The notes under the pieces were generated by a model. That model was not told where the DNA came from. It searched no databases and saw nothing but the letters and a program-made list of their open reading frames with translations. Position numbers and translations under genes: made by a program. Below, in pieces: positions 1 through 64,000 of a stretch of DNA of 64,000 nt. Every line of letters starts with the position of its first letter. Positions within the stretch are counted from its first letter, which is position 1. Origin of the DNA: Dichotomocladium elegans (Eukaryota; Mucoromycota; Mucoromycetes; Mucorales; Lichtheimiaceae); NCBI GenBank assembly GCA_025716815.1, contig JAIXMN010000006.1:496001-560000 (forward strand). Reading direction: 5' to 3'.

Positions 1-3000
1 AGGTAATACTCACATATCTCAATTTCGTATATTGCTTAATGTCGATCGACCTTCTCTGTAGACCCGCGAATACTACGATGGACTCGCAAACCACAAGCTT
101 TTCATCGCTTAGTAAAGATGAACAAGAAGCTTTCGCGGAGACTGAAGCGCGGATCCAGTGGCTATTGACAGAGGAGACTCTACATGGCTTGCTGAAAGCT
201 AGCATCATTACTGAGCCTATCCTGCAGTATGTTATTCAGAAGCTCGGTTGTAAAAATCTCTTCGTGGACTATCCAACCACCACAACAATGCCTTTCAACT
301 TTATCAAGGACGCCACGGAGAGCCTGAAGACTTTCATGATTGAACTTGAGAAGAAATGGAAGACAGATTCCAGATATCGCTTTAAGCGAATTGGCAATTT
401 TTTCTATGCGTGCGAAGACGCCGTCTTCAACATGCAAGAGGAAGAGCAACTATGTGGATTATCGGACGCCGCTGTATCCATCCTGGCTGACCGTCCTTCT
501 AGTAATACATCAAGCTCTAGCGAACCACGCACAGCTTCGGCGATAATCGACCACGAAGATCTTTGCCACGGTTTAGGTATCAGTACGCTAGATATCACGG
601 AAGATACCTATCGAGACGATCAACGAATATCTGTTGGAAGTAACGATGAGAATGTGCCGCTGAATAGACGACCACTCTACTGGCTTGTGCTGGTCCCTCA
701 TAGACGCAACGTACAAATTTTTTATTACTCAAAGCTTCATATATACTCGGATATTCTTAACCGAGTCAAGAATGAGTTGAGAGATGTACAGGACACCACC
801 AATCGTCTCTTGCTCTTGCGCAGTCTCCAAGAAACACGTATATGCAGGTATGCCACAGTCAAATGACATTAACCTTTGATAATAACTCCAGTTACTGTAG
901 CAAATACCTCGAGCCACCTGCCCGCCAAATCAGCTCTGATGACGAGTCGGAGGAAGACGAGGATGATGATGCTATACGAGACGCTGGTTTTGTCCCTGGA
1001 GAGTTCAGCTGTTCAGTGGTTTATGCGAAACGTTTTCCGCTGCATTGGCGATTACAGCCAAATGTTGCTCTCCGGTATCTCACTGCTGATGTGCTGCGTA
1101 TATTTGTAGTGTTAAATAGGCCAAACATGTTTGTCATTGAGCGAGATAACACTGTGGTGTACTGCAAGATCCACGAGCAGGAAATTGGAAGCAATTCATC
1201 GCTTATGGCTTGCAATGAGAACTTGACCAGCTCGCCTGTCAGTAGCAAGTCCCCTGCACCTCCTACTGAAGATCGCAAAGGCGCGTCGGCAAACCGGAAC
1301 GTGCCAGCGTCGACTCCTAGTGGCAGTGAAGGCAGCAGTTGTTCACGCGAGCTTGTGCTGGAGGTGTATGGTATTGATCTTCCGCCGTGGATTGAGCACG
1401 AGTTTGTGGAACTTTTGGAGAACAGGCTAGTCTCTCAGATCACACTCAACGAAGTACAGCAGTTTTTCTTGCGGAATCCAAATACGAGACCAACGATCGC
1501 AGTAAGTGTTTTAGCAAGGAAAGAAGGATAAAAAGGCCTCGTTTTGCGAAGTGTATTATTTGCTTTAAACTGATGTGTTAATGTTAGGATGTGCGGTTTA
1601 TCTTACCGATGGAGAAACCACCAACACGTAGAGAAGTGCTTCGAGTGCCGCTTCTTATTCATGAGCCTAGCACATTAATCGCATATTTCAAGCGTTCAAC
1701 ATTAATGGAGAGCATGCACCTGTTCACGGGATCCCATGTAACCGAAGCGAGTAAGGCATATAACAAAAAACGATTTTCCAATGTGGATGAAAGGTGAGTG
1801 GATCATATTTCGGCTAGGATCAACATTTGACCAAAAGTGGTATCGACCCCTGCATATAGTCCCGTGGACGATGGGGAATTTTGTCTATATTATAATTGCA
1901 CACAACGCGTGCCTGGATCATCGACCCCTCTTGAACTTGCTGCCGGCCAAGGAATGGCAGGGATTTGCATAACTGCAACCGCGCCTTTGCGCACGTCAGC
2001 CAATGCTGCATATCGGAGTAATAACGACCCTCACCATAGGGGCGTTGAAGTAAATCCCGATCGAATCCATGCCTGCCTGGAGAGCGAGTTCAGAGAGTCG
2101 AGCGGATCAGATATTCGGGCGTCCTGTCGTGTGTGGATTGACATATGGGTTTCAGGCGCTGCAGACGCCGATATCCTGATGCAATACCTTTATGAGTGCT
2201 TTAGGCAATCTTTGTGCGATTATTTTGTCGAGAAAACAGTGACTGTGGACTTCGGTGCAGCAATTCTTCAGCGGGCACTCCTGTCTCGGAATACCAAGAA
2301 CGTTTCCAGACTTATGCGCAAGCAGTTCATTGATTCGATACTTTATATTCTGCAGACGGCTTCGAGATGGAAGAGTCCGACGGTATTTTCATTTGAGCAG
2401 ACAGTCCAGGTGATGCCATGGTTTATGGACGATATACTCGACTATATCAACTGTGAATTGTGTAATATTGATACCAGCTTGCGGATGACGGTGGCGTGGA
2501 CGGTGCCGAACCATCCCAAGATGGCGTGGGAGCTCTATCAGGGCCAGCGAACATTCCAGGATGGCATACAGAACCATATCCAATTGGTCGGGATCAGTGG
2601 CCTCAGTGAATTTGTTGAACGATTAGGCAGCGTATCAAATGAATCAGTGAAGGAGCGTCGGACGAGCATCGCAAGCGATCGGTCAAGTCAGGCAGGAAAT
2701 AGTGGCCAGCGATCTCGAAGAAGCTCTGGGAGCTCACATATGTCCACACGGAAAGGCAGATCAACCGCTGATGATCAGCAATCTCAACAAGGGCCGTCAC
2801 AGGATAAGTCAAGAACATCATCACGTTCTATGTCAGGCATCCCTGGTAAGATGTCACGGTATGGTCCTCGGGCGGATGCCACAAAACACTCTTTTTTGGT
2901 CATGAGTCTCGATGCAACTGGCATTGCCGTTTACACGTACAACTGGACTGAGAGCGCGAGTGCAAACATATTTGAGACAATCTATCGTGCCGTTATACGT

Positions 3001-5774
3001 CAAGAAACGAGAAATAATGTGCTAGCCAATATTTTGCATCAAAAGATGGGATTATTTCATCAAGTTGAATCGCTCAATCGCGTGGTTGAGCATTACAATA
3101 ATCTTGTTGCATCGCCTTCACTACACCAGATCATGTCTGGCAGCCATCATCTCACGCCTCATATCCATATCCCGTCTCCCAAGCAGCTAAAGAACCCAAC
3201 AGCAACGCCACCTGCACAACCACAGTCATTTTCCGAATCACCAAACAATATTACCTCGCCTACGGTAGGTGAGGCGATCAACAGCAGCGCAATGCCAAGT
3301 CGGGCTATGTCTAAACAGGATACATCCATCATCGCCGAACTGGATGAGATTATAAACTATCCAACTGTATCAGATAATTTCACAAGAGATATATCGAAAC
3401 AGGCAGAGCACGAGGTCGATTCAGCATTGATGAGCGCGACGGTGCGATTCAATGCTCCTCAGTCCATTCAGCAGCAGCAACAAGTACCGATGATACGCGA
3501 CATTGACACCGCTCTTTCTGCCGTAACGGCATGTGTTCCACTGAAGCGCAGAGAGCATGATCTGCTCAAACGTCACGGTATCGCGTTCCTGAAATCAGTA
3601 CTAAGACTGTCGAAGGCTCGAATTGTGCAACAAAAGACACAGCAAATATGTAAAAAGTGGTACCGACACAATGAAGACAGGAGTTCATCGAGCGATGATG
3701 ACAAGCTGACGATCCGCGATATACGCGCAGTGCTAAGGTCTGCACGCATATTCCACTACTGTAGAACAGTCCTGTTGTTTTCACGACCTGACGAGAAGTG
3801 GGAGGGAATCGAGAGTGACTTGACCATCCGCGAAGCAGCAGTACGATGGTACCGTCAGATGCTTGATACTTTTGCAAGCGATTACGCGAAATATCTGGAA
3901 GGCGTCGGAATGCAAATGGTGGATTTCAGAAACTGCGAAGATACTGATGAGGACACCATACAATTATTCCAGGCAACGCAGAACCTCGCTATTGACAGTC
4001 CCCCGGTATACCTCCAACACGTGGTGCAGGGTGCCTCGCTCATATGCGAAATTAGTTTCATAAGCAGCAATGTATCAGTGACATTATACACACTCCAAGG
4101 ACGTCATGGCGAAGCATCTGTGTCGCATAGTTATGACGATTTTCATCGGCTCGAAGAAGCGTGCGGGCGGTACAAGAACTTCATTCATGTTATCTCCTTT
4201 GCTTATGACTTCCACTTGCGGTATATCCAGCAGCTTCTTCGGCATTCAGCTGGCGCGGGCAATGATCATGGGACGTATCCTTCGAATCTGGATTTACTTG
4301 CGGTATTGAGGCAGTTCTGTTCCATGCATAAGCGACCAGCATCATATGCACGTAACCGCATAATCCAGGGATTCTATCGAGTGGATGTTGATGATACTAT
4401 TGAGCCAGCGATGTTTTATAACATATTGCTACAAAGCGCAGCGCCACGAAACGGGTTCCAACGGTTGAGTGATATGAAGGCATCATCTTCGATTGGCTCA
4501 GCAGCGGTAACAAGCCACGACCTATCATTTGTCCCCGAGGGTGGAACGCCTGGAATGTGGCAGCATACACTGATCGTCTGTCCAGCGCAAAAAGATGACT
4601 TGAAAAACTGTGAGCGAGGAATATGGTTGGAGTATTTGGTCCTCGTCGTTTATCAAGGACGAACACAGGCTGATAAGGTTCAAAAAAATGGATGCGCAAC
4701 CCCTAAACCTAATACCGTAATTGCCGACGCGATTGATTCGGTCCTTCTCCTGGATGGATATACGATGGATGATATTGCAGCGAATGCAAGAGATCGAATA
4801 GATACTGTTGTGGCTGAGGTAAATTTGGGGCATGTACCACTGGAGAGTGGGGGGTGTATTTTCATTAAACCACGCATATGCACACCGACGTATGCATGTA
4901 TTTTAGGTAATTGGTCACTGCAAACGACATAATGATTGGCGTGAACTCCATTCAGCAGCGGATCTTACGACGACCTGTGCGCTGTCTCATGCTCACGGGT
5001 CCACGGGCAGAAATGTTGAATCCACACGGTTGACCAAATTATTGGGTGAATTTGATCACATCGATATTCGGGAGATGGATAAGAATTTCCGCACTTTCTT
5101 TGAAGTACCAGGTTTGGACTGGAATCGGGTATTTGACATGCTCACTGTATTGCTACAGCGCAACAAGAGCGTGAAGGAGATCCGCGGTGGGAGTGGAAAC
5201 AGGCGCCATTTATTATTATACAATAACGGGCGCTTTATGGACTACATGATTCATCTCCAGCTCTTGAACACGGGAGTAGTGAAGGGGTGGATGGTGTGCC
5301 GTGAAAGCAACCGTGAGCGAGCACTTCAAGACCCTGCAGTGCATGAACAAATTGTACAGCTCGGGGCGATATTATGCCATGTCCTTTGGATGGAGAGTAC
5401 GTCCTCTTCTCAGCTGCAACAGCAACAGCATCAGCACCAGCAGCATCAGCACCAGCAGTAAAAGCAAGGCATTAATCGAAGTACTGCTTCGTAAGATGCC
5501 CAAAGATTTTAATATACCGTTTTTTACTGTGCACGAAATTAAAAAGGAGTTGCTCCGAAGGCAGGGTTATGTCGTTGAGAATTTTGTATGTGATGGGCAA
5601 GGATCTAGCCTGAACGAGGGGCGAACGGGACCCTGTATATTAAACACTTGGCCCGCTTTTTGTCACTTTACCATCTTTCTCTTTCCGACCCACCTGATAC
5701 ACATACCTCAGGACAGGTCTGCACACAGACAATTGGCTTTCTTTTTTTTGGGGGGGGGAGAGGATGCAATCTAG
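1..5774 (+). CDS. SZT2-like KICSTOR subunit, C-terminal part (5' end outside window)
   Basis: The window opens inside an intron or at an exon edge, so the N-terminal part of this very large protein is missing. Inferred exons: about 62-847, 892-1501, 1588-1793, 1860-4818, 4907-5396, 5482 to an uncertain end (the last frame stays open to 5774, but a donor-like GTATGTG near 5586 could end it sooner). All phases agree. Recognisable SZT2 features are a 'R..i...N.LLLLRSLQETRICS' stretch (about 770-850) and a conserved block ending 'FFLRNPNTRPTIADVRFI' (about 1440-1605) like the human 'RNP...TPADVQFI' segment. SZT2 is the scaffold of KICSTOR, which tethers GATOR1 to the lysosome or vacuole so that TORC1 responds to nutrients. 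A Ser-rich linker lies around 2640-2880. The CAG/CAC repeat at 5419-5458 would read as poly-Gln/His but falls in the last intron under this model. The family call rests on remembered motifs; the exact C-terminus is open. Confidence 0.68.
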
Positions 5775-5827
5775 TTCAAAAATGTTAGTATAGCAAGCAC
5801 GTCTTCTCTTTTCTTTCCTGCTTCCTG

Positions 5828-8800
5828 ATGACTAAGAGATATTCTAGATCCATTGAAGAAGACGGGATGTCCAGGCCTATGGAAGACGATGTCCATCACC
5901 ATCCTGGACGCTATCTGCGTTACGCGCCCTCCACCGATTCTCTCCTCGCGCAGATCGAGCGGCGGCGGCAGCGGCAGCAGCCGCGGGTATATCCTTCCAA
6001 TACTATCATCAGCCCAGGCAGCCACATGATCGGCGATCCGGAACCAAAGATGCCTCCTTGTCCGCCTGCTATGGGGCAGTCGAATGACACGCTTGTGGAT
6101 AGCGCGAATGAAGAAGAAGCATGCTGTCTCAAGAAGCAGGCGTTGCAGATATTTGTCGAGCTTTCGAATGTTTTTGGTTTTCAGCAAGACAGCATGTACA
6201 ATATGTTTGATCATCTGATGGTCCTCCTTGATTCGCGAGGGTCACGTATGCCACAGACGGCAGCGCTCCAGTCGCTTCATGCGGATTATCTTGGTGGGCC
6301 AGATGCAAACTACCGCCGATGGTGCGAGAAGACCGAGCGCCGGATGCATACTGCGTCTACCGATACCGACAGGCTCCGTCAGCTGGCGCTCTGGTTGATG
6401 CTCTGGGGTGAAGGATCCAACCTGCGTTTTTGCCCCGAACTCCTGTGCTTTGTGTTCCAGTGCGCCTCGGACTATGTCGCGACGAGCGAGGTGGTGGCAA
6501 GCGAGGGCGATTACCTAGACACGATCGTGACGCCGCTGTATGCGTTCCTGAGGGATCAGTCACAGCAGCGTGAGCGGGATCACGCGAGGACAATCAACTA
6601 TGACGATGTCAACGAGCTCTTCTGGGCGCCCTTTGAGCCCATTGAGAATCTAGAGCCATCCGCACGGTATTCGGCGCTCAAGAAGATCCAATGGCAGCAC
6701 GTATTCTCCAAGCAGTTCAAGGAGAAGCGGTCATGGCTTCATCTGTTGGTCAATTTTACACGCGTCTGGATCATCCATCTGATCCCATTCTGGTTTTACC
6801 TGAGCGCCAATGCCGATTCCATCTATGAGGAGGATGAGGTCCCGATGCGCCTGTCTGTCATTGCCCTTGGCGGAAGCTGGGCTACATTACTTGTCATCCT
6901 GGCTAATATTCTTGAGCACGCGTATTTGCCCTATTCCTGGCCCGCAACGGCCAAACTCGGTCGTCGGCTCGCATGGCTCATCCCGCTTTGGATCGTCAAC
7001 GTCGCACCCTCTGTGTACACGATTTTTATCGATCGCAAAAGCGCATGGGCTATGCTGTCAAGTGTTCTGCAGCTCCTTGTCGGCCTGGCGACAAGCCTGT
7101 ACTTTGCTGTGGTTCCCATGGCTTGCCAGAGCGACTCGGCTGTCATGCTCAACAACTTTCCCCCGCTCAGGACGGCCGATCGCTACATGTCCATCAGCCT
7201 ATGGTGCTGTGTCTTTGGTTGCAAGTTCCTTGAGTCGTATTTCTTCGTTGCGCTCTCGTTCAAGGACCCCTTTCATGTGATGATGAATATCCACATTGAT
7301 CAGTGTCTTGGCAGCTTCTTCGGCAGCAGAATCATCTGCATCCTCATGCCGTATGTCACGCTTGGACTGATGGTGCTCATGGAACTCGTGCTCTTCTTTC
7401 TCGACACATACCTCTGGTACATTGTCTGGAATACGCTCTTCTCGGTGGCTCGGTCTTATTATCTCGGCGTGTCCATCTTGACCCCATGGAGGAATATCTT
7501 TTCGCGTCTGCCGAAACGTATCTATGCAAAGCTTCTTGCTACGTATGAAGTACCCAATGTCAAGCCAAAGAAGCTATGTTCCCGACTATGGAACGCGTTC
7601 ATCATGAGCATGTATCGCGAGCATATTCTCTCGCTCGACCATGTAGCAAAACTTCTCTACGAGCAAGTAAGTGGGAATGTGTGTGTGTGTGTGGGCTTTG
7701 AAGTGATTCACCAAGCGCATGCAATGATTACCTCCATCTGCAGATTCCGGACACAAACGCAAAGAAGACCATTATCAAGCCGCCCACGTTCTTTGTGTCG
7801 CAGGAAGATGTGTCCCACGAATATTTCCCTCGGGGTAGTGAGGCAGAACGCCGCATCCAGTTTTTTGCGCAGAGCCTGACCACGCCCATGCCTGAGCCAT
7901 TGCCGGTCCCGAACATGCCTGTCTTTACGGTGCTGACGCCGCACTATTCCGAAAAGATACTGCTGACCCTTCGTGAGATCATCCGTGAAGAAGATAGCAG
8001 CACACGGATCACTCTTCTCGAATACCTCAAAAAGCTCCATCCCTTCGAATGGGACAACTTTGTCAAGGATACAAAGATGCTCGTGGACGAGTTTACGGTG
8101 CAAGACAAGACGCAATCTTCTGTAGATCATGAAGGCCAGGGGATGGATGATCTGCCGTTCTATTGTGTTGGCTTCAAGTCCTCAGCGCCCGAATACGCCC
8201 TTCGGACGCGCATCTGGGCATCGCTGCGCACGCAGACGCTGTATCGCACCGTCACCGGCTTCATGAACTACCACAAGGCCATCAAGCTCCTCTATCGGAC
8301 CGAATGCGCGTCGGATATCGAGGATTCGATGCTTGATGAGATGGCGTCCAGCAAGTTCCGGTTCCTTCTGGCCATGCAACGATACACATCCTTCAGCGAG
8401 GAGGAAAAAGAGGGTGCGGAATTCCTTCTCAGGGCATATCCTAACGTCCAGATTGCGTATCTCGAGAAGAGCGCCGATGGCGTGTACTACTCTGTGCTCA
8501 TTGATGGCCATTGCGCACTACAAAAAGACGGGCGACGCGAGCCAAAGTACCGAATCCGCCTCCCAGGAAACCCCATTCTCGGCGACGGCAAGTCGGACAA
8601 CCAGAACAATGCGGTCATCTTTTCCCGTGGCGAGTATCTCCAGCTGATTGATGCGAATCAGGACAATTATCTCGAGGAGTGCCTAAAGATCCGCAATGTC
8701 CTCGGCGAGTTTGAGCAACACTACGATCCCAATGTATCGCCCTATGCAGCAAAGCCTGCATCGGCCCCCGGACCGGTGGCCATTGTCGGCGCCCGGGAAT

Positions 8801-11016
8801 ACATATTCTCCGAAAACATCGGGATCCTTGGTGATATTGCTGCTGGAAAGGAACAGACATTCGGCACGCTAAGCCAACGCATCACGGCCATCATTGGCGG
8901 CAAGGTAAAGAAGACGAGGATATATATAAACAGTACACGTTTGACATGATGTGATATATAGCTTCACTATGGTCATCCTGATTTTCTGAATGCGGTGTTC
9001 ATGACGACGCGTGGAGGTGTCAGCAAGGCGCAAAAAGGGCTTCATCTCAACGAGGATATCTATGCAGGGATGAACGCATTCCAGCGTGGTGGCCGGATCA
9101 AGCATATCGAGTACTTTCAATGCGGCAAAGGGCGAGACCTAGGCTTTGGATCGATCCTCAACTTCGTCACCAAGATTGGCGCAGGCATGGGCGAACAGAT
9201 GTTGTCGAGGGAGTACTACTATCTCGGGACGCAGCTCCCGCTGGACCGGTTCTTGACGTTCTACTACGCCCACCCGGGTTTCCACATCAACAATATATTC
9301 ATCATGCTCTCGGTTCAGCTGTTCATGCTGGTTGTCCTGACCCTGGGCGCGCTGGCACAGCCTCTGACGATGTGCGAATGGAGGATCGATATCCCTCTGG
9401 ACGCACGCCTGAATCCCGAAGGGTGCCAAAACCTGATGCCAGTTCTTGAGTGGCTCAAGCGCGTTGTGCTGTCCATCTTCCTTGTCTTCTTCATCTCCTT
9501 CTTGCCGCTGTTCCTCCAAGAACTGACCGAGCGTGGCTTTGTGCGCGCGGTAACCCGGCTCGTCAAACACATCCTGTCATTGTCGCCGTTTTTCGAGATC
9601 TTTTTAACCCAATCGTACGCGCATGCGATTCTGAATAATCTCGACTTTGGCGGCGCGCGATACATTGCAACCGGTCGCGGGTTTGCCACGTCGCGGGTGC
9701 CGTTCTCGCTTCTGTATGCTCGCTTCGCAGACACATCGACGTACCTGGGAGCGCGGAGTCTGCTGATGCTTGCATTTGCTTCAATGATCATCTGGATCCC
9801 GCACCTTCTCTACTTTTGGATCACCGTCCTTGCGCTCTTGCTCTCGCCCTTTCTGTTCAATCCGCATCAGTTTTCGCTCGCCGACTTTGTGCTGGACTAC
9901 CGTGAATTCCTGCGGTGGCTGTCACGCGGCAACGGCAAGTTCCACAGCACATCGTGGATTCACTATCGGAGCCGCGCACGGAGCAGAGTCACCGGCATCA
10001 AGAAGCATCTTCAGCGATCGGGCGACGCCGATGGTAAACGACCCCGGGTCCCGCGGGCTGTCCTGGTCTTCTCCGAGGCCATGACGCCTGTGGTGCTCGC
10101 AGCCGTTTGCGTGCTCGCCTATCTTTATGTCCATAGCTTTGCATTATCGGAGGACGAGAATACGGAAAGCCGCGGTTGGCTCGACGACGACGACAGCAGC
10201 AGCAGCGCCGCCGCCACCGCCGCGCTCATCCGGATTGCTGTCGTCGCGACTGGACCGATCGTCCTCAACGCTGTCATCGTCGCTGTCGCATTTGTTTTCT
10301 GTCTGACGAGCGGCTGGGCCGTGTCTTATTGCTGCGGCAGCAAGTTTGCTGCGGCCATGGCCGCAGCAGTGCATGGCTGGGCGGTCGTCGTTTCGGTCGC
10401 GTTCTTTGGGCTGCTGTATATGCTGGAGGAGTGGCAGTTCCACCGGACAATGCTCGGGATGATCACGGTGGTCTCTGTCCAGCGTGCGCTATTCAAGATC
10501 CTGACCTTGTTCGTTCTCACCCGGGAGTTTGACCATCATGAGGGCAATCAAAGCTGGTGGACAGGCCGATGGCACGGGCGTCAGGTTAGTCACTCTGATT
10601 CTTTTTTTTTTTCTCTCACGGTTAGAACGACTACCCACCCACCCATGAACTAGCTCGGATGGTATGCGCTCACGCAGCCCCTTCGCGAATACATTGCCAA
10701 GATCATGGAAATGACCCAGTTCGCTGCAGACTTCTTGGTGTCCCATTACATTCTGATGGTGCTCTTTGTTGTTTGTCTCATCCCGGGTGTCGACCGCTGG
10801 CACTCGCTCATGCTCTTCTGGCTCAGGCCGAGCAAACAGATCCGGAAGCCAATCTATTCCTTATCGCAGCAACACGCTCGTCGTCGCACAGCGGTGCTCT
10901 ATGGCATCTTGCTGGCCATGGTATCGCTCTTCCTACTTGCCATCCCCATCGCACCGGCCTTTGTCGGTCCTCATCTTCGTTTTCGGATGAACGATTTCGC
11001 TTTTTTGCCAATCTAG
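5828..11016 (+). CDS. FKS1: 1,3-beta-D-glucan synthase catalytic subunit (GT48, FKS family)
   Basis: A plasma-membrane enzyme that polymerises UDP-glucose into wall 1,3-beta-glucan. Exons 5828-7666, 7744-8904, 8962-10584 and 10654-11016, all phase 0, give about 1661 residues, shorter than the roughly 1900 of yeast Fks1, mostly at the N-terminus. Hallmarks: the FKS1 domain-1 region in exon 1 (about 6300-6700), a first membrane block (about 6760-7500), the cytoplasmic GT48 core crossing exons 2-3 with '[19 protein letters not shown]' (8962 on), '[16 protein letters not shown]' and '[14 protein letters not shown]' (about 9035-9165), then a second cluster of membrane segments to the C-terminus. 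I took the ATG at 5828; an in-frame alternative lies at 5867. Intron 1 holds a short GT repeat. The two positions known as echinocandin hot spots in ascomycetes are divergent (see findings). The neighbours give no pathway context. Confidence 0.96.
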
Positions 11017-11405
11017 CCCCCACAGTGAGAGAGAGAGAGAGAGAGAGTCTCTCCCTTATATATGTATATCCCATCTGTATATCTTTTGATTTATGAACAT
11101 GACATTGCATAATATTTCCATCAAATAGCGCACGCGCACGCGCGCAACGGCGCCTGGGAAGAGGGGTATTCAAAAAGGATGTCAAGCCATGAAGGGAGAA
11201 TGATGTCCGTCCCGCACGCACACACACACACACACACACACGCATGGAAACAAACGCAAACATTGCGAGCTGTAGGGTATTTTATAAAGGAAAGTGCGCT
11301 GCATTCCATCAATGATGATGATGATGGGATGGGAATGACAGCCGAATAAATAAATAGAGTAATAACATCGATAAGGTAATATAAAAACAAACGGTGGGTG
11401 GTAGA
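11017..11405. other. Convergent intergenic spacer with simple repeats
   Basis: Shared 3' side of the glucan synthase (+) and the Uds1 gene (-). It holds a GA run (11030-11046), a CG/CA-rich stretch (11129-11146), a CA run (11219-11241) and short ATG/TGA triplet repeats near 11315. I see no gene. Confidence 0.7.
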
Positions 11406-13628
11406 TTACACATCGGGGATAAAGTATGTCTGTACGCCACGATTGACGCGCTCGTAGCGAGCCATCTCGCGCTCGTGCTTCATGTCCCTCAGACGCCCTT
11501 CGAGGCTCCTCTTCTCCTTTGTCTCTCGGTCTAGCACACGCTGATGGTCTGCCTTGAGGTCGCTCACCAACTTGCGGAATTCTTTGCGCAGCGAAGCCGT
11601 TGTGGGACCTTCGGCCGTGTCGTGGCCGAGTTCGTTGATCTTTTTCTCGGTCAGCTCTGCCTCAAGGGCCTGGATGTCCCGCGTGAGCCTGTCGATGCGC
11701 TGCTCGTATTTCATTCGATCCGTCTCGAATTCCATGGCCGAGATGGTCAGACGATCGAACTCTTTCATGATCCCCTCAAAGTTGGTCTCCATCGCCGCGC
11801 TCTGGTCGAGCCATGCCTTCTCCCTCTCGGTGAAGGCCCTCTGAAGCTCGGCGATCTCAGCGTTGTTATTGGACTTGGTCTCTGCTGCATTGTTGCGTTG
11901 TTGGGCCTCCACAAGCTCTTGCTCGAGCTGGTTGATGCGGACATCACGGGCATCGATGATGCGAGATTTATCGCGTATCAGGTCCTCGAGGTCCTTGCAG
12001 ATGCTCGTCATCTTTTCATTGTCAGACACAAGCTGCTCCTTGGCGCGCAAGGTCTTGTCGAGGAACGCTTGCTGCTCCTTCAGCTGGGCCTCGTACTCCT
12101 GACGCTGCTCTTCCATCTGCTGCTGGTACTTTGCCTTGTAGCTCTCGCTACCTCCCTCCATCATCTGCAGCACCGACTCGCGCTTCAGAGCACGTTCCCA
12201 GCGCTGCTTCTCGGCACGCATGGCTGCGAGCTCGGATTGCAATGCAGACACCTCCTCCGTCAGCGATTTTTCTCGCGATGCTGCCGAACTTGCTTCAGAT
12301 TCTGCTCTTGTGGACCGGAGCTCAAGGTCGGCCACCGATGCCTGGAGCTCACCCATCTGCGATTGACTACTGGAAAGCTCGGCCTCGGCCTGTTCTGCAC
12401 GATGCGTCATCTCAAGCAGCTCTGACTCGAGCTTCGCCACTCTTTCTTTCGTATACGTCATGCCCGTCAGACTGGCATCGAGCTCAGCGAGCTCCTTGTC
12501 CAGGTTTCCTTTCGACTGCTCCAGCTCGCGGCAGCGCGCCTCTGCCATCTCCCGCTTCTCTTGCGCCATCCGCAGCTGGACTTCGTATTTTTTGCTCGAC
12601 ATGGACTCGAGCCGCAGTTTCTCCTCGTTTGACTCGAGCTGCCGTTCGAGCCGTTCGATCTTCGACTTGTAGTCCTTAAATTCGGATTCCATCGTCGACA
12701 AAAGCACCGACCATTCGCTATGGCTGCTGAAGCCCGAGTCGCTCCGCTGAAGATTAGCGGTACTCGTTGTGAGTTGATAACGGCGTACGAACGCATCGAG
12801 GGCAGTGGTAAGCTGCTCAAGCTCCTGCCGGCTATGGTCGTCAACGGGTGTAGGCGGTAATGGCGATAGCATAGGCGTCGGTGCTATGGGTGAGACAGGC
12901 GCAAGGTGAACGTTCGATGTGAGCTGTCCAACACGCAGCGCACTTGCCGTGTGTTGTAAGATCTGTTGCTGGATCTCTGCCTCTTCGACGATCAACGACA
13001 TGAGCTCTACCGCGATCGACTCAACTTGCTGGGTGGCTTTCATCGATCTTTCCAGGACGCTATGGTTATCGTCGTGGCTGTTGTTGCTGCTCTTTGCTGT
13101 GTCGAGTTGCACAAGTGAGTTGCACGCATCCCTGACCTGTTTAGCAACCCCAAGGCGCAATCGAAGATTGTCTATCTGGTCCCGCAGAATGGCTTGTTGC
13201 TAAATGAACCAAATCACTAATAAGACAATCTTTTTTTTTTCGTTTTCTTCACCATCCTTCCCCCTCTTTCTTTTCATCTATCCCCAAATCTAACCTTTTT
13301 TAGCTCGTCGACCTTTTCAAAGGGTAGCATTTTATAATTGTCTGCATCCACCAGTGCTTGGGATACAAGCACTTGTTTTAAAAGCTCGTCCATGTTACTT
13401 TTGGTCTCGCCATCGTCCTTGTTGGCATGCTGATCGGGTGTCGGCGGAGGTTTGTGTTTCCATATCTGGCTTACATCCAAGGAGAGCCTGCTGGGCTGCT
13501 GCATAGGACCCGTTGCCCGATCATCAAAGAAAGAAGGAGGTACTGCTGCTGCTGCTGCTGTTGCTGTTGTTGTTGTTGCTCTTGCTAAGGGTCTGCCACG
13601 TGAGTCATTTTGGTCTGCATATGAATTG

Positions 13629-13667
<39 letters not shown>

Positions 13668-14085
13668 CTTAGCTTACGAGACGGTGGGACATGTTTGTGC
13701 GAAGAAGCATTGGTTGATTGTTGGGAATCGCGAATTCGAAAAGGCGATCGGGCGGGTACTGAGGGCGAGTTGCTGGTTCTGGTGAATGGGCCACTACGAG
13801 ACATTAAAAAGTGATCGGTCTCGCTCTCTATGGAGAAATGCTTCTCCGATTTCCGGCTGAACCAGTCCATATCATCGTCAAAGCGAGATCCACCTCCAGC
13901 CCCACTCCTTTGGAAAGTGTAGCCATTGGAGCGATCTAGTTTCAGGCCAGCGGGTCTGTCATCATCATCATCAAAAGATATCCGGGCCAGCGGAATCTAG
14001 TTGTTTCAGGTACATAAACGAGTCAGTGAGTCTATCTGATTACAGGCTTGAGGTGTTATGTTGGATTCTTCATTACTGTATTCAT
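11406..14085 (-). CDS. Uds1-domain coiled-coil protein (up-regulated during septation)
   Basis: Inferred exons on the minus strand: 14085-14077 (a 9-nt start exon, uncertain), 13996-13678, 13614-13295 and 13199-11406, about 813 residues. The family is shown by the segment split by the third intron: 'DELLKQVLVSQALVDADNY' and 'LPFEKVDELKK' followed by 'QQAILRDQIDNLRLRL' and 'KQVRDACNSLVQL', the pattern of the fungal Uds1 domain ('SQALVD..YK.LSFEEVEELK ... ETK.RDAA.SL'). The rest, from about residue 330 on, is long heptad coiled coil rich in E, Q, K and R. The N-terminal part is low-complexity (Asp run, Ala/Thr run) and probably disordered. Uds1 proteins are linked to septation and cell division in fungi, with no known enzymatic activity. 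The second intron contains a long TA repeat. If the 9-nt start exon is wrong, the first in-frame ATG would be at 13870. Confidence 0.8.
13632..13664. repeat. (TA)n microsatellite inside the Uds1 intron
   Basis: About 33 nt of uninterrupted TA dinucleotide. It lies between the donor at 13677 and the acceptor at 13615 of the second inferred intron, so length changes would not alter the protein. Confidence 0.95.
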
Positions 14086-14250
14086 TGGAGTTACGGAAAG
14101 AAACAAATGTGGTGCGTATGCGTTGAGGGAAAGTTAAACGGGAATGAAAATAAAAACAACAAGCAAAAAGTCGCTATGTCTCTCTATTGTATAAAGGCCC
14201 AAAAAAATAGGGAAATTGTTGCATTTGAGAAAGCAGGTTACACAAACCCT

Positions 14251-15761
14251 CTATTTCGCTAACGTGGGTCTGATTTGGCGATGGTAATCGTATTCCAGAG
14301 TCCAAGTCTCCTTGCCGGCCAGGACGTCTTTGCACAGGTCGCTGCAGGTCTTTTCCATCCGTGCTCTGCAGGTGGCACATTGAACAAACAAAAGATGACA
14401 CTGGGTATTGGCGCAGTTGTGCATGGTATCGCACGCCGAGCCGCACTGGTAGCAGCGGGCCAGAACATCGCGGGTGATGCGCTCGCCACGCCGGTCATCG
14501 AATGTGAAGTTCTTGCCTCGAAAAAGGGATTCGTCCTTGTTTGGGTTGTTCTTCATGTATTGGCCGTACGCAGTAATTCCGCCTTTCAGCTTATATACAC
14601 ACACACATACACACACGCGCGCGCGCGAAAACCCCAAATATAACTTTAATTAAGTCTACTGCTTTTTTTTTTCTTGCTCTCTCTCTCTCTACCTCCCCTT
14701 TTTTTTTTATTTAATGAAAAAAAAACTTACCATTCTAAGATTCTTTCCAAGACCTTTCTTGTGGAAATATGAGGATGCCACGTCGCACCGAATCCCGCCA
14801 GTGCAATAAGCGTAAACAGCCTTGTCAGGGTTTTGTCGGATTAACTTTTCTAGCTCGTCCATGCCCTCACGGAAGGTGTCGACATCCATCTTGATTGCGT
14901 TGTCAAACCGCCCGATCTCACTATAGCCAAAAAGAACCGAGATTGTTTGCGCGGATACATCAGGTGAGAATCTATCGGGAAGGGGGGGGAAAACACCTAC
15001 TACTCATAGTGATTCCGCATGTCGACTATCAGCGCATTGGATCCATTTTCCTTCAATTCTTTATGCCAGACACTCGGTTCAAGGTGCTGCTGCTCCTGTA
15101 CGACCATGTCTTGGGCAGGCAACACATCCCGAATGGCCACAAGCTATATTATGTTTGCCAATGTATAGACACATCACAAAAGACAAGGAGGGAGGGGCGG
15201 GTGGATTGTCGCCCCGATAGGACGCACAAAAGTGGTTATCCCATCTCGTCTGCCCCCTTTTATAGATCACTCACTCCCCATCCAGCTGCTGCTGCTCTCT
15301 GATTGACTTACGTTCTCTTTGATGAGCACGCGCAGTTTCCGAAAACAAGGTGCCTCGAGGTCATCCAGACCTTCGGTATACGAAATGGGACCTAACCCGA
15401 GCCCATCGAAAAATTGCCGCATCGAAGCCAGGGCGCTGACAGGCACAGCCATCTGGCAATTGATACCACTGATACCTTGCTCAGGCGCAAGATAAATGCG
15501 GCCCACAATACCCAGCTGAGCAAGCCGCTGTTCAATGTCTTCCTTCAGCCGCTTGACCTGGTCTTGCGATAGGCGCGTGAGGCGATAGAATGCCACAGGT
15601 CGGTATCGTTCCGCGGTCATGCCTGTTACCACATGCACCGGAGCGCCGAGATCGCCATGCTTCGCACAAAACCAGCGATGTGCCCCAACGGGCAGCGCTC
15701 GATGTTGCAATCGCCAGGCCAATCGATGCCGGACGCAATTACCAAGAAGTGACAAATTCAT
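14251..15761 (-). CDS. TrhO/TSTD2-like rhodanese-domain protein
   Basis: Exons on the minus strand: 15761-15312, 15143-15001, 14920-14731 and 14589-14251, 373 residues. The protein has an acylphosphatase-like N-terminal domain ('VAFYRLTRLS', 'RIYLAPEQGISGINCQMAVP'), then a rhodanese domain with the active-site loop 'YCTGGIRC' (Cys about residue 237), then a Cys-rich tail with CxxC and similar pairs ('CYQCGSACDTMHNC', 'CHLLFVQCATC'). This order is that of bacterial TrhO (YceA), which hydroxylates uridine-34 of tRNA, and of eukaryotic TSTD2. The exon 2/3 join restores 'NHYEYEIGRFDNAI', a signature of the family, and so fixes the splice. The basic, Ser/Leu-rich first 35 residues could be a mitochondrial presequence. 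Whether the fungal protein modifies tRNA is inference. The intron before the last exon carries a CA/CG repeat. Confidence 0.88.
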
Positions 15762-15899
15762 TGCTTCCTACGTGGGCCGGGAGCGGAGAAAGATGCGCAC
15801 AAACAAAAACAAAGGAAAAGGCATTGGCGGAATTTTTTCTTTGGTCATATATATAAAAAGGGTGGGTGGGGTCTCTACAGATCTGTTCTTTCTTTTACC

Positions 15900-16803
15900 T
15901 CACCAAGGAACATCTATAGGCATATTTTCTGCTTTTGCAATACCTTGTGTTGCAACCATTTCTGCGCTGGCCACACAGCCCTCGAGTAAGGGAATGCCAG
16001 GCCAACTGTACGAGCCTACAAACCAAATCCCGCTCAGGCCCTGACACCTACCCAACCGGAGCGATTGGGTATCCGCCTCTTCGGTTGGCGTGAAGAGTCC
16101 GTCGAGAATAGCCTTTTTGGATGCGAGGGTCACTGTGGCGCGTTCGAACCATGCTTTAGACAAAATCTGAGCTGGATCTGGAGACACGCATGGATTCGTG
16201 GTCTGCATATAGATCGTTGATCCGTCCCGAAATGCGCTATGAGTCAGGTTGAGAATGTGAGTTGTCATGGTAGTATCATGAGGATATGGGACGATGTTGT
16301 CTGATGGAAGGGTTGGTCGGACAGAGGTATCAAGCGAGGCAAAGTTCAGCGAGCGCCATGCCTGACGGTCGTGGGGAAGCAGCCGATCGTCAGTGTGGTT
16401 AATTACGATGGCTTTGTCGTACTGAAATTGATCGAGAATGGTGAGAGAGGACCGGATATCGTCTGCAAGACGTTTGTGTTTTGCGACAGTGCTGTCCAAG
16501 TGATCGAGACAACCATGCAGGATTCGGCTTGCCTGGTTGGCTTGGGTGGCGAAGACGACATGGTGGAAGTGGTAAATGTTCCCTTGTGCATCGTGCAGGT
16601 CGAGAACGTACCCGGGTGTGTCGCTCGGACGGATCGATACAATTTGTGTTCCGAGATGGACATGATCCAGAGGATCAGAAAGCGAATCTACAACTTTCCG
16701 TACGCCTCCGGAAACAACGTAGGACTCCTGAAAAAGGCCCATTGCCATATACTCTGCATATGCAGCAACGTTCAGCATCATGTACACTTTAATGCACCGC
16801 CCT

Positions 16804-16851
<48 letters not shown>

Positions 16852-17743
16852 TGCCCAGCCACCCTTCTCCGCCTCATCATACCAAGGATATCTGCAGCAG
16901 GATAATCGAGCATCGACTTCCATGAATTGGTGCACACAGCCGCAAAAAGTGGGACAAACACTTCGTGGACAAAATAAGGGTGGAAGCGATTCTGTTCAAA
17001 CCACGTGCCTAGGGTCATATGGAAAACGGGATGCTTCGAGTTGTAGAGATGTCCACGATACCGCAGCCATAGTGCGAGAGCCATGAGCCATATGTAGGAA
17101 ATAGAGACAATGTATAGCTTGTACCAGGCATTGATGATATTGGCAACATATCCAGTAAACCCTGCCTCTGCTGATGACGACGATCCTGCTGATTCCAAGA
17201 ACCCGATTGTTCGCGATCCACTGTACGTAAGATGCGCAATGTTGGTGGTATATGAGGCAACCTTCTCAGCAGGAGCAGAGATCGATTCGCTGGGGGATTG
17301 AATGCGGTACCAGCCAAAGCTGAATTTAGCTGGAAGAACGGGAATTCTCAGGTGATCGTAAAGGCGAATAAGATGGTTATAATAGCCTAGAGAAACGAAG
17401 CAACCATATTTAGCAAACAAACAAAAAAAATCTAACGGCAAGGTACCTGACATGAATGATCGCATGGGGACCTGTATGGTGTATTACAACGACATCACGT
17501 ATCGAAAACATAGAATTAGCGCCAGCCATATCCCCAACCAACAAGACGTACGTCTATCCGAAACTCGTCATTATCGACACCGATCGAGACAGATGCTGCA
17601 TCCATGCCGAGTTTCTCTCCTTTCTCGAAGAGGTGGGGCTCATATTGATCATTACTATTTTTCCCCGATAATATGTACGCGGTGGTAAGCCCAGCAAGGC
17701 CAGAGCCAATGACGGCAACTTTAACTCTGTTCTGACTTTGCAT
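15900..17743 (-). CDS. FAD-dependent amine-oxidase-like oxidoreductase (COG2907 type)
   Basis: Exons on the minus strand: 17743-17552, 17471-17447 (25 nt), 17386-16883 and 16786-15900, 535 residues. The N-terminus has the Rossmann FAD motif 'VAVIGSGLAGLTTAYIL' (GxGxxG with a downstream acidic residue). It is followed by 'IDVPMRSFMSGYYNHLIRLY', which is reconstituted only across the 25-nt exon and is typical of the 'predicted NAD/FAD-binding' COG2907 proteins often found beside cyclopropane-fatty-acid synthase genes. The C-terminal 'GIWFVGSYSWPGIPLLEGCVAS' is the usual FAD-closing segment. A hydrophobic stretch around residues 150-175 may associate with membrane. The substrate is unknown. Two introns are multiples of three without stops (60 and 96 nt) and so look coding in a simple ORF scan; the second is mostly a CA/GT repeat. 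Confidence 0.85.
16806..16848. repeat. (CA)n microsatellite in an intron of the FAD oxidoreductase
   Basis: About 43 nt of CA repeat. It lies between the donor at 16882 and the acceptor at 16787 of the last intron of the minus-strand gene. Confidence 0.95.
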
Positions 17744-19724
17744 GCAACAAAGTGTTCAAAAGGGAAGAGGATGTTATTTTTTTTGCGAAAAGCAGATCCT
17801 CTCCCCTTTATTTTCACCTTTTCAATCACCGCGCAGTAAAGCTGCGAGTGGTGGTGGTTGGGGGTGGGGGGGAGAAACATGCGCTGCCGGGAGTTCTTTT
17901 CTTTCCCTCCTAGCAATTTTTTTTTTTGCTTGTTTCTTTATGCGACCTGAGCATATGTATTGAACACCCTGGTACTATGTTCGGGAAGGCAACTGCTCAT
18001 AAAGGATCTGCAGGATAAACAGGTTGCGCCAACACTTGGGGCGGGGAGAACGCAAAAATCGATTACTCAACGTAATCCGGTTTTCTTGTGAAACATCCGC
18101 ACGAGCAAAACGGCAAAGTCATGCAGACCTAATATCACGCAAATGCAATGCCAAGTAATTATCCTGATGTGATGGGAATATTCGATTGAGAGAAGACTCT
18201 TGCGTTATAGGTTACTTGATGAGAAACGGAATTCTCTTGATTGGATCTGTTGATTTTCAACGCGCATTTACCGTCATCAGCCCCTTAAGGCACTTAATCA
18301 GAGCATGGATTGGGATTCTTTTTGTTTTTGGGTGACGCTGTTTGAAATGATTTCATCCACACATGCCATGGGTGCATGATCGAAGGGTGATGCAGGACCG
18401 ACTTGAAAATAGATTTTTTTTTACGTACATGCTTCAAAGCGAACACGTCCTTCTACTGTGCGGTTTTCGGCGAATAGCCATGATATAGTATATCGTGCGG
18501 GTCATATACTATGTGACGCTGCATTCTCTCTTGTGATCGTACATAGCTTGGCATACAGTGATGCTGAGCAGTCTAGTCTGACTGATGTACTACGCTGGGT
18601 CACAAGTAGTAGCTATCACGAAAAGATCAATCTTCATAGCCAGGCGTGAGATAACGGAAATATCCTCGTACAAGACCCTTGATTTCCCCTTTTTCTTTCC
18701 AAGCATCTACATATTTTGGTCGAGTTATACGGCCGTCCGGACGGGAATGCTACTGTTTAAATTTGACTCATCCGCGCGTATGCTAAGCAGGCTTTTGTTG
18801 TCTTTTTCATGCAAGACAGATTTTCATTCATTGTTTTTTTTTCTCCCTGTCAACTGTCTATAGATGACATTCTGTATTTTGTAAGTTTTGACAAGGCGTG
18901 AAACTATGCTTCTCAGGTTGCCTATATGGCCTCTATCAAGCGGAATTCTCGGATTAGATTGCAGCAGGCAGGTGGTGCGGGGTGGGTGAAGTCTCATAAG
19001 TGTCTTATTTGGCGCGCTGCGGCCTCATGACACCTCCTTTCATTGCGTGAGAAGTTTGAACCAGGCACAACGTCAGCGGGTGTGCTCGTCGGTTTTTTTT
19101 TTTTTTTCCTTCAAGCGAACCATCCCTCCGGCTTGTCTTTTCAGCCAGACATTCTCTACAGTGAGATAGCAAAAGCGCTCTTGTCTTTCAAAGGCCGCTC
19201 TTCAAAATGGCCTTGTTGCTACACAGGTATTCATGTGCACGATACTAGCGATCGTAACCAAATCCAGGGTGCATAACATTCCTATGCGACTGATGATTTT
19301 CTCCATTTATTAGTTTCGTTTCGTTAAGAGCGTTGTTTATAAAAGACAGCCCTCTCGGCTCTTCTGCAAATAAAGCAAGAGCAAAAAAAAATGAGGTGAT
19401 AAGTACCAAGGATGAAGGCTGAAGTGCTAAGAGGGAGCCATGAGTAACGCGAAATTTTACTGGTGCTGAGTCCAAACCCAAAGCTTATTTTATTGCAACA
19501 TGCTTGTCGTCGAGGAAAAATAGCTGTAGTTATTATATTCTCGGATTTACGGATATATACAGAAGAAACAGGAAAAGGAATCAAGGAGGAAGAGAGAAAG
19601 GATATAGATCATAGTAGATATTGAGAGGTATGTGGATTCACAGAGAGCACAAGGGCAAACAAAAGATGTGTCAACCAAAGGAGTCATCGGCCGATGAGTT
19701 GAGGTGCAACGTCGCCGCAGACAT
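17744..19724. other. Long intergenic region, no gene seen
   Basis: About 2 kb between the FAD oxidoreductase start and the 3' end of the G-gamma gene. Only short ORFs without family features occur on either strand, with several poly-T or poly-A runs (for example 18414-18422, 19092-19108). I see no tRNA-like B box and no repeat structure. Part of it must be the 3' UTR of the G-gamma gene and the promoter of the oxidoreductase. Confidence 0.6.
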
Positions 19725-20022
19725 CTACATGATATTGCAGCATTTGTTTCTTGATGCAGGGTGGAATGGGTCTTCTTTCTTATTCGAGTGTCCCCAGACG
19801 GATGGGACCAATGGATCATGCGTATTTTTGCAAAAGTCCATGACACTTGTTTATCTGTCAGGACGATGTGCTACTTATGGAATTATCGAGATTATCTTAC
19901 CGTGTCGATGATTCAGAAACAGTCGTCCGAGGGATATCGAGCAACTCTCGGAGACGTTGGTTATATTCGAGAAGACGGTTCAACTTTGCCTCAGATAAGT
20001 TTTGAGTCCTTCTTGCGTTCAT
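19725..20022 (-). CDS. G protein gamma subunit
   Basis: Two short exons on the minus strand, 20022-19901 and 19845-19725, give an 80-residue protein missed by ORF-length filters. The N-terminal helix reads 'LNRLLEYNQRLRELLDIPR', a close match to fungal G-gamma ('L.RL.E.NQRLREQLD.PR..VSEAS'). The second half has 'HDPLVPSVWG' and 'KKEDPFHP', the fungal DPLVPS-WG signature, and the protein ends CCNIM, a CaaX prenylation box preceded by a likely palmitoylated Cys. It would pair with a G-beta subunit at the plasma membrane in pheromone or nutrient signalling. The intron is 55 nt; the acceptor AG at 19846 is the one that avoids an in-frame TAA just upstream. It is divergently arranged with LYS4, sharing about 290 nt of upstream sequence. 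Confidence 0.88.
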
Positions 20023-20308
20023 TAGGTTTCGTATGATTTAGAGAAGAACGAGAATAAAAGAGGAAGAACAAAGAAGGATGTGGTGCGTTTTGGATGTGGA
20101 GCACGTTTAATCACCAAAATGGGTGGGATGCGATAGAACAAAAAAGCGGTGCCGGAAAAAGGTTATGTGACAGTGATTTCCTTCTTTGGAACCGATGATC
20201 TGTCGCCCATTGATGATAATCTGCCTTCGCTTGTCAAATTTAATTCACGACATCTTTCCATTTCTCCCTTGTCTCTTCTTCTTCTTCTTCTCCCCACTCT
20301 CTGGACCC

Positions 20309-22581
20309 ATGCTCGTCACTATCTCGAAGACTAACCTGCTGAGATCCGCAGCAGGTGCTCGCCGCCTGATACCCTCTGCCTTATACTGCAGATCTTTTGC
20401 CAGCACGAGCGATGCTACTGATACCCAGAACTTGATCGAGAAGATCGTGCAGAAGTATGCTCTTGATTTGCCCGAGGGCTACAAGGTCAAAAGTGGCGAT
20501 TATGTATCGATTCGTCCTCATCATGTGCTTACGCATGACAATACTGGCGCAGTGATTCCCAAGTACGCTTCCTTTTTCTTCTTCTTGCATATATCGATAA
20601 ACAGCAACTTATGCTTTCTGCCAGGTTCAAATCGATTGGTGCCACCAAATTCTTTGACCCCAAGCAACCCGTCTTTGCACTTGACCATGATGTGCAGAAC
20701 AAGACGGAGAAAAACTTGACAAAATATAAGAACATTGAGAAGTTTGCGCGTGAGCATGGCGTTGACTTTTACCCTGCAGGACGTGGTATTGGCCATCAGG
20801 TGATGATTGAGGAAGGATACGCATTCCCACACACGTTGACAGTGGCGTCCGATTCGCACTCAAACATATACGGTGGTATTGGTGCGGTGGGAACGCCCAT
20901 TGTGCGTACGGATGCAGCTGCGATCTGGGCGACAGGTCGTACATGGTGGCAGATCCCACCCGTTGTCAAAGTTGAGCTTCAGGGTACGCTTCCTAAGGGC
21001 GTGACGGGAAAGGATGTGATCATCAGCCTGTGTGGTCTGTTCAACGAGGATCAGGTTCTCAATACCGCAATCGAGTTTCATGGTGCTGATGCTCTGTCTG
21101 TTGAGGATCGTCTTGCGATTGCAAACATGACAACGGAGTGGGGCGCCCTTGCTGGCGTGTTCCCCGTGGATGATAAGACCATCGAGTACCTCCGCAAGCG
21201 CATGCGCCGCATTGCTCTCACCCACTTTGAGAACAAGAACCTCCCGCCCACGCCAGCCGGCCAGGAGTTTGTCCATCCCCGTATTAACGACCAGACCATC
21301 CAGGCCCTCATCGACAACCCCATCGCCCCGTCGGCGAATGCCACATACGCCAAGAAACTCACGCTCGACCTGTCCACGTTGTCTCCGTACATCTCTGGAC
21401 CGAACTCGGTCAAGGTCGCCACGCCGCTTGCGGAACTGGAGGCGAAGGACATCCGCATCAACAAAGCCTATCTTGTCTCGTGTGTCAACTCACGTGCGAG
21501 CGATCTCCGCCAAGCAGCTGAAGTGCTGAAGGGCAAAAAGGTCAAAGAAGGCGTCGAGTTTTACGTTGCGGCTGCTAGTTCTGAAGTACAGAAGGAGGCG
21601 GAGGAAACTGGCGACTGGGCTACGCTGCTCGAGGCTGGTGCCAGGCCGCTCCCTGCTGGTTGCGGTCCCTGCATTGGTAAGTTTGCAAGAGCTAATGGTG
21701 CAAGGCTGGTAAGAAAAGCGGAATTGACCTGCTTGTGTGTGTGTGTTTTTTCGGGTGTAGGCTTGGGCACGGGTTTGTTGAAGGACGGCGAGGTCGGCAT
21801 TTCTGCAACCAACCGGAACTTCAAAGGCCGCATGGGCTCGCTGTCCTCCCTGGCCTATCTTGCTTCGCCCGCCGTAGTTGCTGCCTCGGCCGTTGCAGGC
21901 AAGATTGCGTCTCCATCGAGTGTGAGCGGTGAGGGTATCCAGGCACCTTCCACTGTGCCCAAATTCACCATCGAGACCCAGACTGCGGCGTCCTCCGATG
22001 ACACTGCCTCATCAGCTGCGGAGGTGCTTCCCAATTTCCCCGCTATCATTCGCGGCGAGCTGCTGTTCTGCCATGCCGACAATTTAAACACCGATGGAAT
22101 CTATCCCGGCAAATACACCTACAACGATGACATGACTCTGGAGGATATGCGGAAGGTGGTGATGGAGAACTACGACCCTGAGTTCGTCAACATTGTCAAG
22201 GAAGGTGATGTTCTTGTGGGCGGCTTCAATTTCGGTACGGGCTCGTCGCGTGAGCAGGCTGCCACAGCCATCAAGTCACGTAATATCCCCATCATGATCG
22301 CCGGCTCGTACTCTGATATCTTCAAGCGCAATTCAATTAACAATGCGTTGTTGTTGATCGACTCGCCTGAACTTGTTCAGGATCTCAAGCAAGAGGTTGG
22401 TACGCGTGACTTGACGCAACGCACGTCCTGGAAGGTCGCTATCCACGTGGCTGAGGGTCGTCTGGAGGTCACCAAAGCCGACGGTTCCGAGAAGGTTTAC
22501 AAGGTCGGTGCCTTGGGCAAGAGCGTTCAAGAAATCTGGCTCGACAATGGTCTTGAAGGCTGGGTCAAGGAGCGATTGTAA
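20309..22581 (+). CDS. LYS4: Homoaconitase, mitochondrial
   Basis: Converts homocitrate to homoisocitrate in the alpha-aminoadipate pathway of fungal lysine synthesis, in the mitochondrial matrix. Exons 20309-20562, 20625-21676 and 21761-22581 give 708 residues (yeast Lys4 has 693). An N-terminal presequence rich in R, S and A precedes '[11 protein letters not shown]'. The homoaconitase-specific run '[19 protein letters not shown]' and '[16 protein letters not shown]' separates it from TCA-cycle aconitase. The three 4Fe-4S ligands are Cys371 (in 'CVNSRASDL') and Cys431/Cys434 (in 'CGPCIG'). The swivel domain carries '[21 protein letters not shown]'. Intron 2 (84 nt) is a multiple of three with no stop, so retention would insert 28 residues right after the CGPCIG cluster loop. 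The start is the ATG at 20309, since the upstream in-frame ATG at 20186 adds an unlikely Phe-rich leader. Confidence 0.96.
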
Positions 22582-23015
22582 TAACCCGAGGCTCGTTGTC
22601 ATCCCTTACCTCTGGACTCGTACACGTATCGGCATGCTTTCGTTTGTTTAAAGAAACAGTCTCTCATAGTCCTCGACTTTATCCGCATCTCCTCTACGTA
22701 TCCATCTCCCCGCACCCAATTACATACAAGCACATACACATTGTCTCTATATCTATCTTTTTTTATTTCCTAGAATATGGTATTCATTACGCTGGACGCA
22801 TATCATATAAAAAAATAACGCGCGCGCGTTTGAGTTCCTGCGCCTATCTTCCCCTCCCCCTTTAAAAAATGGCCAAGACAATGGGCCAACCCTGACGAAA
22901 GCATTGTTGGATGTTTGACTCCGCAAAAAAAAAAAGTTAAGGCATTTTCATAGGTTGGGTTCGTTCTTGGCTCTCGCTTCCTTCTCTTCTGTTTCCCATC
23001 GACTTCCTACTTGCA
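22582..23015. other. Intergenic spacer LYS4-SFT2
   Basis: 3' flank of LYS4 and promoter region of SFT2. It has a CG run (22819-22828), poly-A tracts (22865, 22926-22935) and pyrimidine-rich sequence before the SFT2 start. I see no gene. Confidence 0.6.
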
Positions 23016-24023
23016 ATGCCGTTTGGGTTCTTTTCATCCAGCTATGATGACCAGGGGACCATGGACGATGGTGAGTTCATATTCATCTAGCTTTGAGACG
23101 ACGCATCGTCCCGCATGTGTATAGTCATTGCTGAGCTTTGGGGGAATGTTTTAGGTTCCTGGAAATTCTTTGGTCTCGACCGAATGCAGCGCATGTATGC
23201 GTTTGGTGCTTGGTAAGCCTACGAAAAAGCGCGGGGGGATGCTATAACTGGGACGAGGATGGGATGTTATGTATATATGTTTTGCTTACACGCGGATACA
23301 GCTTTGTTGTCGGCATGGTTATTTCTATTCTGGTATTGCAGACATTATGAAAGAAAATCGTTTTCCTCTTGACGTTTTTTTTGTGTGTGTGATCTGGGGC
23401 AGTCGACCCTATGTTTGATAACGGTGAACGTGACGCTGTTTGCCATTCTTTATAGTATCGGCAATGTTGTTTCGTTATTGAGGTAAAAGAGACGCGCGCG
23501 CCCCAACTCAGGGCTAGAAAAAGCAAAAGTTATGAAATCTCATGTTGCCGGAAAAAAAAAATCCAGCATGACGTTCATCGTCGGTATTCCCAAACTCGCC
23601 AAGACAATGTTTGCACCAGGTACGTTCTATTCATCCGATCTCCCCCCCTCCCAGTGTATAGGCGCTGATTGGAATCCCATTGTACATAGTGCGGTTCTGG
23701 GCAACGACAATCTACCTTGTACTACTCGTACTGACACTTGCTCTTTCGATCTGGGTAAGACAGAGGAGACCGGAGATCGTCCATTTTCTGATCTCAACTT
23801 GGTTTGTTACCCTTCGTAGCTCAAGAGCTTCCCGCTTTCCATCGTCTTGGTAATTGCTCAGTTTTGCGCGCTTGTGTGGTATGCGTAAGTATCTGGGTGG
23901 GTGGATGCTGTGGCAATAAGAGCACAAACTCTAAACCAGGTTATTCCCTTCAGCGCAAGTTATATTCCATACGGGCGCGAGCTCATCCGTCGCTTTTTTG
24001 GAAGTTGTATCACTTCCATATAA
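23016..24023 (+). CDS. SFT2: SFT2-family vesicle transport protein
   Basis: Eight small exons: 23016-23070, 23155-23212, 23302-23332, 23403-23482, 23567-23619, 23690-23754, 23820-23884 and 23954-24023, 158 residues, all phases consistent. Sft2 is a tetra-spanning Golgi membrane protein acting in fusion of endosome-derived vesicles with the late Golgi. The spliced product shows a short cytoplasmic N-terminus, 'SWKFFGLDRMQRMYAFGAC', then four hydrophobic segments ('FVVGMVISIL', 'LFAILYSIGNVVSLL', 'IYLVLLVLTLALSIW', 'SIVLVIAQFCALVWY'). Loop motifs are 'FIVGIPKLAKTMFAP' (family 'F..G...QLK.MF.P.R..AT') and a terminal 'ASYIPYGRELIRRF'. No exon exceeds 80 nt, so the gene is easy to miss. The last acceptor (after 23953) was chosen because it restores 'WYAASYIPYGR'. 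Confidence 0.88.
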
Positions 24024-24123
24024 CCGGCTATCCCACATTGTTTATCCGCTGCTACGCACACCTATATACATATCTATATATATATATATATATATACTAT
24101 CTATCTACACGCACGCTTGTACT

Positions 24124-25597
24124 TTAATGCAGTTTAAATGGTATTGCTTCTCCCTTGGATGCCGCAAGAACATTCTCAACGCACATCGTGGCCATGCGTT
24201 CACGCGTCTCGAAGGTGGCGCTCGCTGCATTTTTGAATTGTGTCAGCACCTGTTTGTCTTGACCCAGGACGGGTGAATGGGAGATTACTTACCGATATGT
24301 GGGAGGATGACGCAGTTTGGCAAGTGGTACAGTGGATGCGAAGGAGGCAAGGGTTCAGGCGTGGTCACGTCAAGGCCTGCAGCGGCAATTTTCTTTTCCT
24401 TCAGCGCATGAACTAGAATAGGAAATGTTTCTCAGTTTCTTGCAACCATTGATAGAGCTATTGTGCGGGATATGGGAGAAAGAAGCGTTTTTTTTTTTTT
24501 GCTATTACCAAGATCATCCTGCTTGACAATACCGCCACGTGCCGTGTTGACGAAGACCTAGGAACAGATCCTAAATAAGTGATCCCCCCTCTTCCGATGT
24601 GCGCGTATGACCGCATTGCCCAATTTTTTTTTACCGCAGTCTTCTTCATCTTATCAAATGCTTTTGCATCAAAGAGATCCTTTGTTTCGGGCGTGAGTGC
24701 ACAGCACACAACGACATAGTCTGATGCTTCGAGAAGTGTGTCGAGTGAGGCTGTAAATTCGGCCAGCGGAAGACTTGACTTGAGCTCGGGCTTCTCGCGG
24801 CGGCCCCAGTAGATCACGCGCCGGATGCCAAAGGGAATCAACCGTTGGGCTGTGGCCATGCCGATGCGGCCCATGCCTACGACGCCCAGTGTCTTGTTCG
24901 AGAACTGGGATCCGCACAACCAGGTCGGTCTCCAGGCGCCCCACTCATCGGAATCTTAGCGTCATACACACGCAGACTTTCTTTCTCTCTCTCTCTCTCT
25001 CCCCCTTTTTTTTTTCCTTGAGTTACCTCACCATTGGCTGCTGCTGCCATGCCTTCCTTCATGCGCCGGGCCGCGGCAAGGGTTAACAACACTGTCAGGT
25101 CGGCAGTGGCGTCGGTCAAAACGTCAGGCGTGTATCCAAGCTCGATGTTGCGTGCCCTGACTGCAGGAACATCGATATGATCATAACCGACGCTCATAGT
25201 CGTGATCATCTTTAGTTGGGGACCTGAATTTCCCGGCTTATCAGACCCACGTATATATATATATATTCCCATTTTCATCGTATCTTCGTACCTGCTGCGT
25301 CAAGGATTTCGTCGTCGATACGGTCGGTCAAAAGGCAAAGGAGCCCGTCCACGCCTTCACACGCACACACACAAAAAAAAAAAAAAAAGAGTGGTGAGAG
25401 ATTCAGAGCATTTTCTCCATGTTTGCCTTGGTTTACTTTCTTCCCTCCTCCTCCTCTGTACCTTTGACTTGCTTAATTAACTCTTCGCGTGGAATCGAGC
25501 GGTCTTCTTTCCATTGCGTTAGCTGAAATGGCAGCGACTCGAGCCGAGCCTGGGTCTCGGGGGGAAGCAGGCGTGTGACAAAGACCTTGAATGGCAT
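24124..25597 (-). CDS. D-2-hydroxyacid dehydrogenase (glyoxylate/hydroxypyruvate reductase type)
   Basis: Seven exons on the minus strand: 25597-25462, 25354-25292, 25223-25027, 24943-24635, 24557-24509, 24412-24293 and 24224-24124, 324 residues (human GRHPR has 328). It reduces glyoxylate or hydroxypyruvate with NAD(P)H. Features: N-terminal '[16 protein letters not shown]', '[14 protein letters not shown]', the nucleotide motif '[18 protein letters not shown]', the GRHPR-like '[20 protein letters not shown]' built across an intron, then '[16 protein letters not shown]' with catalytic Arg, '[17 protein letters not shown]' with catalytic Glu, and '[10 protein letters not shown]' with catalytic His. 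The last exon join gives '[14 protein letters not shown]', with Ala where most members have Gly. It is divergent from PITHD1. Confidence 0.9.
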
Positions 25598-26140
25598 CAG
25601 AGTAGGTAGAGATGTGTATGCGAAAGAGTCGTCTATGGCGAGAACACACAGCGTTCTCTGTCGACTCTATTTCTTTTTTCGGACAATATTTGCGCTCCAA
25701 AATTGGTCGTGAGAGAGAGAGAAAGAGGCCTTTGTGCTACCGACCCCACAAGTCGAACAGAGAGAGAGAGAGAGAAAAAAAAAACAAAAGAGAATCAAAC
25801 TGGATACCTTCTGTTCCAGCGGGAAGTGGGAGGGAGAGAAAGAGAAAGGGAAGAATGAATACTCTGTTTTGTCCTAAACCCCTTCCCCTTCCCGAACACA
25901 CACGTACAGAAGCTTGACGTCTAATCAGAGTGTCCCAGGTCTTACCTTTTTTCTTAGGAAAAAAAAAAAGACCCTTTTGTTCTCTTCCTGGCCGATTCTT
26001 TCGACGAGCGTGCCTGCATGGAATGTTCTCGATGAAAGGGGTGGGGAAAGGATCATGCGGATCGAAATAGCGGCTGGTCCAGGAAAGAAATTTTACTTTT
26101 GCTTCTCTCTTTTTTTTTTCCCCTGCAAACACGCTTCATC
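25598..26140. other. Divergent promoter region GRHPR-type / PITHD1
   Basis: About 540 nt between two genes transcribed away from each other. It is dominated by GA/AG purine runs (25710-25730, 25760-25775, 25830-25850) and poly-A. I see no gene; the purine tracts may be promoter elements, but this is inference. Confidence 0.6.
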
Positions 26141-27237
26141 ATGAGTCATCACTGCCACGATGAACACTGTGATCACGACCATGGGGATCTACCTGGGTCG
26201 GGTGACCAGTTTCTTCTTTATTCTCGTATCGATCGCGACAATGTCCGCTGCTTGAACGAGGCCGAGCGAGACATGGGCAAAGATGTCATTAAGCCCTGGA
26301 ATGAACGCATGGACAATGTCAAGGTAGTGTGGGCGGGAGAGGATTCCGGGGGGAAAAGTGCGTATCTCTTCCCCGTCAACGATTCTTTGGATGAATCCAA
26401 AAAAAAAACCTATCCATCATAGTTTCTCGAAAGTGATGCTGACGAGCAGCTCATTGTCTTTGTTCCGTGAGTCCTTGGTCTGATGGGCCGGGAAGGGGAG
26501 GGAGAGAGAGAGACGCCATTCTTTTTGTTCACCGGTACAAGATTTGTCGTTCCTCAGGTTCACGGGTAGCGTGAAACTTCGATCCATTTGTATTCGTACC
26601 CATCCGGGAGACGCAGCTCCTTCATTGTTAAAAGTGTAAGAAAGAAGTCAAAAGAAAATAGAGTTGAGTCCTTTGCATGAACAGTACATGATTAGATTTA
26701 TCAACCGCGACGACGTGGATTTCGACGTCGCAGAGACTTACACGCCAGTTCAGACATGGGAACTTGCAGAGGGTTCGGATGATGTTATTGAATACGCGAC
26801 AAGGTGGGGGGGGAGGGAAAATGGCGAGAGCAGAAATAGTCAGCGAAATATTCATTTGCTTTTTTTTTTAATATGCAGAATCACAAAATTCACCAATGTG
26901 CGCAGCATAACCCTGTTCTTTCCTGAAAACTTTGGTGCAGACACAAGCATCATTAAATTCATCGGATTCAAAGGAGAATGGACAGAGGTATACTACACCT
27001 GGCTATTACTTTTCCATTAGCACAATGCATTTGCTAATCTATATCTATGTGCATGGCATAGATAAAGCGAGACCCAATCATCACAGGTTATTTAGCGTCT
27101 TTTTTTTTTGTATTCCCTCCCCGAGCATATTCGCATGACTAACCATATGGATGAATGCAGTCTACGAAGCCAACGCAAATCCTGCAGACCACAAGACACC
27201 GTCCGGCGAAAATAAGCTGGACTCCTTCATCCAATAA
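26141..27237 (+). CDS. PITH-domain protein (PITHD1 family)
   Basis: Seven exons: 26141-26323, 26423-26466, 26558-26633, 26685-26803, 26879-26987, 27062-27086 (25 nt) and 27161-27237, 210 residues (human PITHD1 has 211). The N-terminus is His/Cys/Asp-rich ('HHCHDEHCDHDHGD'), as in the family. The PITH domain, which binds the proteasome in the related TXNL1, shows 'YSRIDRDNVRCLNE', 'FLESDADEQLIVFVPF', 'SVKLRSICI' and 'FGADTSIIKFIGFKGEWTE'. The donor of exon 3 was set at GTGTAAG (26634), because the neighbouring GTAAG gives a frame clash. The function is poorly known, probably linked to proteasome or cell-cycle regulation. The only neighbour link is the shared upstream region with the hydroxyacid dehydrogenase. 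Confidence 0.92.
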
Positions 27238-28199
27238 TGCATATTCTATTCCAGGTTTTTGAACATGATTTGAAACACGTAGCATTTTGAATCTTTGCGC
27301 ATTCTGTTTTTTGAAGATGAAAAATGGTCATGTTGGTGAATAGAGGTGGCTATTGTGACCCGGTACACCCGCTCTTCGAGTTGTTTGCTCTCATACAGAA
27401 GAGTTGCATGAGATACCTTTGTGTAGATCATGTCACTGAGAAATGATTAACATTTCCTATTAAGCAACGATTTTCTACCACCAAGTTTGGGGAAGCAAAG
27501 AGCGTTGTGACACGATCAAGATTGTTGGATACGCCATGCACATGACCTGCTTACTGGTCTCGTCAGTCTGGATTGGATGGCTGTGCGTGTATGATCCTCG
27601 GGGCGCAACGTCAAGCCATGTCCGCATCCAACTTTTGATGAACTCCCCCCCTCTCTCTCTCTTCCCTTTTGTCGCTGCATCCGGAGTTGCATTAGGTAAT
27701 TTGGAATGCAACATTGCTTTTGCCATCGGGAGGTTGATCATGCAAATGGCTGGCTCGGTCCCCATCATCCCATTGCTTTTCCTTCCGAGCCCCGCTCCGG
27801 CCCTGGTGTGCGTGCTAAGAACATGTCTTACTATTTGGAGTAACGACTATTTTTCTTTGTTCGCCAAACTTGACGTCTTTCACTCACACAAAACTAGAAC
27901 ACTTTCTATATGCCGTAACTTTGGAATAACTTTACATTACCACCTTTCATGTGACGTGTTGCAAAACATGAAATGATCGACAATAAGCGTCATTGGCGGT
28001 GGATCATGTCTACTTCGGGATGCGGGGGGGGGGTGTTTGAAGTTACGCCAGAGATCAGCGTTAATTTGAAGTCTTAAAATGGGGAGGATCGACGTGGGTG
28101 TGGAATTCATTGCTCAAACAAATAAATACTGGGACATTTCTTTTTCTTTTGTCTGCTACACCGTCTTTCTTTCTCTCTTGCTCTTCTGGTATACTACTT
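27238..28199. other. Intergenic region, no supported gene
   Basis: About 960 nt with overlapping ORFs on both strands (for example 27536-27976 on plus) that lack recognisable motifs. A G-run lies at 28024-28033. It probably contains the promoter and 5' UTR of the C2H2 gene. Confidence 0.5.
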
Positions 28200-28788
28200 A
28201 TGGAGAAACCGCAGCTGCCGTCTATTAAGCTTGTTCTGGGCGATCTATCCATGCCAGGTGAGAGATATTTTTGTCTGTATAGAATCGGATTAGGCTCACA
28301 TCCTTTTTTTTTTTGACATTGTTGAATAAGCTTATTGCAGCAGTTCACAGTCTACTGTGCTAAAGAGTCGACATTCTACTCACACCCATCACGTGCGGTC
28401 CCTATCATACCCTTATCTACCACCTCTCAAGCATCGATCGGCTGCAGCGTCACAGCACCGCCGTAGTACATCTGCTCCCGCAACAGCAGGACCAACATCA
28501 GAAGCATCTTTTATTAAGGACATAAAAGGGCCGAACAGTGTCAAGAGAGAGGAGGTGGCCGTCGACCGATACAAGTGCACGTACTGCCAAAAGGGATTCT
28601 CCAGGCCGTCGTCGCTCAGGATCCACGTTTATTCACACACGGGCGAAAAGCCCTTTGACTGTCCTGAACCGGGATGTGGCCGCAAATTCAGTGTCCAGAG
28701 CAACATGCGCCGCCATCTTCGGATCCACCAGCATTTCATTAGCCCCATCAAGAGCCAAGTCCGGGTAGTCAACCCGTCCTCTGTTTAG
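28200..28788 (+). CDS. Two-finger C2H2 zinc-finger protein (copy 1)
   Basis: Two exons, 28200-28257 and 28331-28788, 171 residues. The N-terminus has a short '[11 protein letters not shown]' motif, then a basic Ser/His/Pro-rich linker, then two adjacent C2H2 fingers: '[19 protein letters not shown]' with the linker 'TGEKP', and '[20 protein letters not shown]'. The acceptor at 28330 was chosen because the later AGs lead to a stop in the required frame. It is likely a nuclear DNA-binding regulator; the targets are unknown. A second gene of the same architecture lies at 49.4-50.2 kb, with the same phase-1 intron after the N-terminal motif, so the two are paralogues. Confidence 0.87.
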
Positions 28789-29456
28789 ACAACCACATCA
28801 TCGTTTGTATCCACCATCCGCACTGACACGTCTTGCTATTACCCACCCATCCTTATGTATACAGATACCTTTTTGCTTCTCTCTTCTTCACCCACCCATT
28901 TGTCAAGTGTCACTGTCCTTGATGATGCTGTCGCGGGCAACAGTAATAGATACACACTGGACATCGTGCTACATTTGCACGAGGAGTCAACGCATCACGC
29001 ACCAAAGAGTCTCTCATCTTCAATGACATGCTTGGTGTTCATGCCCTTTTCATGAAAACCCTCTTTTCCACACCCAGCCATACCATAAAGCGATATTCGA
29101 TGCCACTTTTTTTTTTTCTTGAGCCGCCACTACTATGAACCATCCCCAAAAAGGCCATTGAGATGGAGAAATGGACAACTCGGGACTTATGACGCTCTTT
29201 AATTCCCACATATCGCCTCTTGCACTTTATATCCTTTCCCTTCTACTCATGTCCGGATCTTTTCGCTGCATGTTTAGATTTACTGCATGTACTGTACTCT
29301 TTGCCGGACAAACAGACTAGCACATGCGTAAGGTACATATGCTGCGTTTGGTAAATAAACAGATTGAAGGTGAGCGCTCTTCGTGTTTGATTCGATTTTG
29401 CTCATCATAAACAATTTGCCAAAACAAGCGGCATGCAAGCTATAATTACAAATACT
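28789..29456. other. Convergent intergenic spacer
   Basis: 3' flanks of the C2H2 gene and of KEX2. It is AT-rich with a T-run at 29108-29118. I see no gene. Confidence 0.6.
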
Positions 29457-32375
29457 TTAGGATTCGTTTGAAGCCCTGCTCTTGCTTTTTGTCGCCCCGG
29501 GCGATTGTCTCTTTGCAAGCAAAAGTTTTGGGTGAGAGCCAGAAGCGAATTCCTCCAAATCACTTGGGGATTCTTCAGAAACACGTTCAAGAGGCTTCCG
29601 ACGGAGTAGCTCAAACTCATAATCATCGTTCAGCTGCTGAAGGCTGATATAGGCTGCTGTACTTGTTGACTGTGTTGCTTGTTTTGATATTCCCCGTCGC
29701 CGTCGCATATAAACAAGGGCGGCGCCAATCCCAGTCAGCAAAAAGAGGAGAATGGCAGTATAAGCAAAAAACGGTCGATGGTCATCCTTTTCTAGATCGA
29801 AAACACCCGATACTCCTTCACCAGGCAAAGGAGATACACTCATTTCGTCGCCTAATACCGGCACACGCTCCCGCCCGGTAGATGGATATAGATCGTCGTC
29901 TGGCATCGTTGTACTTTCATGGCTCGGGAGATCCTGCACAGACGTCGCAGAACTGAACTCGGAGCTGTTCGTATGGGTCGCTTTTTGCGTTTCTTCATTT
30001 TCTTCTTGGACTTTCATCTTCGAAGGTACATTTACTGGTGTACCCTCGAATCCAGGAGTCAGCTCTCCCCATAAAGTGATTGTCCAATTCACGAATTTGC
30101 CTGTATATTGTGGGTTTTTGCCATCAACCACTCTCAGTGTCCAGTTACCAACAGGGTTTTCGGTCCTACATACACAGTCAGTTTTCGAGTACAATATGTC
30201 TGTTGCGATGAGCCTTCTCTCTCTCTTGTTTCTGTATTTACCAATGTTTGACCGTCATGAATGTCCAGTCGACAAACCCTTCAGTGCTTGTATCAAATTT
30301 CCTTGGCGAACCAAGCTGACTCGTAATGCCGTTTGGACTCTCCAGTAGCGTTTCTAGGTCGCCACGCCGCCCATGCTCAATATTTACAGTGACAGTAACG
30401 TGCTCAAGCCGCCCAAGCCCCGCACCATCCACCATCTCTTGTGTGACCGCAATGGTGCTCGTGAGAGCGCGGCTTTTATCGATAGCATTATTTGCGTCAG
30501 TAAGATCGGGTATATCTTGCTTCTCGATGGGCTCCTCCGAGAGCTGCAAGTAGGTCTGAGGTCCAACGCTTTCAAACGTTTTGGCGTGTTCGACAATCGC
30601 AAACGCGTCCAATTTACCGTACCCAAATTTGTGGTTATACAGACGGCCAGACGGTAAGGTGTCCCAATCACTGTCCTCGAGCGAGATGGGAACGGCTGTT
30701 TCGACACAGAGATATTGGAGATCACGCCACGTCAGATCTGGACGGACGGATAGCACAAGGGCAAAAATGCCGGCAGCCAACGGTGCAGCAGCAGAAGTGC
30801 CGCCGTGACGAGAAGAGCACTCATTACGACCAACATCAGTCGTATAGATATGACCGCGGCTGCCGCTTGAGTAGGTAACGACAAGCTGGGCAGAGCAGCG
30901 CTCCGCGTAGTACGGATGATTGCCAAGACGATCAATAGCTCCGACTGTAATGGTGTACATGCTGTTGGTGTACCCATCGTAATTACAGTTGTCGTCGTTT
31001 GCGCCACCATTGCCCGACGCAAATACGAAGATCGTACCCGCTCCATTTCTCCCGTTTTTAATACCGTTTTTGATGGCGTCTAGAACGATTCCCTGCGGAG
31101 CTTCAGCCACCTCACCAAGATCAGGCGGTCCCCAGGAGCACGAATAAACGTGATTTTCCTGGTATTTGTAGTTTAGTGCCACAGCTTCGTCTGCATCTGT
31201 GATATCTTCTGAGAGAATACGAATTCCTGGAAGCTCAAATGTAAATGGCCCTATTTTTATCTCCTGTATTCCCACGTCTTTGCTCCTTTTACCTGCTACT
31301 TTGGCTCCGTACGCAACTCCAACACCGCACACATCGTTCTTGACCGCCGCTATTTCTCCTGCACATCGTGTACCGTGATTATCGTCGTCAAGTCTTGGTA
31401 TTGGTAGCTCTGTGCGGGCATTGAAATCATAAGATCCTGCAGCATACTACGTACAGAAACCAGTGTCCGTGTCAGATGTGTGTCGCTTTTTTCTTTTGTG
31501 CTATTTCAACTTGCAAAGTTCTCCTTAAGGTCTTCGCTGTTCATGTCAAGTCCATCATCTAATATAGCTACCACGACGTTTGTCCCAATGATCCCTGCAC
31601 AAACAGCGGCAGAAGTTACTGTTTAGTTTCCTGAGATCCTTCTTCAGCCTTACCTTGACTCCAGACGCCTGTGACATTGATATCGTGGCCACGTTGCTCT
31701 TGGTTCACCTAGTAGCATCCATAAACCACTAATGTCAGATTAGGCCATTATGATTTATCTGTCTGATATCAAAAGATTTCTGTCTTTCCCCCCAGCCGAA
31801 CAGCGTACCAAATGCCATTGCTGTTCGAATCCGGGATCGTGAATATCCAGAGCATCCTGCAGCATCTGGAACCCATTGTGCTGGTCAAGGAGCCAGTTTG
31901 TTGACAAAACTTCGTGGTTTGCGGTTTGCTCTGCGCCAATATTTTCCACAACAGGCGGTGACGGTAAAGGCTCTTCGTCTTGGCGTTTGGGTATCGTGGC
32001 CCGTTTCACCAGCCGTCGCTTCGGTACCTGAGGGTCCACTCGCTGGACCTGGTCTAATGCCGAGAATTGGCGCTTCTTATCCCGTCCACGTGCTTCGGCC
32101 TTGAGCCGCTCGAAATGAAGCAACAGGTCATTGCTGTTGTCATCGTCTCTTTTCCGGGAGCGAGCCTGGCTGATCCAGTAGTACCGGTCAAGCTCGCCAA
32201 CAGGACCCTCGAAGCGCGCATGGAGCTGCTCAGCGACGAGGGCAGCAGCCTGCGGGTCCGGGGTCGGCGTGTACAAAGTGTAATAAAGCCGATTCTCATA
32301 GTCGCGCTTGAGGTTGTCGGCAATGGTATATTGAAGTAATGCAGTTCCAAGTAGTAGTATGAATAACGAATGCAT
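29457..32375 (-). CDS. KEX2: Kexin, Golgi proprotein convertase
   Basis: Exons on the minus strand: 32375-31809, 31708-31654, 31594-31515, 31446-31293, 31226-30242 and 30165-29457, 849 residues (yeast Kex2 has 814). Kexin cuts secretory precursors after Lys-Arg in the late Golgi. The order is a signal peptide (residues 1-19), a propeptide with KR sites near residue 140, and a subtilase domain with Asp about 219 ('VAILDDGLD'), His about 258 ('DDDNHGTRCAGEIAA'), oxyanion Asn about 359 ('FASGNGG') and Ser about 431 ('HGGTSAAAPLA'). A P/homo-B domain follows ('ENPVGNWTLRV', 'FVNWTITLWGE'), then a Ser/Thr-rich stalk, one membrane span ('AILLFLLTGIGAALVYM') and a cytosolic tail with Tyr motifs. Intron 3 begins with GC (GCAAGT). 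Intron 4 (66 nt) is stop-free and a multiple of three. Confidence 0.96.
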
Positions 32376-33518
32376 AGAATGCGTGGAATTATATATACAA
32401 GCAAAACAGAATGGGAAAGAGAAGAAACAAGTGAGATGAAGAGCACAGCTGAGCAAACCGTGCTCCACTTCTCCCGGCCTTTCGCCCTTCCCTCCTCCTC
32501 CCCCACTCAGTCAGCAAGTCTGTTCCTGGCCAATTAAAAGTATGCTGAGGGCAAACCGACGGAGTCATTGCAACGAGAGGGGCGGTGGAAAGGGAACAAT
32601 AGCCACGTGGTTAATTGATGCGTATCAAACCCCGCTACTGAGCACTATTATCCTTCACGAATAAGGATCTTCTACTGCGCGTTGAGAGCGTTAGTAGGTT
32701 CTGAGTGATGTAAACAACTGACTGTCCGGAGAAAGAACTGTAGATAAACTTTAAAATAATATGTGGTGGCGAGCATTTTCATTTCGAGTACGTAACAAGC
32801 CGCCCATCATTTCAAAGGAAGGGGACCACGTAGTCCTAAAGAATTTAAGGCTATATTGGTGCATCGGTTATAGATGGCAACGGAAAAGGCGATGTTATTG
32901 ACGAGATTGTCTTGAACTACTTGAGCGTATGCCTCGTTGTTTCGTCTTCGGCTTATCCGACCTAGTCTTATGCTTTGTTCCGGCGAGCGAGATGTATATT
33001 CCATCAGCAGCAGGTAGTGTCGAGCCTCTCTGGCACTCACTTTCTGCCTTGCTCACCGACACGCGCCTTCTTTCTTTGCTCTCTTACCTTATGTCGCGAC
33101 AACCATGTCTACAGCGGCCATTTTATCCTCGCGCTGCTCTCTCGGTCTTCCGCAAAATGCTATTCGAGGTTCAAGGTATTCCCCGCCCCGAAAAAAAAAA
33201 GTCCCATAATGTCCTCGCTCCCCGCCTATTGTGTGATTTCAATTCGTCCCCTTCATCGCCTACGTTTGAAGGGACCTCTCGAAACCATAAGTACTCTGGG
33301 ACAACGCTTTCGAAGAGAACCTCGCTTCTATTCGCAATATGTACTCACCCTACGTCCCTTGTCCCATTCTGCGTTTTCTTCACGAGATGTTAGTTCAGAT
33401 ACATGCTGGGTTTCCCTTGACGCATTTCTGATGGTGAGGCCCCAGTTGGCATATTAAAGATTATGTTTTTTTCTTCTTTGCCTCCCTTCTTCCCTTCATA
33501 TGGGATGTCTGGCGGTCT

Positions 33519-33556
<38 letters not shown>

Positions 33557-34740
33557 CTTAGATACAATCGCATGGCGTCTTTATTCATCGTCTTCCGTCT
33601 CCCATAACAACACATTGCATTCCGTTCATATGTGGGTGACAGGCTATCCTATGCCTCAATATTAAGGAGTGATTTTCATGGGTATAAGTCTCAGCATTAT
33701 GGGTTTTTTTGGTTTTTTTTTTCATATATATGACATGGTGGATTCGGATAGACACAGATGGGCTTTGCTTTGCCCGATTTAGCGTCCAGGCGAGATATGA
33801 GTTGCAAATGCCGAAACGTAATCTTCTGGTCGATGAGCTACTTATCTCCAAGGCGATCGTTTGCTTGTGGGCTTATGAGAACAAATATAATTTACCCGGC
33901 ACATTCTTGAAAATTACAATGTGTACGCATTGATGATACCGAATCCTTTCCCCCTCAATGGTATATATCATGCTTAAAATCAAGTTAAACGTACGCCCGT
34001 CATCCGGATCTGCTGGAATAATGTTCTCCCTTTTTTACATCGTTCTCTGCCGGTCCAGACCGGATATGAAGCAATCGGCATGTTGACGGAGGAAACAAAC
34101 TATTGATATCCGCGCGGAAATCCCAGTTTACGGTATCCCCGGGAGGGGATGATCTCGTACATACGTTGATTGAAAAAACATTGACATGGATGGATTCAGG
34201 TATATATATTCCTTAGCTATCACATGCAACTGGGTGAGTGCTTTGCTCTTCTCATTAGATATGCGATTTTAACTTATCAGACGGCATGGTTGGGGGGGGC
34301 TGGTGTGTGACCATTCGTAGGGCCAATTCTTCTCGTGCAAATATACCCGTGTTTAATGTGCCGAAAAGCTTCCATACCGGCGCAACCATGGCACCGACAA
34401 GGCATCAAATACACGTAGAAACGGAGGCTGAAACCAGAGAGCCATGACGGACATGCTTTTGCCAAATGTCATTTGAATACTAAACGCCGGTAGCTTGAAG
34501 ACTTCATGCTTTTCTTTTCTTTTTCCCTTTAATGATATCATGAAAGAGATAAAGCAGTCGGTGGGTCCGAGCAAAGGTCCGAAGCTCTGGCGGATGAACA
34601 AAAAGAGGATCTTCCCCTTCAGCCCCGCACGGGATGTTACTTTAGGACGTGGCAAGCACTAAATTTGTAGAGGTCCTATTTTTCCTCCCTCTCTTTTTTT
34701 TTTTCCTTTTTGTTTCTCACTTTTGAAAACCAAAAGCAAT
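32376..34740. other. Long intergenic region; one weak ORF
   Basis: About 2.4 kb. A plus-strand reading at 32975-33457 stays open for 160 codons, and an ATG at 33103 starts a short Ser/Arg-rich peptide that could be a mitochondrial presequence of a spliced gene. I cannot connect it to a family. A CA microsatellite lies at 33522-33554. The remainder shows nothing. Confidence 0.4.
33522..33554. repeat. (CA)n microsatellite
   Basis: Uninterrupted CA repeat of about 33 nt in intergenic sequence. Confidence 0.95.
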
Positions 34741-36004
<1,264 letters not shown>

Positions 36005-36198
36005 ACAAAATTGCTGCTACTCCCCTCCCCAATTACACACATGCATGAGGGTAAAGAGATCACTCCCTCCTCATACTTCTCACAACTTTCCAATGCCCTT
36101 CTCTTTCTATAAAACAATAAACATACTCCCTCTTTATCATCCTAGCTGTGCGTTTCAATGCGTATCTTTCTTTCTTTCTTTCTTTATACAGAATGCAC

Positions 36199-36964
36199 CT
36201 ATTCGTCGTCATCGTCTTCCAGTTGATGCTGTTTTTCTGCATTGGCTACTGCCTCTGCAAGGTTTGTGGTCGTGTCACCTTCTTCCGCTAAGCGTTTACC
36301 TAATCACAATCAAAAGAGTATCAGAAAGCATATCTACCAGAATACAGAGCGCTCCCATTCTCCCTCTCTTTTTTCTACTTACGAATGAGCTCCAGGATAG
36401 CTCGCTGTGTTTTTCTGTCGAGTTTGTCGAGTTTTTTTTGTACATCGCGTTTCAGGTCCCAGTTAGGCTTCTTTGGTTGCAAGTTGAAGAGATCCTATTC
36501 ACATGACGGTGTATGCTTAGAACGTATTTTTACGCTTTATATGAGGCCAGTTGCCCCAAACACATAGGTCAGTGAAGGCCCATACCACTTCGTCGGTCTC
36601 CCTGTTAGCTGCTTCGGCAAGCACTTCTTTCGCGAGATTCTGTGTTTCGGACTCGATCGTCTCACCCACATCGGCCGGCGTTGCAATGTTGACGTGTTCT
36701 TTTAGGTTTTCATCTTTGGGTATGTAGCTTCGAAAAGTCAGATTGCTATGGGATCGATGAAAGCATTAGGTTGATTCCAAAAGTAATTTCCGTCAATGGC
36801 TTTGTGTGTGGGTGTATTCCTGTGGTACAAATGTTGAAAACGGTTTGCGCAAATTACCGTTCGGATGTATTTGCACTTTGATCTGTTGCTGCTGCGTCGC
36901 CTCCAAACTTTCTTTTCTTTAAGGCAGCAAGACGCTCCTTTCGTTTCCGTGCTTCGTCTTCCAT
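36199..36964 (-). CDS. CCDC12 / Cwf18 spliceosome-associated protein
   Basis: Four exons on the minus strand: 36964-36858, 36745-36586, 36494-36383 and 36299-36199, 159 residues (human CCDC12 has 166). None stands out as a long ORF. The N-terminus 'MEDEARKRKERLAALKKRK' matches the basic coiled start of the family. It is followed by 'LTFRSYIPKDENLKEH' (family 'LRLRNYVPEDEDLK'), an acidic linker, then the diagnostic block 'DLFNLQPKKPNWDLKRDV' and 'RKTQRAILELIRKRLAEE'. An acidic DDDDE tail ends the protein. Cwf18/CCDC12 sits in the activated (Bact) spliceosome. That fits an intron-rich genome, but the link is only thematic. Confidence 0.92.
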
Positions 36965-38230
36965 TGATGCCTTCCAATTGAGCGAAAAAAAAAAAAAAAG
37001 AAAAAGTTGCGTAAAATGAGTTTGGCAGCAGCGAGCTGCAAATTAAAGTACCGCTCTTTCTCGCAACCCATTCTTTTCTCAACAGACGCAGGATTGTTGC
37101 TGTCAGTTCTTGGAAATTGCTCCCTAGCGATGATATATCTGATAAAGGACTTGGGTATCAAGATCTTCGTATCCATAAATATGGATGCCTCTCCTGAAAA
37201 GACGCGCGCACTGTAATCATTGTCCATATCGTTTGCAACCCTGCCGCCGAGCAGGACGGGAGGGGGAAAACGAAGATAAACACGAGGGAGAGGGTTCCAT
37301 CGACGAGGGCGGATAAAGCGCCATCGGTAAGGTATCCCGGAAATGGGCCTCAAGTGAGTATATCCTCCACAGAGACTATCACGGTACGGATCGTTTACTT
37401 CTGGTTACATACATGTCGAGCTTATCCATTCAATAATCAGTTGCGGTCTCTTATCCGAAATCCAATCTTATTGTACCGGCTTGGCCATGAAAAACATTGT
37501 ATGGGTTCATTATGTATTATATGGTTATCAGGAAGATACGTGTTGTGTTGATGGGCGGACATCCATCATACATAGGGCATACAAGGGGAAGAAAGTCGAA
37601 TAATGACGTGTGCACGTCGCTGCTTACGGTCTGCCTGTATATGTGATAATGGCAGCCCGTGAGCAATCCATAAATTGGGAGTTTTGCTCGTCGTTGGTTT
37701 GTAGACTACGAATTATCGTTGTTTGCGAATTAGAAAAGTTATTTGTCCCACAATTTGGTAGCGTAATTCAGTGTTTTGTCGGTCCGGTGTCGGCGCCTGG
37801 ATGCTTTTCTGTTCAAAGAAGCTACATATTGAGCTGGCGCCGCTGCGTGTGAATCTATATGATACACATGTTCATTCCACTTGGCGTTGCTTAAGAAAAC
37901 CTTCAAGAGGGAAAATATGGCTCGGCATTCACATTGTATTCTCAATAATGTTTTCCCCGGAGATTACATCGTTAAATGTTGACCGACATAACAAATAGAA
38001 AGAAAATTTGTAAAAATGAAAAAGAAAAATTGGCGACTTTTTCAAGTGGCGCATTGTGTTTATATTTTTGCCTGAAACGAGACCGATTGTTTGTAAATGT
38101 GTGTGTGGCTAATTTTCCTTCGGCAACATTTACGAAGAAGTTCTGTATAGATGCGCATTTTCTACAATCTGGTATTTGCAGACAGATCCAAAAACAACGG
38201 GTCTCTCTTCTCCTCCCTTATTTTATTTAT
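36965..38230. other. Intergenic region, no gene seen
   Basis: About 1.27 kb between the divergent CCDC12 and subtilase genes. It is AT-rich toward the subtilase start. Short ORFs on both strands lack recognisable features. It should contain both promoters. Confidence 0.6.
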
Positions 38231-39770
38231 ATGAAAACCTCCACCGTTTTTACTGCCTTGGTTAGCTTTGCAATTGCCACTGGTGCGCTCGCCAACAGCA
38301 GTGCGACGCATGTAATCAAATTTAAGGACAATTACAGCAAAGGAATGGGTAGGTATATACCCTGCGTCCATATTTTATGCTCTAATTGTCTATCACAGCG
38401 CCTGCCTACCTTGTATCAAGACATCGCGAATATATGCGGGCCACATTGCGCGACCAAATGCAAGCAACGTATGTGAGCCGGAGAAGTAACAGCAGCGCCG
38501 ACAATCAAGGGGACGACGCAGATTTTGCATATGCAGCCAGCGCCATGGAGCAGCAGATATCACTTGATTCTATCAGCATCGACGAGAACTTTGTTGGAGT
38601 CCTGGGCGACTTCTCAAAGCACCCCGAGTTTCTAGAACTTCTTCATCAAGACAAAGTGGCTATTGAATATATTGAACCGAATTATGCTTACCGTTCAACG
38701 CTTCAAATCCCATATCTCAAAGAACGAACAAATATACAAACCGCACCGAGTCCTGACTGGGGACTCGCTCGAATTACCCAGCACGACCGCATAGATCTTA
38801 ATAGCTACCATTATAACGAAACAGCAGGGTAAACGCTTTTCAACTTGTGAAGCTTTTTTTTATTTGCTTATCGACGTGGCTATCCATCAGTGCCGGAATT
38901 GATGTCTTTATCATGGATTCGGGTGTCCACGTGGATCATAACGATTTTGAGGGCCGGGCTGTAGCTTCGGCTAATTTCGTGGAGCATGAGGATGCCAAGG
39001 ATCTCGGAGGACACGGTAAGCAATGGGATAACTAGCATGTCCTTTCCTAACAAATGGCCTTTTATTCAGGCACTCATGTCGCTGGAAAGGTTGCCGGAAA
39101 ACGCTATGGAGTTGCCAAAGGAGCGTCTATCCACTCAGTGAAGATACTCAATAAGACCGGTGATGGGACATTATCCAACCTCATCAAGGGTATTGCACAC
39201 GTTGTCAGTGTGGCCAAGCCAGGCAAAGCCATCATCAACCTTTCGTTGAGCGGTCCAGAGTCCCGATTTATCAACGAAGCCATCAGCAAGCTCGTGAATA
39301 CTTATAACATTCCGGTATTTGTGTCCGCTGGCAATTCGGCCATGGATGCCTGCTTCTATTCGCCCTCCTCGAACCCGGATGCTTTTGTAGTAGGCGCTAC
39401 TGATATATACGACCATGTCGCTCCTTATTCCAATACCGGCAGTTGCGTAAACATCTATGCGCCCGGGTCAAATATCTCGAGCTCGTGGATTGGCGGGTCT
39501 GATGAAGTCAAAAGTCTGGATGGTACAAGGTAATGTCTTGATTACACCTGGCCAGAGTGCAAAGAGGCCTTACAAGACGAAATTTTTGAATGTAGCATGG
39601 CCAATCCGCATGTAGCCGGTATTGCTGCAGTTCTCATGTCCCGCCAAACGTTTGCCACAGCCCGCGATGTATACAATGCTATCTCTGCCCTCGCCACAAG
39701 GAACGTTGTCGATTTTGGTTACATTGATGAATCCAATGCCAATCTTTTGGCGTATGTGGATTTCAGCTAG
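38231..39770 (+). CDS. Secreted subtilisin-like serine protease (proteinase K family)
   Basis: Exons 38231-38348, 38399-38828, 38891-39015, 39070-39529 and 39596-39770, 435 residues. A signal peptide (residues 1 to about 21, 'FTALVSFAIATGALA') is followed by an I9 inhibitor propeptide ('THVIKFKDNYSKGM' to 'VAIEYIEPNYAYRS'). The S8A catalytic domain starts near 'PSPDWGLARITQHD', with Asp about 192 ('FIMDSGVHVDHNDFEG'), His about 226 ('GHGTHVAG', rebuilt across an intron), Asn in 'VFVSAGNSA' and Ser about 378 ('GTSMANPHVAG', rebuilt across the last intron). It is probably an extracellular or vacuolar digestive protease. The only other S8 gene here is KEX2, 6 kb away, but it belongs to a different subfamily and shares no recent origin. 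Confidence 0.95.
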
Positions 39771-39962
39771 GAGAAAATAAAAATGCCAGTAGGGGGTGCT
39801 TGAACGCCTTGTGGTCCTTTTCTGTTCTGCTTTTCAACAGGAGCTGTTGAATTTCTGTGACTTGCTTTCCCAAAAGCCTTCCATCCTTTAATTTTTGAGG
39901 ACCTTCTGGGTGTTGGGGCACTGAGCTTTTGAGAGCGCGAGAGAGAGAGAAGAAAAAAAAAT

Positions 39963-42900
39963 ATGGCAGTAACCAAACGCAAGATGCGATCGCAGCCGAT
40001 CGCGGCCAAAAAAGTAATTAATTGACCCGATCCTCAGTTCATTGCGCTCACATATCTATAACAGGCCAAAACCACCGAGAAAAAAGCTCTTAAAGCCACC
40101 AAAGTCGAGGAAAGCGAACAAGAAGATTTTATTGACGACGACGAGGAAGATCTCATGGCAGCCGCTCAAAGCGGAAAATATGACAGCGACGAAGGAGCTG
40201 TTGATTGGGAGTCTCAATCGGACGAAGACGGTGACAGCGATCAAGAGGACGAGCCTATGGACGACAGCTCAAGCACGAAAAAGAAAACTGATTCTGCCAG
40301 TAAAGAGGACAATGACGATTTCGCAGCTGGAGAATTAGAGGGATTGAAAGAAACAGCCGAACTATACAAGTCCAATATTTTCAAACTTGAGGTGACTATA
40401 AGCTACGAGAAGAGGGAAATATCGGGAAGATGAGGTTACTGATTCTCTTTCTTTACAGATCGACGAACTTTTGAATGAAGTAGCTCCCAACTTTGATAAG
40501 CACAAGCACCTCTTGAACGCTCTTAAAATGATCAAAGATATCTTTACAAATGAACCTGATGGCAAAGAAGAACTTGTAAGACATTGTCGATAGGCAGTCC
40601 GGGCGTAAAGCTTCTGGTACTCAACGAATTCTATTATGCAGCTTGTCGATTATGTTAAGACCATGGCGAAGAGACACAAAATTACCGTTCCTATGTTGCA
40701 TGCCTCTCCTCCTCAGGATGCTAAATACAAGTTCCAGTTCCAAAAGCCTTCTTCGATAAATGTCGTTGGCGGTTATGCACTCAAAACGGTGACAAAATCG
40801 AAGAAACCTTTTAATGTCGACGTTGCTGTTGAGATGCCCTCGGTAAGGGATTTGAAAGTGATATATGCGTGTATATATCTAGAACTTGCGGGCTGACGGC
40901 AATGGTTGATTTAGGGCCTTTTTCAAGAGAAAGATCACACAAACAATCGCTATTTCTACAAACGTGCTTGCTATTTAGCGGCCCTCACACATGTCATTCA
41001 AAAGGCAAAGAAAGGATTTAAGCTGGAGTTTAGTACTTTCAATGGCGATGCCCACCGACCGATCCTGATCGTTAAATCGAGTGGAGGTAATATCTAGGAT
41101 AATATAGCGAATGTGGATACTGATGCTGATAAATCCTCAGACAAATCAGAGTTGGACTTCACCAAGACCAAATGTGTGATCCGCATCATCCCTGTAATTT
41201 CTGCAGACATATTCCCCAGTCATCGTCTTGCGCCAGCAAAGAACAACATCCGTCACGCTGATGCCGTTTCTGAGATTCATCGATCTACACCTCAATACAA
41301 TGCTTCTGTCTTGATGGATACTTCAGTAACCGCGAATCTCGCTTTCCTCTATCAGCACAGCAAATCATGTGAAGCCTTTAAGGATGCAGTGATCCTAGGT
41401 CGGACATGGCTTCACCAGCGCGGTCTGGAGGCAGGCCAGTCAGGATCTGGCTTTAGCACGTTCTTGTTTGCAATGATCATGGGCTATTTGCTCCAGGGTG
41501 GCCTTGCAAGCGGTGGAAGAAAGCTGTCGACAGCCCACAGCTCGTACCAGTTACTGAGAGGCACAATCGACTTTCTGGGTACGAATCCAAAGTGAGATAT
41601 TCATGATCACAGCACCCATATTTACAATACCTGGTTTTCTTTAGGCTCCCATAATTTTCAAAACGAACCGATCATGATTGGCACATCGAACCACCCAGAG
41701 GTACGTGAAAACAACAAATCATTGTGTCGAAAACGATGGCGTATATTAATGTAGAATACAGTTCGCAGCGGAACGCTTCAAAGAAAACTATGAAGTGGTG
41801 ATTGTCGATCCTACCGGTACGGTGAATATGGCAGCCCATATGACCAAGTCTTCCCTAGACCAGCTGCAATATGAAGCGAAGCTTGCTATGGCTTATTTTA
41901 ACGATCCCGTCGACCGCTTCGATGCCCTATTTTTGCAAAACGTGAACGACCCCAAATTGCGATTTGACAATATCGTTTCGATCTCTATTCCCGACACTAA
42001 AAGCGATCAATACGATGACCGTGCAGCGGCAGAATTTCCTATCTACTCGGACTTCTTTGCCCGCTCTCTGGGAAGTGTTCTCAAGCGAGGTCTTACTGAT
42101 CGCATCAGCCTTATTGCCGTACAGAAAGCCGGTGACTTCTCCTGGAATATCGCATCTGCTCCATCGTCTACCACGGAAGGTTCGATTACTATTGGTCTCG
42201 TTTTGGACCCAGACAACTCTCCTAGAGTCGTTGATCAAGGCCCGGATGCGCAAAACGCTGAGGCCTGCAAAGCGTTCCGCGAATTCTGGGGAGATAAATC
42301 CGAGCTACGCCGATTCAAAGATGGCAGCATTGTAGAGAGTGTTATCTGGAACGTTCCTGGTTATGAGGCACGAAGCCTGATCGTCCAAAAGATTGTCTTC
42401 CATCTTCTCGAGCGTCACTTCAGTATCTTACCCGAAACGATCCAGTATTGGGCTGGTCAACTCTACCCTTATCTTCATCTGTCAAAGTCTGTTCCGGCAA
42501 CCCTATTCGATCGTCAACTGGATGTTAATAGCTTCCATCCAGTCATGGCTGCGTACGCGGAACTTTCAAAGGCTCTCCGAGCAGCTGATGCTGAACTGCC
42601 TCTACTCATCAGCAATGTCTATCCCTGCGACGCGAGTCTTCGATACACATCAGCTGTTCTCCCTCGTGCGCGCAATTTCGACAACATCTCTAGTTTCCCG
42701 ACCTCGGCGCGATACGTTGATGTGATTAATGTGATTGTTCAACTTGAACGGTCGAGTAAATGGCCCGACGATATCGTTGCTTTGCAGAAAGTCAAGTTTG
42801 CCTTTTATTTGAAGCTTACCGAGATTCTACGAAAACAGCATGCCGAAGCAGTTGTGGTAGATGATGTTGCGAACTCGAATGAGTTTGCGTCGCCTGGCTA

Positions 42901-44271
42901 CATGGATGTTTACTACCAAGGCTTTATCTTCCGGTGCCATCTTCATGTGCCTCATGAGGAGACGGTCCTTAAAAGCATCATCAACAACAAGGCTGAGGCC
43001 GATGCCAAGAAGAAGGAGCGTGTCCAGGCTGCGTTGGACGACTACATGTACCGATTCCGTCATCAACAATTGCATACCTATCATATACAAGCTCTCAGCT
43101 TAAAATATCCTGCATTTTCGTCAACAGTGCGACTCGTGAAACGGTGGTTTGGTGCTCATCTTTTATCGGTGCTGGTGTCTGATGAGCTTATTGAACTAAT
43201 TTGTGCGCACGTTTTCCTAAATCCGCAACCGTGGGCGCCGGCCGTCAATGCGCTCACGGGTGCAACACGTGTGCTTGCGTTCCTCGCATCGTGGGAATGG
43301 CAAAAGACGCCGGTGATTGTTGATATTGAAGGTGAAATGACTGCGTCCGATCGGGACATTGCATATCATAATTTCACCTCGCTACGCCAGCGTAGCCCTC
43401 ACTTCAACCAAGGTGCCCTGTTTGTGGCGACCGCCAAGGATCTGGAGGGCACCCGGTGGTCAAAATCAACACCTAACAAAATCGCTGTGGTGCGTATGCA
43501 GATGCTTGCAAAGGCGTCCGTGAAGGCATTGGGTGATGCCATCGCAAGTGGTGCGGTGAAAGATATCAAGGTAATAATTGCTCTTAGCCGGCCCCCATCG
43601 CTTCCACTTTGTCGATGTCTGACGTTTGTTTGTTTGTTTGGCATTTTATTTATTAGCGTATCCTCATCACTCCCATGGAAGATTACCATGCCGTCATCCA
43701 CCTCAAGTCAAAACGTTGCACCCGCTATTTCGAGAATATCCATGCACAGCAAGCTATACTTGCAAAACCAAGCAAATCAGGCCTAGGCCCTGAGCGTTAT
43801 GCAGGCTTTGATCCAGTGGCAGAGTTCGTGGATGAAATAAGGGTAAATTGATTGTTATATTTGGTCGTAGATCATGTTGACTAATGTGTACGGATGGCTC
43901 TCCTAAAGACAATTTATGGTGATACTTTGTTGTTGTTCCATGACAAATATGGTGGTGACAAGATTGGGCTTGTGTGGGATCCATACACAACGGCTCCCAA
44001 ACAATGGCGGGTCGCCGTTGGATTAAATACGGTCCCTGCAGATATGAACGAGCATGGAGTGTTGGTAAGAACGAAGCGACGAGCCAAGCTTAATTAGCGC
44101 ATGGATAGTAGAACAATCAAATACTCATTGATTCCGCAACTCACTTGCTAGGTTCCTGCTGACGGCAAGAAGGAAATTTCCAAATTAGCAGCAGTCAATT
44201 TTGACGCCATCCTTTCCGAGATTGAACGGCTTGGCGCGGGCCTTATTGACTCTATTACTAAGCATGCCTAA
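39963..44271 (+). CDS. UTP22: UTP22 / NOL6 (Nrap), small-subunit processome protein
   Basis: Eleven exons: 39963-40013, 40065-40391, 40459-40575, 40642-40842, 40915-41086, 41141-41578, 41645-41700, 41762-43570, 43657-43842, 43909-44064 and 44152-44271, about 1210 residues (yeast Utp22 has 1237). It is a nucleolar component of the UTP-C/Rrp7 module of the 90S pre-ribosome, built from inactive nucleotidyltransferase-like Nrap domains. Features: an acidic N-terminal region (D/E/S-rich, 40100-40330), 'VNVVGGYALKT'-type strand, 'KRACYLAALTHVIQKAKKG', 'RRFKDGSIVESVIWN' and 'PRSLQ'-free C-terminal Nrap repeats ending 'AGFDPVAEFVDEIR' and 'VGLNTVPADMNEHGVL'. The exon 6 donor at 41579 and the exon 8 acceptor at 41761 were fixed by frame. 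The single 1.8-kb exon holds half the protein. Confidence 0.93.
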
Positions 44272-45435
44272 ACAAAGAGAGCCTATTCCGCATCAAAAAA
44301 AAAAATAATAATCAAATAATAAATCATTTCCTCACTGCATTGTATGATAGCTTGCATTTCCCAATCGACCGTCTATATCTGAGGCATCAAAATCATGCAT
44401 AACACAAAGTGGCGAAGAGTGAAATCTAAATAGAGACTGTGTCAGCGGCGACAATTCTATTCCTGCAACCACCGCGTGCGAAATCACACAATGTGAAGGA
44501 ATCTTTTGAGGAACACAAGAAATAATGCAATAACTCAGCCGGTATAGCACACAAGACCAAACCACATGAAATACCCCTTCCTTAGGTCCTTTTCTGCAAA
44601 ATCTACGAGAACCCATCATCCCAAAAAAAAAAACATGTTTGTCTCAACCCGTCATGATTCCCAGTACGAAAAACACTCTTATAATCTTCTTAATGAGCCT
44701 AACAGATATTATATCAGTCCAACAAGTAGCTTAGCATACAAAAAGCCCCAGTGCGCAATCATACGAGAAGGTGAATGCAGAATGTCCGTAGCACAGTTTA
44801 GCCCCAGATCTTCCAAAGTTACTCTTTTCCAAATCCGCGATAATATCCGTCTCCAAGAATTTGGAAAAAGCGTCTTGGTGCTTGATGCAGGAAGACGAAT
44901 CCCATCCATTGAAAAGGAACTTGGTCGCAATGAGAGGGCTTGAGTGTGGTCCGACGCTTCTCTCTATCCATGCCGCCATCTACACCACAATCCTCTTGGG
45001 ACTTCTGAATGTGTGTATCCTGAAGGGCTTAGTTTGTGCACGCCATGCCACACACCGCGGGATGTGAGAAAAGGATATTGTCCATGTTCCTTGTGGCACG
45101 AAGAGTACGTATATATAATATCGTTGTGTGGCGCCTCAAGATAGACTTTTCTCTCCCTCTGTGTGTGTGTGTGTGTGTATGTGTCTCTTCCTCTCTCTCT
45201 CTATCTCACTCTCTCTCGTTCTCGTTCTCGGTCTCTTGCTTCTTTTCCCTCTCCATGGAATTAAAATTCTCCAAAGATTTTCTGGACAGAGGTTGGTTCG
45301 ACTCCCTCATACTTGTGTATCTGACATTTTCATTGTACAAAACTTTAAATTGACTTCTCATCCCACCGCCCAGTAAATCTCGCAAAACTATCCTTCCAGA
45401 GTCTCGGCGTCGTATTTAAAGAGATCAGTAGACTG
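44272..45435. other. Intergenic region, no supported gene
   Basis: About 1.16 kb. ORFs of 80-125 codons occur on both strands (44566-44943 plus, 44731-44979 minus) but show no family features. A (GT)9 run lies at 45161-45178, followed by CT-rich sequence before the HET-like gene, a likely promoter-side pyrimidine tract. Confidence 0.5.
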
Positions 45436-46791
45436 ATGCGCAAATACCCCCAAGCACTTTTCAAGTTAATTCCAGAGGGAATTGCGGCCAAGCGACGACT
45501 GCGGCGTGATGAGGAACGGATAAAAAGAGCGTTGTATAAGAACAAGGATTTCTATCTCATCCGTGTCAGCAATGAAACGGGCGATGCCGACAAAGTAACG
45601 CTGAGATTAGTGTGTCCTGCGTCCGATCCTTCGATTGCAAGGGACATTGAGGAACAAGGAGGGTACTATTGCATATCACATCTATGGGGTCCTCCCGAAA
45701 AGTGGGAAGAATGGTGCGATAGCGGCGTTATTGATCGACAAGGCAATCCCATGTCAGTCAAAATCCGTCCCGAGAAACGCGCCAAGCTTCTCCGTCTCTT
45801 CAACACGTACAAGGGCTATTGGTGGCTCGATGTCTTTTGTGCGCGCCACGACACGCCACTTGATATTATGGGGGATATCTACCGACTCTCCAAAGCGACC
45901 TACGCCCTCATCGACTGTCCTGAAGGATCCTTATCACATCTGGGAAATGCCATCGACGTCTGGGACTTTATCGCAGCCCAAATGTACATTCAGATCAATG
46001 ATGTAGTTCACACCTACTTGAACAGGCTCCAAGACCTAACGTCGGACGTCGCAGCCGACGATGTGACCTGGGATGAAGTTGTAGGCGCTGTTTTCAAGTG
46101 GGGCTATACGTTGGGTCAAAATGTGGATCACTACATTGAAGCCGTTATTGCCATTTATTCCTGCAGCTGGTTCTCCCGTGTATGGACACTACAAGAAGCG
46201 CTACTTCCGAAACGACTCTACTTCATGTATGAATACGATGATTATGCTTTCTCTTACGTCAACTCGGATTTCTTCACAAGTATTATGGAGTTTGGAAGTG
46301 AAATAATCAGACGTGCCCAGGACGTCTCCAGCAAACAAATGAAGGATATCCCCAATTCTCCCTTCATCCAGGCACGACTAGCAAAACATTCAAAGAAGCT
46401 ATCTGGTAGAGGACTTGTCCTGGTGTACGGGTCAGTACACTCTGACGCGTTCCTCGATAGAGTCTTGCTTGGAGATGCTCTATTCCCTCTTCTGCTTCTC
46501 TACCTGTCGTTAGATAAGCGGACTTGCCTTGACCCCTGTGATTATGTCTATGGTGTCCTTGGCTATCTCGAGATCAGATTACCACGGATGTGCGATCCTG
46601 CCGAGGTGTGGCAAGCATTCCTCAGTCAGGTCAAGCTCCAACTCCCAAAAGGTGCGCCCTTACCGGTATCATTCGACTTGGCCAACGCAAAAGATATGGC
46701 ATCTGTCTATGCCAGTTTCCAGCCGAGAGAGCTTCTAAAGCTCACTGAGACATGGAAATATGTATCTGATTTCTTTCTGATCCCAGGATAG
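45436..46791 (+). CDS. HET-domain (heterokaryon-incompatibility-like) protein
   Basis: Intronless reading frame of 451 residues, unlike its intron-rich neighbours. Three blocks match the HET domain in order: 'YYCISHLWGPPEKWEEW' (about 77-93; family 'Y.ALSY.WG'), 'YWWLDVFCARHDTPLDIMG' and 'DIYRLSKATYALIDCP' (about 128-162; family 'lWiD.lCInQ.d..e...M..iY..A'), and 'CSWFSRVWTLQEALL' (about 240-254; family 'W..R.W..QE'). The long C-terminal part, with 'LDPCDYVYGVLGYL', resembles HET-associated sequence but has no separate known domain that I can name. In ascomycetes such proteins trigger cell death on fusion of unlike hyphae. In early-diverging fungi the role is not established, so function here is inference. 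An alternative would be a lineage-specific protein with a HET-derived fold. Confidence 0.72.
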   Translation: MRKYPQALFKLIPEGIAAKRRLRRDEERIKRALYKNKDFYLIRVSNETGDADKVTLRLVCPASDPSIARDIEEQGGYYCISHLWGPPEKWEEWCDSGVIDRQGNPMSVKIRPEKRAKLLRLFNTYKGYWWLDVFCARHDTPLDIMGDIYRLSKATYALIDCPEGSLSHLGNAIDVWDFIAAQMYIQINDVVHTYLNRLQDLTSDVAADDVTWDEVVGAVFKWGYTLGQNVDHYIEAVIAIYSCSWFSRVWTLQEALLPKRLYFMYEYDDYAFSYVNSDFFTSIMEFGSEIIRRAQDVSSKQMKDIPNSPFIQARLAKHSKKLSGRGLVLVYGSVHSDAFLDRVLLGDALFPLLLLYLSLDKRTCLDPCDYVYGVLGYLEIRLPRMCDPAEVWQAFLSQVKLQLPKGAPLPVSFDLANAKDMASVYASFQPRELLKLTETWKYVSDFFLIPG

Positions 46792-47072
46792 ATGGCATCG
46801 ATGTTCCACAATACCTTCCATTCTACAATTTCATGTGCTTGATAATAATAGAAAAAGGCAGGGATATACACATTCATTGTGAGATAAAATACATGGCACA
46901 GTGATCAAAACTGGTTGATGCACGTTACGTGCCCTGGTCACGGTGGGTTGACAGTTGCTCAACTGTCCAGCGTTGAGATGACGCCTCGCGTGTCCATATA
47001 GTACCTATTGGGTAAACCCACGCTGCTCGATAGGTTCTTAAAATTCATCTTTTAAAAACGTGGAATAGTTCT

Positions 47073-48739
47073 TTAATGCAAGTTTTTGCCGTTTCTTTTG
47101 TCCCAACCATCTTTGATCCTGGGTATAGCAGCAATAAGCTAAAAAAAAAAAAGGTCCTGCTCAGTTCTCTGCTGAAAACTTTCCCTTTCTTATAGAACTT
47201 ACGTCTTCTTTTGAGACGCCATCGCGAATGCTCGCCATGACTTTCTCGATTGTAGTAATGTAATTTGCCTCTGGTTTATCGTCCCGGAAGCGCATGAATC
47301 TCCAGGCAGACGGCAAGCCGAGCTCTTTCATTTCATGTACATCATAGTTGCATTCGATAATATGGCCGTCAAGTTGTGAAAAGCTGAGCTTTGAAAAGTT
47401 GTCTCGCCATTCCTTGTCGGTGATACCGAGGACATCATAGAAACGATAGCCGTCATTACCGTGCCAAGCATACAGCTCTATAATGGGCTTCGCCCTTCTG
47501 TCGCCGCGGCTATCCTCAGTTTTGAGGCGAACCCTGAAGTCCACTGAATTCTCATTTGCTGGCTTCCACTTGATACTATAAATGATCCCAGGTCAGCCGA
47601 TTGTGGGAATATCCATTGGATTTGCGACGACTTGCGTTTTCATAGATGTGCCTTTCATATATTTTTCATTAACAGCCGTGAATATCAGACCGTCGTTGCC
47701 GTGCCGCAGGTTTGGTATAATGTTGCTAAAGACGGTGTCGAGGCGATGTGTAAAGTACTGTTCCTTGAATTCTATCCTATAACACATGGGGTCAACATCG
47801 TATCCATTTGTTTTTCTTTGTTTTATACCTGAACGGTTGTCTACTTGAAATGGCTGGATTATTGGCAAGCATCTTCTGATATGGTTTGAGGACAATCTCT
47901 TTGAGGTACTAGATAAGCAAAAGCCGGAACACATGAGATTTTTTAGAGGAAGCAAGAATCGATTAGCCACATACACCCAGTCGCTTTGAAAAATCGCGAT
48001 CAACAAGACTCTTTCCGCCAGCGATTAAGCAGTCGAAAAGCAGGAAACGTAGAACTACCTATACCGAAAATATGTGTGAAAAAAAATGTTAAGAGTATAG
48101 GAGAAAAGCTCTGTTACTTCATTTGTTCCCGGCTGGACGTCGTTTACGAATTCGCCGTCGACAATGGTGTCCTCGATAAACCGATCGGGTTTGGCAGGGT
48201 TAGGAAACCAGACGTCGACAACAAAAAATTTGCTTTTACGATCGATCTATATATGATCAGTGTCATTTTTGCTTCTCCAAGTGTGCCATTAATGCTTTCG
48301 GCAGATCATCGTACCAGGAAGAGTTTTGGATGTCTGTTCTTATCGGTGGTGATGAAACCTAGACATCGTACGCCGTCCGATTTTTCAGCAACGTAAAAGC
48401 TATATATATAAACGAGGAACAGGTCAGAATAAAACGAGGGGACGAGGGGGATGTCCGTTCCCGCAAGACATGCGGGGGAAGGTTGTCATTTTTACTCTTC
48501 TGTACAAAGCTGCTCGAGACTCTCGGATGTAAAGCTAACAGGCTGGGCGCCTGGAAATCTGCAATGTTGAAAAGATCAGTGTATTTTGATCCAAGCGAAT
48601 TGGGATTTTGTCTTTTTACAATACGACACCTGTATTTTTTCATGTCCAAAAGCTTTGCCATTCTTTCCTTTAGATACTCAGTATCATAGACGGGAATGCC
48701 AGGAATGTCAGGGACAGTGAAACGGGATGGATCAATCAT
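47073..48739 (-). CDS. CEG1: mRNA guanylyltransferase (capping enzyme)
   Basis: Nine exons on the minus strand: 48739-48630, 48558-48496, 48399-48315, 48246-48118, 48058-47975, 47908-47829, 47776-47636, 47575-47203 and 47138-47073, 376 residues. It adds GMP to the 5' diphosphate end of nascent mRNA in the nucleus. The start 'VPDIPGIPVYDTEYLKERM' leads into 'FPGAQPVSFTSESLEQLC'. Motif I 'AEKSDGVRC' carries the GMP-linked Lys (about residue 64). Motif III is 'DGEFVNDV' to 'LLFDCLI', motif IIIa/IV 'HGNDGLIF', motif V 'IKWKPANENSVDFR'. The OB-fold region has 'ELYAWHGNDGYRFYD' and 'WRFMRFRDDKPEANY'. The intron between the DGLIF and IKWKP exons starts with GC (GCAAGT), the only donor that gives a consistent frame. 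Confidence 0.93.
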
Positions 48740-49373
48740 AGCAAAAGAAGAATGCTGTAATTGGGTTGATTTGTACGAGCAAGGATTGGATCACAGATGA
48801 TCGGATAAGGTGAAAACTAGAGGAAGACAGAAGATGTGTGTATTCGTGTGTTGTGTGGACGTGTGAGTGATACGTGTGCGTGTGTGCGTGTTGTGCGTTT
48901 GGGACAAGTGGTAGAAGAAGGGAATTCTTCTAAATCGGATGTGACCTCCCCCAAATTTCATGCTCGTTGCTGGTTTTCCCTTTTAGGGCATCGGGGGGAA
49001 GGGAAGCAAGAAAACGACTCCAAAGGTGATGAGTATGCCACAGAGCCGAGAAATCAGCCTCCATCTATGAGAGTAACAAGAGGTGTTCCTTGGGAATGGG
49101 GATTATATGGCTTGAACGGCCGGGAAACAAAAAGAATGGTCCCAAATGCGTAATGGCCCCATGATGATCAACAAACCCGTTCCAGCCAGAAGAGGCATGT
49201 CGCTCGCCCATTTTCCCAAAATAAAAACATCATATAAGGTGGCAAGAATTCGTTTTTTTTTCCTTTTCTGCATCTTTTCATAATGAGTGGGAGAGAAGGG
49301 TCGATGAAAAAGAAAGAAAAAAGAAGGTACAGACATGAACAGCAATATGAAAAAGAAAGAGAGAGGTATTTTT
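48740..49373. other. Intergenic spacer, no gene seen
   Basis: Between the capping-enzyme start and the 3' end of the second C2H2 gene. It has a GT/TG-rich stretch at 48836-48900 and purine-rich sequence at 49300-49370. No ORF has recognisable features. Confidence 0.6.
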
Positions 49374-50159
49374 TTAATGATCGGATGGTACGAGAGAAGG
49401 AATGGGTCCGACCGCCGCGCCACCGTTAGGCCGGAAGGCTCTTTCATTCTCCTCTTGCGGCTGCTGTTGCTGCTGCTGCTGCTGATCATCGGACAATGAA
49501 GAGCAGTAATGGACCCGCAAGTGGCGTCGCATATTGCTTTGAACGCTAAAACGACGCCCGCAACCGGGAAGCGGACATCGATGAGGCTTCTCACCTGTGT
49601 GCGAGTAGGTGTGGACTCGGAGTGAAGAGGGCCGTGAAAAAGGCTTGGAGCATGTGGGACATCGGTAGCGATGCTGCTGCTGCTGATCATGTGGCTCAAG
49701 CGTTGGCTTCTTATACATCCGCAACTGCTGCTGATGCTCATCAAGAAAAGATTCTGTAGAGTACGCGCGTCTGTGCCTGTTCTTTTCATGGTTGCGTGTG
49801 CTTGGACGGGTTGTCGGCGTGGGCTGATGAAATGTCTCAACAAAAGGTGATGGTGGAGGTGATAATGCAAGTGAGTAAAGGTGTGGATATTGTTGTTGTT
49901 GCTGTTGCTGTTGATGAGGATGAGGATGATGTGCAGTTGGTGGCGGTTGTAGTGTTTGTAGTGCCTGTGGCGAAGACTGCGGTGTGATTTGTACAGATGA
50001 AACGTACTCGTCCTTCTTGATCGTAGCGTCCGCCACAGGTCCTGGAAGACTTGTTTGTATGAAAAGAAATAAGCCTGGGTGCAGTCATTGTGACCTACCA
50101 GTCGAAGGGACATGGAGCATCGAGCCTATGGATGGTAGTGAAACACGTTCTGCGTCCAT
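49374..50159 (-). CDS. Two-finger C2H2 zinc-finger protein (copy 2)
   Basis: Two exons on the minus strand, 50159-50099 and 50041-49374, 242 residues. The first exon encodes 'MDAERVSLPSIGSMLHVPST' and has a phase-1 donor, as in copy 1 at 28.2 kb. The middle is rich in Gln, His and Pro, including Gln runs encoded by CAA/CAG. The fingers are '[19 protein letters not shown]', linker 'TGEKP', and '[20 protein letters not shown]', nearly identical to copy 1, followed by another Gln run and a short tail. It is probably a sequence-specific nuclear regulator. Without the upstream exon the frame has no ATG before the fingers' linker region (the frame otherwise opens at GTG), which is why the 61-nt first exon is needed. 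Confidence 0.87.
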
Positions 50160-50432
50160 AGTTGAGAACAAGGAAAAGAAAGAAAGGGAAAAGGGAAGAG
50201 GAAAAGGGAAGGAAGCCTATTCTACCCGCACGAAAAATTTATGGTTTATCCCCCGGGGCCGATTTTTGGTCAATAATGAGACAACAACAACTTAGCGTAC
50301 GTGCGCGCAAATTGCCTTGGTACATTGGCCGGTCATCAATCAGGATCCATGCCTGTTGCCATATAAGTGTCTCCAACTTCCACACCCCTTCCCCGCTCCA
50401 AAAAATGAAATTCTTTCTTTCTCTTTTTGATG

Positions 50433-50463
<31 letters not shown>

Positions 50464-50763
50464 CTCCATATATTCGTCACTCGATTAGCAAGCAATTAGG
50501 GTTGATTTTATACCGATAGACTGTGCACGCACACACACCAACAGATAGGTGTATCATGTGCTGCGACGCTACTTTGGTGACTGTGGAACACTGCCCTGGG
50601 TATACAGTATATTCTGGTGAGATCGTCGCTGCGATCGGAAGCACCAAATGCGGACATAACCCTTGCATTCCCCCCCCCACACGCATTTAATCCAATGCAT
50701 ATCATCGTACTAGGAAAGCAGCAGTACTTGCCATAACAATACAAGTTTCGAAATGTTCAGTCA

Positions 50764-50816
<53 letters not shown>

Positions 50817-51035
50817 TGTTCTGGTCATGGGTACTGCAGCTGGCTCAGGTCATGGTATGGATGAGTATCCAATGGCAGCCATTTATATCGATCATTCTCA
50901 TAGAGCGTCTAGCAGAATAATGAGCTTCAATCTTTCTCGCTCTTCGTCTACCTTGTTCGGACAAGTGTAGCAGTTCGGTATGCTATTTAATACGTAATGT
51001 TACAGATATAAAAGTAATATTGTTATGTACAGCCT
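50160..51035. other. Intergenic region with tandem repeats
   Basis: About 880 nt containing a TA/TG microsatellite (50432-50463), a C-run (50671-50679) and the AGCC tandem array. I see no gene. Confidence 0.6.
50762..50816. repeat. (AGCC)n tetranucleotide tandem array
   Basis: About 13 copies of a 4-bp unit with one AGTC variant near the left end. Such an array is length-unstable and useful as a strain marker; no function is apparent. Confidence 0.95.
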
Positions 51036-51083
51036 TCATCGGGGGGTATCGTTGTTGTCACTGATATTGCCACTGCCACTGCC

Positions 51084-51125
<42 letters not shown>

Positions 51126-52596
51126 AACAGAGATATTATCTTCTGTGTCCGTGCCGCTATCGCACTGCACGGTACGCCGGACTGGTATCATCCCTGGAGA
51201 ACGCGGGAACGTCGAGTATTGTGGGGGAGGCCGGGAAAGATTCAATGCATTACCGCTCGGTGAAATGTTAACCCGCATGAGCGGTTGCCGTTCTTCGTCC
51301 TGGGTACTGTTTAACCATCTGGTTGCCGATGCCGTCGCTATTCCACGCTCTAGTAGCAGCGTGCCCTCTTCGCGACCGTAAGCGGGAGGTGGGGCCATCG
51401 TCCCATGCATCGGCGCAAGGCCCCATTTCTTCACGTTGGCTTCAATAAAGACAAAGGCTGCAAAAGCATGTATTAAGAACCACTACACCTCTCTCTCTCT
51501 CTCTCTCGTCATCACCTCTGAGCAGGACCTTCCGGCCACTCGTGTTCTGGAACAAATAGACATACCTCTTTGTCCCAAGTTAACATGGATTTGGCATGGC
51601 CCGTTCGCACCGATGGTGGGAAAGAGATTCCAACGCAATCCAAAGCAGGCACCCTCGAGCCGTCGTCCGTTTCGTGTAAAGAAAACAGTGCCTGAGCGCG
51701 GTCGATACCCCACCCCAATCACATCGCCTTCTCTGAAAGGGGACCCGAATGGTTTACCATGGAAGGGATTACTAATGTGCTTATATCCCGTGTCACTGAA
51801 ATAGGCGACCGAATGCCGATTCCAGCCTAGCAAAGCGTGTAAAACGCTACCTTTATGAGGTTCACTTCGTTCGATGCCATGAGCACAAACTGCAACCCCC
51901 CTCCAACACCCTACCAGGCAATCGAAAAGAAGGATAAGGCTTCGTAGCGACACCCACAGCAACAGTGGTTGCCATTGGCTTCTCAAACATTTTTGCCTGC
52001 AAAATAGAGAGAGGAGAGGAAGGGGAGACGTGGATAAACATGCGATTGGATATCCGTGTATGCATGCAGCCTATTCCACTCCTTTTCCCTCCATACCTCC
52101 CAATAGTAAACATCCTGATTTCTCGGAAGTGGCAGATTGGTTTGTACGCATGATTCGCCGCTGTAAAACTGAATCTCTGTGCGTGCCGACACAAAGCTGT
52201 TGGATTCCATATGCCATTCAAACTCGAACGCAGAAACCCCTTTCTCCTGTATCAGAACGTATTGCAATAATGTGATATCGGTCGGTAGGCTGTCAGGAGG
52301 GTATCTTTTCTGAAAGACTTTTGGGCGGCTGATTCCATCAGTTTTCGTTTATGGAACCAAAAGGTTCGATGCAAAATTCGGGGCATCTCACCTTTCGCTT
52401 GTTCGTAGCTTATTCGCGCATCTTCAGAAAGTATGGCAAGAAGCTCGGGTGTTTCTTCAAAATCTCCACCGCATTCGACATCGTCCACGCCAAGAAATAT
52501 CCGATCGCCGCTTGGGCTGGTAAAATATAATAACAATGCAACAACAACAAGGAATATAACAATCCCGGCAATGAGTATCCATATGTAATTGTCCAT
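51036..52596 (-). CDS. SSH4/EAR1-like SPRY-domain endosomal Rsp5 adaptor
   Basis: Exons on the minus strand: 52596-52392, 52317-52097, 51996-51915, 51826-51566 and 51457-51036, 396 residues. An N-terminal signal anchor ('IWILIAGIVIFLVVVALLLY', residues 5-24) is followed by the conserved 'RYPPDSLPTDITLLQYVLIQ' lead-in and a B30.2/SPRY domain: 'VSAFEFEWHMESNSF', 'GVATKPYPSFRLPG', 'WNRHSVAYFSDTG' and 'GDVIGVGYRPRSGTVFFTRNG'. The tail has two PPxY motifs (PPAY and PPQY), the WW-domain docking sites for the ubiquitin ligase Rsp5, and ends with a poly-Ser run coded by a CTG/CAG repeat. Ssh4 and Ear1 guide membrane proteins for sorting into multivesicular bodies. The acceptor at 52318 was chosen because it restores 'AKVFQKRYPPDS'. 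Confidence 0.9.
51086..51125. repeat. (CTG)n repeat encoding poly-Ser in the SSH4-like gene
   Basis: About 13 triplets of CTG on the plus strand (CAG/AGC on the coding minus strand). In the gene's frame it is read as AGC, so it makes a Ser run near the C-terminus. Confidence 0.93.
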
Positions 52597-52896
52597 CTCA
52601 GCAGGGACGCAAAGCACTCAAATGAAGCTGTCGTTCCCGGTTGGCTTGCCAAATGTTCAAGAGCAGAACAAATAAAAAAAGTGTGATACGAGAATAGAGA
52701 GAAAGAAAGAGACAAAAAAGCGTGCGAGTTCTATTCTATGCGGAAGTTTCGAGTCAATTAATTTCGACAGATAGACAATTTCGATCAGGGGCGAGTAAGC
52801 GAAGGGCATCGGAGCGAAAAGATGAGGGAAGGTATGTGGCTGATGAGGAGGTGCATGTGTATGGATGATTGAAGGAGTCTACTACCGAGTCACCTT

Positions 52897-54522
52897 CTAC
52901 TGCAATTGAGTCCAAAGCATCTCTGCTTTTTCAGTTGCCTCTCTCGGCATATCCTTGAAATACACAAAATGGCCTTGAAGACTAGCTGTGCTGACATTCT
53001 TGTCCTTCACCCGCTCGACAAATTGGTCCTCCAGTACCTTCTCATTGTTTCCGTAGAATCGACGGAACATGTGTCGTATCTGCATCTCGGTGGCATTTCC
53101 GAGGAACTCTTTCATGTCAACACGGCCTGGTCTGATCAATGCAGGGTCGAGGTTTTCTACATGATTTGTCGTTAAGAAAATCATACGCTCCTCTGCTGAT
53201 GCAACACCGTCTAGGGCATTGAGGAGACCACTAAAGGTAATCATCGACTGATATCTGCAATACAGCAAAAATCGTGTCAGTCTCGATCAATATCTCGTTT
53301 GATCCACTGGTACACCCACCCATGGTTATCGGTCTGTTCACGCTTATTAAATGCAGCATCAATGTCTTCAAGAAGCATGATACTTCGCTCGGGCACGTTG
53401 CTCAGGAGATGATTGAGGCGATCATCTGTCAGACCGCGCTCGGATAGATTGAGGATGCAAATGTTGTATTCAAGTTCGCCCTAATGTTCATGGTAAAGAG
53501 TCAGCTCGCACACTCTTCCCAGTCTTAGTTGCAAGGAGGGGGACGGGGTTCCTTACAGCAAGTGCTTGAATAAAACTACTCTTTCCGGACCCAGGAGGGC
53601 CATACAGGAGATAACCACGTCTATAGGGAATACCTAAAGTGAGTTCAATAATGGAGAGGCTGGTGAATATAACGGACGACGTAAATCATTGCTTATCGCT
53701 CCCTTCCTTCGTCCTCTCGCAAGGGCTTGCCACACATGCTTGTTTACCTCGTTCATTATACCACTTCCCGTTGCCGATAAATGCCCTGACGTCTGCGACA
53801 ATACGTTCCTTGATATTGCCGTCGAGAATGACAGAATCAAGCAACCTTCGTCGGCGCGGCATGCCAAATGGACGCCACTCGTGCCCGTACGAGGTATAGA
53901 TCACGGTCTTACCCTCCTGCTTCTTGAGCGCCATTTCCTGCGCCTCCTGAAGGAGATCGGTGAACACCTGCCGGTCGCGCGAGAGAGTCGTGATCGTGAT
54001 CGTTTCCCAAGGCGTGCCTGAGGTCAGGTCCATCATTTTGCCATCGCGCTGTCGCTCCACCTTCATCCATGCACCCCGCCATCGGAAGTAATGAATTCCC
54101 GGGCCCGGGACAAGTCCAAACGTGGTTGATATGCTTCCATTATCATGTTGCTTGTAGCTCGTCTCCACAGCCAAATGCTGCATATGCCGCTTAGGCGCCT
54201 GTTGCGCCATCCACTGCAGGAACCACAGATATGACTTGTCCTTCGACGGAATCTCGAGCGTAACCAGCAATCGGCGTTGGACATAAGCCGCGCCCATGTT
54301 GACCCCTTGGCGCAACAGAGTGAGTCCTGCACCCACACCAATGAGGCCAAACCCAGCCGAAAAGTAGGGATTCGACGTAATATTGTGGAGTAAGCCGGAT
54401 TTCTCACTCGACTTCTCAGGAACAGCAGATTGATGTTGTTGCGGTTGTGGTTGTTGGACATCGGAGAGCATCGGATCGGCCAATGATGGCGTTGTTGTTG
54501 TCTGCATGATTGGCAATGGCAT
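52897..54522 (-). CDS. BCS1: BCS1, mitochondrial AAA chaperone of complex III
   Basis: Exons on the minus strand: 54522-53748, 53633-53557, 53480-53320 and 53254-52897, 456 residues, the same length as yeast Bcs1. It is an inner-membrane AAA ATPase that moves the folded Rieske iron-sulfur protein across the membrane during complex III assembly. A Gln/Pro-rich leader precedes one membrane span ('[17 protein letters not shown]', about 54-70) with a downstream basic import signal. The Bcs1 domain has '[11 protein letters not shown]' and '[20 protein letters not shown]'. The AAA core has Walker A 'GPPGSGKSS', '[19 protein letters not shown]', Walker B '[11 protein letters not shown]', '[14 protein letters not shown]' and the arginine finger region '[14 protein letters not shown]'. 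All motifs are intact. Confidence 0.96.
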
Positions 54523-54770
54523 GGTTCTTTCACCAGGCCGAATTTTTTTTTTTTGGTTAGGCGGTCAGAGACCCTCTTTTAGATTGTCAGAAACCGAAAA
54601 TTTCAAAGACAGATTTCCTCCAAGGATCACGGCACCCCCAAACCCTAAACCAATCGACCCATTACCCCCTCCCACACACACACCACCACCAGTATCTTTA
54701 CTTTGCCATCCATACAAGCCGCTCAATACAGTATTCTACAAATCCTCATATTTTTAACTGTTCATTGATG

Positions 54771-57235
54771 TTACTGGAGAAAATGAAGATCATCATTTAA
54801 CAATATAGCACTGGGAAGATCGGGATCGCCTTCAGGTACTGAAAAAAAGTATTCAGGCTGGTTATACATTGTAAGGCAAGTACCTGGCATATCCACTGCA
54901 ATCGTTGGGTCTGTTTCCGTCGCGAACTCTATTGCTGTTGGTGTTGCTGTTGGTATCGTCTCTATGGGCACTGGTTCTACCAGCATAGTAGGGGTTATCA
55001 GTGGAGTAGATTCTGAAAAGGCTTGAAGGGGCGGTGAGAGTTTTCGCTTGCTCTGTTGAGATCGATGTCCTAGTGACTTTGACTGAACGGTAATGAAGGT
55101 CAGCGCTCGTGGCGACGATGGATATTGCGAAGGCTCGGTCGATTTGTATGACACCGGCATGCATATATCGGCTGATTGATTTTGCCGTTGCTGATGGTGA
55201 TGATGATGATGATGATGTGGTTGCTGTAGTGATTCTTGCTGTGCATATGTCGAATGCGGATGCTGATGGCTTGAAACGGGATATCCAGAAATGATGGGAT
55301 TAGGGCGCTTGTGATACTTTTCCCGAAGGTATGCTAGGGTATACGAGACCATGGAGTCAACGTTCTCCGCAATAATAGGGAGCTGCTCAAGACGATTCAT
55401 CATCCGTTCAAAACAAATCTCGCTAAAAATGACTGTCCTTCTATCGGACTCTGGAGCGCATGCGTTTTGAAGATGGATATGAAGTCCCATCACCATGACG
55501 TCAAGCGTGGGTGGAGACACAGAAAGATTAACTAGTTCCGGGAATGGTATGGTGTGTACAAGGTGGCTGATGATAATAACAGTTAAAAAGCATATTTCAA
55601 AGGACGATCGTACGGACTGAGCCTTCACTCCACCCTCGTGGCTCATGAAGGGACGATGCGCCTGAAGCAAATTAAGCATATAATATAGAGACTCCAGCGT
55701 ATTCAATCGCTTCCTGCCAATATGACCGTCCAAAGCATTCGAAAGGCAGTCCTCAAGAGCTTTACATTCGGAGCTAAGCCATGTGTCCACCGTTGACATT
55801 GTGGCGTTTGTCTGAGGGGGTTCCCTACTGTGAGCTTTTGTGTCATCGAGCAAAGTGAGATTATCAAGGCTGCACGCACCTTGAAGGCTCCTGGAAGCTG
55901 GGTATGCACACTGTAATTATAGCGCATGATCTTGCCGGCAATGTTACTCATCACAGTTAGATAACAAAGACTATCAACCCAATTCAGGGTATTTTCATCT
56001 TCGCCTGCGAGAATTTTCGGGGCAGGAATGTCGCTACGTATTGGGGTGTTGGGGGAAAGTTACAAACAGTTGGTAAGTTTAGGGGAAAAAATCGGATTAG
56101 AAAATACATACATGTCCTTTTCGTCCAGAATAGAGGGCCGACCATAGGTGAGACTCATGGTACGCTCGGTCACCAAGAGCGACCAAAATGTGCGGATACA
56201 CCACTGCGCCTGGGGATTATCTTCGCCGTTGCTTAAGATACGAAAAGTCCGATGAAGCCCCATATCAACAGCCAAGCGGACAGCTTCGCCGACTAGCAGC
56301 CAAGCGCGAGTAAGATTTTTACCGAGCTTCTTGTGCTCGAGTTGATTAGCCATAATCACCAACGCCAGCACCGTGCTAAAATGGGGCAGGTCGTAGTAAT
56401 CATCCCTGTGGCTGAGGGCAATGTGGAGCAGCTGATCACTCAGTGTGTCTTGGGATATTAAGCTGGTGGCACGCGAAAAGAGAGCGCAGAAAAAAAGGGG
56501 TGATAAGAAGGATGGTTGCCCTATAGTGCACTTCGCGAGCTCAGCAAGCAGGGCAGCCTTGTCCATGACACAGGGGAAAAAAGCATCCGCATGGAAACAA
56601 AAAGTATCAACCAATGCCACCTGGGTATCCAGCGGGAGACTTGGGATAATCAAATGCGGGAAAACCACCCGGGCAGCCGGGATTGGCGCGGGCTGCGCAT
56701 GCGTTGCAAAGAATGAGGTCTCTCCGATGAAGTGGCCCAAGCTATCCGTGTACAGTTCGTGCTGCGATGATGCGGTTAATATCGGCGTAGGTTGAGGAGA
56801 AAAATGATGTGTGGCCCTCGCGCCGACAAAGCGGTCCATGTGAAACGATGGATGCGTTGGTATGGGGGTGACCGGACTCGGCTCGGTCGGCGTCGGTAAC
56901 GATGGTAGCGCTGGCCTCGTGGGTGCCGTCACACCAGGTGCGTAATGGCATTCATGATTCTGCTTCATGCACGTCTCGCACGGGATGTACCCATCGCAAC
57001 CTGTTTTGCGTTTTCTGCATCGCTCACAGGCATTAGACACTTTTATCTTTTTGTTGCTCTTAGTTTGCGTTCCGGCATAAATCGATTCCTTCCCAAACGA
57101 TTTAATGATCAAACTTGCACCCGTATTCCTTTGAATGTCGGCTTCTTCTTTCGCCAATTCCTCTAGAATATCTCTTGTCAGTCTTCGCAAGATGTCGAGC
57201 GTACGAAATCGGAGCGGTGCAGGGTCTTCAAACAT
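54771..57235 (-). CDS. Zn2Cys6 transcription factor with fungal-specific TF domain
   Basis: Exons on the minus strand: 57235-56112, 56033-55880 and 55811-54771, 772 residues. The DNA-binding cluster is Cys70, 73, 80, 86, 89 and 96 ('CERCRKRKTGC', 'PCETC'), preceded by a basic stretch. The middle region has the fungal_trans pattern: 'LVDTFCFHADAFFPCVMDK', 'ARAWLLVGEAVRLAVDMGLHR'-like helices and 'FWSLLVTERTMSLTYGRPSI', which is typical of xylanolytic-regulator-type domains. The C-terminal part carries His and Gln runs. The acceptor at 55812 was chosen because the earlier cacag site gives the wrong phase. The long N-terminal extension before the cluster (about 69 residues) is unusual but not rare. 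The target genes cannot be guessed from the neighbours. Confidence 0.9.
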
Positions 57236-57889
57236 AGGTCAGGCCATGAACTCGTAGACGCATCAACTAACGAATGCGACAAGGGAAAATAGAAAGAGAG
57301 AAAGAGAAAGAGAGAAAAGAGAGGATATAAGTGCCGCTGAAAAACCAGTGCATCATAAGCTTTGAGCATACACACAACAGTCTCTTTGTCCACATGATTT
57401 AAGCTCCCAGTTTTTTGGGAGTTGGAAAATAATGTTTGACAGCGGTGCGGATACGACACCTATGGTGCGCTCCGCCGCATTATGCCCGCTATATTATCTA
57501 TCTGCCCCACAGATTTCCAAACACCAATAGCTTCTCAATCAGCTTCCCGTTGGACTTTATACTGCAAACTATGCGGAAAGTGGAAGAGAAGAAGAAGAAA
57601 ATCCCCGGTCAGTGCGGCCTTGCGGCCGAACAACTCGAGCATTGCAATGGTGTTCAGGTGCAAGCCTTTGTGTCCTTCCACAAGGACTGGAATATGTGGC
57701 ATGCATCATGTCTGAAAAACGGACTGCCACGAGAGGTGCTGACGTAGCAGGTCATGCCTCGCATGACCTGCTACGTCAGCACCAGTGGATCGCCAGTAGC
57801 ATTTTCTGTCGCTTCAGAGATAGCGCCCGCCATTGCCGAGAACATTTCGGATATAGTTATATACATTATGCGGATTCATGGATGTTCCT
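57236..57889. other. Start of gene-poor right arm; palindrome-bearing spacer
   Basis: Overlapping short plus-strand ORFs (57436-57747, 57612-57902) without family features run into the palindrome at 57735-57783. GA-rich sequence at 57290-57325 marks the promoter side of the Zn2Cys6 gene. Confidence 0.5.
57735..57783. repeat. Perfect 23-bp inverted repeat with 3-nt spacer
   Basis: The left arm 57735-57757 is the exact reverse complement of the right arm 57761-57783; the spacer is CTC. The flanking bases do not extend the pairing. It can form a cruciform or a very stable RNA hairpin. Confidence 0.97.
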
Positions 57890-58390
57890 AACTTATTACT
57901 AGCAGAAGCAGTGCATTACTTTACATATAAAGCTAATTCTACCGGAATGAAGCGCTTTGATGCATGGTACAGCGACCTAAGTGATGAAGAAAAACACTTA
58001 TATGTTCAAAAGCCGAGGATCACAATGTGCCCATCAATTTAAAAGGTGGCAGCACAGGCGATACGAACATAGGTCGTGCCAGGCTGATTGTTGAGATGCG
58101 CTCCAAGCTTTCTCAGCAATTCTGTACTTTCTGGAACGCCACGATCATGGAAAGTTCATTGTCTTTGACGAACCGAATGCTATAGAATCGACATTGGCAT
58201 ATGGCGAGTTGCTGGGACAAGTGTGTAATGATGATTTTAATAGCATTCAACTAATGAGATATAGAAATGGGAATGAGTTCTAGGAATACATCCAAACCTG
58301 CTTCCAGGATGCCAATATCGAACCTGGACGTAAGAGTTCAACGCTCATTGTACTCTATGATCTTATGGCTCTGATTTACTTGGTACTGCA
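57890..58390 (+). pseudogene. Frameshifted relic of an unidentified protein gene
   Basis: Plus-strand coding-like sequence that has to change frame at least twice. Pieces read 'MKRFDAWYSDLSDEEKHLY', then after a frame change near 58010 'NIGRARLIVEMRSKLSQQF', then after another near 58135 'HGKFIVFDEPNAIESTLA' and 'QVCNDDFNSIQLMRYRNG', an in-frame TAG at 58279-58281, and 'EYIQTCFQDANIEPGRK'. The composition and continuity across lesions suggest a once functional gene rather than chance. I do not recognise the family. It lies beside the Fanzor remnant in a decayed region, so it may be cargo or a lineage-specific gene hit by insertions. I do not join the pieces further. Confidence 0.45.
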
Positions 58391-58799
58391 TGTAGAAACC
58401 ATTCTCTAATAGTTGATTTGATAGTGCTGGACGAGTTCGTCGCCCCCATGTTGTTGACCAGACGCATCGTTTTTTTTTATGCACCAGAGGAGCAGCAATT
58501 GTGCCAGAAAGCACAAAAAAAGACGCCCTGATTTTCTTTGCTATAACCGTAAATGACAATGGTCATTGTACTGAAATTTTATTTAGATACGGCCCTCCAA
58601 GAAACCAACGAGGTCCATAAGGGGTTTTCACGCTCTTCACTAAGTACATATAATAATATCTTCTACATGGATTATACTTTATTTTCAAAAATAAATGTCG
58701 TAAACAAGATAAAATAATGTCGTGCAAAATACAAGAAAAATGCCGCATAGAATTATACAAATTTGTCGTATCAATAGGTAAAAAGATTTCGCATCCATG
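58391..58799. other. AT-rich spacer, no gene seen
   Basis: Short ORFs on the minus strand (58338-58559, 58563-58760) have no recognised features. It separates the relic gene from the hairpin-rich Fanzor 3' flank. Confidence 0.5.
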
Positions 58800-58955
58800 G
58801 ATTAAACCCTGTTAGTCAACAGAAAACACTACGCCTTCTCCAATCCCGTTAACTTACAACACACCGTCCTTCCAAAGGAAGGGGGCTTGCCCCGAAGGGC
58901 TGTGGTTATCCTGGGTGCGTCAGCGATAACTGACGCGGAAAATTCTTGGTCGGAG
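58800..58955 (-). ncRNA. Candidate Fanzor guide-RNA scaffold (hairpin cluster)
   Basis: Starts immediately after the Fanzor stop codon on the same strand. In transcript order it has: a perfect 7-bp stem 58936-58930 / 58923-58917 with a 6-nt loop; a 4-bp GC stem 58900-58897 / 58892-58889 closed by UUCG, a classically stable tetraloop context; and a 6-bp stem 58882-58877 / 58873-58868 with a 3-nt loop. The GC content is clearly higher than in the flanking DNA. In Fanzor and TnpB systems the guide RNA is transcribed from the 3' end or UTR of the nuclease gene, so position and structure agree. The 3' boundary and the guide segment cannot be set from one copy. Confidence 0.38.
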
Positions 58956-59693
58956 TTACAGTCGTCTCGACCCGCCAGAGCGTGCACGTCGTGACCTTTC
59001 TGGCCTTGCCCGTCGTGGTCTCACGCTGCGCTGCTCTGGTTCAGGTGAATGTGGCTTTCCACCAGCTGCGGAAGCTTGTGCAGCATTTCTTCTCTGAAAT
59101 CTTGCTGGGATGATACCATCTTCCCGAAGACCCCGGAGGATATGATGCATGTTGAGAGTCGCCACCAGATCCCGGTTCCATAACCTTGGTTGACGAACAC
59201 CCTCTGCCATGCCTGCTGTACAGTTTTGATTTGTGCATCTATTAAAACATCAAAATATTATATTTTTTTTTGGAAATATAACACAACATGCCCGTCCTTC
59301 ATACCGTAGCAGGCCATGGCAAATCGTGAGCGGATTGTCGGGTCGTCGATATGGGCGTGGATTAGGAACCATTTTAAAGGTAGCAAGGCTTTCATTGTCA
59401 CATATAGGACAGCACTTGCTTGTCTTGTACTCGTCGATCAAATAAATATTGCAATTGTTCTTCTTCAACAGCCGCCGGAAGCTGACACCACGGATAGGCT
59501 CGTGATATCTTGTATGCGGCGCAGACCAATTTCGTATCACGAAAACGGACCTACTGCCAAACTTCGCATTCACAGAGTCGAGAAGCTTTTCATCTGCTTG
59601 CTGCTTCTTGTAAAACACTGACAGGCGAAGTTTTCGAAAAAGAAATTGTGGGTTCGGGTGGTTCGTAGTGGTTGTCGCGTAGCCCTGAACCAA
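58956..59693 (-). CDS. Fanzor (eukaryotic TnpB-like) nuclease, 5'-truncated C-terminal part
   Basis: Two exons on the minus strand, 59693-59305 and 59238-58956, 223 residues as far as it can be read. The first exon carries 'FRKLRLSVFYKKQQADEKLL', 'VFVIRNWSAPHTRYHEPIRG' and 'LIDEYKTSKCCPIC', the Thr-Ser-x-CxxC start of a zinc ribbon. After the intron the second half is 'RCTNQNC', then 'PRLWNRDLVATLNMHHIL', whose NRD is the RuvC-III aspartate motif (Asp codon 59171-59169). The tail is Arg/Pro/Ser-rich. Splicing at 59305/59238 is needed to complete the second Cys pair. The N-terminal half, with the first RuvC aspartate, is not visible upstream (59.7-60.0 kb), so I infer a truncated, probably inactive copy, although this C-terminal part has no stop or frameshift. 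Confidence 0.72.
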
Positions 59694-59959
59694 ACGTTTT
59701 CATTTCAGCAATATAACACTGCGAAAGAAAAAGAATATAGAGCTTGGATCGTCGTATACAAAGAACAGAGCAGTTTTAAGTTATTTTCGCATAGCTGATT
59801 ATGAGAGCACCATTATAATTAACCACGCACGACGATGATATTATGAACTGGGCCACGGCTGTGTATAAAGTCGACCCAGTTCTGCAAGTGTGATCTTTCT
59901 ATGCTATTTTATTTCTATAATGACACTTTGACGAATCTCATTATTCAAATAAGAGTCCA

Positions 59960-60610
59960 GCTATGATACCTACTGATATATGCGTTAGCTCACTAAATAA
60001 TGCTCTGCGTGAATACAATAGCCTGGTCTTTTCCTTAAAGAGACAATACGTGCTGGTTTGCCAACTACAATAGCAACACAGTCAATTGCTGTTATCTCAA
60101 ACGCCACTACAGTCATCTCGGAAACAGGTACCACCATTGTATATGCCGATGGGGTGGGCATTATTCCAGTCTGACGTTATGCAGTCAGCAGCTGATTCGC
60201 AACACCGTTTGCCAGTCAATGCTTTAAAATCAGAACTTGAGTTCCTTCTCTTTCTCTATCCATCGATTCTCCCCTCCTCTGCAGAGGAAACATGACCGCA
60301 TTGGTCTTACATGAAGTGTGATTACTGTGGAAATTACATTCAATCTGCCAATTTATCAGCACAGACATATGGGATTGATCTTTCTAAGCGCCGCCCTGGA
60401 TGTTGGCAACCTCGTGCGGGGCGCAAAACAGAGGTTAGGAAGAAGCGAATATGATATGCTCGGATTTACACCAAGAATCGTATGTGTACCTCGACAAATG
60501 CGTCCTTTGTCATGCCTTCGGCAAGATTTTCAAGGTCATGTGCATTCCAAAAAGTCCAGATCTGGGGCTTGCTCATGGGATTAGTGAAGAGTTGCCCTGG
60601 AAGAGATAGA
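59960..60610 (+). pseudogene. Broken plus-strand coding relic with a Cys-rich segment
   Basis: From an ATG near 59961 a frame runs 'MIPTDICVSSLNNALREYNS' to a TAG at about 60072-60074, then goes on in the same frame to 60295. After a frame change come 'MKCDYCGNYIQSANLSAQ' (about 60313) and, after another, 'SYVYLDKCVLCHAFGKIF' (about 60478). The CxxC pairs suggest a former zinc-binding protein, but no family can be named. The lesions and the position next to the Fanzor fragment point to a decayed gene. Confidence 0.3.
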
Positions 60611-63600
60611 AGGTGAACAACGTACTTGTTATTTTATTGGTCAGATCGAAAAGTCAAAGCGCCTCTTCGTCAATTAGGAAGCGAACAAGTTGTCTTGGTG
60701 CATAGCACCGAGGAAAAAGACATGCAAAAGGCATACGGAATGGTATAGGTACATTTGGCCCGCATCTACGTGGAAGTCGCCTTCCAAGCACATAATAATG
60801 TGCTCCTTGCTTGGAGGCTTGCGTGTGTACAATTGTCTTTACTCGAGTTGATGGTAAAACAAATGCACTGGTGCTGGGAATAGAAATAAAGCAGTGCCTA
60901 AGATACACATCTTCTAGAATTGGACGAGTAACTTGAGTAACGAAAATCAATTACGACCTGTACTATGTGCTCGTCTATTGTACTTGTATTGACAAATCTG
61001 TAAGGGTAATAGATCGTGTGTATGCATGAGCGTCATTACAAGCTGGTAATACGCGCTTATTAACTTTTGTTTTGAAATAGAGTGAAGGAAAAGATATAGC
61101 AAACAACACATACATCTATCTTCATATCGAAGTCAAGTGAATACGTATATGTTCCATATATATATATATATATATCAGTAGCTGTCAAAAATTGCTATCA
61201 GTATCAATAGCGCTGTATGAGCGATGTATTTCTTATTGGCATGTCATTGACCCGGAAATAAAGGAGCTTTTTGAGAAGATAATACATGTCCGAAATAAAG
61301 TATTTGTTAGGGTTTAAAAAGACAATCGATACTTCACAGATAAACACAGCCTTCATGGAAATCATGAAAAATATAAAAATGTCATGTATCATCGGCGATC
61401 GTCGAAGTAAGGTTGGATTCAGTGTCTAAAAAGGTACTGACGCTCAGCACAGGTGGCAAAAGGTAAAAGCACCCTATTTACTGATCCGTAGTTGCAGAAA
61501 CCCCCGATTGGCATGCCTATTAACCCTGGGCAAAAAACCATGCATAGTCATGACTTTCCGAAAAAGACGAGGTGGCAGTACAAGAAGAGTATAAAAAGCG
61601 ACACAGGGAGTGCATGAAGATATATCAATAAGGAGAATATTAATACCTTACGCAATTGTGAGTTCAGGAACTATGCTTCCGCATACAAGAAGAGAGGTCG
61701 ATTGCAGTAGGCTCCACAGCGTCCTTGTTCATGGAGAATCCCCTTACCGAAATTTGCTGAACAAGTTTGATCTCCTTGGGTACGGTTTTGGGATATCTAC
61801 AGCGCCCAACATGTTCAAAATGACAGCCGAGTCGAGTGATCGTAGATACAGTACAAGTGTAAATTTGTGCATTTCAATTCTATATGAAGAATAAAAAAAA
61901 AGAATAACAAGAACGCCAAAAATATCTATAAACAACATGATCGCCCTCCTTAAGATCGAGGATCCGTGCGCGCCGATGGTTCCGTACGTCGATTGGGTCA
62001 CCGCCGAGTACAGACCCGAAACAGTCGACATGGACAAAAGACCAACACGCAACATCCTGACTTCTTGAGAACTGATAACTACTTCTCTCCTTGGAAATAA
62101 CCGCTCCATATTTGAAGTACATAATTTACAAATAACAAAGTCTCTTTCTTTCTTATTTCAAACCAGCCAACGTTTCCGGTTGCTTATAGTTTTACAATCG
62201 GTGTAACGTACATATACATTATGAATAAGCAAACCGACGGCAGAAAAGCCACGAATAGCGCCATAGTCCGAAAAGCAAAATAAAGGAAGTGACAATTACA
62301 TGGAGTAAATGGAAAAATATTCCCTAGTATTTCACTTTATCGACGTTTGGCATAATACACCTTTTACTATCTTAGGACATTGGGAAGCTCAGCCTGGAGC
62401 AATCACAGTAGTTTAAAAAAAATATACTTGCAAGTGGTGCACAAAATGGGCAAGGGAAAAAGCGAACATATGTTTGCCGACTATGAAGAATGCGTCCCTG
62501 TTAGACCATATCTCAGATTTAGGCGAGGAATCAAAGAAACTCCCGGTTATGCAAGCTAACTCCATATTCAATACCGTAAAAAAATCCCCAGCTTCAAGAC
62601 AGGCGGACGTTTATCTGGTGTAGATAGGAAAAGATCGGCATTGGCCGAAGCAACACCTTTTGGACATCATCTTCCTCAGTAGCAATTATCACCATGAACA
62701 TTGACGTGTTAGTCTCCATAACACCAGGAACGGATCGATTATCCTCTGTCAGTAATGTACTATCAGTGTCAGTTGATAAGCACGCCATTGCTTTCCAACT
62801 TTCACTCTTTCAGTTCTGTTTACGTTGAGGTTGTTCTTGTGATTTATCAGCAATTGCAGTCTTATTATCTAATAATTTAAATTTTTCTGTGCAGTTTATT
62901 CTTACCACTTATATCAGCATACATAAGCTGTCACTTATAAACGACGATGTAGTTTCTGTATAAGTAACAGATGTAATTGTTTCTTGAGGGCTTGCTTTAG
63001 AAGTAATTCGGGTTCGGCTCAGTCATAACTTGGAATGTACATTTTGTTCTTTTTTAAAATGCGTGTGCACATGTGCATGCTAAATGTTGAGTACATGAAA
63101 TCGCTGGTTAAGATCACTGATACTTTCGAATAAGTGATAGAGACACTCACTAGCGTCACTTTTTGTTCTATATTTTTGTAAAAAAAAAAAGTCGTAAGCA
63201 GCTGAATCAGGAAGTTCTGCCTGATGCACCACGTCGTTCCAACTGGCAAGGACCAGCAGGCACGGCAGAATATGTGTGCAGGGGATAAAAAAGGAATATT
63301 AACAGGACGATTAGTTGGGATTACCTGATATAATATTGACACGTCGGTACAGTATATATATAAAGAAAGCTCCGGGTACAGTTTACTTGAAAGGTAAACC
63401 AAAACAAAAGGGGTACGTAAAATAAAAAAAAGGGTAATGAGATATACAGAAATGATCCGCTCGTAGAATCGGGTTCTTTGATTGCGTCGACCGACTCCAA
63501 AAATCGATACACTCAAAGAAGGGGTTTCCAAAAGGTATGTGTAATCAAACAAAATAAAGACTGATTCCTCTACTTCAATACAGAGTGAATCTCAAAAGGG

Positions 63601-64000
63601 GTTCTGAAGGTGGGTGAAATGAATATTCCAATAAAAGTTCTTCGTCTTGGCGAAAGAGAAGACCTCGTTCTAGCTTCTCTCCTCGCTGTCTAAATACTCG
63701 TTGCTTCTAAGCTAAAAGAATGATTTCGACTAAATAAATTGGATAATAAAGAGTGGTCATAGAGGGCATATAAAACATAGGCTTAAGCTAAACGTTAACG
63801 GAGAAGGTTCCAATGAAAATATACTAAGCACCCTGATAAAGAAGGGACTAAAATGGCGCGCGGAATGATAGATAGTGTGAGCATAAAATGACGCTAATGA
63901 TTTAGCGAAATAACTGATCAACGTCCGAAAAGGAAAGGAAAGGAAGTCAGAAACGAGAATAATTTGATGAGACGGGAAAAAGGGTCACGTGATGAAGATC
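60611..64000. other. AT-rich gene-poor tail
   Basis: About 3.4 kb with only short or low-complexity ORFs. The longest (63019-63552, minus, 177 codons) is hydrophobic and aromatic, as expected from translating AT-rich noncoding DNA. A TA run lies at 61154-61176. Two overlapping minus-strand frames at 61744-62122 could be another relic, but I cannot support it. Confidence 0.5.

Follow-up and report, generated by a model that had tools for sequence, protein, structure and literature searches.

A probable dead, 5'-truncated copy of a Fanzor1-carrying, transposase-less mariner-type element in Dichotomocladium elegans

The stretch of DNA analysed here (the window, 64,000 nucleotides of contig JAIXMN010000006.1 of Dichotomocladium elegans; Mucorales, family Lichtheimiaceae) holds on its minus strand an open frame that resembles the C-terminal part of a Fanzor. 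Fanzors are eukaryotic RNA-guided DNA nucleases. The locus raises the question of which element this fragment comes from, and whether its surviving coding part is still constrained. In the reading that we develop below, it would be a dead 5'-truncated copy of a transposase-less Tc1/mariner-type element carrying Fanzor1, which we call family A.

The fragment and its parent element

Comparison of the exon-1 piece with PDB sequences revealed Fanzor1 of Parasitella parasitica (PpFz1, PDB 9cf0) as the best match (E 5.8e-32), and also matched Spizellomyces Fanzor1 (SpuFz1, E 1.8e-13), supporting the nuclease identity proposed in the initial annotation. Profile searches gave at most sub-threshold TnpB-like matches on the Fanzor pieces with Pfam and NCBIfam (the best being Cas12f1-like_TNB with exon 1 in Pfam, E 0.0079), and Pfam by itself would not have identified the fragment. 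Pfam returned no match for exon 2, and PF26935, the precomputed domain of most relatives, was not reported in a scan of three proteins, two of them so labelled. By its sequence, the window copy is the tail of a Fanzor1, a member of a predicted RNA-guided nuclease family.

All parts of the copy lie on the minus strand. The 3' part of exon 1 (59305-59682) comprises the RuvC-II strand, DEYKTS with its Glu codon at 59430-59432, and the first zinc Cys pair (DEYKTSKC-CPIC, Cys codons 59409-59411 and 59400-59402). It is followed by a 66-nt phase-2 intron (59239-59304, GTATGA...TTTTAATAG), the splicing of which creates the Arg-Cys of the second pair, R-CTNQNC (Cys codons 59235-59237 and 59220-59222), aligning by eye with LLRCKNMSC of PpFz1. 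Exon 2 (58956-59238) carries CTNQNC, the WNRD motif (W-NRD-LVATLN, RuvC-III Asp codon 59169-59171), a basic tail and the stop codon at 58956-58958. The zinc ribbon, the RuvC-III motif and the intron completing the second Cys pair are thus found where the initial annotation had placed them. The TNB zinc ribbon (CxxC ... CxxxxC) is complete, formed by CPIC and the spliced CTNQNC. The RuvC D-E-D triad is incomplete: the Glu and the third Asp are kept, while the RuvC-I Asp would lie upstream of the break and is absent together with REC and WED, the N-terminal two thirds of the protein being gone.

Alignment of the DNA to a full-length copy of family A (L010, the reference copy, C33:38782-42722) shows 95.4% identity over 1013 alignment columns. 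Since this homology spans 58673-59682, the fragment corresponds to the right quarter (1.01 kb) of an element of ~3.94 kb. It continues beyond the end of the initial annotation to the right terminus of the transposon at 58673, with the right terminal repeat CATTTATTTTTGAAAATAAAGTAT at 58674-58697, and breaks on the other side at 59682/59683, in agreement with the 5' truncation noted earlier. The 1218 bp beyond this break matched nothing but themselves in a search of the genome, and the minus-strand frame, open from 59699 to the stop at 58956-58958 across the intact intron, begins within this flanking single-copy DNA. A 23-bp inverted repeat without mismatches, its arms 3 nt apart, was also observed at 57735-57783. 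Elsewhere in the window, an ORF at 20611-22578 resembles homoaconitase and shares 96% identity with a D. elegans protein along its entire length.

The assignment to a fungal family is borne out, a search for Fanzor C-termini in the 39.4-Mb genome giving at least 151 matches, with 150 of the 360 candidates scored. Among the first 60 matches listed, 57 are at least 80% identical to the window piece, a count that excludes shorter matches of this identity further down the list, and 20 of the 57 have a stop-free exon-1 frame that spans 600 aa or more. We read 20 of the at least 151 loci in 10-kb stretches. Compared to L010, the 19 others are mostly 97-99% identical, with 94.4% for L025 and 88% for one piece of L027. 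The ~3.9-kb element could be aligned in 19 copies of 3.83-3.97 kb (L012 was left out), and 17 of these have an unbroken frame of 702 or 709 aa across the intron, L018 and L028 being broken; because the loci were picked mostly for long open frames, this proportion is not a family-wide rate. Joined at the corresponding splice junction, the full-length copies have a 709-aa frame. Full-length family-A exon 1 matches PpFz1 with E 1e-117 over most of its length and SpuFz1 with E 4.3e-43. In the 709-aa protein the RuvC triad is complete (VTIDPGRRD, LVDEYKTS, WNRD); the first two motifs align to both solved Fanzors, and we take the NRD to hold the third catalytic residue.

The search for relatives with full-length exon 1 was also successful beyond the genome itself, yielding 118 related proteins, the closest (47% identical) from Mucor mucedo; those that are named presumably all belong to the phyla Mucoromycota and Zoopagomycota. 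None of the 118 is named as D. elegans, some carrying no name, so that the D. elegans copies seem absent from that protein collection and Fanzor families are perhaps under-counted in annotated genomes. Masked repeats may be the cause, although this is a guess. Within the genome, a family B (L053-L057) has Fanzor matches that are 62-68% identical in protein. By its coordinates, C46:1029411-1030645 is an internally deleted relative of ~1.2 kb that retains both ends, SL1 (see below) and the Fanzor C-terminus and has lost its middle. Finally, of the 150 listed Fanzor matches, 71 lack a neighbouring SL1 hairpin among the 100 listed; many of the 71 are divergent and some long-framed, and they may represent additional families that use other RNAs or ends.

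Mariner-type ends and the transposase-gene relic

From left to right, the complete element consists of a mariner relic of ~600 bp, the intron-containing 709-aa Fanzor1 gene, the hairpins and the right terminus. Positions 4-599 align, left terminal repeat included, to the first ~640 bp of T1, an autonomous mariner at C57 with a second copy at C44, with 75% identity and 14% gaps. The scanned part of the T1 ORF matches DDE_3 (E 1.1e-6; 29.0 bits against a cutoff of 28.6), the HTH matches being weaker and under their cutoffs. In the elements of all 20 loci the homology to 2.0 kb of T1 ends at T1 position 640-651, while the flanks of L009, L012, L015 and L022 contain extra mariner pieces. Judged from this alignment, the left ~600 bp derives from the 5' part of a DDE_3 mariner and has since decayed. 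No Pfam transposase domain was detected in 6 scanned of 28 frames in L010:2700-6800. A fusion in which a transposase DNA-binding HTH domain would form the first Fanzor exon was rejected, the relic frame of L010 hitting a stop after ...AQRWALQ.

Both canonical ends are present in 16 of the 20 fetched copies. Each of these 16 is preceded by TA on the left, and the right flank is TA in 11, TG in three, TT in one and CA in one; no empty site was encountered. The left end of T1 reads CATACACTC, not TATACACC, and three T1-type left ends (L049, L052, L025) have no preceding TA. Across the genome we counted 180 left-end-like and 317 right-end-like sites, each against 0 in the control, two numbers that are not comparable since the mismatch limits differed. 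In L025 (C79:410777-414739) almost perfect identity to T1 over the left ~550 bp gives way to family-A sequence, which looks like recombination or gene conversion and would mean that Fanzor elements and mariners have exchanged left ends. Short deletions or foreign sequence adjoin the right terminus in L002, L016, L021, L024 and L028, the terminal repeat reappearing past the deletion in L002, L021 and L024. The stretches fetched, which stop short of the T1 right terminus, contained no transposase whose right end matches, so that we only infer that DDE_3 mariner transposases elsewhere in the genome would mobilise the element in trans.

The left part of the window copy could also have been missing from the start, if the truncation occurred at insertion by one-ended transposition, as in Helitron-borne Fanzors, and not by later deletion. 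Mariners, however, are cut-and-paste elements, and other copies of the family carry deletions as well. In favour of truncation at insertion, the 57 family-A C-termini have a listed SL1 downstream in 53 cases and a listed left end 1.5-5.5 kb upstream in at least 37, although the latter is a lower bound drawn from the best 40 places and 100 listed of 180. Elements with a truncated 5' side and an intact 3' side occur among the Chlamydomonas Fanzors, according to excerpts of PMC3627910. We regard such an insertion as somewhat unlikely; it is compatible with our preferred reading of the locus as a dead copy of family A.

Hairpins behind the stop codon

Downstream of the stop codon, the window copy has a 7-bp hairpin, SL1 (58917-58936, minus strand, GCGTCAG-TTATCG-CTGACGC), a 4-bp hairpin, SL2 (58889-58900, minus strand, GCCC-TTCG-GGGC), and a third, SL3 (58868-58882, minus strand, CCTTCC-TTT-GGAAGG), the last two identified from the fold of the corresponding L010 stretch and from family comparison. 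SL1 and SL2 recur directly 3' of the stop in families A and B, while SL3 is found in family A and is missing from the five family-B ends read. Rfam gave no match for the candidate RNA region. The fold of the post-stop region has a z of -1.85, compared to +0.69 for the last 123 nt of the element, which is no better than shuffles.

Searching the genome for SL1 gave 142 sites (control 0). Of 100 listed, 77 have a listed Fanzor match at most 1.5 kb upstream, for 67 of them at a distance of 311-333 bp, and the other 23 have none of the 150 listed Fanzor matches upstream, unlisted Fanzors being possible there. Among the 28 distinct variants of these 100 sites, pairing is kept in 95.9% of cells, and two of the seven pairs show two-sided changes (C-G to U-A in 11 variants, A-U to G-C in nine). 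The covariation of 0.351, versus 0.243 in shuffles, was reached by none of 500 shuffles and exceeds all six slid versions. However, 432 of 500 shuffles have as many covarying pairs and 489 of 500 as many pair types, so that neither number is unusual, and independent changes are few because the variants go back to two main types. SL1 shows compensatory changes from one family to the other and is a candidate omega-RNA stem.

These hairpins might give the truncated copy a role, if it were kept as a ghost locus whose 3' hairpins and own right flank supply a guide RNA for a Fanzor made elsewhere, as proposed for the ghost loci published for Spizellomyces in the available text of PMC10432273. Most full-length copies share the exact SL1 and SL2 sequences of the window copy, but the SL1 stem is alike in 23 of 25 aligned copies, so that its identity here shows no more than recent descent. 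Changes private to the window copy are fewer past the stop (3/285) than in the coding part (17/660), a difference that is not significant (p = 0.22), and the 5' part of the element is lost. We therefore prefer the reading as a dead copy and consider a retained guide locus unlikely.

In family A, SL2 ends ~215 nt short of the right terminus. In the OMEGA systems known to us the guide comes from the flank. A scaffold of SL1 and SL2 detached from the terminus could instead imply a fixed, element-internal guide common to all copies, or an RNA with an unusually long 3' extension reaching the flank, in which case truncated and internally deleted copies would be trans-acting guide donors; we hold this to be distinctly improbable. 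An internal guide right behind SL2 is not supported, the family-A sequence there being self-complementary (SL3). The 25-nt stretch behind SL2 occurs 77 times with at most three mismatches, mostly in places of the family itself; five places with three mismatches are C31:912877 (-), C31:935330 (+), C68:478850 (-), C68:1125434 (-) and C112:872069 (-). Behind SL3, the block GTAAGT ... CTAACAG (window 58809-58857, minus strand; L010:6539-6587) resembles a 49-nt intron downstream of the stop, and its GTAAGT and TGACTAA are found again in family B. Such an intron-like block could account for conservation there without RNA function.

Selection, drift and known systems

In the Fanzor CDS, the first, second and third codon positions (709 sites each) carry 6, 3 and 17 of the differences common to at least two of the 19 copies (binomial p 0.0008 for the excess at position 3). 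These shared differences are also rarer in coding sequence (26/2127) than in noncoding sequence (59/1528, p 3e-7), the latter made up of the relic (27/599), the region before the ATG (30/860) and the intron (2/69). Because of this position-3 excess and the lower number of coding differences, the gene mattered during the spread of the family, and was under purifying selection among the 19 copies. The mariner relic is without clear coding constraint, with shared differences of 8:4:6 and singletons of 17:10:22 over its codon positions, a slight bias of the singletons towards position 3, and length changes that shift its frame in some copies. Behind the CDS, the first 140 nt contain one shared difference (p 0.056 versus noncoding) yet 15 singletons, and the remaining 146 nt contain six (p 0.82).

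The window copy differs from this pattern. Its 17 private coding changes, that is, changes unseen in the 24 other copies aligned from the at least 151 loci of the genome, comprise 12 nonsynonymous and five synonymous ones, distributed 6:5:6 over the codon positions. Two of them, G540R in the RuvC-II strand and G557S (numbering of the 709-aa protein), hit glycines matched in both PpFz1 and SpuFz1. Given the 12:5 ratio and the even spread, the copy appears to drift without selection. The initial annotation had described a coding part that has not decayed, by recent truncation or continued constraint; the frame is indeed open, but continued constraint is rejected on the spectrum of private changes, and what fits best is a truncation so recent that no stop has yet arisen. 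It is very improbable that the zinc ribbon and RuvC-III persist as a domesticated or still constrained small protein, since the open frame from 59699 to 58956 through the intact intron, which would speak for it, starts in flanking single-copy DNA and has accumulated the private changes just described.

Taken together, these comparisons argue, with high confidence, for a family A with mariner-type ends, a transposase-gene relic and a Fanzor1 gene under purifying selection, of which the window copy is, by all sequence indications, a neutrally drifting 5'-truncated relic, dead as a nuclease gene. Unable to make the nuclease, it still has the hairpins and the right end, and the most it could do is to provide a guide RNA in trans. 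For the intact copies, the Fanzor with an omega-RNA from the post-stop region would cut element-free sites, repair then copying the element back, a role to which we give about even chances. It is still unproven what role a Fanzor plays for its transposon. The window copy is in itself unremarkable and the interest sits with the family: D. elegans has many young, similar, transposase-less elements with a conserved Fanzor1, next to truncated and internally deleted sisters, and so offers a natural setting in which to ask whether the nuclease sustains a high copy number. The main use of the family is as such a many-copy system, whose intact sister copies would lend themselves to testing Fanzor function for transposons.

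Fanzor activity and ghost loci have been described (PMC10432273), as have a link between Fanzor1 and mariners and Fanzor transposons that can reach hundreds of copies (PMC10711439), in the excerpts available of both papers. The accessible portions of the literature on Fanzor, including Mucor, mariner transposase and the D. elegans genome, gave no report of a Dichotomocladium Fanzor. PpFz1 (PDB 9cf0-9cf3) has the zinc-ribbon layout of family A. In the part of PMC11423790 at hand, its 75-nt omega-RNA combines an SL1 of 7 bp with an SL2 of 4 bp, matching the family-A hairpins in size and layout. About 93 PpFz1 residues inside RuvC, the site of the ~100-aa FRI domain according to the same text, have no counterpart in family A, and the window copy further differs in missing the N-terminal two thirds. 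As with SpuFz1 and its ghost elements, family A has many similar copies, partial copies and apparently Fanzor-less relatives with a common right-end candidate RNA; however, the SpuFz1 RNA region reaches the right terminal repeat in the excerpted PMC10432273, whereas family-A SL2 stops well short of it.

Among mucoralean hosts, Fanzor1 elements of Mucor circinelloides (MCi) and Rhizopus oryzae (ROr) are described in the available part of PMC3627910. Of these, MCi-2 has 3' ends that align and 5' regions that differ, and ROr-4 and MCi-4 are transposase-less like family A but were put in MuDR, with 9-bp duplications, in contrast to the mariner-type ends and TA of family A. Fanzor1 in transposase-less mariners is already known, and family A adds another case. 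A parallel in this respect is PUl-4 (Bao and Jurka 2013, PMC3627910, as excerpted), a Fanzor1-only mariner with TA duplications which, like family A, has mariner-type ends adjoining TA. Family A has numerous, young copies, and its left end keeps a recognisable transposase-gene relic, which may set it apart from PUl-4.
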